Part shown: one piece after another, positions 1 through 64,000 of the stretch
Numbering within the stretch: position 1 is the first letter of the stretch
How the letters are laid out: every line of letters starts with the position of its first letter
Origin: Branchiostoma floridae
Taxonomy: Eukaryota > Chordata > Leptocardii > Amphioxiformes > Branchiostomatidae
DNA: 64,000 bases
Direction of reading: 5' to 3'
NCBI RefSeq assembly: GCF_000003815.2
Contig: NC_049995.1
Span: forward strand, 12,691,436-12,755,435
Notes under the pieces: model-generated
What the model was told of the DNA's origin: nothing
The model's database searches: none
Seen by the model: only the letters and a program-made list of their open reading frames with translations
Program-made: the position numbers and the translations under genes

Positions 1-2070
1 TCTATTTATCACAGACATACTTTGGTATTATCACACATAATTTGTGTCTTTTGGACTTCGTTACTCCCACGGTCAGCTTTTACAGATTAGTATCTTAGAT
101 GTTTATCTGTATGTCTCTGTGAAGAGTCAATTACTTTAAGTTTCTCCAAAGTTGAGACTGCAACTTACGCATGCATACTGTAAATGCAGAAATGTTCGCG
201 GTTTTCGCGGTGACCACTTTACTGAGAATTTAAAACCACCGCGAACATTTTTCTATTATGATATTAGACTGCAGTCTATGGTGTTACTGCGAACTTAAAT
301 CCACCGCGAAAAGTCCTTTTTCCTGCTACTGCGAAATTAAATCCCCGCGAACTTAAATACATTTACAGTATATGTACAATATAGAACATTGAGTAATCAA
401 AAGTATTTACATGTACCTCTTTTCCAGTATTATACAACAAAATTGTAACAGATGTTGGTTTTACATACATTCTAAGATTGATAGTATCAATAGTTAGGAA
501 TTCGTCCTTTTTTCTAGTTTTCGGTTACACCCATTTTTGTACCTCATGAAAAGGGAATGTTCTGCAATAGAACACTGCTCGTAACATCAGCTAAACATAG
601 CCATTATCCTTAGCCTGTTTCCTATCTAATTTGATAGTAATTACCAAGGACGTTATTACCTATGATTTTAAAAGGCCTTGATCCAGTCAAGGACTACAAA
701 TTTGTCAAGGGCTGGGAATCGGCTTGGGTACGTACTGTAAGCTCATTTATTTTTGTTGGGCAGTAAAACTAAAAGCAGAAACGTTTTCACTGTGTTTTTA
801 AGGAGAGAGAGAGAGAGAGAGAGAGAGAACTTTATTGCACGACATTTGTACATGGTACAATGTATGGCAACAACTATTACACAAAGTACAAAATAGGTGT
901 ATAGAAATTAGAATATGCAATTATGTAGTACAGGAGTGATACATTGCAAACACAACTTCAAGGTGTTTGTTACCCTTCCAAAACTCAGTTCAATAGTCAA
1001 ACTCAGGGGAAACACAGGTGAATCACACCCAGCAGAAGAGTATCTCCTGTGTGTATCCTTCCTTTTTTTCTCTAGTCAGAGGGTTCCTAATATTTGCTTT
1101 AGGTTTTGTTGGTTTTGTTAGGTTTTGTTGCCAATAACAGAGACTGTGATTCGATGTGTTGTGTAATCAATAACTCCTTAAGGGGAGGACTGGGCTGCAG
1201 CAGGCATGCAGGTCCTTGTGTTTCTGTGGGTGGAGTACTAGTAATTGCTCAAGGATACTAGCTATGATTCCAATGGGTTTTGCATGTGTATCCTTCAGTC
1301 ATACATTGGAATCAATGTAGGAAAGTGCATCTGTCCAGTATGTATATAACTATACAGCGAGCTTCTTATTTTGTGCTTGAGAGGTCAGCTGAAAATCAAG
1401 TTGCAAACATTTTCAAATTTACAGTAGAAGCTGCCAGACAGATAATTAATTCTTACCCTAGATAACAGGACACTTATTTTCTTATAACAATCAGTAAATT
1501 TTGTTTGATAGAAGATCTACATGACTTTCAAATGTGTTAAAAACACATGTTAACTATACAAGCCATGTTTGTGTTCTGTCATGTGAACTTGATGTGGGAG
1601 CAACACAGGTGTTGTTATGACATGTTTAGCCTGTGGGACTAGTTATCCTTGTCCCGATAGGTAAATACAGGAGATATGGGTAGTGGTTTTCAGGTAGTGG
1701 TACCCTATGATATGAATCATACATGTTATGTGTCACAGGTCTACTTCTGCTACTAGTACTTGTACCAGGTTGTTCGAAGGTGGGAGTTAAAAATATTTCA
1801 AATGTCATTCCTAACCTGTACACAGTATTCTCAAGAGAATATTTTGCACAGCATAGGGGGCATTTTCGCATGGCAAGTAGTTCAGAGGTGGGGGGGGGGG
1901 CGTTGTGATCTGGGCACGCCCTTAACCAGAAAATGTCGTTATTTTTGAGTATCACTCATTCACAAGTTTTCACAAATGATAAAGTCCAGGTTCAGGTCTG
2001 GACCTGGTCCTGATCCCCTGGACCTGGCTGGACCTGATCTGGACCTGAATTTTCTGTATCGATACCCGCC
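1..2070. other. 5' flank without a recognisable gene
   Basis: I see no supported coding exon here; the open frames are short and lack splice partners. The stretch holds an inverted-repeat element (177-370), a GA microsatellite (about 801-828) and a short interspersed piece beginning with an ACTTTATTGCACGACA motif (about 826-930); related TTTATTGCA-type pieces lie near 24885 and 59530. A block rich in GGACCTG words lies at about 1984-2050. Confidence 0.6.
177..370 (-). mobile_element. MITE with ACTGTAAATGCA ends, copy 1
   Basis: The ends are ACTGTAAATGCAGAAA and its near complement ATACATTTACAGT. The inside is built from TTAAGTTCGCGG / CCGCGAACTTAA words around a central CAGTCTATGG segment. 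No coding capacity is present. The same element recurs at 2173-2382, about 6803-6990, 10908-11100 and 40735-40944, in both orientations, which marks it as a non-autonomous inverted-repeat element. Confidence 0.8.
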
Positions 2071-2172
2071 CCTACTATCCATGCTTACTTGACTGTTCAG
2101 AACAACACTGAGGGTACGTGGAATAAGCCTCTACTTTCTAGCGGACTGAAGCGATGTACGCGTTTATGCAAT
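2071..2172 (+). pseudogene. truncated copy of Vac8-like exon 1 and its 5' flank
   Basis: This stretch matches 2515-2613, the 5' flank and start of exon 1, including the words GGTACGTGGAA and CTAGCGGACTGAAGCGATG. The copied start would read M-Y-A-F-M-Q-Y-C against M-E-A-F-M-E-Y-C in the real exon. It then runs directly into the MITE at 2173, so it encodes no useful protein. It is a tandem duplicate about 440 bp upstream of the functional exon, cut off by or at the transposon. Confidence 0.75.
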
Positions 2173-2382
2173 ACTGTAAATGCATTTAAGTTCACAGGGA
2201 TTTAATTTCACGGTAGCGGGAAAATGCACTTTTCACGATGGATTTAAGTTCGCGGTAATACCATAGACTGCAGTCTAATACCATAGTAGAAAAATGTTCG
2301 CGGTGGTTTTAAGTTCGCGGTGAAGTGGTCACCTGGAAAACAGCCAATATTAATCCACTGCGAATATTTCTGCATTTACAGT
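2173..2382 (+). mobile_element. MITE with ACTGTAAATGCA ends, copy 2
   Basis: A full-length copy of the element at 177-370, in the opposite orientation, with ACTGTAAATGCATTT and TGCATTTACAGT ends. It interrupts the duplicated first exon of the Vac8-like gene immediately after its eighth codon or so. Confidence 0.8.
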
Positions 2383-2595
2383 GCTGCGCATGTTTCTGCA
2401 TCATTTAAAGGAAACACAGCGGGTTTTCCCACAATTGGAGCCAGCAAATAAAAGTAGGACGGGCCACATAGAAGCATGATTTAATCAGGCTAGATTAAAT
2501 CTGTTCCATGTATCCATACTTACATGTAGTATTTCTGTTCAGAGTGACACTGACGGTACGTGGAAGACAGCTCCACCCTCTAGCGGACTGAAGCG

Positions 2596-4928
2596 ATGGA
2601 GGCGTTTATGGAATACTGCGCTTGTTGTCTCTGCTGTGGATGTTACCCCGCCCGAAGGTACCGTGGCGACCTGTACGAACCCCTCCTATTGGACAACGAA
2701 AGAGAGGCCGTCAACAGGTTGCTGAGATTTCTAGAACAAAGTAAGGACTTTGATGAAGATACTTTCTGTGTTATGTATCTGCATGCTATAAAATTTTGAT
2801 TTTCTTTGTTCAATTACTGTAAGTTTTTATAATGTTCTTGGGGATGTTATTTTCACAGTTTTCATATTTCACCACAAAATCTCAACAAAATTAGAAATAT
2901 GCATGTAGGTACTCTGTTGCAACTTGTACAATTGCATTTCAGCCACATATTAAACTGTCAATGATTTTTCTATGGAGGATGTTGACAAAAGTGACTAATG
3001 TAATTGATGGAAAATGGACCATACTAGATGAAATACAGAATTTCAGACTTGTAAATGTTTTGTTTGATTTTTCAGAAGAGGAAAAGCCCCATCTAACAGA
3101 TGAGAGACTCCACGCTCTGTGTACCCTGTCCTACTCTCACTGATAATATTTCATACTTGTTACTGTCTTTTTTCAGAAGAAGAAAAGCCCCACCTAACAG
3201 ACGAGAGACTCCACGCCCTGTGTACCCTGTCCTACTCTGATAATGTGGAGCTGCAGAGGTCTGCAGCGCTCTGTTTCTCTGAGATCAGCTCCAGAAGTGA
3301 GTAAAGCAGTAATTCTTGAGATTTTTGTTACTGTTAGGGTCTTAACCATGCGGCCCAATACAGTCATGTACAACCAACAACTCTACATTGTACAGAAGTT
3401 ATAATTCTCCTTCCAATAGGTAAACAAAATACCGGTATGGCTCTCACAATCACTCACACACAGACTCATTCACTCACTCAATCACTTACCCACTCATTCA
3501 CACTCACTCACTCACTCACTCACTGTCACACTCATTCTCTCACTCACTCCTTCACTCACTCACTCACTCACTCATTTATTTACTCACTCACCCCTCACTC
3601 ATTCTCATTTACTAACTCACTCACTCACTCAGCAACACAAGTGCTCTTTTACTACTCTCACTCATTCACTCTCACACTCACTCATTCAATCTTTGTTAAT
3701 TGATTTCTATTAATTGAACTTTTTTTATTCTTTCTATCCTGTTAGCATTTTCCCAGTAAATTTGTCATCCATGAAATCAAGTTCCAATACAAGGTGCTTT
3801 TAGTAGTAGTTTACATTCCGAATTCTAAATATGGAACCCTTGCTTGCTCCCTCTAGTGCTGGCACCGGTCTCTGTTAACATGATGGAACCTCTGGTGGCT
3901 CTGTTAGAGTCTGAGGACACCCAGGTACAGAGGCACGCCACCCTGGCTGTCAACAACTTCACCCTGCATGGACCTGGTAAGTCTTTATTAACCTTAACTT
4001 GATCACATACCCCATGTGGAACCTCTGGTGGCTCTGTTAGAGTCAGAGGACACCCAGGTACAGAGGCACGCCACCCTGGCTGTCAACAACTTCACCCTGC
4101 ATGGACCTGGTAAGTCTTTATTAACCTTGATCCCCCCATGTGGAACCTCTGGTGGCTCTGTTAGAGTCTGAGGACACCCAGGTCCAGAGACACGCCACTC
4201 TGGCTGTCAACAACTTCACACTGCATGGACCTGGTAAGTCTGTCCTGCAAAAAAGAGTCTACAATCATTTACTTTAAAGGTATATTTAATGATGAATGTA
4301 AAGGTAATCCAATGGCCTTTTTGAGGCCATAGGGGCAGTGGGTTGTTATCCATAGTGTATTGTAAGGCAGAGTCCAACCCTCTCCTTCCACTGCCTCTTG
4401 CCTTTCCAACCAAAGTAAGGTACCAGTTTTTACACCTTTTTTGGAATGAGGAAAGTTGTGTTAAGTGCCTCTCTCAAGGACACAACATCCAGGCAGAAAT
4501 GCCAAGAATCAAACCTGGTACCTGTCAAACTGGAGTCCTCTTGATCACATAACAGAATTAAATATACCTTGAGTCGTCATAACACAGGTGTTTAATTGAT
4601 TATTCTTCCATGACCCCAGAGTCCAACATCCGGACGACCCTACAGAGCGGTGCACTCCATCCCCTGCTGACTCTGCTGAACTCCCCTGACACAGAGGTGC
4701 AGTGTAACGCCTGCGGCTGTATCACTTCACTGGCTACTAATGGTGAGTATAGATAGAAGGTTATGTTTTTGGTAGTGTGTGTGTCTGTGTGTGTGTGTGT
4801 GTGCATGTGTGTGTGTGTGCTGACCCTGCTGAACTCCCCTGACACAGAGGTGCAGTGTAACGCATGCGGCTGTATCACATCGCTGGCTACTAATGGTGAG
4901 TAACTCAGTACCTGTGTGTGCGTGTGTT

Positions 4929-4961
<33 letters not shown>

Positions 4962-7900
4962 CGTGTTTGTGTGGACGTGTGTGTCTGTCTGTGTGTCTGT
5001 GTGTGTGTGTGTCTGTTTGTGTGTGTTTGTGTTTACACACACACACACATGTGTGGACGTGTGTGTGTGTCTGTCTGTCTGTTTGTGTTAACACACACAC
5101 ATGTGTGGACATGTGTGTGTGTGTGTGTCTATGCGTGTGTCTGTGTGTCTGTCTGTCTGTCTGCATGCCTGGATGGATTATCGCAATACTTTGTGTGTAT
5201 ATACTAGTACATACTATTAGGATAATCTTCAGGCAGATTTACTAGTGCATATTATGATAATATCAAAGCTGACCCAGAAGTATAGCTGGCCAAAGGTAGT
5301 CAGCCAGGCAAACCGTGGCTTAGCAGGTGGCACCCTTTGACTATACTCCTTAGCCAGCTTCGATACTATCTTATGCCACTGGTAAATCTGCCTGGAAATT
5401 ATATGTACCAGAAGATATTCGTGAGACCTCCAAATGATTAGATTTTCGCCCCTGGTGAGTTTCTATTGTACTGCAGAAAAACTCCCGGTTATGATATTAC
5501 AGGTCAGTCTGTTCTTTGCAAGCTGTGGTCAAGATTTTTGTGTGGTTGATTCTAAGTTCTTGTGATTAGGAAGAAGTGACATGAGTGACAGTTTGGATCC
5601 TCTCAAATCACCCAGAAAATTACTGTATTAACTTGTATGTTTTAAGCTTTAAGGAGTTCCGTCCACCGTTTAAGTCCCAATTAGATTTTGAATTTTTCTT
5701 TGTTGTTGTTCACTTGTGCTGACCTAAATAAATATTGGATGCAAATTAATGGAACAAAGAAAAGGTGAATATTAGGAATGCAGTGCAACCAGTCACTGAT
5801 TCAAAACCTGTGCATATCTCAGGGTTTTTACGCTGCTTCCTAAATGGATTATCACAGCCATGACTTCAAGTACCAAGCTAGGATTGATGTGTTCAAAAAT
5901 TCGTACTTTCCCAGAACTATCGTAGAGTGGAACTTATTATCACCAAGTACAGTAGAGGCATCTTCTCTGGATAGTTTTAAAGAACGCTTGCAGATAGATG
6001 TGCAGAAGTTAGGTGTGACGGATCGTTCAGTGTAATATAACCAGCTGCTGCCGCACCGCGTGCCTGCGAAGCTGGTGTGTTACGCCGAAGGGCGGTTATA
6101 CCGGCTATATAGATACAGATACAGATACACATGCAATACAAAGTTGTAGAAGTGGATATGCTATATTTCAATCCTCCAGACAACCTTCCAACTTTTTGGT
6201 AAAGAGGCACTGGTATTCCAACCTAAAGTCAACCTAAAACATTTATCAAAATTCATGGGTTCTAAGTGGTGCAGTTGTATACTTACAGCAAAAAAGTGCC
6301 TCTTGCAGGGAGCGACAAAGTGTTGTTTGTTAAACAAAGAATGTATGGCTTATTGGTCATTGGCAATTTTTCTCATGATCTAAGGAAACTGTGCTCAACA
6401 AAGAATGAATAATATGGGGAGGTAAAAGATTTTTTAAAAATTTTTTTCCTTTCAATGGAGTGAAAAGATCTCGTGAATGAGACACTAAGTATGACAGATT
6501 CTGACTGGTCAGATGTGCCAGCTGTCAAATGTTGCAATTATCATTTTGACCTTGTCCTTGTAGCTAAAGCAAAGAGAGAGATCGTGGTGAAACGGGGCTC
6601 CCGACCGCTGCTTCGACTGGCCGCGGACGCAGTAGACCCCAGGGTACAGCGAAATGCAGTTGGAGCACTTCTAAACCTTACACATTTAGGTAAGATTATC
6701 GTTATGTAGATCAATATTATAGTTGTTTATCATTTTAAATATGTTATACACATTGTATATGTTACATTGTATACTCTTTTGTACTTTGTATTGTTACCAT
6801 CGCAGGGATTTACTTTTGTGGCAGCGGGAAAATTGAGTGTTCGTGGTGGTTTTAAGTTCACAGTAGCACCATAGACTGTAGTCTCATACTATAATGGAAA
6901 AATGTTTGCGGTGGTTTTAAGTTCACGGTGAAGTGGTTATCGCAAAAACCGCGAAATCAAAACCACTGCAAACATTTCTGCATTTACAATAGTCTTCAGG
7001 GGTTTGTGATCCCTTATGTCCCACAAGTGGCTTTGGGAACAATCCAGCTTTTATACTGCCTGCCATGTCAGATAATGTTTTCTTTTAATTTCTTCTTTTG
7101 CTAATAGAAAGCAACAGAAGTGACCTGGCAAGAGAAGGCGCTATCAAGGTCTTCAATGATCTCCTATTGGATGATGATACGGAGATTCAGTATTACTGCG
7201 CCGCTGCTCTCAGCAACTTTCCTGTGGACTTTTGGAACAATCAACCCTTTATGCTGCCTGTCATATCAAATAATGTTGTTTCTTTTTACTTCTTTTGCTA
7301 ACAGAAAGCAACAGAAGTGACCTGGCAAGAGAGGGTGCTATCAAAGTCTTCAATGACCTCCTATTGGACGATGATACTGAGATTCAGTATTACTGCGCCG
7401 CAGCTCTGAGCAACATGGCCGTTGACCAGGAGCACAGGAGGATCATGGGTAGTCTGTGGGAGAGGAACATCCCCGGACGACTTATCGCTCTGTTGTCTTC
7501 CATGTCAGACAAGGTTTGATGTCTTTAAATTTACTTTTGTTTCTAAAATTTCTTTTATGGGAGTACATCTAGTAGACATTGTTACTTCTGGCAAGGGATA
7601 AAATGCTTGAAGCATGATTATGCCCTTTTGTGCACCAAAAATTATCCTGGAAAGCAGAGTTTAGCCAGGGCCGACAGAGAATTTGTTTGGCAGCCAAGGA
7701 CCCTAGTTAAGCACTCTGGGGTGGAGTCATTCATGGAGAGAGTTGCTGGCCTAGCTAGGCCAATACTGTAGCTTGTTAGGGAGAGAGTTACTTTGAGAGA
7801 GTTGCTTTGATTTTTTTTTAGCTTAACAGTAATTGTTCATTCTTCTGTAGGTAAGGTGTCAAGCCTGCCTTGCTTTAAGGAATCTTGCATCTGATGGTAA

Positions 7901-10900
7901 GTACATCATAATCATAATAAGTATATTATAAACCCAGCCTTCAAGCTACATTATATAATGCCATATTTTGAAACACATTACTTTTTTTCTCAGAAACAAA
8001 CTAGCGTATAGTGTTTGATCATGTGTAATGGTGCCCTCCAGATTTTAGCGATTTCATTTTTACATTTCAAGGAAAAATATTTGTTTGGGGTACGGCCATA
8101 AATTTTACCAGTAAACAGAATGGTACATCCTACTGTAGAGGTTGTAGAGTTATAAAAGCATTAATATTTATTTTTTCCTCAGAAACGAACCAGCGGTTGA
8201 TCGTGCGTCAGGGCGCCCTGCCCAAGCTGTACCACCTGCTAAAGACAGGCAGTAGGGACACGCAGGTGGCAGCTGCGGCATGTGTCAGGAACCTGTCCAT
8301 CTGCAAGGCTAACCAGGTGATCTAGCAGTAGTAGTATTAGTAGAAGTAGTAATTGTTAGTATCCAGTACTTGATTACACTGTTGCTGTGATCCCTAACAC
8401 ATGGGTAGGCAGTAGGGACACGCAGGTGGCAGCTGCGGCATGTGTCAGGAACCTGTCCATCTGCAAGGCTAACCAGGTACTTGATAACTATTAGGAGTGG
8501 GTATCGGTACGGTACTAATGCAAAACTGTATTTGCTTGTTTGATTGGTTCAGAAAAATTTCAAAAAACGGACCTAAGAAAATGAGTGGACCAGATTTTGG
8601 ACTGATTAGAAAATAAACAGATTATACTGGCAGGTGTCCACATGTTTTGGGAGCTTAATGGTCCAAGAAAATAGTAGTGGAATGAAGTAAAGGAGAGTTG
8701 ATAGTCATTTTTACTTTACTAAGTTTCTACTGTCAATTAAGGGTTACTTACATTCTACTGAGCCCTGCTCCAAATTAACTAGGTTTCAAGCAAAATATGT
8801 GTTTGTCTCTCAGTCTGATAATTTTGAAATTCAGCAACAAATCAACAAATTCAGCTTAAGTTAGTTGACCATGTGAAGCCAGCTTATGGATGATGCAATT
8901 TCTACTTCTATTGCCAGGCGGAGCTTCTACAGGACTGGTTCCTGGCCATCCTTCCCAGGATGCTGAGCGACAAGTCCACAGCTGTGCGCTGCCACGCCGC
9001 AGGCACAGTCAGGAACCTAGTGGACACCGAGAACGCTGAGGTGAGACCTAGGCCTGTTTGGCATATTGAATGTGTTTTGGGTTACCCAACTGAACCTGGC
9101 AAAAACCTGCAGAACATTGGGTACCTTTGTTGGACGCTGCTAAGGGAGCCAGTTCACCTTTAAAAAGTAAATTACAAACTTAAGGTTTTTACAATAGTTA
9201 AGTCAAGTCAAAGTTTATTGTACAGCAGTTGTAATGGGTACAATGTAAGGCAAAGTCATGTACATTGCATAAGACAACTGGCCATATAGAAATATTGATC
9301 TTATATTGACAGGTTACATTAAGATTTAGGTAACAATATTCTGACTAGTACCAGTACTTGCCATTTACATTATTCTAGTACAAAGTATATGTAGGTTCTA
9401 TGCTGTACAATATTGAATGAATATTCTGAAGTCATTTTATGACATCAATATGCTTAGAATTTCTTTTGTTTTCCTCAGGCATTTGTCCAAGCGGGAATTC
9501 TGGATGCCCTGACTGGAAACCTGGTGGACTCAGCCAGTAGTGTGGAGCTGCAGTCAGAAGTCACAGCTGCGGTGGCCATCATGGCTAACAGGGGTGAGTA
9601 ACGGCAACTCTTACAGTAGGGAAGAGATATGTAACAAGATTTGAAAAGCACTACTTTTAAAGATTGTTTTAAACTTAAAAATACAAACTTTTCTGATCAG
9701 AGTTCAACATGTGGCCATCATGGCTAACAGGGGTGAGTTAGCAACTCTTACAGTAGGGCAAGAGATATGTAACAAGATGGAGAAAGCACTACTTGTAAGA
9801 GATTGTTAGAAACTTGTTCACAGAATGGACCCGTCTACCATAGCAACACATCCATGAACTTGGCTGCAAATTTTGGCAAGTCTCAACTATCCTTTAAAAG
9901 ATGTGTTTGTTAGATAAAGTTCATTTGTTTCAATATCTTTTACATGTATTTTAATATCATTCAATTGACATACACATACTGTTGCGCCAAATATGCACAC
10001 CTATGCAATTAAATATTAGACCGTCATGAAATTGTTCATGTAAAAAGAATATGACAGCTAATAATATCAAAATATAGTAGAGTAGAGTAGAGCTACTAGA
10101 GGTCTTCGGTAAACATTGTGCCAAGTTCAAAACTAGCAGCACAGTGGCTCAAGTCAAGGAAAATCCTCTTTTGAAAAGGGGTGAAAGCAAAGTTTTAGTT
10201 TACGATGTCTTGTAGTAAAAACAAGTGTATTGTTCCAGAATCGCCATTAGTGATATTATATGTTACCTGTTGTAACTCTTAGTGTCTTAGTTCTCTTTCC
10301 ATCTAGCCTAGTTTAAAATCACTGTATAAGTTTAGTTTTGCCTTTGCATCCATTAGACCACATGTGGTCCTTCTGTGCATTTAGCCTTTGGGCATGAATA
10401 TGCAATAAAGATTACTAGTATAATGAATTATTATTGTTACAGAGTCTGTCCGAGATCACTTGCACCACACCCGGGAGGGGATTGTCTTCCCAAACCTTGT
10501 TTCCGTGGCAACCAACTGTGAGAATTTGAACGTGCAGTACAACTGTGCCAGTATCATCGGTCAGCTGCTGGTCACAGGTGAGACAATCCACATGAATTGT
10601 TTTTATCTTATGATTCATCAGGGAAAAGGAAATACTTTTTAATTGTGTTAGTCAAGCATAATGATTTGATTGCAACTTTTGTACAATACAAACATTGTTT
10701 GGTCAACTTTTTATGTTCTGTTGAAGTTCTAATTTTAGAAAGATTATCTAAGGTGGTGGGTTTGAACCCAAGCAGGCTTCACTGTTGTAGAAAAAGCACT
10801 TTTAAGTCATTTTCTCACTTGGCTCAGGTGGAAATGAGTACCTTAAGCTATAGTTAGGGACGACCTTCGGATGAGACATTTAATGGGGCTTTTACTTGCT

Positions 10901-11787
10901 AACAGGTACTGTAAATGCATTTAAGTTCGCGGGGATTTCATTTCGCGGTAGTGGGAAAAGGGAATTTTCGCGGTGGATTTAAGTTCGCAGTAACACCATA
11001 GACTGCAGTCTGATACCATAATAGAAAAATGTTTGCAGAAAAGTGGTCACCGCCAAAACCGCGAACATTAATCCACCGCGAACATTTCTTCATTTACAGT
11101 ATATTCTGTGTTTCGCTAGTTAAACAAAACAAATTGTACAAAATGCACCTTATCTCCAGGCATAGAAGCTGAAACCATAGAGCCCAACGTTCCCGGCCTC
11201 CTGTGCTACCTGGAAAGACTGCTGAACAGTGGGGACGCCAACAGTATCCAGATCTCTCTGTGGTCACTTCTTCTACTCGCAAAATGTAAGGCTCATTTTA
11301 CTCTTTTCAAATCCTTTTACATCAATAATATTTTTTTTCTCTGCATTGGTACATTATACACAATTAGTTTATACAATTTGAAGGTATTTAAAAAAAGGTA
11401 ATACCTTGTGTTGTAAGGTCAGATTGTATTCTTCCTTATTGACACTTGTAGTGTACAATGTATGTAGTACTACATGAATCCTCATGATCTAGCTAAACCT
11501 GAAAGTTTGCCTAAAATCTGGTAAATAGCGGTTATCAAGTATCCTTAAAACATTTTAAACATATGTCTTTACTTGCATACATCAAAACAGATATTAACCA
11601 TGTTGTTCTACTGGTGACTTTTTCAGTTCCTGATATCTCAGTTCTTTCTGTTTCAGATGACAACTTCCAGAGAGTGTATCCTTCGAGTGCCCTTCCCCAG
11701 AAAGTGCAGGGTCTGCTGAGGGCGAGTCTGCCTGCAAACATACAGGAGATGGCCAGGAGTGTTGTGAACAAGTACACACCCAGTTAA
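2596..11787 (+). CDS. Vac8-like armadillo-repeat protein (13 exons, 550 aa)
   Basis: Exons with GT-AG borders that keep one frame: 2596-2740, 3177-3296, 3857-3976, 4620-4742, 6564-6689, 7305-7513, 7851-7896, 8183-8316, 8918-9040, 9479-9593, 10443-10577, 11160-11285, 11657-11787. The product is almost wholly armadillo repeats, roughly eleven. Diagnostic stretches shared with yeast Vac8 include DNEREAV near the N-terminus, [51 protein letters not shown] and [13 protein letters not shown]. Yeast Vac8 is a vacuole-membrane adaptor for inheritance, nucleus-vacuole contact and the Cvt pathway; a similar adaptor role here is inference. Yeast Vac8 is myristoylated on Gly2. This protein starts M-E and has no Gly2, but has Cys at 8, 10, 11, 13, 14 and 16, suggesting membrane attachment by palmitoylation alone. 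The start is the only ATG before the Cys cluster with a clean first exon. Introns contain many partial exon copies, listed separately. Confidence 0.9.
3076..3137 (+). pseudogene. partial copy of Vac8-like exon 2
   Basis: An acceptor-like TTTTTCAG is followed by 62 bases matching the start of exon 2 (3177 onward) with only a few differences, encoding the same [20 protein letters not shown]. The copy stops before the exon's middle and has no donor site, so it cannot be used as a normal exon. It lies about 100 bp upstream of the real exon. Confidence 0.8.
3437..3703. repeat. CACT/ACTC tetranucleotide microsatellite
   Basis: About 265 bases of imperfect ACTC repeats with TCATT interruptions, in intron 2 of the Vac8-like gene. 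The continuous open frame of His, Ser, Leu and Thr across it is a product of the repeat. Confidence 0.95.
4012..4236 (+). pseudogene. two further partial copies of Vac8-like exon 3
   Basis: The 3' part of exon 3 with its donor and following intron bases is present three times in a row: in the real exon (to 3976), at about 4017-4112 and at about 4139-4234. Period is about 121-126 bases. Copies 2 and 3 keep the reading frame and the CCTG|GTAAGT donor, but the bases before them hold no acceptor AG, so they are unlikely to be spliced in. Differences between copies are few. Confidence 0.85.
4282..4555. repeat. interspersed repeat (GAATGAGGAAAGT family)
   Basis: Contains GGTTGTTATC, CCAACCAAAGT, GGAATGAGGAAAGT and CTCAAGGAC words in the same order as 35780-35985 in the syndecan intron. 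That marks a dispersed element. I cannot assign its class; it has no open frame. Confidence 0.6.
4774..5165. repeat. GT/TG microsatellite enclosing a partial exon 4 copy
   Basis: Long imperfect (GT)n and (GTCT)n runs. Within them, 4820-4895 repeats the 3' part of exon 4 (4667-4742) with its GTGAGT donor and a few substitutions (GCCTGC to GCATGC, TCACTG to TCGCTG). The partial exon has no acceptor, since TG repeats replace it. Cys- and Thr/His-rich open frames across this region come from the repeat. Confidence 0.9.
5226..5404. mobile_element. palindromic element, CAGGCAGATTTAC type
   Basis: The left end CAGGCAGATTTACTAGTGC and right end ACTGGTAAATCTGCCTG are inverted. The inner words ATATCAAAGCTG and CAGCTTCGATACTATCTTAT are also inverted. 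The layout is that of the elements at 14386, 37371, 51773, 58734, 60083, 61130 and 63228. No open frame. Confidence 0.7.
5844..6130 (+). mobile_element. 3' end of a LINE-type retrotransposon in intron 4
   Basis: The frame ending at 6035 contains [14 protein letters not shown] followed by SLDSFKERL, the typical C-terminal tail of CR1/jockey-like reverse transcriptase polyproteins. The DNA after the stop (GAAGCTGGTGTGTTACGCCG through a tail of ATACAG repeats at about 6111-6128) recurs at about 47876-47936. It is a 5'-truncated dead insertion on the coding strand of the host gene. Confidence 0.75.
6803..6990 (+). mobile_element. MITE with ACTGTAAATGCA ends, copy 3 (5' truncated)
   Basis: Same element as 2173-2382: TTTAAGTTC words, a central CATAGACTGTAGTCT and a CTGCATTTACAAT right end. 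The left end is degraded, with many CpG to TpG or CpA changes, so this is an older copy. Confidence 0.75.
7036..7230 (+). pseudogene. tandem copy of Vac8-like exon 6 and preceding intron
   Basis: A unit of about 196 bases is duplicated: intron end, acceptor and the first 109 bases of exon 6 at 7108-7216, then again ending in the real exon at 7305. Over the shared coding part I count eight base differences, all synonymous. Right after the copied SN codons the copy diverges into duplicated intron and shows no donor. It is either a recent duplication under coding constraint or the other haplotype spliced into the assembly. Confidence 0.85.
7985..8045 (+). pseudogene. decayed copy of the start of Vac8-like exon 8
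   Basis: TTTTTTCTCAG followed by AAACAAACTAGCG, then GTTTGATCATGTGT and GGTGCCCTCC, matches the acceptor and start of exon 8 (8171-8222) with many changes. It contains in-frame stops, so it is an old ghost exon about 190 bases upstream. Confidence 0.65.
8408..8476 (+). pseudogene. partial copy of the end of Vac8-like exon 8
   Basis: The last 69 bases of exon 8 (8248-8316, encoding [20 protein letters not shown] and following residues) are repeated with essentially no change about 160 bases downstream, followed by a different GT. No acceptor precedes the copy. Confidence 0.85.
9706..9815 (+). pseudogene. partial copy of the end of Vac8-like exon 10 with intron
   Basis: GTGGCCATCATGGCTAACAG with its GGTGAGT donor and the next 90 or so intron bases (GCAACTCTTACAGTAGGG onward) repeats 9571-9665. 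Period is about 140 bases. Only the last few codons of the exon are included. Confidence 0.85.
10746..10885 (-). repeat. SINE-like element with tRNA B-box-like sequence
   Basis: On the minus strand the sequence GGGTTCAAACCC resembles the B box of a tRNA promoter. A related piece with GACTCAGGTGGGAACTAA lies at about 15040-15110. It is probably a tRNA-derived SINE fragment in intron 11; no cloverleaf can be folded by eye, so it is not called a tRNA. Confidence 0.4.
10908..11100 (+). mobile_element. MITE with ACTGTAAATGCA ends, copy 4
   Basis: Complete copy with ACTGTAAATGCATTT and TTCATTTACAGT ends and intact TTAAGTTCGCGG words. The CpG content is well kept, so it is younger than copy 3. It sits 59 bases upstream of exon 12 of the Vac8-like gene. 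Confidence 0.8.
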
Positions 11788-11810
11788 CCGGCAATGCTGA
11801 GAGAACCAAG

Positions 11811-12116
11811 CAGGGTTGGACAAGTCCACTAACCCAATTGTCCAGGGCAAGTGAAAGTGCTGATAGGGCAAGCACATGTCCTACCCCACTTGTCTGATCG
11901 GGCAAGTAGGATATTTCCATGAGTGTGATTTTGATGTACTTGTTACCTTTCACAGCCATGACATCAAGGTTTGGTCAACACAGAAAAGTAGAGCCAACAG
12001 TAAAACAATTCTATAGATGGAAATGTTTGGAGAAGTGAAAAGTTAGTTTGGGCAAGTCAATTTTCTATGTACTTGCCTGATCAGACAATTGAATTTTAGA
12101 AAATTTGTACAACCCT
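11811..12116. mobile_element. hAT-like non-autonomous element
   Basis: Left end CAGGGTTGGACAA and right end TTGTACAACCCTG form inverted ends of the CAGGG type seen in hAT elements. Internal words TGATCGGGCAAGT and CTTGCCTGATCAGACAA are also inverted. It begins 23 bases after the Vac8-like stop codon. I see no convincing 8-bp target duplication. Confidence 0.55.
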
Positions 12117-12255
12117 GCCAAGACATATGCAAACATGGTCAACTTTTCTTGCACAGTTGTAATACAAACGGTCGTTGTTTGTAGTACAACAGTTTTGAGC
12201 ATTGTTCCAACACAAGGAAGACACTCACCGTGAATTTTCAGTTGATATTGTCGAC

Positions 12256-12639
12256 CAGGGTTCTAGCCAGCATTTGTCCTTCCGTCCTTTGACGGAATTT
12301 TGCTGCTAGGGACTGACACATATTTGCCCATTCCCTCCTCTGTGATGGACAAAAATCAGCATAATCAAGATATCAATTGCCCATTCCCTCCTCTGTGATG
12401 GACAAAAATCAGCATATCAAGATATCAATTGCCCATTCCCTCCTCTGTGATGTACAAAAATCAGCATATCAAGATATCAATTGAACCAAGCTGAGTCTAC
12501 CAGCAATATTTGCCCCTCAAAGGAAAAAGCATTTCAGATGGTCTAGATTTCAACATTTTCCCGAATAGCATACCCCCCGACCCCCCTAGGATCATTGTGC
12601 CTTCGACAGGATGTTTATTTCAGGCTGGCTAGAATACTG
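12256..12639. mobile_element. hAT-like non-autonomous element with 8-bp target duplication
   Basis: Inverted ends CAGGGTTCTAGCCAGC and GGCTGGCTAGAATACTG, flanked by TTGTCGAC (12248-12255) and TTGTCAAC (12640-12647), a 7 of 8 match as expected for hAT insertion. Inside, a unit of about 53 bases (TTGCCCATTCCCTCCTCTGT...) is repeated three times at about 12327-12482. Confidence 0.75.
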
Positions 12640-14385
12640 TTGTCAACCTTCATCAGATGACTGATTCACTGCGCTGACGTTCCGCAAGTCAGAAGCGACG
12701 TCAGGTGAAGGACATCCTTATATTGGAACATAGCTCAGAACTGGTTAACTATGGATTCTACCAGCACAAATGAGTCTTCAGTCAATCGCTGTATTTGTTT
12801 ATATCTGGGGTATTCTACAACTATATATATAGTGCCTACCAGGATGCCAGCTTTTAGATTGATAGTGAATACTGAAATTAGCAGATCAATTTGTCTTCCA
12901 CCTGATTTTTGCCTGCCAGGCATCATTGTGACGTCATCTTGATTAATCCTGCATTGAAAAAGCTTTTCTATTTGCATGATTTTAATGGTTGTAGGAATTC
13001 AGTGCATTTTTAGACCGGTCTGAATCTCCATAGTGACAATTGAGATCAGGTGAGGTCATTTAGGCCTTTAAGGAACATTTCTACTTTTTTTGCACAACTT
13101 TTGTACATTGTGATTTTCCACTTAGATGTACATGTATTCAAAGCCCTCATTTATAATTTACTTTAAAACAATCTAAACAAATAAGAATTGGGACTAAAAT
13201 TATGTGGATGATATTTAACCCTCTTCTGCTGAGGTTGTATTTCAGCACCAAGTATATATTGGTCATAGCATCAGCTGGAAGGTTAAAGATTTTTAATTCT
13301 ATTAAGACAAATGTCATGTGGGGTTTAAGAAAGTGTTAGGAGCTGAACCATTGTTGTCAACAATCTCCTGATCCCAGAAAATTTCACCTACCTTGAAGGT
13401 AGCTATTTGACACAATATCTGTGTTGGTGATGGGGTTTGGCAGTAGGAAAAGTTTTAGCCATTTTATTTTCTATTCTCTTAAATTTTAACTTTTGAAATT
13501 ATAGCTGATGAAATTGCTTGACTTGTTGTTTCCAAAGGTATTGAATTGCCCTTGAGTTTTGATAAGATTTGAAAATCATGTCAGTTATTCAGACAATGCT
13601 TGGCTATAATATCTATTTGTTGTCATCTTTTGTGATGGTGTTTTAAACCTCATAATACAACTCAGCACTATGTATGTTGTATGGCCTAAATAACTGATAT
13701 AGAATTTAAAATTTTAGTAGCTTTTGGAGTGTTGATTTTAATTTAAGCGGTGGTTATTCTGTTTATAATATTAGTCATTAAATGTTTCTATATTTAGCAT
13801 CCATGCCACTGTAAAAACGGACAACGTTTTAAGCTGTGCATTCTTCATTTAAAAAAGCAACAGGGTTTTAAAGAAAAACTTCACTTTATACTGATAATTT
13901 ATACTACTATGCACAGATTTGTATATTCCTGCATTCTATGTCATAATCTCTTAACTTAGAATCCCATGTCAGGGACATACAAGATAGTAACTTATTGTAT
14001 TTAGTTTTGGAATTCAGGATGGCAGTATGGTCAGTACAAACCTTTGTTAAGTGTACCTAGTTTTGCTACTTTGTGTTTTGAACATCGGTCATTTTAAGTT
14101 GCAAGGTAAGACAGTAAAAAATGTAAATCTAAAGGTGTTTAGTAAGCTCTCTAAGTCAGTTTGTAAGCTATAAGTCAGTCTGTTAGTTATTCTTGTGCAT
14201 TTATTCTTATGTGATTGTGTTAATTCTATTTGATATGGTAGGTCTTCCAAATGAAGCAACTGACTATGCAATTCTGTATACAAACATAATTTCACCATTT
14301 ATATGACAGTGTGCAGTCTTGATTTATTGTGATGTGGTGTTTGGGGCCTAGCATATAGACAATGAATGGCCATGGCCATTTTAAT

Positions 14386-14512
14386 CTCGAACCAGATCCA
14401 CGGTGCGTAATGTATAGTATCAAACTTCCCGTTTGACTCCCTTAGCCGGCTATACTCCCTGGCCAGCTTTGATACTATCTTATGGCACCGTAGGATCTGC
14501 TTGGAGATTATT
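14386..14512. mobile_element. palindromic GGATCTGCTTGGAGATTA element
   Basis: Runs from ATCCACGGTGCG to GGATCTGCTTGGAGATTA and contains GTTTGACTCCCTTAGCCGGC and CCAGCTTTGATACTATCTTA. The same element in reverse complement lies at 51773-51900 with high identity. Confidence 0.75.
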
Positions 14513-15499
14513 ATCTTTGACCTTCGACCATGATGTGTACATTTGCACTAATACCTGTGAAATGGCTTATTTAAAGTTGTGGCTTGTTACTACTCAGGCT
14601 GTGGTGAACAATCAAACTTTGATATACTGTAGACAAATGTTATAGGAATGATATTACCAAGAATTTCTTTAATCATTACACTCATAAAGAATGCTGCAGA
14701 AAAATAAGGTCATTGACATTTTAGAAACGAAAATCTACTTAAAATTTTCCAGAAATTAAAGGTTTTTCTTTAGTTTAATGAAGAGTCTGGGACGTTTAGG
14801 TCTGCATAGAAATGGTATTGTTTTTGTGACTGATGCTAACATTTGAATAGGGCTCCAGTGCCACTCCACTCAAGTGCCTCACAGGTTTTGTGCAATCACT
14901 ACAGCAGGGAGCTAGTCCGCTGGTAGAGATGTGTGTTCAGCTTCCATTATGATACTCTTTCCCAAATATTGAGTGCTATATAAAGCAGAGAAAGCAAGTT
15001 GAACATGTACAATTTTTTTTTTTTGTACAAGTCTTTGGTATGACTCAGGTGGGAACTAAACTCACGACCTACCGACTGCAAGGCGACCTCTCTTGCACCG
15101 GTCATGAAAGATAAGAATCCAATATACATTTTGGCAAGAAGAATCTAGTTTTGATGTAAGTCTTACTGGGGTACATTTTAATACATGGACGTTGAGTTAT
15201 TAGTGTGTTGTTATTTTTTAAGTTAAAAGGTAGTACTCTTTTATAGATTACAGTGTATCATTTGTTGTTTTAACATTGAATCTGTTTTAGACTTGCTAAT
15301 AAAGACTCACTGACGTCTTGAGTGTGTTTTTGCGTAATGTCTGTGACAGACAAAAGATAACGGATGTTATCTGAAACGTTTGACCATTTCCAAAGCATAT
15401 ACTAGTACAATTATTTTAGTAATTGCTATTTCGCATGTGTGTGAATATCATTTATATGTTAAAGGATTTTCACTTTTTACGTTTCCATCCGCCTAAGTG

Positions 15500-16065
15500 A
15501 AATGCTGTTTTATGAGCGAGAAGAAGTTGAACCTTTTAACATACTAGAATGTATGAAGAAATCTGAGCATATTCGGAAAGTGTTAATAAGTTAACTGAGT
15601 TTCCTATAAGCCGGGAAAGTTTGCCGACGAGTAATAACCTGTGGTTGATGTAATTAGGGCAGTGGAGTATGTAATGGGCGACTGTTTCGGCCATTGACCT
15701 TTCTATTTACGGTAGATTTTCCACCTGTCCTTATGTTTACAACTGTTTTAAGAAGCGAGAAGAAGTTGAACCTGTACATACTAGAATGTATGAAGAAATT
15801 TAAGCCGGGAAAGTTTGCTGACGAGTCATAACCTTTGGTTCATGTAATTACAGCATTGGAGTATGGTCTGACCTTTCTACTTACAGTACATTTCTGTACA
15901 AATTTGTCCTGATGTTTACAACTGTTTTTAGAAGCGAGAAGAAGTGGAACCTGTACATACTAGAATGTATTAGTCTATGTAGATGTAGTAAGATAGCACT
16001 TTATCATATCAAAACTTGTACCTTATAGATATTGCTACGACCCGTACTTAGCTTGTTTGAGCGTA
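15500..16065 (+). mobile_element. tandem fragments of a LINE 3' end
   Basis: The words AAGCGAGAAGAAGTTGAACC followed by ACATACTAGAATGTAT occur three times (about 15515, 15752 and 15931), with CCTTATGTTTACAACTGTTT before two of them. The same string ends the LINE open frame at 60295-60540 and is followed there, as here near 16020-16050, by CTACGACC(C/T)GTACTTAGCTTGTTTGAGC. These are repeated dead pieces of one LINE tail. The rest of 15321-16798 holds nothing I can name. Confidence 0.6.
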
Positions 16066-16798
16066 ATTGCAAAAGAAAGGTCACTTACCCAATCATTAAA
16101 AACCGGTCCTTCTGGTTAGTATAAACAGTTACAGGTCATTAACAGGTCATATCAAAGTTCTGGTGTCTGAGGTTTAAAGATTGTACACGAAGACCTACGT
16201 GGAAGTTTGTACATATTTCCGTACGTGGTGGAATACTCAGAACGCCAAAGTGTGACGGCAACGTCTCGGGCTGCACTCACGGCAGGTTTGTGGCATTTGT
16301 TCCGCTCAAATTTCGCTCTAAGTTGTAGTTTGGCAATGAAAAGTAAAATCATCAATCAAACGCTGTCAAACAGGCTGGTATACTAGTACATGCACAACAA
16401 CGCAAAATTTCACTTCTCTTCTCAAACCAATGTGTAATGTCCAGTGCCTTTGAGTATTTTAACATTGTGAATTATGAAGAGTAGATTTTCGTGAAATCGA
16501 GTGGGAGAGAGAGGAGAGGGGTGTAGCAAATAATCGGGACCTAAAATGAGGTGACCAAGTGTCAATGTACCCATTACAACAATTTGTTTACATATGTAGA
16601 AATCTTTCCAAATATTATACATATTTCAGACTTACATACATGCATTTAGATAAAGATATATAAATCCAGCTAGAAGAAAACATAAAGTAGGGTATGTTTC
16701 TTTCCATGAAAAACAAGAATCACTCGAGGAACAAAGGCTGAATTATATCTCTATCAATTTGATCTAGAATCGTCGAGGTGGAAAACGCCACGTCGAGT

Positions 16799-18556
16799 AT
16801 GGCGAGACCGACAATGAAATTATGGGGTTTTGTTCTCATGGTTCTTTTCTACATTGGGCTCGGCTGTTATATCCATTTCAGGCGGCCACCCTACTGGATT
16901 TTCAACAGGTAACTAGTATCTTCTTAAATATATCTGTAGACGTAGTGGCGACGTAGTAATTACGTCATGTTCAGAGCGAAGCCATTCTTGACTGACAATG
17001 CTTTTTTTAAGACATTCAGGTATAATTACTTCATGTATCATTAAGAAAGAAATATCAACTTTCCAAGACAAGTTTGATTGCCGCGGCGGCTAAAACCCCC
17101 TTGTGTAATGAGACAGTGGATTATCAAAACAATCACAGCATCGTCAACATGTATCTTCTTCATGAGGACTACATAATTATGTCATATTGTTCCTGAAAAA
17201 AATTTATCAGTTTGTTTTATTCTTCTGTAAACGTTTTGACGACCATCAGTCGTCTTCATCAGTACAAAATTATGAAGACGACAGATGGTCATCGAAACGT
17301 TTACTGAAGAATCAAAGAAGGTTGTAAAACGAAGAAGATTTTGTTCAAAGGAATATAAAATAATGTTTACTTCTTTTTTACTGCATGTCAGGAAGCTTAC
17401 AAGGGAAGGTGCCTGTGACGCCAAGCGAAACTTCATGTTCGTCAAAGTGCACAAGGCTGGAGGCACGACAGCCACCTGCATCTTCCAACGCTTCGGGTAC
17501 GAACACAACCTGACCTTCGTTCTGCCTGTCATCAAGACTGACATCGGTTGGCCCAACCTCTTGAGACAAGAAGACTTCATACCGTCGGCAGACGGTACTT
17601 ATAATGTTCTAGTCGACCACACGGTTTACAATAGGCAGTTGTTAGACCATCTCATGCCTCCTGACACTGTGTACATCTCTATCCTTAGGCAGCCACTGGC
17701 TCAACTTCGGTCTACGTTCAACTGGTATCACCTTGTTGACCACATGAATGGGTTGAACGGGTCGAAAGATCCTGTTGCGTCCTTCTTAAAAAGGCCGAAC
17801 AAATTTCACATCCCGTATGTCAAAGCAGATATCCGTACAAGAGTGCCATATACCCTCGAAAAGAATCTCATGGCGTATGACCTTGGCTTTCCTCTCGGAC
17901 TGTCTGACAGCCAATCGTCCATTGATGAGTATATCGAAACGCTGACCAGAGAAATTGACCTGGTTCTCATTTTAGAACATATGGACGAATCTCTTGTCTT
18001 GTTGAGGAGGATGATGTGTTGGACCTTAAAAGACATTCTTTATAACGTCGCACCCAAAAACCTGAACAAATATGAAAGGTCACCAATGAGCGCGGCCTTG
18101 CTGAATCAGCATCGCCAATGGAGCAATGTAGATTATCAGCTGTACGATCACTTTAACGCGACACTTTGGCAGAAGATACAAAGAGAAGGCGCCGATTTTC
18201 TACACGAAGTGCACCATTTTCGAAACGTGCTGAATCAAACGACTATCTTCTGCGCGAAAGCAATCACGAAAGTACCTGTATACAACAAAACAAACAATAA
18301 CATTGTTGGGCGGAAGGTTGGTTTAAATCCGACAGCTGGCAAACTTACAATTCCAAAGACAGCGTGGCATGAAAAATTTGACATAGATCCGACCTTCTGT
18401 CTAAAACTAAAAATGGAATGGCGTGACTGGGCATATGTTTTAAAAAAGAAGCACAGAATGCCACGGAACATATCTCCCGATATTAGAAGTGCTATTGAAT
18501 GGCCTGACACCAAAGTTCTGGATAAATCTCTAATGCGAAAAATTTTTCACGTTTGA
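16799..18556 (+). CDS. galactose 3-O-sulfotransferase family protein, copy A
   Basis: Two exons, 16799-16908 and 17392-18556, joined in phase 2 through an Arg codon, give 424 residues, the usual size for this Golgi family. Exon 1 encodes a short basic cytoplasmic end and one hydrophobic signal anchor at about 8-27, the type II topology of Golgi sulfotransferases. The 5'-phosphosulfate loop is FVKVHKAGGTT at about 53-63 and the 3'-phosphate region is YISILRQPLAQLRS at about 131-144. Also typical are NLTFVLP and EKNLMAYDLGFPLG. Several N-glycosylation sequons (NLT, NGS, NAT, NQT) lie in the lumenal part. Family members move sulfate from PAPS to the 3-OH of galactose on glycolipids or glycans; the acceptor cannot be read from sequence. 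The intron holds inverted hammerhead-like sequences. A second copy lies at 61908-63075. Confidence 0.88.
17206..17318. other. inverted pair of hammerhead-like motifs in Gal3ST intron
   Basis: The minus-strand copy (about 17223-17269) reads CTGATGA, one A, a 6-bp stem GACGAC/GTCGTC, AAAACGTT, then TACAGAA, which can pair with TTTTGTA before CTGATGA to form stem I of about seven pairs. This is a hammerhead layout except for A in place of the catalytic G12 and one extra A before stem II. The plus-strand copy (about 17268-17305) keeps GAAACGTT but has lost C3 and G5. The two arms are near-complementary, so the whole is a long hairpin. Confidence 0.5.
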
Positions 18557-19420
18557 CATGGTTGAGGTGGATTTCGCTATACGCTTAGGACCGATAAACT
18601 GTCAAATACATTTTGTAACAATTACTCAAGCAACTGGACATGCATGATTTTGGAAACGGTCAGATGTTTCAGATAATATCCATTACCTTTCATCAATGAC
18701 ACTGAAGATATCATGTAATTGCTAATACCGGGGTATTTGGCGTATTTTACTACCTGGATGTCTAACTTTCATCGACGTATCATGATGAAATCGCATTACA
18801 AAGAACCATATCCATAAACTTACAGTTTGGTGTTGACGTTACAATGACCCCTGTCGGTGTTTCTCTCTAAGAGGCCTAGGGTCTGCATGCTCTTTTCCGT
18901 GAGGCGTAGGCAGCCTATTTCTATTCCCGTAACTCGTCGGGAAAACCATCTTAGCTACGTAATTCGTAGCTAGGGCCTAGGCGATCAAACTTAGCGTAAT
19001 TGCCTTCCTTGGTATAGCGTAATACGAGTGAGATCTTCTGAATTCGGCGTAAATCGTTGTCGGGATCCCCCATGCAGACCCTCCTCTAACCAAGATGGTT
19101 CTTAATACCAGGCCGAATGACATCTCGAAGCTTTATCAAATACAACAAAAGGCACAGTGAGTGGTCGACTATCAACTAAAAGATAGAGATACAAAGTCAA
19201 GCTTGAAATTCCAATGACTAAATAATGTAGGATAACAAACTTGAATCTCTATTCTTGATACAACCATGTGGGACTAACGTGAGTGTTATCATGTTTAATT
19301 TCTAATAACAAACCATTCTTTTATGTATTTACTTATCTGAGCATTATGATGCGGCGAAGAAGATAGCTGTCAGATATAATATAAGGTCAAATATATATTT
19401 ACTTCTGATATCGGGTTTGT
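18557..19420. other. intergenic, nothing recognised
   Basis: No exon, RNA gene or clear repeat is visible between the sulfotransferase stop codon and the LINE remnant. The sequence is AT-rich, with scattered AATTCG words near 18940-19050. No good polyadenylation signal for the upstream gene stands out. Confidence 0.5.
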
Positions 19421-19424
19421 ATTT

Positions 19425-19776
19425 CGACAGAATGATTGATTTTATAGTTTTGGTAACGTAGTCGTAGAAGATCAAGTACATTTCACGGTAGATTGTCCTT
19501 TGTATGATAGCGATAGAAGAATTCTATTCGACTTTGTGTTAAGTATGTTGCATCACTTCAGATACTTGAATAGTAAAGAGAAATTTATATTCCTTGCAGC
19601 TTTCCATAAATCAACCTTAACCAACCATACAGCTAGCTACATTATTTTATACAATTACCAAGAAGCGAGAGGAAGTCGAATGTAGATTAGACGGTTATAT
19701 GTACAATGTATATGATTGTTACCATTTTAACATGTGACCTGTATTTAGCGCAATGGGGCAAAAATGTACAATAAAG
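19425..19776 (+). mobile_element. LINE 3' end, decayed
   Basis: The frame before 19685 reads DQVHFTVDCPLYDSDR and continues through FRYLNSKEKFIFLAAF, aligning with EDECHFIVDCTLYNNER and FRFLNTTEKFIFLMQL at 60295-60540. Both end in a Lys/Arg-rich tail, a short 3' UTR and TGTACAATAAAG. This is the C-terminus and 3' UTR of a non-LTR retrotransposon, 5' truncated. Confidence 0.75.
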
Positions 19777-19834
19777 GCCTCCACCAGGCCTCCCTAAGAG
19801 GGTACAAATCATAAAATTGTGCCAAAGAAATGAC

Positions 19835-19975
19835 AAATTGGCCAGTCAGACTCTTTTTATACAACCAATACTTTATTCTCACCGACGTTTTGGCGACCGT
19901 CTGTCACCTTCTTCAAGGCATTTCTGACTGGTTCACATTGTACTGCAGGACAGGTGTCGCTGCTCACATTTCAGA
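19835..19975 (-). other. hammerhead-like retroelement fragment, decayed
   Basis: On the minus strand, TTGAAGA, one A, the stem GGTGAC/GTCGCC and AAAACGTC (about 19881-19914) follow the CUGANGA...GAAAC hammerhead order, with C3 changed to U and G12 changed to A. The neighbouring TTCTGACTG...GCTGCT words match the fragment at 39421-39525. It provides an AATAAA (19871-19876 on the minus strand) that may serve XBP1 polyadenylation. Confidence 0.45.
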
Positions 19976-20005
19976 TGCGGTCACAAAACGTAAAAAGTAT
20001 ATTGA

Positions 20006-22085
20006 CTATGGCCACCAGGCGCTAGACGCACTAAACGCGGGGACTTTTGGGTTGAAGACCGGGTCGGAGGCCGTGATACCCTCGGTCTGCTCCCGGAGCT
20101 TGGTGAAGAAGACGTCGGCGTCCAGGTGCCCTAGAAGCCGGAGAAGGACGTCGCACTGAGCGTCAGGATCCATGCCACGAGGCTGGAGGTGAACCAGACC
20201 TGCCCCTGCTGCAGAGGTGCACGTAGTCTGAACGCTGCGGGTTCAGAGGACCTGGATCTCTCCATCCTAGTGGCATGGCCTTCAACTGCCGGCGACATCT
20301 CCCTTCGGCTGCTGTTTGTACCGGGCCTCGTCTCCTGTTGGCACCAGACCTGCCCCTGCTGCAGAGGTGCACGTAGTCTGAACGCTGCGGGTTCAGAGGA
20401 TCTGGGTATCTCCCTCCTGGTGGTGCGGCCTTCGGCTGTCGGCGACATCTTTCCCGTCTCCTGTTGGCTCATCTTCCCCTGCTGCAGAGGCGCACGATGT
20501 CTGAACACTGTGGCTTCACAGGACCTGGATCTCTCCCTCCGGATGGGACGGCCTTCGGCTGCCTGTGACATCTCCCTCGCCTGCTGCAGCTTTTCACACT
20601 GGACCTCGGACTGCTGAAGATCTAGAGGTGCATGTAGGCTGAACGCTGCGGGCTCAGAGGACCTGGGTCCCTCCCTCCGGGTGCTATGGCCTTCAGCTGC
20701 CGGCGACATCTCCCCCGCCTGCTCGGACAGACCGAGTCGCTTCTTAAGCTCGGCGATCTCCATCGTTAGGCTTGCGTTGTACAGTGCGGGTTCAGAGGAC
20801 CAGTTTCGCTCCCTCCAGACGGTACGGCATTCGGCTGTCGGCGACATCTCCCTCGCCTGTCGCTGCTTACACCGGACCTCGGACTGCTGAAGATCTGAAG
20901 TTGCACGTAGTCTGAACGCTGTCGGTTCAGAGAATCTGGATCCCTCCATCCTAGTGGTACGGCCTTCGGCTGCTGTCGGCAACGTCTCCCTCGTCTGCTG
21001 TGTGTACCGGACCCCGGACTGACCGAGCAGTTTCTTGAGCTCGGCGTTCTCCACCGTCAGGCTGTTGGACTCCTGTTCTAGGCTTGAATTCTGTTCTTGT
21101 AGAGCCTTGTTCTATAGGAAGGGAAAACGATTTGATTAGCATGTCTTAATAATGAAAGTTTATTTACAAGTTCATGCCCGGAGGCTAATTGAAACTACAT
21201 GGTGAAGACATACAAGTGGCAATGAACAGTGATAAACATCATTGGAAATAGAAGTTACTCGAATTCCAGCGTTAACTATTTCTAAAGGGTTTGGCCGGGG
21301 TTTAACTTCTTCTTTTTTTTAAAAAAAGGAGACGAAAAGCCCATTTTTTTACAGTTTTTGACAAAAAGGCTTTCTGTCCACCTGTGGATGTGAGTTGCTG
21401 TGGATGTGAGTTGGGGTATGTCTTTGTGGCTTCCCTAAACAAAGTGATTATTCCGGATTGGTTGAATGAACACTTAGAAATAAAATGTGTTTCGTCTTCT
21501 ACACTGCTTTTAAATTGCACATCACTTTCAGATGGGATGTTCAAATTCTGTCTTAAACTTTGAAGTGTTAGTTTGCCATTTCTTCACCGGTGATTTCAGA
21601 ATAACCAGAGAATGACTTTAATTGGATAAAAATGTCAAAGGTTAGAGGTAAAAGGGCACTTAGATATTATGAAGGCTTACCTGTTCTTCTAGTTTGGCTG
21701 CAAGAAATTCCAGTTCGTCCATTTTGGCCTTCTTTCTGTCCCTTGCTGTTTGCGCTGCCGCTCGGTTCTTCATTTTTCTACAAAAAAAAAGGAAAGAAAA
21801 TCCCCATCATTAGTTCAAATACATTTCTCACAATAGCTTTGTTGGATTTCTCAAAATCATTTTTTCTGCTACTAGCCCAATCGATGCTTTTCTGACCTAC
21901 ATCTACATCCTTGTCTGCATATGGAAGTCGTCAGACAACTTTTCTGACGCTCTCTGGATAATGTCTTTCACAGGAAGGTCTAAGGAAACAGTGTTGCCGC
22001 ACTCCAGAACCGACTCACGGAAGCTTAACTCTTAAACACTCACAAATCCTTTTGTTTGTAAATCAACATTGTAACAAAAGTACAA

Positions 22086-22138
<53 letters not shown>

Positions 22139-22534
22139 ACGACGAAAACAACACGGTAGATGCCTGGAGGCATGAGCAGACAACTTCTTGCCACCCAGTT
22201 TATATGACACAGCAGGAATGGACAAACAAGAAGAATCGTATTATCATTGTTTTTACTTTTTCACCAAAAAGGAAAAAGAAAAGAAAGTCACGTAGAAGAA
22301 CTTGGCAAGAGAGGGAGTAGCTACAGATTTTTTTTGTCAAGAAGCCTTGTGCCACTAAGACAATTATCTTAAGTGTCACTTCTGGTTGAATAGTCACCTT
22401 CTCATCGCCTTCTGCTCAGGTGTCAGGTGGTTGAGTCTTTTTCTCCTCCTTGGTTGTTCCGTCAGTCCTGATGAAGACGCCATGTTGGTGTGAAGTCCTG
22501 TCGCTGTCCCACAAGCGATGTTCATCGGCGCCAT
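20006..22534 (-). CDS. XBP1, unfolded-protein-response bZIP factor with repeated IRE1 target
   Basis: Three conventional exons on the minus strand: 22534-22398, 21777-21681 and 21111 onward. The basic region contains RRKMKNRAAAQTARDRKKAK, almost identical to vertebrate XBP1, followed by six perfect heptads (Leu at 68, 75, 82, 89, 96, 103). Unspliced mRNA encodes XBP1u, 404 residues, stop at 20131, ending in a hydrophobic segment with AWILTLSATSF like the HR2 region that tethers XBP1u mRNA to the ER. Removal of the last 26-base IRE1 intron (20234-20209) shifts the frame to XBP1s, about 437 residues, stop at 20006. Residues after the zipper form six in-frame repeats of 41-50 residues (S-S-E-P-A-A-F-R-L-R-A-P-L-Q-Q type), each derived from the IRE1 target. 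XBP1s activates ER chaperone and ERAD genes. The short spliced tail (about 67 residues) and the missing arrest peptide are unlike vertebrates. A further downstream exon cannot be excluded. Confidence 0.93.
20209..20234 (-). promoter_or_regulatory. IRE1-spliced 26-base intron, distal copy A
   Basis: On the mRNA the 5' hairpin is stem CUGAAC/GUUCAG, six perfect pairs, closing the seven-base loop CCGCAGC, cut as CCGCAG|C. The 3' hairpin is stem UGCACCU/AGGGGCA with one mismatch, closing loop CUGCAGC, cut as CUGCAG|C. The distance between cuts is exactly 26 bases, and the inside keeps ACTACGTGCACCTC as in vertebrate XBP1. Removal opens the XBP1s frame to 20006. Confidence 0.92.
20359..20384 (-). 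promoter_or_regulatory. IRE1-type 26-base intron, copy B
   Basis: Identical to copy A across both loops, both stems and the intron, exactly 150 bases upstream on the mRNA. Cutting out copy B alone shifts into a frame that stops inside the next repeat. Joining the B 5' site to the A 3' site removes 176 bases and yields the same downstream XBP1s frame as removing A alone. Confidence 0.88.
20478..20930 (-). promoter_or_regulatory. decayed IRE1 target copies C, D, F, E
   Basis: Copy C (about 20482-20507) keeps the 3' loop CUGCAGC, but its 5' loop is CCACAGU with a weakened stem. Copy D (5' site at 20645/20646) keeps a full 5' hairpin, CUGAGC/GUUCAG around CCGCAGC, but its 3' loop has become CUUCAGC in altered sequence. 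Copy F has lost both. Copy E, nearest the zipper, keeps the 5' stem, but the loop is CGACAGC and the 3' site is gone. Confidence 0.8.
22088..22134. repeat. GA microsatellite in XBP1 intron 1
   Basis: An almost perfect (GA)n run of about 45 bases between XBP1 exons 1 and 2. The Ser-Leu open frame on the minus strand is a product of the repeat. Confidence 0.95.
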
Positions 22535-22652
22535 CCTCAGTTCTCGGCGCCGACCATAGCGTACGCAACGCCCGGTGGTATATCTCGGACTCCTCTGGGT
22601 TTTAGGCGGTTGGCATCACAAACTTACTTGTCCAGGTAAGGTAGTATGAGAT

Positions 22653-22671
22653 CGTGTCGATCTATGATTGG
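22653..22671 (-). promoter_or_regulatory. near-ERSE, copy 1 (CCAAT-N9-ACACG)
   Basis: On the sense strand of XBP1: CCAAT, nine bases, ACACG, about 120 bases upstream of the ATG. The ERSE consensus bound by NF-Y with ATF6/XBP1 is CCAAT-N9-CCACG, so one base differs. Order, spacing and orientation match. Confidence 0.65.
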
Positions 22672-22814
22672 TCGTTGCTCTAGTTTGAATATCAAACATA
22701 CAGATCTGATTGGTCAGTGCCGAAGATGACGTAAGCGTGTTCTAAGGTGATACATCTCTGTCCTCCCTGGTAGTTGTGTACGAACCTACTTATCTGGGTA
22801 GAAGAGTATGAGAT

Positions 22815-22833
22815 CGTGTCGATATATGATTGG
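22815..22833 (-). promoter_or_regulatory. near-ERSE, copy 2
   Basis: CCAAT, nine bases, ACACG again, about 280 bases upstream of the ATG. The nine-base spacer differs from copy 1 while both halves are kept. Confidence 0.6.
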
Positions 22834-23017
22834 TCGTTGCTCTAGTTTGAGTAACAAACATACAAATCTGATCGGTCATTGCCGAAGATGACATAAGCGT
22901 GTTCTAAGGTGATACATCTCTGTCCTCCCTAGTAGTTGGTGACGAATCTACTTTTCTATGTAAGACCAAGGACGTTATATGAGATAATATTACGCCCTTG
23001 GTAAGACAGTATGAGAT

Positions 23018-23036
23018 CGTGTCGATCTGCGATTGG
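23018..23036 (-). promoter_or_regulatory. near-ERSE, copy 3
   Basis: CCAAT, nine bases, ACACG, about 485 bases upstream of the ATG, in the most diverged copy of the repeated block. Both halves and the nine-base spacing remain. Confidence 0.6.
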
Positions 23037-23115
23037 TCATTTCTAGTTTAAATATCAAACATACAGCTCTGATTGGTCAGTGCTGAAGATCACTAGAAGA
23101 TCACGAAAGAGAGTT

Positions 23116-25468
23116 CTAAAGTTATCGCATGCGCCATCAAGACTAATTATACGTTATGCTCTTCTGGTACGCAAAATAGCAGTTAGTCACTGGATATGAT
23201 TTTGGACAGGTGGCGTCCACTGTACTCTGACACTGAGCAAATCTGTTAAAAAGCATGTTTTATACATTAGCTGTGAATAGTTATGAAAATGAGATGAAGA
23301 CAATTTTAGATAGTTCTATAGGAAAGCAAAGTAGTACAAGTCCAAACAAGTCTGATTCAAATGAGCCAGTTAGCTCCTATTGTCTAATGTTGTCTCGCTC
23401 GGAAGGGTAAGGGTGGGATTCTACCTTGAATTTCCCTTATTATAGGATTACCTGTAACTCATCTTTCGAACCAGTCGGAGTTCAAGGTCTAGAATAAAAG
23501 GTACTGCATGCTACCTGAAACGTCTGACAGCCTTCCAAAATCATAAAAAGTTGCTTGTTACCTGGATATCTTATATTATAATTATTCTTAAACTTTCGTC
23601 GACGTGATCCACTTATTGGATTTCGCAGCAACAAGGCCAACTTTAGAGGTGTGTATAAAATAACCCAACATATTGATGGCAAACCAAGTTTAATATTGCA
23701 AAATAACGAGACGCCTTCATTGTTTTATTTTGATGTTTTGATGTCTTGATGGAATAGTCCTACAGATGGCAAAACTGTGTATGTTTAATACAATTATCAT
23801 GTAATTTCCATACATATTAAAAGCACAAATGACCATATGATATCACACTGACAATCCAGGAGCACTCCAGAGCTACGTGATACTTGAGAATGTCCCCTTT
23901 CCCTTTGTTAAAATCACCAAAGCATCATAGCATGAGGAAAACTTGTAGATAGCGGTTGTTTTTCCGCACTTGTAACTAGGAGTCATTTTCATCGGTATCG
24001 ATATTATCCTGAGTATAAGGCATACGAGTCCATCTTTGACCTCTCCTTTGTTTGACCTATGACCCTTCTATTCGACACCGGTACACCGCCAAATTTGTTC
24101 TCGTAACGTCTGGGCCTTTTGAAGACAAAAATCTACGCAAGAAACCGGTCAGAGCGAAAAAAGACTAGAGGTATGTTGAGGTCAGAAGTTTTGGATCATT
24201 TATTTTGGTAACAGACTGGAAAATATTGTGTTTGACGCATAATTGTGGAGTGTAAAATTTTGGGATATGTGAAGGGGGAGGGGGGCGAAACCAAACGTAC
24301 GCGAGGCCTACACTAGCTACAAGAGCTGTGTAACGATTGCCTAAATAAATTCTAGATACAGGTCCAGACCTGAACATGTAACCTTAGCTTTATCAACTAT
24401 CTGTAAGTTATAAATGTAGCCAACTTACTTTTATAGTTATGAATTCTCATTTTGTATGAGTATATTGTACATTTTCGTAATAATTTCTACAAAATCTTTT
24501 TGGAATTTACTTAGCTTAAGTCTTAAAAAATATTGTTCACTAGTGATTTAATTTGTTCAGGTACAAGTACACCAGTTGTTCAGGTCTGGACCTGGACCTA
24601 TATAATTTTGGAGGTAGAGGTACGGTACATCATCATCATCATCATCGGTCGACGTGATCAAATGTAGACATGTTCGCACATGTCTACACACGACAGGGTT
24701 ATACGGTACAGGTATTAGGGGTATTTAGATACACAGCCCTGCGCACTACCAGCATATCATATATCATGCAAAAGTAACCATTTTAGTATGGACTAGTATG
24801 CATGTGTTCTGAAATCATTTGGGTTGACGCATCATAATGCAATGTGAGAAAATTTAAATCAGTACCAAGCTTGATAGAAGAATTTTATTGCACTACAATT
24901 GTAACAGGTACTGTACATGTTGCACCTGTACGACTAAGTGCGGCAGCTGACGAGAGGGTGGAGAAGGAAGTTCACACCCCTCCTTCACCTTAAAAAGACA
25001 CGTGCAGGCCAGGCAGACAGGGTCACCTAACCCACTGTCTGCCTACCATTGTCTTCCGAGACAGACGGATGCCAACAGATGTACAATGTACATGTATATG
25101 TATGAAAGTTGAACTAATGTAGTGTTGTTAGAATCTAAGAACTAATTTAATCTAATCTAATTAAGTTATCATAAACAACAGACACTAAGACCTCTCAAAC
25201 CCTTTTTTTACTAGGCTTGGCACAGCAAAGACGGATTTCAAGCCTGCCTATTCAAAAAGCTGCTGTGATGGGATGAAGTGCCCAGCTAGCTCTTCAACTG
25301 AGGTATTGCATAAGGGTCTCCTACCAAAGTTTTCTCGGGCTGCCTAGGAAGGTATCCCACTGGAGTTACCCAAAATTGCCCAGGAAAGTATACCACCAGG
25401 ATTTCTGAGAGTGAGAAAGACAGTGTTACTTTTTATACAAGCCTGCGGACCTAGATTTCAAGGTAAAT
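23116..25468. other. intergenic between XBP1 and the zinc-finger gene
   Basis: No supported exon is seen. It holds an antisense interspersed repeat at about 24885-25100 (TTTATTGCACTACAATTGTA onward), GGACCTG-rich pieces near 24360 and 24580, and a short (CAT)n run near 24630-24647. The zinc-finger gene may have an untranslated or short coding 5' exon here, but none could be assigned. Confidence 0.5.
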
Positions 25469-28400
25469 ATGTTTCAGATACTAGTACTCAATACGAACAC
25501 GGAACCTCAAACTCTGGGAAAACTCCACACCTGCTGGTATTGTGAGTTCAGCACCTACAGCAGCTCGGAACTTTCTGAGCACGAGAAAACCCACCCAAAA
25601 GACAAACCCTTCAAGTGCAACCACTGCGACTTTTCTGCAAAATATAGGTCCACTTTGCGCCAGCATCTTCTCAGGCACACTGGTGAGAAACCCTTTATGT
25701 GTAAAGACTGTGGGTTCAGGACAGCTCAAAAGAGTCGCCTATCTGAGCACATGAGAACCCACACGGGTGAAAAACCTTACAAGTGTGACCAGTGTGACTA
25801 TTCTGCTGCCCTGAAATCTACTTTGGCCAAACATCGAACAAAGCACAATACCAAGAAGCCCTTTCTGTGTGATGAGTGTGGATTCAGGACAACTCATAAG
25901 GCTTTCTTAAAAGGCCATATGAGAAGTCATACAGCAGAGAGGCGCTTCAAGTGTGACCAGTGTGACTACGCTGCAGTGAAGCAGTCAAATCTGACTCGCC
26001 ATCTCGAAAAACATGCGACTGAGAAGTCCTACGTATGCGGGGAATGTGGGTTCAGTACAGCTCGCAAGGACAGCCTTATCAAACACTTGCCTGTCCACGC
26101 AGGACCAAGACCATACAAGTGTGACCAGTGTGAGTACGCGGCAACACGGAAACGCCATGTGAAGATCCATCTAGCAAGATATCATACAAGTGAGGAACTC
26201 CACTTAGAGGCAGATGATAAGTGTCCCGATGCTGATGATGAAAGCTCCTGTGATGAGTCCCCCACGGAAGTTTTCCAGAACTGGTCAGTAGGGTCTCCCT
26301 CAGTAGTTTTCCACGATAGCGAAGCTGGACCTACAAATGAAGTTCCGAAAAACTGCCAAAGTGGGTCTCCCAATGAAGTTCTTCCTAACTGCCCTACTGG
26401 ATCTGCAAATGAAGTTTCCCAGAACTGTCAAAATGGGTCTCCCTCTGAAGTTTTTCAACAGTGCCTAGAAGGGTCTCCTACTGGAGTTGTACAGAACAGC
26501 ACCAAAAGTTATACCACTGATGTTTCTGAGAGTCAGGAAGGCGGTGCTAGACAGCAGACAGCTGCACAAAGTTCCAATCAGTCCAGCACAACTAATAGCT
26601 CCGCACTTTCTAAACAAATTGAGGCACAGACAGTAGACAAGCCCTTCAAGTGTGACCACTGCAACTTTTCTGCGAGATATAGGTCCACTTTGAGACAACA
26701 TCTTGTCAGGCACACTGGAGAGAAACCCTTCATGTGTAAAGACTGTGGGTTCAGGACAGCTAATAAGTATCAGTTAACTAGGCATATAAGAATCCACACA
26801 GGTGAAAAACCTTACAAGTGTGACCAGTGTGACTACTCTGCTGCAGAGAAATCTACTTTGACTAAACATCAAACAAAACACAATACCGAGAAGCCCTTTC
26901 TGTGTAATGAATGTGCATACAGAACAACTCACAAAGCTTACCTAAGAGATCATATGAAAAGCCATTCAGCTGAGAAGCCCTTCAAGTGTGACCAGTGTGA
27001 CTTTGCAGCAGTGCGGAAGTCCAATCTGACACGACACCTTGCAAAACATGCGACTGAGAAACCCTTTGTTTGTGAGGACTGCGGTTTCAGAACGGCCCTC
27101 CATCATGTCCTAACCAAACATTTGTTGTGCCATGCAGAAAAGCAGTATAAGTGTGACCAGTGTGACTTCTCCACAGCACGTGAGTCTTCACTGAAGCTCC
27201 ATCGCGCTAAACATACCGGTGAGAAACCCTACAGGTGTGGGGAGTGCGGGTTCAGAACAGCCATAAAGAGCAGCCTAACACAACACTTGCTGCTCCATAC
27301 AGGACAAAAACCCTACAAGTGTAAACACTGTGACTTTTCCACAACACAGAAAGCCCATCTGAAGGCTCACCTCGCAAAACACCCCGGCGAGAAAGCATTC
27401 ATCTGTGAGGTATGTGGATACCGGACTGGTTTGAAGGATCAATTTTCTAGTCATATGCTGATCCACACAGGTGAAAAACCACACAAGTGTGACCAGTGTG
27501 AGTTTTCTGCAAGAAAGAAGTCCACTTTGCGTCTACATCGTGTGAAATACCATGGTGCCAGAGGTTACACGTGTAGCGAGTGTGGATACAGGGCAGCTAG
27601 AAAAGCTGTCTTCATCCGGCATATGAAGGTCCATACAGGGGAGAAACCGTACAATTGTGACCAGTGTGACTTTTCTACTGCACACCGACCCACTCTGAAG
27701 CGACATCAAGCAAAACACACTGGTGAGAAACCCTTTGCTTGTGTGGAATGTGGATTCAGGACAACTTGTAACAGTAGCTTATTGGCTCACATGAAAACCC
27801 ATTCAAGTGAAAAACCTTACAAGTGCGACCAATGTGACCATTCTACAGCACATAAATACGCTTTGAACCGACATTTGCTCACTCACACTGGTCAGAAACG
27901 GTACATGTGTGACCAGTGTGACTTCAGGACTGCCAAAAGGTATAACTTACTACGACACGTAACAATGCACACAGGGAAAAAGATTTACAAATGTAGCAAG
28001 TGCGACTTTTCTGCCGAGCAGAAATCTAGCGTGGACGAACATTATGTGATACACACTACTGGTGGGAAACCTTTCATGTGTGGCCAATGTGAATATAGGA
28101 CAGCTCGAAAGTCTGACTTAACCGAACATCTGAAAGTTCACGGAGGTGTGAGACCCTACAAACATACCCATGGCGAATTTTACACAATCGAGGAGTCGAC
28201 TTTGGACTATGACTTAGCTCTAAACACCGGTGAGAAACCCTACATGTGTGAGATGTGTGGGTACAAGACTGCTGGAATGACTGAGTTATCCCACCACATG
28301 AGAACCCACACAGGGGAAAATCCTTGCCAGTGTGACCAGTGCTACTCTTCTGCAACAGAGAAGTCGAGTTTGAATCACCATCATACAAAACACACTGGAG

Positions 28401-28807
28401 AGAATGGGTTAAGAACAGCTAAAAACTCTCAAGGATCAAATCATTTGAGAACGCACACAAGTGAAAAACCCTACAAGTGCAACCAGTGCGACTATTCTGC
28501 TCCACAAAAATCGAGCTTGGACAAACATCTAGCAAAACATGCCGAAGAGAATCTCCTTGTTTGTGTGGAGTGTGGGTACAGGACGTCTAACAAGACTAGC
28601 TTAGCCAATCACTTGAAAACCCACTCAGGGGAGAAACCTTACAAGTGTGACCAGTGTGACTATTCTGCAGCACAAAAAGGCACTTTGACGCGACATCTAC
28701 AAACTCACACTGGTCAGAAACGGTACATGTGTGATCGTTGTGACTTTAGGACTAACGCTAAGTTTAATCTATCCCGACACATGAAAACGCACACTGGAAA
28801 ATTGTGA
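25469..28807 (+). CDS. poly-C2H2 zinc-finger protein (1112 aa, about 32 intact fingers)
   Basis: One long exon. Eight C2H2 fingers (residues about 19-235) are followed by a low-complexity spacer (about 236-390), then 24 more intact fingers and two broken ones. Fingers follow C-x2-C-x12-H-x3-H with TGEKP-like linkers; the recurring form alternates YKCDQCDYSA and FMCKDCGFRTA fingers. Such arrays bind long DNA sites; the target cannot be deduced. There is no KRAB, SCAN or BTB domain, as expected outside tetrapods for KRAB. Finger 27 (about residue 895) has lost its Cys and His, and finger 30 lost its Cys pair by deletion. Fingers 2-6 and 9-13 are near copies, showing block duplication. The ATG overlaps an acceptor-like ATGTTTCAG, so the true start could lie in an upstream exon. 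Confidence 0.88.
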   Translation: MFQILVLNTNTEPQTLGKLHTCWYCEFSTYSSSELSEHEKTHPKDKPFKCNHCDFSAKYRSTLRQHLLRHTGEKPFMCKDCGFRTAQKSRLSEHMRTHTGEKPYKCDQCDYSAALKSTLAKHRTKHNTKKPFLCDECGFRTTHKAFLKGHMRSHTAERRFKCDQCDYAAVKQSNLTRHLEKHATEKSYVCGECGFSTARKDSLIKHLPVHAGPRPYKCDQCEYAATRKRHVKIHLARYHTSEELHLEADDKCPDADDESSCDESPTEVFQNWSVGSPSVVFHDSEAGPTNEVPKNCQSGSPNEVLPNCPTGSANEVSQNCQNGSPSEVFQQCLEGSPTGVVQNSTKSYTTDVSESQEGGARQQTAAQSSNQSSTTNSSALSKQIEAQTVDKPFKCDHCNFSARYRSTLRQHLVRHTGEKPFMCKDCGFRTANKYQLTRHIRIHTGEKPYKCDQCDYSAAEKSTLTKHQTKHNTEKPFLCNECAYRTTHKAYLRDHMKSHSAEKPFKCDQCDFAAVRKSNLTRHLAKHATEKPFVCEDCGFRTALHHVLTKHLLCHAEKQYKCDQCDFSTARESSLKLHRAKHTGEKPYRCGECGFRTAIKSSLTQHLLLHTGQKPYKCKHCDFSTTQKAHLKAHLAKHPGEKAFICEVCGYRTGLKDQFSSHMLIHTGEKPHKCDQCEFSARKKSTLRLHRVKYHGARGYTCSECGYRAARKAVFIRHMKVHTGEKPYNCDQCDFSTAHRPTLKRHQAKHTGEKPFACVECGFRTTCNSSLLAHMKTHSSEKPYKCDQCDHSTAHKYALNRHLLTHTGQKRYMCDQCDFRTAKRYNLLRHVTMHTGKKIYKCSKCDFSAEQKSSVDEHYVIHTTGGKPFMCGQCEYRTARKSDLTEHLKVHGGVRPYKHTHGEFYTIEESTLDYDLALNTGEKPYMCEMCGYKTAGMTELSHHMRTHTGENPCQCDQCYSSATEKSSLNHHHTKHTGENGLRTAKNSQGSNHLRTHTSEKPYKCNQCDYSAPQKSSLDKHLAKHAEENLLVCVECGYRTSNKTSLANHLKTHSGEKPYKCDQCDYSAAQKGTLTRHLQTHTGQKRYMCDRCDFRTNAKFNLSRHMKTHTGKL
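26258..26509 (+). repeat. 36-base coding minisatellite in the zinc-finger spacer
   Basis: Seven in-frame units of 12 residues of the form S-P-x-E-V-x-x-N-x-x-x-G separate finger 8 from finger 9. Units are diverged, with P-T-N-E-V and S-A-N-E-V variants. The spacer probably arose by unit duplication and splits the array into two blocks. Confidence 0.8.
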
Positions 28808-29890
28808 CTTCTGCAAACATTTCAAAGATCATCTTGGAGACAAGCCCTACCACAAGTGTGACCATTCTGCAACATAGCAACCAGATTTGAACTATCATAT
28901 TGCCACACACTCAAACCTTAATTATGTGGGGAATGATCCAATGTCTCATCCGATGTCCGGGCATTTTTTGACAAATACTGGTGAAAACCTTCCAGATGTG
29001 ATTCATGTGACTATTTTGGCTATATGTGAGAGAACACTGGTGAGAAACTCCATATCTGCAAGTGTGGGGAGTGCAGCTACAGAGCAGTCCAAAAGTCAGC
29101 TATCTCAGGAAAACATGTTTAGGAGAAACTAACTAGTGTACAATGATGATAACAAATATGTTGTAGTTGCATACACAACTGCATGTCTACTGACAAGGTT
29201 GTTGGTACTTTTTTGTGTAGTAGTACATTCCAGTTATAGTAAGATGAGTGCAAACAAATAATATGTACTTCTTGTGTGCTATTTCAATCACTGATGTTAT
29301 TGCACTCTAGTATTACTGTAGATAACATTATATGCCATTGGTGTAACTGTCAATGTTGAACATTTACATGTAGTTGACTTGACTTAGTGGAGTATGCTAA
29401 TATTTATAATTTATAAATCTACTTGTATTCCTGCATGATAGATCTTATACTTCTTTCAGACTCTATATATTGTTTCAAGGTGATTCTGTACTGTGTAGTA
29501 AAATATTGATTTGTTCAATGTTTTCTAGAACTAACTTAGCTGGCAGAATAGTAACTACTGGTACTAGTTTTGTATGCATGCATTTTGCACATTGTTTTGA
29601 TTTGTATTGTATATGGAAATCCATCAACTGTGAAAAAAAACCAGGTCCAGTATAATTGGGAATTGTAAAACTGGGGAGAAACCCTACCACAGTTGGGATT
29701 TTTTGGTCGTCTTATTTCCCCCAAGCTGTTCCAGATATTGTATTGTTTCAGTGTTCTGGAATGTTAGCCCTTGTGTCATCCTGGTTAGTTTACCAGGGCT
29801 CCCATACTCTTACAGTACTAGTATGGGACTAATGGGAGCCCCAGTAAACTAATAGGAATAATAGTATTGAATAAAACCTTCAAAGTTCAA
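28808..29890 (+). other. 3' UTR of the zinc-finger gene with ghost fingers
   Basis: After the TGA, shifted frames still encode finger remnants: GDKPYHKCDHSAT near 28840-28878, TGEKLHICKCGECSYRAVQK near 29035-29095 and TGEKPYH near 29674-29695. The array was once longer and lost fingers after a premature stop. AATAAA at 29870-29875 is the likely polyadenylation signal. Confidence 0.6.
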
Positions 29891-32800
29891 TTAACCATGT
29901 TTCAAGCTTTTATGCTTTTTTCTTCTATACTAGTAAATACTTTATCAGGTTCCTAAAATGACTGAAGATTTCGGACACATCTTTTTATATCGGTACGCCC
30001 TTCCCAAACTCAGTTAATTTAGCTTCAGTTCTAGACTATCCTGTATTCTCATTTCATGACTTCGTCGGGCACCTGCAGCTTGAATTATAGTCTTTTTACT
30101 CAGGGTCTTGTTTCAAGTCCAGCCTGCAGCTGTCCATACGGAATGATTACACATAACCTATTGCACTGCCCGACCTTAACTTACCAGTGCTCAGTCCTCT
30201 TCGGCAAGCTTTCTGGGATACTTGTAGCCTGAGTACCATCCTCAGTAGTGACCGCTGGCTCAGTACTTTCGCTTGCTAACCGTGGTTAACATTTAGCTAA
30301 TTTTAACACTTTCTAATAATGCGAAACAAATGTTAATTTTATGTGGTAGTCCTCTGTTCCTTTAATAGTAGTACAGACAGACAAACACACATTCTTGCCT
30401 AGCAACACATAATCTATTCCTCAGCTCAAAAAATCATTGTGATTTATCAATCCATGCACACCAACAAATAAAGCAACAAGTATAATCAAAGACACAGCCT
30501 GATGTAGAAGTAAAGGTGTTTATTGAAGTCCGGTGAGTACAACACAAACTGTGGACCCGTCTCTTGAAAACCGTGTGGAGTTATCTTATTACCTATTTCT
30601 CTTAAATGGAATGATCCAATGGTGCAAAACGGACAGTTCCACTCATAGAATAGGTGTGGACGGTTTGTGTTACAAAGTTGCTATTTTTTGTTGTATCTAC
30701 ATGGTACTGGAGTTTTCATGTTATGAAGTTATGGGTAAATACAATGTAGTTAGTGTTCATGTTTCAAACCCAAATGCTCAGTTTTCATTGGCTGTCATGA
30801 GGTGATTGACAGATAAACAGTAGCCAATAGGATGTGTTTCATGACCAAGAAGTAGTCTTTTGAGATTTTATGACTTTCTTTTTTTTGGGGTGTAACTTTG
30901 CAATAAAAAGTGAGCATTTTGAGTCCATCCAAAACATTGTATTGGATTGTAATGAGACGATATAACACTGGTATAGGTTGGTGAAAAATATGTCAAATCA
31001 TCCTTGTACAACCTACAGTCCCCACATCCCACCAGTGGAACAGTCCAACAAATGCAATCGGACCCTTCCACTGGTGATTTGTGGGGAGTGAGGTAGAGGG
31101 AAGAATAGGGACAGAAAAAACTGAGGTATTCCCTACCTATTAGTTGAAGAGTAACATTTTTTGGGAGCTAATATACACATATCTGTTCTTACCTGCACTA
31201 CAGAGTTCTTACACCAGGGGGCAGGCTTGAGCACAATCAAAGTTTGAAGAAGTACATACATCTTCATACGATGGAAACCATAACAATATATTTCTTTTTC
31301 TTATCTTTGATCCTTTTTTTTTTTTTGCTTCAACAAGACTCTTCAACATTCGAATTGTCCCAAGCCTGCCCGTACACTAAGTAGGAATTATGCCATTTTA
31401 ATTAATCAGGGCCCAATTATTATCAATTATCACTCCGTGCTATAAAAATATATTAAGCATCCTTACTTATCGGGAATGGATAATTCTTTAGCTGAGCAGC
31501 CTACACTTTTCTCCTGGATTTCATTGGTGCACCCCCACACATCAGTTGGTACCTTCCAACCTCACATTCAGAATTGGATGGCATACATACAATACAATGA
31601 CATCACCTCCTCATTTTTCCTGATGGTATATTCCATTACATTATTTTTCGACTGTACCAATACCTGATGTGGGGGTGAACCAAAGCCTAAGCAAAGTGGT
31701 GACTGTCACTTAATATTACATACATAGTATTACTAGTTGGTGTTAATAAGAACAAAAACAATCAAGCAGAAAGTACTGAATTGTATACAACCTTACATAT
31801 ATATATGGATGCCAAGCAAAAAAATCTACACACATTCTAGCCACTCAATAAAGGCCATTCAAGCACAAAATCAGACGCTCGCTCTCTTTTCCTCTACAAA
31901 TATAGCGTTAAACCCCGGTATAATCATCCAGGGTTTGGACCATCATCAGAAATTTCTGCATGCTATTTGCACGCGTGTCAACGTTCACAACAAGAAGAAA
32001 AAAAAATAACAAGCTGTCACCGTGGATTTTTTATGGCCACCTAATAAATACTACCATTATCTCAGCAACTGAACAATTTCGGCAATTTGGATGCAGCAAA
32101 ACGCTAGCAAGCACGATACTGGCTGAGTTCAAGTAAGAAATGTCGCTGTAGACATATCATACCAAGTTGTGTTCGTTTCTTCCCCTGTAGTCTGTACCCC
32201 CCTCCCCACCTGAAAAGACCTACATGTATATCCTAACCTTATTACCCAGCCAGCTGGCTAAAGTTTCATGTTTTCATATCAAGAACAGACTGAAGGACAA
32301 CCCACCACCTCTAAACCTACCACAAAGCAGTTCTTTCTTTCTTCAACGAAAGGTCAAAAAGTGCGAACTTTTCTACATACAGTGAGAAGAGCAGTTATTA
32401 AACTTATGTACTAGCTGTATACGGCTTCTCAGAGAAAACCCGACCTTCCGTCCCTGGTCGTGGGAGTGCTCTCGAAAGGCTTTCACACTGAGGTTGGAGA
32501 CCATTTCTACATAGTATACCCTGATACGAAACAACTTGAGGTGAAATATATCGGTGAAGAATAAGTTACGTTATTTGTTGTTGTTCAAAGATAGATAAAA
32601 AGGAAAAAAATCTTTAAAAGTTACAAAAACTAATTCGCAATCACGAGTAGTGGAAGGTTGACACTTTTGTAACCGTTGCCATGGCAACAAGAATATCACT
32701 ACTCCCCGCAACTGAATCCCTCACTTCCTGTTGGTCAGCAGCTTCTCTTTCATGTCCAAATATGGAAGGCACACTTAAAATCTCAACCAATCAGGCTGTA

Positions 32801-33359
32801 GCCAATGTAAACTAAGAGTATACGAAACTGACCAATGAAATCAAAGGAGTCAAACTTCCAACCAATCGGATCCAACCTTACAGCAAGTGGCATTCAGTTG
32901 TGTCTTACATTCTCATTGGCATAGCAACCATGAGTCTTACAAGAATTTTTTAGCATAGGTTGTGGCCCAGGCAAGGTGACTTTTTCTTTGTTAAAACGAT
33001 CAATTGTGTGATTGGTTAATTAACAGCTCGTTTAACCATATACATAATCATCACAGTTTGGCAGATGACAAAATTACAGCGTTTGAGTCAAGAATCAATA
33101 ATTCACATCACTAATTAGTATACAGCAAATGATGTACCATTAACCAATCACAGCTTCTTTTGTGCTACTTTATCTTGTGCTTCTTTACCATATATGGAAG
33201 AGACCTTGCATCTGATCCTCCATAACATCTCTTCTCCCATTGGCTGTTTTCTCCCACCTACGGTAAAGCGTAGCCAATCATAGCATTTCTACAGTACAAG
33301 TCACTTATCAAAATAAAGCAGACCCTGGCCGGTGGTTACATGCACGCGCGTCGTCGTCT
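29891..33359 (-). other. intergenic and probable syndecan 3' UTR
   Basis: No coding exon is seen on either strand. On the minus strand an AATAAA (30519-30524) is a plausible end for the syndecan transcript, giving a 3' UTR of about 2.8 kb; this is inference. ATTGG words are frequent at 32700-33300. No known RNA gene is recognised. Confidence 0.35.
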
Positions 33360-36300
33360 CTACGCGTAGAACTCTTTCGAAGTTTTGCCGTAGGCGTTGG
33401 TGTTGAGCTTCTTGGCGGGATGATCCTCCAAGGAGTAGGACCCCTCATCCTTCTTTTTCATCCGGTACACGATGAACATAATGAGGAGGATGGCGCAGAG
33501 CAGACCCACAACTGCACCACCGATAACAGCTGAGCAACACAACAGGAAACAACAACATTGTCAGTAAACAAACAACATTGTGAATAAACAACTGCACCAT
33601 CAAAAATAGCTGAACAACACAACAGGAAACAGCATTGTCAGTTTATGAACAACATTGTCAGTTAACAACTGCACCACAACAGAAAACAACATTGCCAGTA
33701 AATAAATATTCCTCATACAAATAACTTACTTTTTCACTCTTATCAATACATAATTGCATGCAGCTACTATCAAATTCTAAGATTCCTTTTTCTAGTAAGA
33801 CATAAGATAACTCAGGAAATCAAATATTCTTTTTCCTCCCTTGAAATACCAAACAGAATACAGAACTAGATCTATCTCAAATACCTGGTTTGTAAAAAAA
33901 GGCCCTTCATTCCCTCATATTCAAAATAGAAGATCTGTTACCTACCATATGTTAATGAATTCATAGAAATGAGCTCAACAACAATCAAAATACAACTACC
34001 AGTAGTTTTTCAAATTGTATCTCCATTATGATCAACAATCACCATGGGGATGTGATGGAGTGACACAAACACAAACAACAACAGGTACAAAACATCACAA
34101 GACCCTGCCATCCCCATTTTCATAAATATCACTTAACCATTCAACTTACAGGAGCAGCAATGTCATGTACTGTGGGGGGAGGGTGCCAACGATAATTTAA
34201 GAGCTGTGGGAGAGACTAACTACTGGGTAAAGTAATGTAAGTTTTGGGGAAGACGTGCTTTTCTTGGAGTGTGCGGGGAAAGGTTTTATTCTACCGTTAG
34301 GTGGACGATCTCATTGTGTAAAGAAGGAAAAGGTAGTATGGGGGAAATACACTAAGTATGAAGTGACTAGAGAGTAGTAGATGTGTTTCATTGACGCTGT
34401 TAAGTCCACAACATCACACCCATGGTCTCATGGTCCAAGCTACACTATCCCATGTACGTTTCTCCCTTCTAGATTTCTTTTTCGAAGTGATCTTGAAATA
34501 CTGAGCAACTTTCTACCTTTTCAGGGGGACAGTCACTGTCTTGAGTGAGTTAATGATATGGCCTTGGTAAAATGGTAAATGTCATATCATTCACTCAAAT
34601 AATTCAGCAGCCAACTGTACTAGACTGGAACCAACAAAATTTTGATAACATGGTATCAACTGGTAGAATCCAGGGCTGTCTTCAGGTTTTAATTTTTTCT
34701 CTGTCCTATTTATTGTTTGGGAGTCCAATTTGTTGATTTTCCTTGTTAAACGTGTCATTTTTTAAGCTCATGAAAGTAGATTTTCAACAGTTTTATGTTG
34801 TGAAGTTTAGATTTTTTCGGACAGGTAATATTCCCATCCCGACAAGCAAACTTCCATCCAGGGACGGGTCCTGAAGATAGCCCTGGTAGATTCACAGCCA
34901 AATTCCACCCAAGGGAACAAAGGTTAACCTGGACCATCAGACGTCTTCATGGGTGTTGATCGGGATAGAGTCAGTGCCGTTGTAAGGTACAGCAGGTAAG
35001 GAAGAAGTGGCTGGAGCACTAGTCTATAGTTAGGCTAAGTTTGGAAGGGGGAGCTAGTTACCTTCGAACTTTCCAACTTTAAGTTAGGACAGAGCAGTTG
35101 TTCACAAGGAGAGAGTGGAGGGGACAGGCGTTAGCTTGGTTAGTTTTCACATCCTGCCACCCTGCCCTACCCCATTCACACAATGGTGTGGTCCATTTGG
35201 CCATACTTCGTGCCCACTTGGGTCAAACCATGTTGAACAATTTAGGGGGGAACATAGACCAGCAGAAGACAACCACTCAGAATGGCAATGTCCGCTATTG
35301 TCGCTGCTCGAACAAATAGAACCCCCTATTCTATTTCGAACACCTCCGTCAAAAACAGCCCCAGTGGGACAGAAATGGCTGAAGAAACAGCTTTGCCTTC
35401 TTTGTTGCTTTGTTGAAGACTACACCCACAAAGTATAATTGTTTTGGGAGTGAGAGCCACTGCATAGCATTACATTGTCAGTGGGCAGTTGTAAAGCAGG
35501 GTATGTATAAGTCAGTCAGTACTATCAGATAGATAGTGGCAGTGACCAGTTCTATCCTACTAGCGCTGTTTTTGACGGAGGTGTTCGGAATAGAACCATG
35601 ATCGAACAAGGGGCGGGGCTTCCGGATCGGTCCATTCCAGTACCACAAATGGGGATGGACAGGGCGGAACGGGCCACATATGGAAACACACAAGAGCACA
35701 ATATAGAACAACATCACTACACGTCACATGGGATGCTCCAAACTGCAGTACTGTATTGTCTTCCAAAATAAAAGGTAAGGGCAGTCCCATAGCTATTGGG
35801 AGGCCGTTGTTGCAGTAGGTTGTTATCAAGAGTCTTGGGCAAGGTATTAGAAAACAGAGCCAAATCTATTCCTTCAACCACATTTTACATCCCCAACCAA
35901 AGTCGGATACCCAATTTTAACAACTGGGTGGAATGAGGAAAGTCATGTTCTCAAGGACTAGAACCAATGACCTCTTGATCATGCGTCTACTAGCTATTTT
36001 AAACCACATTTATTTTTTCTTACTCCCTTTAAAAAAAGGCTATGACCACTCTTAACTTGGGGTCTGATGGTTTGAAAAACTGAAGAAATTTTGGTGGACT
36101 GTACCATTCTAGACTGGGGGTTTGAAGCATTCCATCTGATGTGAGACAACAACAACGTGTACAAGACAGAGTTTAGTTCACAAGTCACAGTATGGAGGAA
36201 GCATGCACAGCAATATGGATCAGACCAAGTCAGAATAGGGGTGGAGGAAGGGATTTACAATGTAGCAAAATGATATTTGCTGTATAAGGAAGTAGAAAAT

Positions 36301-39300
36301 GTTTAATTTTTGTAGCCTTATAAAAATGGTTAAGACCTTATCATAGCAATGTATGCAGGGAAGAACTTAGTTGATAATTTGTATGGTTAGAAAATCATTT
36401 GTAATTTTTGTAGCCTTATATAAAAGAAAACTATTAAAACCTTATAGCAATGTACACAGGTACACACAGAATTGATTATCGGTATAGTTAGAAAAATGTT
36501 TGTAATTTTTGTAGCCTTACATAAATACTGTTAAAACCTTATCATAGCAATGTATGCTGGGACTTACAAACTTCATTATCTGCTAACCCAAAACAAGCCT
36601 TAAGAAAACAAAACAAAACAGGGAGAAACTCACCCGCCATATACCAAGGGGACAGCTTATGGCCAGAAGTAGCTACGGCTAAAGTCACAACTGTGCACAG
36701 CAACAGAGCAAGATGGAAAGGAACGGGGGTGCAATAATGGTTGGGGGAGACAGGGGGAGTTGTTGATTAGATGGAGGATAAAATATAGCAAAGGTATGTA
36801 GGAAAGGTATAGATATACAGATAAAGGAACGGGGATGGAAAACAGAAGGTAAAATGGACAGGGGAAAGGGAAGTCAACAAGACAAACATGGGGAGGGATA
36901 GAATAATACAAATGAAACAGAATGGTAGATACCACCAAAACAAAGACAAAGAAATTCAAAATGAACACAAAATGAATGGCAACTGGTGGAATGGACAAAA
37001 ACACAGTCTCGTTGATGTCTTTCCACCATATAAGACAGGGTTCCCTGAGAAAAGGTTCCCCTCTCAAAGGCATGGTTCCCCACTCCTAGGGTAAGGTCCC
37101 CACCCCCAAGGCAAGATTCCCAACCCCTAGTACAAGGTTCCCCATCCCCAAGGCAAGATTCCCTACCCCTAGGGCAAGGTTCCCCCACCCCCAAGGCAAG
37201 ATTCCCTACCCCTAGGGCAAGGTTCCCCCACCCCCAAGGCAAGATTCCCTACCCCTAGGGCAAGGTTTTCCACCCCTAGCACAAGACTTCCCATCCCTAA
37301 GTCAAGGTTTCAAATCCCTAGACATTTCCTTGGGCAACAGGCAGACACCCCTAAAGCAATATTCCCAAATATCTTAATCCCCAGGCAGATCTACTGATGA
37401 TCCCCAGGCAGATCTACTGATGGCATAAAGAGTTTAGCTGTCCAAGGAGTGTTCTGAGCCACGGGAGCTCAGCTAAACTCCTCATGCCACTGGTAGATCT
37501 GCCTGGAGATTACAATATGTAATGTGTTACTCCCTTTGTCCATTGTTTTATGTTCCCCTTGCACCACAATGACCTACCTGCCATGACCCCCGGGTGGGAG
37601 AAGAGCGCTGTGAACTTGTTGTTGGTGTTCTGTCGCTGCTCCACTCTGTTCACCAGCACCTCACTGGTGGGCTGTGGGGTCTCCTCCACCTAGCAAACAA
37701 ACACGGTACTGCAGCATTAGCATCGACATCTATATATGTTGATAGATTTATTAGGACTCGATGTAATCTTGGTGTGACTTCTTGGTGCGTTATTTTACCG
37801 GAAATGGTCTGTATCTCTGTTATATTCTATCTGACCCAACCTCCCTAATGACCTAAATCAAAAGCGACCGGAAGGCCAATTTGAGCTTCTCAAAGCTCAA
37901 ATAAACACCTGATCACCCATACTAGTCAAGTCTTTTTCACTAAGGCTGTGTAGTTAATACAACTTGTCTGGACCTCCATTGTACCTGTACAAAGTCATAA
38001 ACAAACTAAATCACTAGTGGACAAAACTTTTTAAGACTACAGATAAGTAAATCCTGAATCAACAATGTCAATATTGTGATGATCTTGCAGTTGAAAATTA
38101 AGAAAACTTGCATAGAATTGCTTTTAAGTTCTAAGGTCTCAGAGCAACACAGCCAGAATTGAACTCCAGCTTCCAGTTTCAGAGGCAGGGCCACCAACCA
38201 CTGGACTGGGTATTGAGGTCTCCATACCTTGTTGTTTTCCCTTGTGGGCTCTGGGTCCTTGGAAATGTGGTTGATGACTGGTTTCTTGGTTGGCTTCTCC
38301 TCAACAGGTATCTCTTTCTTGGGTGGCTTAATAAGAAAAAAAATGCACCTGTAAGGCTCTGTATCACACATGTACAAAGGAGTTGAAAACAAGGCATTCA
38401 CTTTTATACAGGTACTGGAATTTCTTTAGTCAAAGTTGATGGTATTTGAATCCTCACCATATAAAATAAAGAGAATTAAAGATAATTTGACTTAACATTT
38501 TTTCTGTTGTTTTTTGTATGCACAGGTTCTAAGGTAAAGATATAGAAGAGGAAGTAGAGAAATTTGAGTACAAGTGTATATGCACAGGTATTAAGGTAGA
38601 GTTATAGAAGAAGAAGAAGAATTTTATTTCAAAAGTCCAAGATGTCTTCAAAATTCTGTAAAAAGTAATCATCATCAAAAATCAAAATCATCATCTACAG
38701 ATTCTTTAACTTTACTGGCTATTAATCATTTTTTTAGGTAAAACAAAAAAAGAAACATAACACTTTTCCGGACAGTTATGTCATACTTTTGGAGGGTAGG
38801 TCTTGACAGGCCTTGGTGGCTTGGTTGGGTCTGGTTTGGGTGGCTTTATCTTTGTTGGTTTCTCCACCGGAGGCTGGTTGACTTCCTCCACAGGTTTGGC
38901 AGTGACTATCGTGTCCACGATACCGGGGAATACCTCGTTAGGATCAGTCCACGGCATGCCTGGAGAGGGAACAATTCAGTATACTGTAATTCACTTTGTC
39001 TTCTCGATACTAAAGTTTCACGGACTGAGAAAATTTAACTTGTTCTCGGAACTTAATTTTCACTGTGGTGGCAGGTGGGCATTAAAAAGTCTCATGTATT
39101 ATTTTGTTATCAGTAGTGATAAGTTCACGTTATAGTCATCACCATGAAAACAGTGAACATAAAAGTCCATTGAAAAAATCAGGAATTACAGTAAATCATG
39201 ATCAGTATTGATCCTGACAAAGGTGACAGCGGCCGCTGAAAATTTGATCCGTGTGTACCTTTGCGTTGGAAGAAAGTTTAGCATTGTACTATGATTACTA

Positions 39301-42300
39301 CAAACACAGAGTCGAGATGAGATACCATCATCATGTGTCAGATAATTTCTTTTACTCCGTAAACAGTTTCATCAGCTTGCTTGGCAGGTCACCGAATAAC
39401 AAAACTCTAAATATATGACAAAGTGTTTTATTCAACCATTGTTTTGGTGACTCTCAGTCACCTTTTGCAGGGCAATTCTGACTGTATCACACTAAACTAC
39501 AACATAGGTGCTGCTGCTTACAGGACTTTCCTCATCAATTAACTAGTTGTGATAAAATGCACTTGACAGCCCACACTTTGGGGGCTTGGTTGGTGCTATT
39601 TGCTGAGCCCATAGTACAAAAGAGTGTAGATTTTCCTGATCTCATCATCTTTCATGGTACGGAGGATTACGTTGCCATGAGAACGAACCTGATCCTGACT
39701 CCTCTAAGTCTGAGAATCCGTCAGGTCCTAGCCCTGACCCGTCCTCGTTAACGTGTTAGGGAGGATGCCCCCTATGCTATGAAAAATTGCTGTTGAGAAC
39801 CCTGTAACGGTTGCCATGACAACAACCAACCTGAGCCGGACTCCTCTGAGTCTGAGAATCCATCCTCATCGTCAGGCCCGAGCCCCGACCCGTCCTCGTG
39901 GTCCACGAAGTCATCGATGGCGCCCGCCCCGGAGCCCCCGTCCACGTCGATGTACATGGTGGCTGGCTTGTGCTCCTCCCCAGCCTCCAGACTCTGTGTG
40001 TTTAACAACAGTGCCAAGCCATCCTGAAATGGACAAAACATTGTGTTTAACAATAGGGCTCAACAACAGGGCCAAGCCATCCTGAAACATTTGAAGAACA
40101 ACATGTGAATTAGTTTTTAGTCATAGGCAAAAGTAAGACTTGAAAATTAGGACAAGAACTGTCCAAAACAATAGGGCCAAGCCTTCCTGAAATATATAAA
40201 ACATGCAAGTGGGGCCAGTTGGTAGTGGGGCGGGTGTATAGTTGCGGGCACGCGTGAGGCAGGAGGGGATCGGTAACTCTTCTTTGTGCTGCTTCTTTGA
40301 GTTTGGTTTCCCTGGGTACTCTTGAATTTGCTTGTGAATACCTCATTCATGCTCTTAGTTATACTATACTTGTAATATCATAAACTATAGTTGTATATTT
40401 ATAACCTGCTCCCAGAGGAAGCTACACAAAATGATGTAATTTTTTTAATATTCACAGTGTTAACAACAAATTTGTTAGTTAGTTTGATTATGTTCCAACT
40501 TGTACTAAGTTGTAGCTTCCTGTGGTGTGGTACCACAGTAGAACATAGGTTGTAATACATCATCTTGCATGAGTGCCTAGAGTGTAAATTCTAAATACCA
40601 AGTACTATGGCATCAATGAGTATTGTCACACTGCACTTAACACGTAGGCCAAGCATTAAAGGAACAAGATTTATAAAAGAACAGGTAGTACACAGAAAAC
40701 CATGTCAGCAATGTTGGTGTATCCATTGTGTAATACTGTAAATGCAGAAACTTTTGCAGCAGTTTAATGTTTGCAGTTTTCGCGGTGGCTGCTTCACCGC
40801 AAATTTAAAACCACCACAAACATTTTTCCATGGCAGTAAGAGACTACAGTGCATGGTGCTACCGCGAACTTAAAACCACCGCTAAAGGTTATTTTTCCCG
40901 CTCCCGCGAAATCAAATCCCGGCGAACTTAAATACATTTACAGTACCAGATGCAGACTAATCATAACAGAGGCCCCTTGCTGCCTGAGGCAGCTGCAGGG
41001 AACAAAGGGACCCGCATTTCTCCCCACTATTCATACATCCAGGTGAGCTTAGGAAGCTGAAACCTGCAGGGAACCCAGACACAAAATTGGCTACAAGAAT
41101 CCGCCCAGCTACAAAACAAGAAAATCTGAAAGCTTTATGTAAAACGTGAATGGTAAAAAGCAACCAAACTGTTTAACAAGGGTGACTGTGTAAAATATTT
41201 GCCTATTTCATAAGTCACAGATGCAAAAATCACTTCTAAAATAAAAGCTAGCTATAGCCTTAAGAGCTATCTTCCACTAAAAAATCACAACTGCAGTATG
41301 TCTGGAACACAAGATAAAAACTTGAACTTCCCCTGCAGTACTGAAACAAGCCACTAGGGTGCCCAAAATCTAGCCATTTCAAGATCTCATGAAGACGTAC
41401 CGGACCATTTACCAAACGATTAAGACAATACATCCAGACATCTCTCCCTGCTATTCATACATCCAGGTGAGCTTTAGGAAGCTGAAATCTGCAGGGAACC
41501 CAGACAGAAAATTGGCTACAAGAATCCGCCCAGCTACAAAACAAGAAAATCTGATGGGTTTACATAAAACGTCAGTGGTAAAAAGCAAACAAGTGTAAAA
41601 TATTTGCCTATTTCATAAGTCACAGGTGCAAAAAAATCCCTTTTAGAAGGCGCTAGCTATAGGGGGCCCAAACCTGCACCATTTACCAAATAGCTATCAA
41701 CCCCTCCAAAATCATAACCATAACATGTCTGGAACACAATATAAAAACTGGAATTTCAACTGCAATACTGTAACTAACTGCTATGAGACCCAAATCAAAT
41801 TATTTCAAGATCTACCTATATACTAAATATTAAGACAATTCGTCCTGGCAATTTCTTGAGTCATGCTGATAATCTACATACGTTGTAACCTTCTCAGCAG
41901 AGGTAATTTGCTTCCAATCACATATTTTATGTGATGATCCAGTTAGCTTGCACTACAACATGATCAGCTATCATACCAGATCTGTAACCAGCATTGTAAC
42001 ACTTTACACATGTCTTCGGGCACGCACACACACACACAAGCATCCATATATTTTCAGGTGGGTAACTATGTGTCAAGAAGCCACAAAACATGTGCATACT
42101 TAACCCAGGTAACCACAAGTGGCATGCGAAAACAAAGGGAACAGTGGCAGCTAGTCTTATCTTGTTTTGGCTGGTGGAAAATTCACCCAGAGGCAAAAAA
42201 GTCTACTGAACTCAGTCACCAAGACGTTTTGGTTTATTCTATATTGTTCTTTTCGTACTTTGAACTTAATTGGAATTCCTATTGAATGTGATGGCTGAAG

Positions 42301-45300
42301 CATAAGATACTGAAGTATTATATCGTTTGTCATTTGCAGTGGTTCAATATCCACAGTTTTTGCTGTGACCTCTCCATTAAAATCATGGAAAATCATTGGC
42401 ATTGCAAATAAGCATTTCTACACTCACACTTAACTCATTTCTAATTTAATCTTTATAAATTACTTCACTGAAAACCATATTTTCTATTCTTGCGTACCAA
42501 TATAAAGTTGTTGGGAAAATAGAAAAGAATGTACATGTACAGTAACATGCTCTATTTTAGGGGACATTGACACAGACCCCCCACCCAAACCTGTCCCACA
42601 AGAAGGCCATCTCTCAAGGAAACCAGTTGTTAAGTTGTTAGCAGTAATTAAAGTGTAATTAGAGCATTCGTTAGACTGTTCCACCTGGTCTGGCAGGGCA
42701 GGTGTGAATCATTCAAAAGGTTAATTATAGGTTAACAACAAGAAGGCAACAGAAACCTGTTGGGCACATTTTAATGCACATACGTCTACAGTACTACAGC
42801 CCATACAAACCATCCCTTTCTCAGTCCTTACCAACAATTCCATGATCCATCATCGGTGTATATTGAAGTGTTTGTACCCACAAAGACTTGCCAACAACAA
42901 TTAGACATTATTTCATACATACCAAGATTTCTTTCTTATGCAAAACCCATAGGAGTGAGGTTGCATGCCTAGCATACCTGCACAGGTGAGGGGCACACCT
43001 GTGCTCCTTAGGGACCAATACATGTGTGATGCGGTGGTGGGTCTAAGGAGATACTGGCAAGTTTTAATGCATAACACAAGCTATTCTGAGAGGGTCTGGA
43101 TTACTTCACACCCCTGTTCTGTGTCAGACTTCACTGTACATACAATGTTGACAGCAAAAAGACAGCTAGCCTGGTCCCTCTCAACACTATAGGGGACTTT
43201 CCATGATGTACTTTGAAGGGATCTACTAATTCCAGCTCCCCAACATCCCTTCATTTAAATATTGAACTGCACACTTTCAGTATTACAGCTTACTATAGCT
43301 AGTACATGTAACTCTAATAAGCATTAGAATGTAATATTAAATTTGTCTGCTTATTCACAATGATTTTGTTACAGAGTGTTCCCTTAGTGAGTATGCACTT
43401 ACATTATCTACTGTTTATAAATACTTAGCACTTTAGAGGGAGAGTGTGGAAGTGTATTGTAAATGTCTGCAGGTTGTGCAGTGCCACCAAGGGGTCAAAA
43501 GTTTAAGTTGGAACTTGAACTTGAACTACTAAATATAGCTGCTCTTAATCTCAAATATCCCATCTCTGCTGTGATTATGGTCACAGAACACAGTATGTAT
43601 CTTTAACCCATGCATACAGAAATAGTTTGGGTACAAAGAAGTGTGTCACTACTTAAAATGCAGTAGATATTATAATCTTCAGTTCACGACAGCAAGGCGG
43701 AAACTGCTGAATTGTAGAGGAATATGACAGTTGCGAGACTGTAGAAGTTGGATCATGGTGTTTGTTTGGTTTGCATGAATACTTTTCATATAAAAGAGGG
43801 CTTTAAAAGATTCCTTGTTAATTTTCACATATTTGGTATCCTGAAGTCCAACATGTTTGATTCTTGTACCTTCTTTGCACACCCTACCACAAATTTTGAA
43901 GCATCAAAGTGTCTATCATTTTGGGGTTCTTTGACAGTGTAAACCTCCATTATTTGATAGACAAAATACATCAATACCTGGAATATGGGAGAACCCCCCC
44001 CCATACGCACACACAGACAGTTCTAAGAAGGGAAACAGACATGCGTTTGCACATGCCTACTACATGACTCACCCATACTGCCATAACCCCACCATTCCAT
44101 CCATACCATGTATGTGGATCTATCATGTCATTTCAGTATGATACGGTATGCACAGTATCCGCGATATCGGCCTCGTATGGCATGTCAAACTCATACAAGT
44201 CGTTCCTAACAAAATACTGAACTGATTGCTAATTGAGTCCCCTGTTTAAAGAAGCCAACTGTGCAAACCTCCAACTTCAGTATTAATGACCCTCAAATTG
44301 TTACCGAGATAACGTCAATTAAATAGTACTCTCTTTAATACTGAGTGACATGATGTAGCTAAAATGTAGCTCAAACTCTGGGCCAGATAATGTCAGCTAT
44401 GATACAATGTATTCAATCTGTGTATCAATTAAAGGTACTGTACTTACGCTGAGTACAAAGCACAGCAGGGTTAATAGCTGATATGCAAAGCATGGGATAT
44501 AAAATCATATGGTCCAAATATTTGTCAACTCTATGTCACTGATATGGAAGTGTAAAACATCTTGTTGTAAAAAAAATTGTTGCACATTGGATATCATATT
44601 TCATGCAATTTGAACTTCATTTTTCAGCAATTTTGTGTTTCAAGCTTAAGTTGGTTTGACAAAATAAGTCTACAGACAGGAATTTGTAGACAATGGCAAA
44701 CTATCCCATTAGCTTATTTATTTATGTAGTTTCACAGTAGGAGGGTAAAATTTTCTTGGCATTTGATATGAACAATTCTTTGGTACAGTAGTAGACAATA
44801 AAATACGCATTCCCATTTTGTGGCAGCGTGGGATTCGCAAAATTCAGCGGACATAGACTTATAAATCCAACACAAACATTTAAAGCTTTACAGCAGTACT
44901 TTCATAAGTTGAATGACAAGAAAACATCATCAACTCCACTCAGAGCAATGAGTTTCTGCCTAGCAACAAGATGTTACTGCTATGCATTTAGTGATGGAAA
45001 ATCTTTAAACTTTAAAGGTTAAGCCTGTTATAGGCCAGGGTTGTCTCAGGCTTAAAAATCCATCCCACTCCCTTTTGGGGGGCTCATACTCTTGATTTTC
45101 TTTGTGAAGTTTCAGATTTCAACCTTACTAGAACATATTTTCATCAATTTCATGTGATGAAAATCAGTTTTTTTTTTAGGAGGAATGGGGCAAACTTTTT
45201 GTATGTCCCAACATTCAAATTTGTCCCAGGAACGGGCCCTGGGTTAGCCCTCAGTCACCTGTAAAAACCTTTCTGATTCAAACACTGCATTCAAACATAG

Positions 45301-48300
45301 CCTTCTTCTGTAAGTGTAACTTGGCTTTCTTGAGCTGGATAACTGTTTTGCAGCGATGACACATTCAAAACAAGTGAGCGATGCACAGTTTGGTCACAGA
45401 GGATTTCACTGATCAATACAACACAGGAGTAACTTGATTATGTACCACTACCTTCTAGGTCAATGCCATTTGTCATGGAGGAGCAATGCCTTAATAGCTT
45501 TGACGAAATTGATGGCAAATTCATGTTACCTCAAAAGACCCTTAAAAAAACGCCACCAAGAACAAGAGCTTAATATTTGTACTGGATCAGTGGATGTTTT
45601 TATGTACATTTTCTCACTAAAAGAAGAACAAAAAGGCTACAAAAAGAAACCTTCATGGCCGAAATACTAATGTTATTTTCTGACCAGGCCATCTGTTGTG
45701 TCACTTGCAATGACTGAATACCTATTTTCTTCTATAGCAGGATACATTGCATTGAAAAGCGAAATGGTTATCACCTGTAAACTGTTAGGTTACATAAGAC
45801 AAGAGAGACAATTTTGAATTTAGAATGAAAGTGCTTACTTTCTGACTGGGAAGATGACTATACTGACACGTATTAGGAAGTATTAACCTCCACTATAGGA
45901 AGTCTGGCAGACAAGTCTGAAGGAATAACTTCCCACCTAACTTCCACATTAGCACAAGGCTCAGTAACTTCCTTTTTAGAATAAACAAAAAAGTGATGTC
46001 AGTCATGTCACCTGAACTTATATTTGGACATTGATCTAGACAACCTCAATATAATCCTGACTTTCTAAAGCCAATTATAACATTAATACACAACATATTA
46101 TAAACCTCAGACAGCGTAAGCTATCACACAGTCAAACTTTTCATTCAACACACACCACATGGACGTCACTTCACTCGTAAGTAGAATGTAGAATGAAAAT
46201 TGTCTTTCTTGGCCAAGGTAGAGGAGGAAAAATGTTTACTTGACATACAGTTCTTGTGGTACCAAGTGAACCAACCATGTTTCATTATGAATATGATGCA
46301 TCAAACATACTTACTAAAGCAGTGTATTTTCTATAGACTGGTTCAAACCAGCCATTTTGGGAAAAGGAAACAGACTGTATTACATTAGGTCGGTACATAC
46401 TGAGTGCTCATTTAGTATGATTGGTTACACGGGTGGACCGTCCATTTAGGTCCATGTTGTCAGCTTGTATTCAAGGCCAGTCCCGGGCATACTCGTAACA
46501 CAAAAGTCCCGTACCGGGGTGGACTAATTTGCATATGCATGCATAACTGATTGGACAGGGCTTTGTGCCGTCCCGCTACGGTCCTTTCACCCTTTCTGAT
46601 TGGACTTGGCATCCCCTCCGAGGTCAGCGTCTTTGTGACCTTTCGTCTTTCATTTCTGCATATTTCCTGGCTTCAAAGGAATCGGCTGTAAATGTTTCAG
46701 ACAGGATGACAGGACCAACCACACTCTTCTTAACTCTTCATGTTGCTATGTCCTAGTTGTAGATGTCCCAGATGTAGTGCATTTGGTTTTGAGAGAGGAC
46801 TTAATTGTGAGACAATTAAGGTAAAATGTGACAGGTAAAATGTACTACAGCTTGTGCCATCTCTATACGTAGCAGTTTCAAAGGATTCTGCTGTAAATGT
46901 GTCAGACAGGATGACAAGACCAACCACAATGTTTTTAACTCTTCATGTTGCTATGTCCTAGTTTTCTAGTATTGTATAAGTATTAGCAGATGTAGCATGT
47001 TTGGCTTTGCGAGAGAACTTTTCTGTGCAACAATTGTAACAGGTAAAATGAATGACAACTTGTACACACTGTATACAGGGTAGTTGAACTCTTACTAATA
47101 TTTAACAATAATTAAGACTAACTGCAAATAAATATATTACTAATATTCAATAACAGTAATTCACAGAAATGAATAGTATACTGCATCAGGAATTAAAAAA
47201 AAAAACGTGTTTCATTTTTGCATAAAATCAGAGAGATATATAATTTGGCCTAAAGTGTGGAAGGTCTTTGCACAAGCATGCTTACAATACAAGTCCTCTT
47301 TGCCTATTCATTCGAGTACATGATATCCAACTTGCTGCTTTGGAGACATGAGATGAGAGCTCTAGAATAGGTTACATATAAACATCTATGAATGGGAACT
47401 TGCACTTGTTGAGGTACAAAAACAAGCACTGGAATATCTTTATTGTGTTTTGAGTACAGCCGTTTCTTTGAGTTACATTGTTTAAGGGTACAATAAAGTT
47501 CATTTCACACAGACTGTCAACAAATGAAAGTGGTCTAACTCTTAACACAAAATTTGAAGACCAAGTCTAAACATTTTTTGGTCTCTTTTGGAGGGCCATA
47601 TCCACATTTTTTCATACTTCGGACATTCAGACATTGTTCCGCAAATAAATATACTGCTAAAGTTCCATTACGCTAGTCGAAAATTACCGTAAATAACTAA
47701 TAGTACTCATTTAGTATGGTGGTCACCTATTAAAGTGTGGTCGTATGTTACACTAAATTGAAAATACACAAGGCAAACCCTGACATCTACTGGCATCAAA
47801 GGCCCCTAAAAGAGGGGGTCTAGTAAACATATTTAGCATTGGTTAGTCTGTAATGTATATGTAACTGTTCAACCTCGAAGCTAGTGTGTTAGGCCAAAGG
47901 CCTGTTATACCGGCTATATAGATACAGATACCGAACCCGAAGAAAACGTTCAGCGTTTCATAACTGAAGTGACCTACTTATGTTATGGTATAGCCAAAGC
48001 ATAGCTTTAATCGTCTTATTACCACTGAAATGTTACAACTTATATGTCCCAGCGTGCAATATACCCACTTGCACACTTGCACATTGCAACCACTTTTTGC
48101 TTGGTGCAACTTACTTCTTAACTCGGGTTGCACAGGGTGCAACTTAGATTTTGAGCCTCAGAACTTGATTTTGTTCTCAATTTACTTGGAAGAAATAAAT
48201 GCTCCATTTCATATCAGTCAAACACATATGTATTGTATTTTTTTCTTCAGAAATTAGTGAATTGTAAGTGGTGCAACTTGAAATTCAGTTGTGCAACCTA

Positions 48301-51300
48301 GTTTTTGCCCCAGGTTGCACACTGTGCCACCTGGCTCAGAAAAGTATTTTGCACACTGTGTCCCCTGCATCCTTGCATGGTAAATATGACAGATAGTTAA
48401 CTACAAATATTGGTTTCACTGCTGACCAAGCATGCCTACTGCCCTGCTTCGATGGACACAGACTACTTTATGAGGGCCTCAAAAGGGGGGTTCCGTTCGA
48501 TGCCTCACAAAAGAGGAGGTAATCTGGCAACAGGAAAGACCTTCCAAAACAAGATTTCCATTTGGTTGGCTTCGTATCAAGCCTGTAGACTTGTTGACAT
48601 GACCATCATCATTTCGTACATGACCTGTGATGACACCAAGACAACTAAGCTCACTCTATAATAGTCTATTCAAAGGAAACATTGGCGGGGGATATGCTTT
48701 ATCAGTGGGATGTAATCTTTTTCTCATTTATCAAACTTCCCAAGTCCAAGTTGTTTTGATGAATGTGTTTGTACATGTCTGTGCATTTCAGCACTTAATA
48801 AGTTGCTGCAAAGCCGTGTATTTTGAAATAAACCTTGTCCAAAAAAAGTCCAAAGCTACATATATTGTGGGACTATCCTTAATAGGTATGCTGGATATAT
48901 CATATTCAAAGGCTGATCAGAAATCAGTCAAATCACTGTGGAAACAAAAGCGGTTGTCATCTGAGTCGCCGATGCTTTTAAGCCAAGATACACGTTGGTG
49001 ATCGGCTTGCTCAGACATAGAATCGTGAATGCTCCATGAAAAGTCCTTTATTGACTTCATAATTAATGTGGGTGAATGCAGTCAACTGAACCATGGGAAC
49101 ACAATATGGTGGCAACAGCTTTAAATTCGTGATGTATGAAAACTTCTACAGAGTGCAGTAGCCAAAATAAAGTGCTGATCAGATCATCATACATCTGCTA
49201 TTTTTATCTCCTTGTTGCCAACTGCAACAGCTTTAAATTCGTGATGTATGAAAACTTGAAACAAGTGCCAATACAAGAAGTACTGAAGCCAAAATAAAGT
49301 GATTAACCAATATTGTCATTCATCCTGTATGTGCCTTTTTTTACATCTTCTTGTCGCCTACTTAGCTACTGTTGACTACGGAAGAATAGCTGGGTTCAGA
49401 TAAAAAGGAGTTTCCCTTTGTGCAAAGTTATGTTCTGGGTCAGGTAACAAACATATAAGCTGGGCCCTACACGTCAACCTTATTTAGTGACACTGACATG
49501 TCTGTTCACAGGAAAGTCAAAGGTCTCTTACCCGCACCTGGCTTTGCTGGGAATCCAGCACAGAATACAACAGAATCTTTCACCGAGTTGGAAGAGTTTT
49601 TGCACAAAGTCAAACTTTCTGGCACCCAAATCTGAGCCTTAATGAAGCTGCTTGGACACTAAAGACTGTGTCCTTTGCCATATTTGTTGCCAGAATCTTT
49701 TCAGACTTTCCATATAAAGCCAAGATTTCTGACACCTAGATCTGGGCCTAAATGAAACTGTCAGAACACTAAAGCCTGTGTTCTTTGTGATAATGTTCTT
49801 TGTGATAATTTGTTGACAGAATCTTACACTGAACTGGTAGACTTTTCATATAAAGCAACTTTTTGGCACCCAAATCCCAGCCTAAATGGAGTTGTCAGAA
49901 CACTATAGCTTGTCTTCTTTGCCATAATTTGTTGGCAGAATCTTTCACTGAACTGGTAGACTTTTTTCATACAAAGACAAAGGCTTTTCTGGCACCCAAA
50001 TCCAAGCCTAAACGAAGCTGTCAGAAGACCGAATTTTGCCCATAATTTGTCGCCAGTCTTTGCAGAATTGATCCCACATATTGTCTCCTTACTTATCTTG
50101 CACCTTCTACCAGACAGACAGGAACTTCCTGAGTCTTCTCTAAAGCACCTCGTCATGGTAACACATCCTCATCTCGCCTCAACACCTGGGGCACTATGAC
50201 GACTTAACTCTGCCTTCTTAGAACATACTTATCACTCATCCGTCCGCAACAGTCACAAAACCACATTTAATTATCCTTGTGGGCAATATAGTAAAAGGAT
50301 TCTAACATGGCCTTTGCTGATCTGGTAACTTAGGTTTGTAAACAGAACCAGCACACATCTTCCCACATCACAAGATATGACAACGAAAGTCTACCTTCTT
50401 AGAACATACGTAAACCACTCAGATCCGTACGCAACTGTTATATAACCCACTTATATAGTTCCTGGGTAATACAGTAAGGGGATTTTTAGATGGCCTTTGC
50501 TGATCTGGTACAATTAACTTCTTAGTTGGAATCAGCAAATGTCTTCCCACATCACAAGATATGACAACTTAAGTCTGCCTTCTTACAACATACTTACCAC
50601 TCAGATCCGTACGCAATAGTTATATAACCACGATTATATAGTTCAATAGCATATGGTAAGATAGTGAGGGGATTCTTGGATGGCCTTTGCTAATCTGGTA
50701 CGATTAAGTTCTTAGTTGGAACCAGCAAATGTCTTCCCACATCACAAAATATGACAACTTAATTCTGCCTTACCACTCAGATTTGTCTGCAATTGTTATA
50801 TAACCCACTCATATAGTTTGATAGCATTTGGTAAGATAGTGAGGGGATTCTTGGATGGCCTTTGCTGATCTGGTACGATTAAGTTCTTAGTTGGAACCAG
50901 CAAATGTCTTCCCACATCGCAAGATATGACGACTTAAATCTGCCTTCTTAGAACATACTTCCCACATAGATCCGTCCCCAACTGTTGGACACAACCACGC
51001 ATATAGTTTCAGGAGTGGGCAAAATAGTGAAATGATTCTCAGATGGCCTCTGCTGATCTGGTACAATTAAGTTGTTAGTTGGAACCAGCATTGGTGTTCC
51101 CACGTCACAAGGTATGACGTTCAACAACAAAGCATCAGCCATAATTGAGCACATCCTCTATACTTCTATTGAAGAGGACTTACTTAAATCCACTAGAGGT
51201 AGAATCAAATGACACGCTTGCAAAAGGTATCTAAAAAAAAAAACGTCATATGACTGCTCAAATCATCTTCTCATGGGGAAGAAAGCTATCACCAGCAATA

Positions 51301-53291
51301 TCAACATTTGTGTGTTACTGGGCCTTAGTTCCCTATACCGTACCCATACTGGGAAGGGTTGGGGATTTCCCTCTAGTACTTTGTTGTCTTTACACAAGTA
51401 CATTCTTCCTTTGCATAGAAAATAGTCCACTGTACAAAATGGCAGCAGCTTGTACTATTGAAAGAAACCACAGCTCTTGTGGACTTACTTGGTTTACTTT
51501 TGAGTAAAGATGGCTTTTGTCTCATCCTACCTGACACTGGACACTGACTTTATCCAATTAAATTATCCCTTATCAGTATATCACACCACCTAAGCCAATC
51601 AAATTACAAGCTTTATCTGCGACAACATAGCCATAACAGCTAAGTAATGGGATCCTAAGTGATCGATACCATCGCAAAGTTATAACGAACTCACTCAATC
51701 AGATACCAGCCATGCCAGTTCAGCACTGCTCTTTCCTACAGGCATACTGCAAAAGCGTGGTGTGAAGATAATCTACAAGCAGATCCTATGGTGCCATAAG
51801 ATAGTTAAAGCTGGCCAAGGAGTATAGCCGGCTAAGGGAGTCAAACGGGCACCAGTAAGTTTGATACTATACATTACGCACTGTGGATCTGTATGGATAT
51901 TAGTGCAAAGACTAGCCGACTGCTGCCTACCCGTGTCAGGGACTCCATCAGCAGTATAATCAAACAACGGATAATGAGTGATCCCACACAAGTTGGGAAA
52001 AAAAATCTACCTTCTCGTGAATTTCCTTTACAATATTCTAAAAGTATTTACGACTGAGGGAACAAGGAAAACGTTTTTCTAATAAACTAGTGGTCGATCA
52101 AAGTTAGACATTCTTTGTTGTTGTTGTAAACGTCATGTTCAGTGTTCTCACCAGGCCTTTTCAGCATAGCGGGCCGATACGCTGTGGGCTGGAAAAATGA
52201 CGCTGTAAAAAGCCCGCTACGCTGTATTTTCACCCAGCGTAGCGGCCAAAAAATGGGGGAAAACTGGAAAAATACCGTACTAAAAATACGAAAGCACGTG
52301 CCAAGCACGCGCCTCCGCTGTTTCAGGAAGTTTCAGCTCGAAGGGAGGTGTTTTACAGCACCCCGCGTACCGCTATCTCGCAGCCCCCACCCAGGACCGC
52401 CCCTTGCGCGGCGTGCGTTCTGTACTGTAAACAGAGAACCGGCACAAAACTTGTAAAAAGTTTCGGTTCAAGTCCGGTCAAAATCGGAACGGCAAGAAAC
52501 GCTTCTTGGACTTGCACAAAATAGCACTTGTATATATTCCCTTTTATGTTGCAGTATACTTGTAAATCATCTAAAACCTTCCAAAGATCGAGAAATTTGC
52601 GTTGAGAAATGACGAAAAACATCGTGCCTGCATGCATGCAGACAGCTAGCAGTAATGGCGGCGAAAACATCGTAAAATCTCGCAAAAAATTCTCGCGAGA
52701 TCTGATGCGTCTCTGTGACGTCAGGGGAAACTAGCGATCTCATTGGTTTAGGCAAAGACTTTAGGATAAACAACAGCAGCGACCGCCATTTTTGGAGCAA
52801 ATTTTACCGTATTTTACCCCGAAAATTTCTGCCGTTTTGGAGATTTTGCGGGCCCAAAACTCATATCAAAAGGAAGCAAAGGTATTCTTGTTGTTTTTAC
52901 GTCCAACACCTCTTACGTGAACGCATTATTCGTCCGCCGATCGCGAACTTGAAAGTCGGCCGGGGATGCCCCGGGCCGTGCCGAGCACATGTTTCTGCGT
53001 GTTTTGTTCTGTTTACGATGAAAAAAAATACGATGAAAACAGAGACTGTCAAAGTTGTTTATTCTAGTCGATAAAGTTGGTGGCAAACCGGACAATATTT
53101 ATTAAAGTACGGTTGAGCTGAGTAAAGTATGTTGTTTATGAGTTTTTAGTTGTCTTTGATGCTTTGACTCAAAGTATCGTTACGTCAAACTGCTACAATT
53201 ATCGTATATATGCCCCTAAAAACTGATACAATAAGCCTTCTGAATAGCCTAAAATGCAAGAGCTTCCGGGGGGCTTCGCCCCCCTCGGTTC

Positions 53292-53322
<31 letters not shown>

Positions 53323-56300
53323 CGGGGGCCTTCGGCGGCCCCCGGACCCCTGCCCGACGCTGTGAAAAATTCCTGGTGAGAACACTGAATATTGTTTGTT
53401 GCTATTTCATCATCCTCAGCGTAACGTCCTGTACAGAGAGTGTGCAAGGCCAGCAGGACCCATTATAGATATTCAATACTTCTGATCGAACAATGCCCTC
53501 TGCTATATACAACGACACCCTTGCTAATATTCTACTTACCACTATACATCCCTAAACCCTGCCATGGAATAAGATGGATGGAAAATTATCTGCTATAATT
53601 CCCATCCAAACTGGTAGTATCTTTCAGCCAACCTTTATAGCAAACCAACAAGTTGTATCAGCTGTTACCAAACAGTAATGGAATGGTCCCAAGAGGAAAC
53701 AGACATCTCATGCAAAAATGGGATGGGAACATTTCCTTTTCATGTTGCCCACATAAACCTCTGTTGCTGTCTATCTGCTACTTGTTAGTATAACCTAGCA
53801 CTCGATTTTTGTTGCACAATAACTACTTTGTTTGAATACAAAATGGTGACATATTATTCCAGAGATTATCAAATGAAACCCCATCCTGGAAAGAAACCCC
53901 CTTAAACGTACCCCTGCCATTTCTGACTCCCAACATTTGTCATTAACCAAACCAACCAGACATGATAATTGTGCCGCATCTCCCGAGCTTTCCTTCCCAA
54001 GTACGACCATATTTCATTAACCATCAACGGTAATAACTATCTGTGAATTCATACGTCTTTGCAGGGACTTAATCTCATGGAAAATGGGAGAAGGGGATTT
54101 AAAAGGGTTTTCAATTCTGGGTTGAGACAATTCTGTACGGCAGTAGTAATGAAATGGAGACACTTAAACGCAGGAGAGGTCAAAACAACGGTTATTACTA
54201 GTATATTTCAAGATCTTCGGTAGTCATGGTCTCTAGCCCCCATTACATTAATGGACAATCCCCCCTGCTGTCTGTGAAATCTTCCTTGAAGTCTTTCAAG
54301 ATAAAGAAATAGTAAATTTCCTCTCTGTCTGCTTCCACTTAGGATGGTGATAAATAATTATTGTCAACAGCAGTTTACCAAAACCCCCACAGTAAGAATT
54401 GTTGAAATTTTCATGCTGGTTTAATGTTTATGGTGATAATAAAAATGAAATTGCCGGCTTTATTGTTTTTTTCTTCTGCCTGACTACTCTCTTGTATAAT
54501 GGCATTAATGGTATGAAAAAAATCATAAACCAAATCAAACATATTTTCTCCACACCGCAAAATCAAACCATGCAAACTTGTGCATTTCTATATTATGGCA
54601 GTCAGTGACTATTTTGCCAAGTTGGTCGTCTCTCGCTTACAAATCACACCCAGTGATATGCTTCTTTGACAAAAAGGCCAGTATTACTGTATCAATCAAC
54701 TGCAGCTAGAGATTTTGTCAAAACAAGCAGGCGTTTTGTCTTTTTTGTATTTGCAGCAAATATTGCTTGCAAATTACACATTTCGAGGCAAAGGTATAAC
54801 AATAACTGACTGTACTTTCAACTTTTGTGAACAACTTTACTCCTAACAGTGTGTAATGTTTCTGTTCACTAGTTTATCCTCTTGATCTCTGGAGAGACAT
54901 AAGGCCATGTTTTTTGTGTAAGCTGGACAAATTTGGCATTAGAGTCCTCCCCTACCCCCCATGAACACCCCTACCCCCTGGGACCATGATTTTTCAACAC
55001 AATTGTTGCCATATGGCACAAGGTAGCAAACATACAACAAACACCTTTGAGACTATGATCACAAAAAACAATAGGCCTACCCTTAGCAGCTTTGTATATT
55101 ATTTTTGTTCCAAAAACTATGCACTATTTGTTTTCAACTTAATTATCACTCATGAGTGATTTCAACTACTAACAAATTCACCAGATGCAGGTAACTTGCA
55201 TCATATCATTTTTGCTGACCGAACACTAAACAGAGGTTCAGAAGAAAGACAACTTGGTTCACATAAGGTATCTTAAAACTTACTAAAAGAAGAAATTTGG
55301 ATAGTTTCAACATTAAAAAAAGCTTACTGGCTGTTTTCACCAACATAAAATAAGCCTTTCAGCTATTTCCAACGACTGGAAAAAAGCTCATGATCTCAAG
55401 TATTTGGCTCTTTACTCTTTGACCCTGTTTATTTGCATGAGTCACACTAAGACGACTAACGTATCCTGTTTGACTTTACAACACCAACCAGTACAAAATT
55501 TGCCCCTTTTCCTACCTCAAAGTCGTATTAAATGTGCATGACACTATTTTCTAGCAATATGTGGTGTAGTTTTATATCTTGATTTGTTCAGTACCCCGTG
55601 GTGTGTTATAAAGTCGGGAATTATCTCTCAGTATGAGGGAGGGAGACCGCCATCTTGGATCCCCCTCCCTCCCACATCTAGGCACTTCCTGTGGCCACAG
55701 TTCCCTAAAATTATCTCCATGCACATCAAAATTACAGAAGTCATACCCAGAAACACGTCAGCAACAAATTTTGACTAAAAATGTGCGCCTGGATGCGCCA
55801 AAGTTGGATTAAATGGCAGAAATGTTGGTGTAGCGAATCAGTATGTTATGTTGTGACTCAAACTTGCATGAACATGTTCAGACGGTCTTTTCCTGTCAAA
55901 AATCATTTCGTAGCAAACCTAACAAGACTTCAGTGACATTCTGTGTAAATATTGTACATGAAAGTACTAAAATTTACTTGTCGTTGATACAGCACCGAAA
56001 AATAATGAACGTCGCTCTCAGCAATTTTTCGTCTGTGATTTTTTTTTGTTGACACTGAAAAAAGCATGGCGCAAAAGTGAACAACACTTTTGGCAATGTT
56101 CGCCTTAAAACTACTATAACAACTTTGTTTTAGACACCAAACATTCGTAAGCTTTCTGAAAAACCTGTTTTACTATTATCTAACGTCGTTATGGTCTATC
56201 ATGTCGCAACACGAGTACAAAGACGAGCACACCAACTGGCCCCACCACCTCTGCAGTTCTGCATACGACTTACCGATTTCTCTTGTCCACACACTGTCGT

Positions 56301-56345
56301 GGCAGCCGCCAAAAACAGCAGGAATATCGCCCGCCACTTCACCAT
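33360..56345 (-). CDS. syndecan (transmembrane heparan sulfate proteoglycan, 262 aa)
   Basis: Six minus-strand exons with matching phases: 56345-56274, 39993-39831, 38959-38787, 38326-38228, 37689-37578, 33529-33360. Exon 1 encodes a signal peptide (MVKWRAIFLLFLAAATTVCG). Exon 2 carries glycosaminoglycan attachment Ser-Gly sites in acidic settings at Ser45, 60, 76 and 78. Exons 3-4 are a Pro/Lys-rich stalk, exon 5 the membrane-near part. The last exon has one membrane span (about 207-228) rich in small residues, then the C1 motif RMKKKDEGSY, a variable part and the C2 PDZ ligand EFYA at the very end. Syndecans bind growth factors and matrix through heparan sulfate and link to the cytoskeleton through C1/C2. 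Invertebrates usually have one syndecan gene. Intron 1 is 16 kb. Extra alternative exons in it cannot be excluded. Partial exon copies flank exons 2 and 6. Confidence 0.95.
33509..33705 (-). repeat. tandem copies of the syndecan exon 6 border
   Basis: The segment spanning the start of exon 6 and its intron (GCAACACAACAGGAAACA, AACATTGTCAGT and ACAACTGCACCA words) is repeated about 2.5 times with a period near 75 bases. The second copy, at about 33588-33663, still shows an acceptor-like end but a decayed coding part. Confidence 0.75.
34671..34885. mobile_element. hAT-like non-autonomous element with 8-bp target duplication
   Basis: Inverted ends CAGGGCTGTCTTCAGG and CCTGAAGATAGCCCTG, 14-15 of 16 matching. 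Flanks are GTAGAATC (34663-34670) and GTAGATTC (34886-34893), a 7 of 8 target duplication. 215 bases, no open frame. A decayed relative may lie at about 45043-45256. Confidence 0.8.
35780..35985. repeat. interspersed repeat (GAATGAGGAAAGT family), copy 2
   Basis: Shares ordered words with 4282-4555: AGGTTGTTATC, CCAACCAAAGT, GGAATGAGGAAAGT and CTCAAGGAC. Class unknown. Confidence 0.55.
36285..36590. repeat. minisatellite, three units of about 115-120 bases
   Basis: The words GTAATTTTTGTAGCCTTA and CTTATCATAGCAATGTA recur three times in syndecan intron 5 with small insertions between units. Confidence 0.8.
37041..37320. repeat. minisatellite of GGGCAAGGTTCCCC units
   Basis: About a dozen units of 20-21 bases alternating GCAAGATTCCC and CAAGGTTCCCC around CCCCTAG or CCCCAAG, best kept at 37110-37265. 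The Gly/Glu/Cys-rich open frame on the minus strand is a by-product. Confidence 0.9.
37371..37516. mobile_element. palindromic element, CCAGGCAGATCTAC type
   Basis: Inverted ends CCAGGCAGATCTACTGATGG and CACTGGTAGATCTGCCTGGA, with inner GTTTAGCT and AGCTAAAC also inverted. The left end is doubled (37381-37420). A relative of the element at 5226-5404, 60 bases from syndecan exon 5. Confidence 0.7.
39400..39530 (-). other. hammerhead-like retroelement fragment, decayed
   Basis: On the minus strand CTGCAAA, one A, a perfect seven-pair stem GGTGACT/AGTCACC and AAAAC follow the order seen at 19835-19975. The flanking ATTCTGACTG and GGTGCTGCTGCTTA words also match that fragment. The core is mutated and should be inactive. 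Confidence 0.4.
39676..39755 (-). pseudogene. partial copy of the end of syndecan exon 2
   Basis: ACCTGATCCTGACTCCTCTAAGTCTGAGAATCC and the following GTCAGG, CCTGACCCGTCCTCG words match 39828-39897 in exon 2 with several changes and a short deletion. The copy is about 150 bases downstream of the exon on the minus strand and has no acceptor, so it is a ghost of the glycosaminoglycan-attachment exon. Confidence 0.75.
40735..40944 (-). mobile_element. MITE with ACTGTAAATGCA ends, copy 5
   Basis: Complete element in the same orientation as copy 1 (ACTGTAAATGCAGAAA to ATACATTTACAGT), in syndecan intron 1. Confidence 0.8.
41024..41650. repeat. direct duplication of about 200 bases, spaced 420 bases apart
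   Basis: ATTCATACATCCAGGTGAGC through GGCTACAAGAATCCGCCCAG and on to TTGCCTATTTCATAAGTCAC occurs at about 41027-41220 and again at about 41453-41625. Further partial pieces (TGTCTGGAACACA) recur near 41300 and 41730. Non-coding. Confidence 0.8.
41930..46660. other. syndecan intron 1, middle part
   Basis: No exon, RNA gene or high-copy family was recognised, apart from a probable decayed hAT-like piece at about 45043-45256 with CAGGGTTGTCTCAGG and CAGGAACGGGCCCTGGG ends. Open frames are short and lack splice partners. Confidence 0.5.
46667..47065. repeat. tandem duplication of about 200 bases
   Basis: CAAAGGAATCGGCTGTAAATG, GACAGGATGACAGGACCAACC, CTCTTCATGTTGCTATGTCC and GGTAAAATG recur in order at about 46674-46835 and 46877-47050 with scattered changes. 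Non-coding, in syndecan intron 1. Confidence 0.8.
47876..47936 (+). mobile_element. LINE 3' tail fragment
   Basis: GAAGCTAGTGTGTTAGGCC through TATACCGGCTATATAGATAC matches the 3' UTR of the LINE piece at 6068-6128. Only the last 60 bases are present. Confidence 0.7.
48025..48380. repeat. element rich in GTGCAACTT / TTGCACA words
   Basis: TTGCACACTTGCACATTGCAACC at the left and CCAGGTTGCACACTGTG at the right, with GTGCAACTTAG and GGTGCAACTTG between. The repeated and inverted words suggest a small transposon remnant, class unknown. Confidence 0.4.
49571..50053. repeat. minisatellite, four units of about 120 bases
   Basis: Units start with CAGAATCTT and contain CTGGCACCCAAATC, GCCTAAATG and GTCAGAACACTA. 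Starts are near 49571, 49692, 49817 and 49936. Non-coding. Confidence 0.85.
50199..51120. repeat. minisatellite, five units of about 180 bases
   Basis: Units contain CTTCTTAGAACATACTTA, CTCAGATCCGT, GATGGCCTTTGCTGATCTGG, TTAAGTTCTTAGTTGGAACC and CTTCCCACATCACAAGATAT. Starts are near 50200, 50382, 50563, 50757 and 50932. No open frame is shared between units. Confidence 0.85.
51773..51900. mobile_element. palindromic GGATCTGCTTGGAGATTA element
   Basis: Reverse complement of the copy at 14386-14512, from AATCTACAAGCAGATCC to GCACTGTGGATCT, with TAGCCGGCTAAGGGAGTC inside. Confidence 0.75.
52140..53387. mobile_element. 1.25 kb DNA-transposon-like element with 16-bp inverted ends
   Basis: CAGTGTTCTCACCAGG at the left and its exact complement CCTGGTGAGAACACTG at the right. 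Just inside lie GC-rich palindromic words (GGGGGGCTTCGCCCCCC, CCGCCGGGGGCCTTCGGCGG) at 53260-53355 and CGCTACGCTG repeats at 52175-52250. No transposase frame, so it is non-autonomous. The CAGTG start fits hAT or CACTA-like ends, but no target duplication is visible. Confidence 0.7.
53396..56273. other. syndecan intron 1, first part; nothing recognised
   Basis: No exon or clear repeat family stands out. Open frames are short and without splice context. Confidence 0.5.
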
Positions 56346-56800
56346 TTTCTTCAGGTTTGGGCCCTCTCTGGTGTTGCTGTCCTTCCAAGGGCCCCAAAAT
56401 ACGAGAAAAACGAGTTGAGAACGTAAAAATTCGTCCGTAAAAATGATTTTTCACTCTTCCTGTCCCGCTTTTCCAGCAGGCCTCTTCCTCACCCAGACAC
56501 CTCACCTAATTACGGAATATATCACTCCGCACCGAATTCGCGACTTTTGCCTAAAAAATTAACAACCAAACGAAAACACCAATATATATCAGCTGAAATT
56601 CCCCTTTTAGTACTAGATACTGAAGTTTGAACCGAAATTTGTTTCGTTTTCTGATGATTTTACGAGTTTTCCTTTCACAGATCTATTTTTATCGCGGACG
56701 ACGAATGGTTGGTGAGAGGGACTTCCCGGCCAGCCACAAAAGGTAGTGACGTCACACATTCCACGGAAAATGTCACGTGACCACTACACCTTTGTTTTGT
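56346..56800 (-). promoter_or_regulatory. probable syndecan promoter region
   Basis: Upstream of the syndecan ATG (56345) the sequence carries a perfect CRE, TGACGTCA (56747-56754), and an E-box palindrome, GTCACGTGAC (56772-56781), about 400-440 bases from the start codon. No TATA box was picked out. Functional use is inference. Confidence 0.4.
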
Positions 56801-57679
56801 TGTTTTCCTGCGTTTGACATAAGTTTCTTTTCTACTTCGAACTTTTGGGGTCATCTTTACACATCATACTTCAATTTTATCGTCAAATCATACATAAAAT
56901 GTGTGCGAAAATGTCGTTTTCAATATATTTACTGACTTCATACCTTTTCGGACACACCTGGCCGATTGCTCGACAAACAATCTCAATGATTGGAATGGAA
57001 ACAATGACGCACACCGGAAAAACATCTCACGACAAAAGTTTTCCTCGTAAATAATTATCTATGCACATAGATAAGTTCATGAATCACAAATGAATTCCCG
57101 GCTAAATCTTACAGATGATATTGAATACCAAGTCACATTCTTCTAGTTACCAAAATTGCGACATTGTATAATCAAGCCATAGTTTGCTCCTGGTATACTA
57201 GTAACGTTAGCGATCGAATATTTAAATGATACATTTTGTACCTAAGTTGCATGAATATGGATAAGATGTATGCGACTGAGCAAAATGAAACGCAAAACGA
57301 ATTCTTATTCTAAAATTGGTGCTCAGAATGTACTTTCTTGTGATAAATTTTCGATTCTATAGAGAAAAAAAAACATGAAGACCGCAATAGTGTGACAAAC
57401 TAAAATGACAACCAATGACTGGGGCTTTAAGCCAAAAACGTGGCATCATTCAAATTTTACTCTCTTAGCGTTCTTTTCACACAAAGGACACAGCACTCTG
57501 GCTATATTCAACTTTTCAACTTTTCTTGTAACGTTACGCCGAAATTGGTCGTGCTACTAAATATAACATCAGGAAAACAAAACATTCATTTACCTCTTGT
57601 ATTTATGATCGCATATTGTCCGGCGATGACGTCACACTACTGTAAACATGGAAGTGGACTGGTTGTACCAGTATGTATG

Positions 57680-58017
57680 CAGGGATCGAAATTCTTTTTT
57701 TCTACATACCTGCATCGGTGCAAATGACATTGAAATTACCTGCACCGGACAAATTTTACCTGCACCACTCTGAATCATTTAGGAAGTATGGATCATACTA
57801 AAATTATTAAGGAACCATTTCTATTTTTTTTTTCTTTTATACACTATAGGTGGTAACAGTCAATGCAGCTAATAACAATCCAAATAGACCTACATTACGG
57901 GACATTTATGTATAAAACCCAGTACATGGACCAGTGCAAGTTAGCTGCAGGTAGACACCAGAAAAACCTGCACAACTTTAATGTTACCTGCATATGCAGG
58001 TGGTATTTCGAGCCCTG
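57680..58017. mobile_element. hAT-like non-autonomous element
   Basis: Ends CAGGGATCGAAAT and ATTTCGAGCCCTG are inverted with one difference. ATGTAT occurs on both outer sides, a possible remnant of an 8-bp target duplication. The inside has TTACCTGCA words in both orientations and no open frame. Confidence 0.65.
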
Positions 58018-58056
58018 ATGTATTCTCCCCCCACGCACGTGTGACGTGCCACAACT

Positions 58057-58129
58057 ATGACGAACGGGTTCCGGACTTACTTAGAAAAGAAACAGGATTT
58101 AGACACGGTCTACGTTCAGAAGACATGCG
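58057..58129 (+). CDS. possible first coding exon, unidentified gene
   Basis: ATG at 58057 opens 24 codons (MTNGFRTYLEKKQDLDTVYV and four more residues) ending at a good donor, GCG|GTAAGAG. Composition is protein-like, and a TGACGTCA lies about 430 bases upstream. I recognise no family and find no second exon before the palindrome cluster and gap. It may equally be chance. Confidence 0.2.
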
Positions 58130-58354
58130 GTAAGAGATTTGGGGAGGGTCCCAGAAAAAATATACCTGAAGCCAAAGTTACTAATGTCACCATGTTTATT
58201 TTGGAGGGTAAACTTTTACAGTCAATCGTACAGAGGCTGTAGGATAACTTTGTAGGATTTTAAAACACCAGTGGGAGTCGAATACTACACAAAACAGATT
58301 TCTTTGTAGCAAAATGAGCCATTGTTTTGAGTGTCGTCCATCACAAGTTTTCAC

Positions 58355-58450
58355 ATAATGAATCAGGTCCAGGTTCAGGTCTGTACCTGGACCTGATCCT
58401 CTGGACCTGAACCGGACCTGGACCTGAATTTTCTGTACCGGTACCCATCC
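58355..58450. repeat. GGACCTG-rich element
   Basis: CAGGTCCAGGTTCAGGTCTG followed by several GGACCTG words and CTGAATTTTCTGTACCGGTACCC. A near copy lies at about 1984-2068, and pieces lie at about 24357-24375 and 24560-24600. A short dispersed element of unknown class. Confidence 0.6.
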
Positions 58451-58733
58451 TTAATCTGTATGGTTCATTTGTAGTCACCACACACACACGTCCGCACAAT
58501 CGCGGAACACAAAAACCGAACCACAAAACTTGCGCGCCGCGTCACCCTTGATTTGGCTCATGGCCTCTTCACTCAGTCTCTGTCACAGAAAAATGCTGCG
58601 CCTCCCCAGGAAAAATGTCCCCCATTGTCCGACTACAAGACATGGCAGATCATGTTACAACCCGCTAGGTGGCGCTTTCACAACCTCCCTGTGTGTTCAT
58701 ACCAACATAAGACATAACAGCAGTGGCACTAAA

Positions 58734-58908
58734 TAGTCTCCAAGCAGACCCTACGGTGCCTTAGAGATAGTATCAAAGCTGGCAAAGGAGTTAGCCGGCC
58801 AAAGGGAGATAGCCGGCTAAGGGAGTCAAACGGGCACCGGTGCCGGTATACCAAGTCCCTGGCCAGCTTTGATACTATTTCTAAGGCACCGTAGGGTCTG
58901 CTTGGAGA
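58734..58908. mobile_element. palindromic CTCCAAGCAGACCC element, full length
   Basis: The left arm CTCCAAGCAGACCCTACGG and ATAGTATCAAAGCTGG are mirrored by CCAGCTTTGATACTAT and CCGTAGGGTCTGCTTGGAG. Inner TAGCCGGC repeats. The arms are almost perfectly complementary. Confidence 0.85.
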
Positions 58909-58918
58909 CTAGCACTAA

Positions 58919-59033
58919 ATACTCTCCAAGGTTGAATCGCGCAGATATATAGTAGTAGTCGGAAAAATTACACGTGCGCTCTTGCTACTTCCGACTACTA
59001 CTATATCTGTGCGATTCAACCTCTGCTTGGAGA
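58919..59033. repeat. near-perfect inverted repeat around a 25-base loop
   Basis: ACTCTCCAAGGTTGAATCGC, then AGTAGTAGTCGGA, are mirrored by TCCGACTACTACTAT, then GCGATTCAACCTC and TTGGAGAGT. It lies end to end with the preceding palindromic element. Confidence 0.85.
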
Positions 59034-59208
59034 GTAGCGCTGAAGAAAAGCTGCATATACTGTAGTTGCAAAGAAAACTTCCTTGAGCATATTAGTTGTC
59101 CAGGATCCTTCTATAAGATTATGTCGGAGCGTGCGTAGACCATTTGTGATCATCTTATGCGCCAAATATACAATACCTAGACACATCTCATAAGTTTTAG
59201 GGTAGATG

Positions 59209-59466
59209 TAGCCTCCATAGCAGGCTCTCTATGGGCTTTTTTGGCACTTTTGCTGGCCATTTCTTTTTGTACTGGGTCGCAGAGTGCTGGCCTCTCTCAT
59301 AGCCGCCCATTTTAGAAATCTAAAATGGGCGGCTACGAGAGNNNNNNNNNNNNNNNNNNNNNNNNNNNNNNNNNNNNNNNNNNNNNNNNNNNNNNNNNNN
59401 NNNNNNNNNNNNNNNNNNNNNNNNNNNNNNNNNNNNNNNNNCCCATAGAGAGCCTGCTATGGGGGC
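59209..59466. mobile_element. palindromic element broken by a 100-N gap
   Basis: CCATAGCAGGCTCTCTATGGG at the left and CCCATAGAGAGCCTGCTATGG at the right are inverted, flanked by direct repeats TAGGGTAGATG (59198-59208 and 59467-59477) that look like a target duplication. Inside, CATAGCCGCCCATTTT and AAAATGGGCGGCTA form a second hairpin just before the N run (59342-59441). Confidence 0.75.
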
Positions 59467-60082
59467 TAGGGTAGATGAATGATAAGTAGAAAATGCAACA
59501 GGCCATTAATACAATTATAAATACAGCGTAATAGTTTATTGCAAATTCTTGCCCTAGGGCTAATATGGTAGGTACAATGTAACATGGAAGGGAACAAATA
59601 AACAAATAGTGTAGAACAGTATATGTCTACTCTTGTGCAAAAGCTTTTTTTTTGGCGCAGCAAAAAGCACATGCTTAGCACTCTATAGGTTGGTGACGTA
59701 GTACATTGTATGTAGACGCTCTATAGCAATTCAGTGAACAATATGTTATATGTATCCGTATATTATAACAATATGTATCCGTAAGAGGGGATAGCAATGT
59801 CCAGGAGAGGTAATATTTCATTCAGCAGCCTTCATCTGGTATTACAAAAGTTGTCTGGGTGAGTAGACACTGTATCTTTAGGCTAACGTTACAATTCCAA
59901 ACCGTGGCAAAAAAAAAAAAAATAGACATGTACACGTAAAAATATACACAAATGATACCCACAACTATTCTCTTTGCGTCTTGTGTAGTTTGGTGTCTTT
60001 TATCTCATACTTTTTGTTCCCGAAAGCTGTCCGACCGGGTCCCGGTTTGGAAATGTGACGTAGGCCTAATAGGGGCCTGATA

Positions 60083-60236
60083 GCTAGTCTCTAAGCAGAC
60101 CCAACGGTGCCTCAGAGATAGTATCAAAGCTGGCAAAGAAGTATAGCCGGCCAAAGGGAGTCAAACCGGCCAAAGGGAGTCAAACGGGCACTTTGATACT
60201 ATTTCTAAGGCACCGCAGGGTCTGCTTGGAGACTAC
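60083..60236. mobile_element. palindromic CTCCAAGCAGACCC element, second copy
   Basis: TAGTCTCTAAGCAGACCCAA and GGTCTGCTTGGAGACTA form the ends, with ATAGTATCAAAGCTGG and TTTGATACTATTTCTAAGGC inside. GGCCAAAGGGAGTCAAAC is tandemly doubled. Confidence 0.8.
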
Positions 60237-60282
60237 CTGATAGCTATAGTAAGACCACATTCCTCTGGAAGAAAGAATCTGC

Positions 60283-60645
60283 CAATACTGTAACTTGAAT
60301 AAGATAGAGGATGAGTGTCACTTTATTGTTGACTGTACTTTATACAACAACGAAAGAAACGTCCTTTTTGAAAATATACAACATATGTTTCCTAATTTCC
60401 GATTCTTGAATACCACGGAAAAATTCATATTTCTCATGCAACTAGATAACCCATACATTATTGATTCCATCTGTCCTTATGTTTATAACTGTTTTAAGAA
60501 GCGAGAAGAAGTTGAACTTGTACATACTAGAATGTATTAGCATATGTAGAGATGATAAGATACCTTTTTGTCAAAATTGTACCTTATGACTAGCGCTACG
60601 ACCTGTACTTAGCTTGTTTGAGCACAAATGTACAATAAAGAGAGG
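60283..60645 (+). mobile_element. LINE 3' end
   Basis: The frame ending at 60540 reads EDECHFIVDCTLYNNER, FRFLNTTEKFIFL and a final FKKREEVELVHT, the C-terminal zinc-ribbon-like tail of a non-LTR retrotransposon polyprotein, followed by a 3' UTR ending ACAATAAAG. The upstream part is missing. The same family is at 19425-19776 and 15500-16065. Confidence 0.75.
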
Positions 60646-61470
60646 CACTGTAATACATTCAGTAACCTTCCTCCTGCATGACAAAAGAGCGACTTAAGTA
60701 ACGTTTTGTCTGGTGAGAACAAAGTCAGCCTGCCCTGGGGAGTGGGCTCAGCTGACGGGTAAATATTTATACAATGCGGTAGGTGAGTCAGGTGGGTGCA
60801 TTAGCGGACGGTGTATATAGGTGGGGTCACACATGCGTATATATTCAAGTCCGTTTCTGAGGTGCGTATGACACTCTTAGTCTCTACCAGGCTCCACAGG
60901 TCGCGGGAAAAATAGTACAAATTAGACAAATATAGATACATAACATGCCAGATTAGTTAGCTGACCGAGAAGTACGGTTAGTGACTCAGCTAACTTCGCT
61001 GTTACCTGTTTACTTTTGTCCAATTTCTAATATTTTTCCAATGACCTGTGGAGCCTGGTGGAGGCAAATACTCCCATGCGCGCCTCATATGGACCTAAAT
61101 ATATACGCAGGTGTGACCCCACTTTATGTACTAATCTCCAAGCAGATCCTATACGGTGCCACAAGATACCAAACTGGCTAAGCAGTGTATTCAGCCAAGA
61201 GGTGTCAATTTGCCATGTAGCGAAACACAATCCTGCTTTTCTGCTTGGAGACTCTGGCCTAGTCTCGTGCTCTCTCGTGAGATCGAGACTATGTCACTCT
61301 CCGTGAATAAGATGGACTGATAGCCTTCGAAAATTTGGAGGTGTGTACCTTACCTTTAAAACCAGTCATTGCTTGAGGAAAATTTTGAGTAACTGTTTCC
61401 ATACGTGACTAATGAACTTCTTCAACGATAACGTTTACAGCAAACGAAAAGTTTACGGATATTGGACACA
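60646..61470. other. intergenic with a decayed palindromic element
   Basis: No gene is seen. 61130-61255 is a decayed copy of the CTCCAAGCAGATCC palindrome (TAATCTCCAAGCAGATCC to TCTGCTTGGAGACT). The repeated AGTTAGCTGA / CAGCTAACT words near 60955-61000 form a small hairpin. Confidence 0.5.
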
Positions 61471-61797
61471 AGAGTTTTATTTTACACGTACAACCAGTTT
61501 TTCTCATCTGCTGACGCTTCGATGTCTGTCAGACATCTTCCTCAGAGCTTCTAACTGGAGTTCTGCTACTCGCCATCAGTCTGGATAAGGAAGTCCAACC
61601 CAGTGATGAACGGGGACAAGCTCAGCCATGTTTGGGATAGTGATCTCCCCGCAAAAGCGCCACCTAAATCGGCTACATAATTATAAGGCGGTGAGAAGCA
61701 TAACTCCAGTTAGAAGCTCTGAGGAAGATGTCTGACAGACATCGAAACGTCAGCAGGTGAGAAAAACCGGTCGTACGCGTAAAAGAAAACTCTTAGG
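61471..61797. mobile_element. inverted-repeat element with hammerhead-like arms
   Basis: Two arms of about 85 bases (61471-61560 and 61704-61797) are inverted around about 140 bases. The right arm reads, on the plus strand, GCT, CTGAGGA (61719-61725), one A, a seven-pair stem GATGTCT/AGACATC (61727-61743), GAAACGTC (61744-61751), AGC. This matches the hammerhead order CUGANGA, stem II, GAAA, stem III, UC and stem I, with GCU pairing AGC. The left arm carries the same on the minus strand with GAAG in place of GAAA. It sits about 110 bases downstream of sulfotransferase copy B. Confidence 0.55.
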
Positions 61798-61907
61798 ACG
61801 TACGTCCTATGATCTACCAACCTGATGAAATTATTTCCGAATGTACGGATATTGTTGGGTTTTTTTTTTCATCGGTACAAAACGATTACCACAATCATGT
61901 ACTGTTT

Positions 61908-63075
61908 CTAATCAACGTGAAAAATCTGTAGCAGTAGAGATTTATCCAGAACTTTGGTGTTTGTCCATGAGATGGCCCTTCTGACACCGGAAGATAAATT
62001 TTGAGGCATTTTGTGCTTCTTTTTTAAAACATGCGACCAATCGTGCCACTCCATTTTTAGTTTGATACACAGAGTCGGGTCTATGTCAAATTCTTCATGC
62101 CACGCCGTCTTTGGAATGGTCAGTTTGCCAGCTTTCAAATCCAACTTAATTGTCCACCTAACAACTTTTTTGTGTTTTTTGTCATAAACGGGTACTTTCA
62201 CCATTGCTTTGGAACAAAAGATAGTCGTTTGTTTCAGCACGTTTTGAAAATGGTGCACTTCGTGTGGAAAATCGGCGCCTTCTTTTTGTATCTTTTGCCA
62301 AAGTGTAGCTTTAAAGTGATCGTACAGCTGATAATCTACATTGCTCCATCGGCGATGCTGATTCAGCAAGGCCGCGCTCATTGGTGTTTTCTTATATTTC
62401 TTAAGGTTTTTGGGTGCGACGTTATAAAGAATGTCTTTTAAGGTCCAACACATCCTCCTCCTCAGCAAGACAAGAGATTCGTCCATATGTTCTAAAATGA
62501 GAACCAGGTCAATTTCTCTGGACAGCGTTTCGATAAACTCATCAATGGACGATTGGCTGTCAGACAGTCCAAGAGGAAAGCCAAGGTCATACGCCATGAA
62601 ATTCTTTTCAAGGGTAAATGGCATATATCTTGTATGGCTATCTGCTTTGACGTATGGGACGTGAAATTTGTTTGGACTTTTTATGAAGGACGCTACCGGA
62701 TCTGAACGGCCCAAACCTTTTATTTTCTTAGCAAGGCCATACCAGTTGAACACAGACCGAAGATGAGAAAGTGGCTGCCTAAGGATAGAGATGTACACAG
62801 TGTCAGTGGGCATGAGATGGTCCAACAACTGCCTATTGTAAACCGTGTGGTCGACTAGAACGTTATAAGTACCGTCTGCAGACGGTATGAAGTCTTCTTG
62901 TCTCAAGAAGTTGGGCCAACCGACGTCACTCTTGATGACAGGCAGAACGAAGGTCAGGTTGTGTTCGTAACCGAAGCGTTGGAAGATGCAGGTGGCTGTC
63001 GTGCCCCCAGCCTTGTGCACTTTAACGAACATGAAGTTTCGCTTGGCTTCACAGGCGCCCTCACTTGTAAACGTC
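61908..63075 (-). CDS. galactose 3-O-sulfotransferase family protein, copy B (exon 2 only)
   Basis: The second exon starts after the acceptor TATGACAG in the same phase as copy A and encodes 388 residues to the stop. It has the same PAPS-binding elements: FVKVHKAGGTT, YISILRQPLSHLRS and EKNFMAYDLGFPLG. The two proteins are very similar, roughly 85 percent by eye, with clustered changes after FHVPYVKAD and in the C-terminal 70 residues. No exon 1 encoding the signal anchor is visible upstream to the end of the window; it may lie beyond 64000 or in the gap at 63320-63419. The gene is inverted relative to copy A and 43 kb away. Without exon 1 the reading frame lacks its Golgi anchor, so this is a partial model and not evidence of a pseudogene, since the frame is intact. 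Confidence 0.82.
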
Positions 63076-64000
63076 CTGTCATACAGCAAAGTAAATGTTT
63101 CTATTTGTTATGTGTTGATATATCATTTTCGAAAATCTGAAGACTATGGTTGCACACACTACGTTTATGAAGGTTGCATAATCCTAGTGAGCCATATTCA
63201 AACAAGGACTACATAACGTTCTTGATTCAAATAATCTCCATATAATACCGGTGGCATAAGATAGTATCAAAGCTGGCCAAGGAGTATAGCCTGGATAACT
63301 CCCTTTGGTCGGCTATACTNNNNNNNNNNNNNNNNNNNNNNNNNNNNNNNNNNNNNNNNNNNNNNNNNNNNNNNNNNNNNNNNNNNNNNNNNNNNNNNNN
63401 NNNNNNNNNNNNNNNNNNNTACTATCCTATGGCACCGGGGTAAGTCTGACTGGAGATTAATATTCAATCTCTACAACTGGACGCTCTTCTTCAGCTTCAC
63501 TTAAATGACCTGGCAGAACAATTCATTACGAGTATATCTAACTAGAATGGTTCAACATATATTAATTATGAGGATCGTATGTAAATTTCACTCTTATGCA
63601 AATCATGTCTAGATGGTTCACCACTTTAACTTAACCCTATCCAGATGGGGGGGGGGGGGGTAAAAGTTTCTGCGCCAACTTTGACGTCCTACAGCTCCCA
63701 AACGGCTCGTGCTAGAACAATCAAACTTAGTGATTTTTTTTAAATTTTTGGCAACAATTTAAAAGGACTTGGGTAAGTTTATAATTTTTCGTGTTGCCAT
63801 GGCAACGGGTTTCTGAAAGGCAAATTTTACGAAAATCACTAATTTTGGTTTAAACAACGGGATTTTAAGATTTTCTTGCTAAACTAAACTTCTTTTCATA
63901 TATCTTTAATATCGAACACATCTTAGTTTAACATTTATAATAAAATATTCATAGATTACTAGTATGCTAATGAGATGACGTAATTGGTCAAAATCCAAGA
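63076..64000. other. right edge: palindromic element with gap, poly-G run
   Basis: 63228-63462 is a palindromic element (TAATCTCCATATAATACCGG to GGTAAGTCTGACTGGAGATTA) whose centre is the 100-N gap 63320-63419. A run of about 14 G lies near 63647-63660. No exon is recognised. Confidence 0.6.

What the first reader, a model, noticed from the sequence alone, without database searches (positions are those of the whole stretch)
20161..20935. XBP1 carries a six-copy array of its IRE1 splice target
Seen: the sense strand of this XBP1 repeats the IRE1 target region six times, all in frame. Two copies (20209-20234 and 20359-20384) keep both seven-base loops (CCGCAGC, CUGCAGC), the supporting stems and an exact 26-base interval. 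Known: IRE1 removes one 26-base intron from metazoan XBP1 mRNA, and I know of no XBP1 with more than one competent target. Inference: the copy number could raise IRE1 capture, give graded output or produce several XBP1s isoforms.
Basis: partly seen in the sequence, partly recalled or inferred. Interest (0 to 1): 0.95.

Follow-up and report, generated by a model that had tools for sequence, protein, structure and literature searches.

The report
XBP1 duplicate with two IRE1 introns
A second, shortened copy of the stress-response gene XBP1 carries six tandem repeats of its stress-splicing region, of which two look complete, while the normal single-site XBP1 sits on another chromosome; this could be a built-in brake on the stress response or a duplicate gene drifting apart.

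Summary
The array is real, but the reading changes. On the minus strand of 20193-20987 a unit of about 135 bp occurs six times, all in frame. Only two copies (c5, c6) are complete Hac1/Xbp1 introns: they are the only Rfam RF04247 hits in the window, both above the curated cut-off. One copy keeps only the 5' hairpin, one only the 3' hairpin, two keep no full site. The finding could not see that the genome holds a second, canonical XBP1 on contig C11, with one IRE1 intron and a full activation domain. The window gene is its paralogue: its activation domain is cut short where an interspersed repeat begins, and its XBP1u tail ends just after the HR2-like segment. Splicing at the last copy gives a bZIP protein with a short activation domain; splicing at the upstream copy, alone or with the last, stops before it; joining the upstream 5' site to the last 3' site (176 nt) restores it. 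Both complete elements stayed nearly unchanged while their flanks diverged, through selection or gene conversion. Best reading: an IRE1-released, activation-poor XBP1 that tempers the main one; close rival: a decaying duplicate. Expression and cleavage are untested. New variant of a known kind.

The parts
22398..22534 (-). XBP1 paralogue exon 1 (from the ATG at 22534; basic region start)
   Evidence: ORF and donor AAG|GTGACT; matches C11 exon 1
21681..21777 (-). exon 2 (basic region, first zipper heptads)
   Evidence: acceptor TTTTGTAG, donor CAG|GTAAGC; Pfam bZIP
20006..21111 (-). exon 3: zipper end, six-unit array, HR2-like segment, short activation domain; XBP1u stop at 20131-20133, XBP1s stop at 20006-20008
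   Evidence: 326-aa open frame; products
20877..20987 (-). array copy c1: 5' stem kept but loop off consensus (CGACAGC), 3' hairpin lost
20742..20852 (-). array copy c2: element lost, replaced by zipper-like sequence
20604..20714 (-). array copy c3: 5' hairpin intact (CCGCAGC), 3' hairpin lost
20466..20576 (-). array copy c4: 3' hairpin kept (CTGCAGC), 5' loop broken (CCACAGT)
20339..20411 (-). array copy c5: complete Hac1/Xbp1 intron element; intron 20387-20362
   Evidence: RF04247 43.8 bits, cut-off 41
20189..20260 (-). array copy c6: complete element at the ancestral position; intron 20237-20212
   Evidence: RF04247 41.2 bits, cut-off 41; downstream collinear with C11
20131..20200 (-). HR2-like hydrophobic segment of XBP1u (approximate start), ended by a stop within four residues
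20006..20211 (-). short activation-domain frame read after c6 splicing (DVLLRLLGHLDADVFF...)
19848..20000 (-). interspersed repeat abutting the truncated 3' end; holds AATAAA (19872-19877 on +)
   Evidence: 46 other matches in the genome at 84-95% identity; alignment with 7 of them; AATAAA

Best explanation
The window gene is a diverged XBP1 paralogue whose IRE1-target region expanded into six in-frame units; the canonical XBP1 on contig C11 has one. Two units remain complete IRE1 introns. Under ER stress IRE1 would cut either or both and RtcB would rejoin the ends. Any such event takes translation out of the XBP1u frame with its HR2-like segment and releases a bZIP protein with a short activation domain (c6, or c5-to-c6) or none (c5). 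Because the C-terminal part of the activation domain is missing in every case, the gene most likely makes a stress-induced weak or passive XBP1 that competes with full XBP1s from C11. Shown by sequence: paralogy, the two complete elements, reading frames, truncated domain, low divergence of both elements. Inferred: expression, cleavage, competition.
For: RF04247 over its cut-off at three places in the 513-Mb genome: C11 once, the window gene twice (75 of 17,078 first-look candidates scored). Structure: 17 of 18 pairs kept in C11, c5 and c6, against 9-12 of 18 in c1-c4; the pair list was drawn up from the complete elements, which favours them. Between C11 and c5/c6 the closing pair of the 5' hairpin changes on both sides (U-A to C-G), and the outer stem differs only by pair-keeping changes. 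Copy-specific changes against C11: c5 6/48 in flank and 1/63 in element (p 0.041); c6 6/48 and 0/63 (p 0.005); pooled p 2.3e-4. dN/dS of the bZIP region, C11 against window gene, 0.43 (bootstrap 0.23-0.83). Machinery present: IRE1 kinase-RNase and RtcB exons. The activation-domain C-terminus was not found in the window (tblastn best E 2.4). A Ciona Xbp1 with bZIP but no activation domain is called a passive repressor (PMC8803312, passages).
Against: No transcript data. The XBP1u frame ends four residues after the HR2-like segment (56 in C11), probably too soon for it to leave the ribosome (exit-tunnel length recalled), so delivery to IRE1 may be poor. Gene conversion of c5 by c6 explains the 58-nt identity without function for c5. 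None of the six 71-nt pieces folds better than its shuffles (z 0.12 to 2.23), and in local folding the outer stem of c5 is not predicted (p 0.01, against 0.66 in c6 and 0.99 in C11). dN/dS averages both lineages, so C11 could carry most of the constraint; for the short activation domain the interval includes 1 (0.20-1.40).
Confidence: 0.5

Rival explanations
1. A duplicate XBP1 in decay. The array is neutral growth of a disordered linker; c5 is intact only because it was recently overwritten by c6 through gene conversion or a short duplication. No function of the second site.
For: Activation domain and XBP1u tail truncated beside an interspersed repeat. c5/c6 flank differences are 8 nonsynonymous to 2 synonymous codons, so the linker protein is not conserved. 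58 of 58 identical bases in one block is what conversion leaves. Four of six elements have decayed wholly or in part.
Against: bZIP dN/dS 0.43, upper bound 0.83; 326-aa frame and both donors and acceptors intact; the only c5-c6 difference from -15 to +47 of the element keeps its base pair (A-U against G-U).
Confidence: 0.33
2. One reading: copy number raises IRE1 capture and yields several active XBP1s isoforms or graded output.
For: Two complete sites plus two half sites in frame. A c5-to-c6 junction of 176 nt keeps the frame, and HAC1 introns of 19 to 848 nt are known (PMC6222058, passages).
Against: c5 splicing gives a 345-residue truncated product even if c6 is also spliced. All six 5' stems carry a UGA in the spliced frame. 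The activation domain is short.
Confidence: 0.1
3. The extra hairpins act as decay sites: IRE1 cuts single hairpins and the mRNA is degraded (RIDD-like).
For: c3 keeps a lone 5' hairpin and c4 a lone 3' hairpin with consensus loops; single CNGCAGN stem-loops are cut in RIDD targets (PMC8674358, passages).
Against: Half sites also arise by plain decay; nothing here shows cleavage.
Confidence: 0.05
4. Assembly artefact: the array is a misjoin.
For: No reads were available to check.
Against: Units differ by about a quarter in their flanks and by spacing; the gene sits in a contig of 19.1 Mb, and the window's two N runs lie at 59342 and 63320, far from it.
Confidence: 0.02

Closest known systems
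Canonical metazoan XBP1, here the C11 gene of the same genome (L001)
   Same: Three exons with the same phases, bZIP, CCGCAGC/CTGCAGC loops giving a 26-nt intron, HR2-like segment, first part of the activation domain
   Different: C11 has one element, a longer XBP1u tail and the full activation domain ending WEETFTTELFPQLISV; the window gene has six units (two complete) and a truncated domain
Rfam RF04247, non-canonical Hac1/Xbp1 intron
   Same: c5 and c6 both match over the full model above the cut-off
   Different: Two complete elements 150 nt apart in one exon. I saw no such case in the listings of my searches, which are capped and open-access only
HAC1 long introns (Candida parapsilosis, 626 nt)
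   Same: Non-canonical introns far longer than 26 nt are spliced (PMC6222058, passages), so a 176-nt composite is conceivable
   Different: There two hairpins bound one intron
bZIP-only Xbp1 (Ciona Xbp1-DBD construct)
   Same: bZIP without activation domain, as predicted for c5 splicing
   Different: An experimental construct (PMC8803312, passages), not a natural paralogue

Membership tests
Hac1/Xbp1 non-canonical intron (RF04247) | Covariance-model score over the curated cut-off | tested here: met
   c5 43.8 and c6 41.2 bits against 41; c1-c4 gave no hit at E up to 1
Hac1/Xbp1 non-canonical intron (RF04247) | Two 7-nt CNG|CAGN loops on stems, 26 nt apart | tested here: met
   c5 and c6 only; c3 and c4 keep one loop each; consensus from PMC8674358
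Hac1/Xbp1 non-canonical intron (RF04247) | Thermodynamic folding above background | tested here: inconclusive
   5' hairpin predicted with p 0.99 (c5), 0.97 (c6), 0.92 (C11); 3' hairpin only 0.25, 0.18, 0.16; outer stem 0.01, 0.66, 0.99; no 71-nt piece beats its shuffles
Hac1/Xbp1 non-canonical intron (RF04247) | Cleaved by IRE1 and joined by RtcB under ER stress | not testable with these tools
   Only the presence of IRE1 and RtcB genes was shown
XBP1 (metazoan, canonical) | bZIP domain | tested here: met
   PF07716 E 8.3e-11
XBP1 (metazoan, canonical) | HR2-like segment in the unspliced frame after the intron | tested here: met
   FTSSLVAWILTLSATS against ITSSLVAWILTLSATS in C11; its function was not tested
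XBP1 (metazoan, canonical) | XBP1u tail beyond HR2 | tested here: not met
   4 residues follow the segment (FSGF, stop) against 56 in C11
XBP1 (metazoan, canonical) | Full activation domain in the spliced frame, ending ELFPQLISV-like | tested here: not met
   Frame ends at 20006; tblastn of the C11 domain against the window has best E 2.4
XBP1 (metazoan, canonical) | Single IRE1 intron | tested here: not met
   Two complete elements

The most novel reading that the evidence does not exclude
The two tandem introns form a self-limiting switch. Weak IRE1 activity splices mostly one site and gives some product with the short activation domain; strong activity splices both, and any upstream splice ends translation at or before a UGA built into the next element's own 5' stem, so that output falls and a passive bZIP accumulates. 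The c5-to-c6 composite intron would be the escape route. This would be a dose-dependent brake written into the target RNA.
Probability: 0.12. Interest if true: 0.85.

Novelty: new variant of a known kind. Interest (0 to 1): 0.6.

Why it matters
XBP1 is the textbook case of one IRE1 intron per mRNA. A natural gene with two intact-looking targets in tandem lets one ask which hairpins IRE1 and RtcB pair, whether a distant 5' hairpin can be joined to another copy's 3' hairpin, and whether an animal keeps a dedicated activation-poor XBP1 beside the normal one. The normal single-site copy in the same genome is a built-in control.

Tried and rejected
Hidden GT-AG introns in the array: the best donors in exon 3 match 6 of 9 consensus positions (both real donors 8 of 9), so removal of the array by ordinary splicing is unlikely but not excluded; one acceptor-like site at 20131 has 12 of 14 pyrimidines, as many as the real acceptor of exon 3. 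Composite fold: over 251 nt the model prefers an outer stem between c5 and c6 (p 0.905; -99.6 kcal/mol against -87.5 with local hairpins forced), but it partly buries the 3' loops and the energy is not unusual (z -1.41, 21 of 200 shuffles as good), so I do not rely on it. Classical ER-stress elements upstream: none matched the patterns tried, in either gene. Missing activation domain further downstream: not found in the window. Third XBP1 in the genome: none in the protein search. Species: the GFP family, recalled as typical of lancelets, gave no match, and the tool warns that this does not show absence; a paper search for the assembly gave only a listing that settles nothing.

Limits of counts: the copy-specific change counts were made for c1, c3, c4, c5 and c6 (5 of 6 copies); c2 was left out because its element is replaced. 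The comparison is ungapped; c1 and c3 carry insertions, which inflates their counts (c1 8/48 and 17/63; c3 2/48 and 13/63; c4 4/48 and 9/63) and the p of 9e-5 built on them. I saw no indels between c5, c6 and C11 in the stretch used.

Full report
WHAT IS THERE. The minus strand of 22534-20006 encodes an XBP1-type gene in three exons: 22534-22398, 21777-21681 and 21111-20006. From the ATG at 22534 the unspliced frame gives 404 residues; Pfam finds a bZIP at 39-92 (E 8.3e-11). After the zipper, exon 3 holds six copies of a unit that encodes EMSPxAEGxxTRREGxRSSEPAAFRLRAPLQQGQ-like sequence. The 5'-loop starts of c1 to c6 are at 20924, 20789, 20651, 20513, 20390 and 20240; all five spacings are multiples of 3.

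HOW MANY TARGETS WORK ON PAPER. Searching the whole window against all 4227 Rfam families, RF04247 (Hac1/Xbp1 intron) is hit twice at E up to 1, at c5 and c6, with 43.8 and 41.2 bits against a cut-off of 41 (c1 to c4 also gave nothing in the narrower search). Of 18 base pairs that I listed from the complete element, C11, c5 and c6 each keep 17 (the same A-G mismatch in all three), c4 12, c3 11, c1 10, c2 9. c3 keeps the 5' loop and stem, c4 the 3' loop and stem, c1 a 5' stem with an off-consensus loop. So: two complete, two half, two without a usable site.

THE OTHER XBP1. The whole genome could be searched (513,431,437 bases, 431 contigs). RF04247 has three hits over the cut-off: two in this gene and one on contig C11, with the best score, 45.2 bits (75 of 17,078 first-look candidates were scored). 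A protein search with the bZIP region finds only these two genes (6 exon matches, three in each). The C11 gene has the same three exons and phases, one 26-nt intron, a 224-residue unspliced and a 330-residue spliced protein, the latter ending WEETFTTELFPQLISV. These lengths are counted from the ATG of MNIA; an in-frame ATG also lies further up, at L001:5. It is the canonical gene; the window gene is a DNA-level duplicate, since stretches beyond the exons and of the upstream region also align. dS in the bZIP region is 0.32 and dN/dS 0.43, bootstrap 0.23-0.83. With that divergence and on different contigs they are not alleles.

WHAT THE PARALOGUE LOST. Clear homology to C11 ends near 20049, the spliced frame stops at 20006-20008, and an interspersed repeat begins at about 20000. 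That repeat has 46 further matches at 84-95% identity in the genome (40 of 1587 candidates scored), and AATAAA lies inside it. The rest of the activation domain was not found in the window (best tblastn E 2.4). The unspliced frame stops four residues after the HR2-like segment, whereas C11 runs on for 56. In mammals HR2, aided by translational pausing, brings the mRNA to the ER (PMC9217131, passages), so this gene may reach IRE1 less well; that is inference.

WHAT SPLICING WOULD GIVE. c6 alone: 437 residues with the short activation domain. c5 alone, or c5 and c6 each: 345 residues, stopping in the spliced frame before c6. c5 5' site to c6 3' site: 176 nt removed, 387 residues with the short domain. 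Of six junctions tried, three reach the short domain, all through the c6 3' site. All six copies carry UGA in the spliced frame within their own 5' stem, so that a product spliced upstream and read on through the next unit ends at or before it. Tandem copies are therefore not equivalent.

CONSTRAINT OR CONVERSION. c5 and c6 are identical over 58 of 58 bases around the element, but only 40 of 53 in the flank just upstream. With C11 as outgroup, c5-specific changes are 6 of 48 in the flank and 1 of 63 in the element (p 0.041); c6-specific 6 of 48 and 0 of 63 (p 0.005); pooled p 2.3e-4. The one change in the c5 element, in the outer stem, keeps pairing. In c1, c3 and c4 together the element has changed at least as much as the flank (39 of 189 against 14 of 144; inflated by insertions, see limits; c2 not counted). 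C11 and the window elements differ at the closing pair of the 5' hairpin by a two-sided change, U-A to C-G. Selection on both sites, or selection on c6 plus conversion of c5, both fit; the data do not separate them.

AGAINST. Single-strand folding does not set the elements apart from shuffles. The 3' hairpin is predicted weakly in all three complete elements, C11 included, and the outer stem of c5 is not predicted locally (p 0.01; c6 0.66, C11 0.99). The composite fold is not unusual. No transcripts, no reads and no second lancelet genome were available.

KNOWN OR NOT. Ten searches of an open-access library were made; nine bore on this question. In the listed titles and abstract beginnings I saw nothing about a lancelet XBP1 or an XBP1 with two IRE1 introns. 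The lists were capped in part (20 of 103, 10 of 22, 15 of 35), and subscription papers are not covered. PMC4891664 was searched for six terms with no match. I therefore call it a new variant of a known kind.

Noticed in passing
22643-23080: The region upstream of the gene holds a 162-bp tandem repeat at 22643-22957 (1.9 copies, 92% matches) with a related third piece, seen by eye, near 23010-23080; CCAAT boxes on the gene strand at 23076, 23036, 22833, 22713 and 22671, and one ACGTCA at 22732. Part aligns with the C11 upstream region.
   Followed up: partly
17276-18553 and 61911-63107: Two related galactose-3-O-sulfotransferase genes on opposite strands (PF06990).
   Followed up: no
25415-28804: A 1130-residue open frame with many C2H2 zinc fingers.
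   Followed up: no
17212-17319: Both strands match the MIR6020 model well below its cut-off (46.9 and 44 against 118 bits), as a long inverted repeat would; possibly a small transposable element.
   Followed up: no
19848-20000: Interspersed repeat that also occurs as nearby inverted pairs elsewhere (for example two places on C3 about 1.5 kb apart), which suggests terminal inverted repeats of a DNA element.
   Followed up: partly
L012:1435-2883: A second kinase plus KEN-type RNase gene on contig C5, besides IRE1 on C6; RNase L-like or IRE1-like, not resolved.
   Followed up: no
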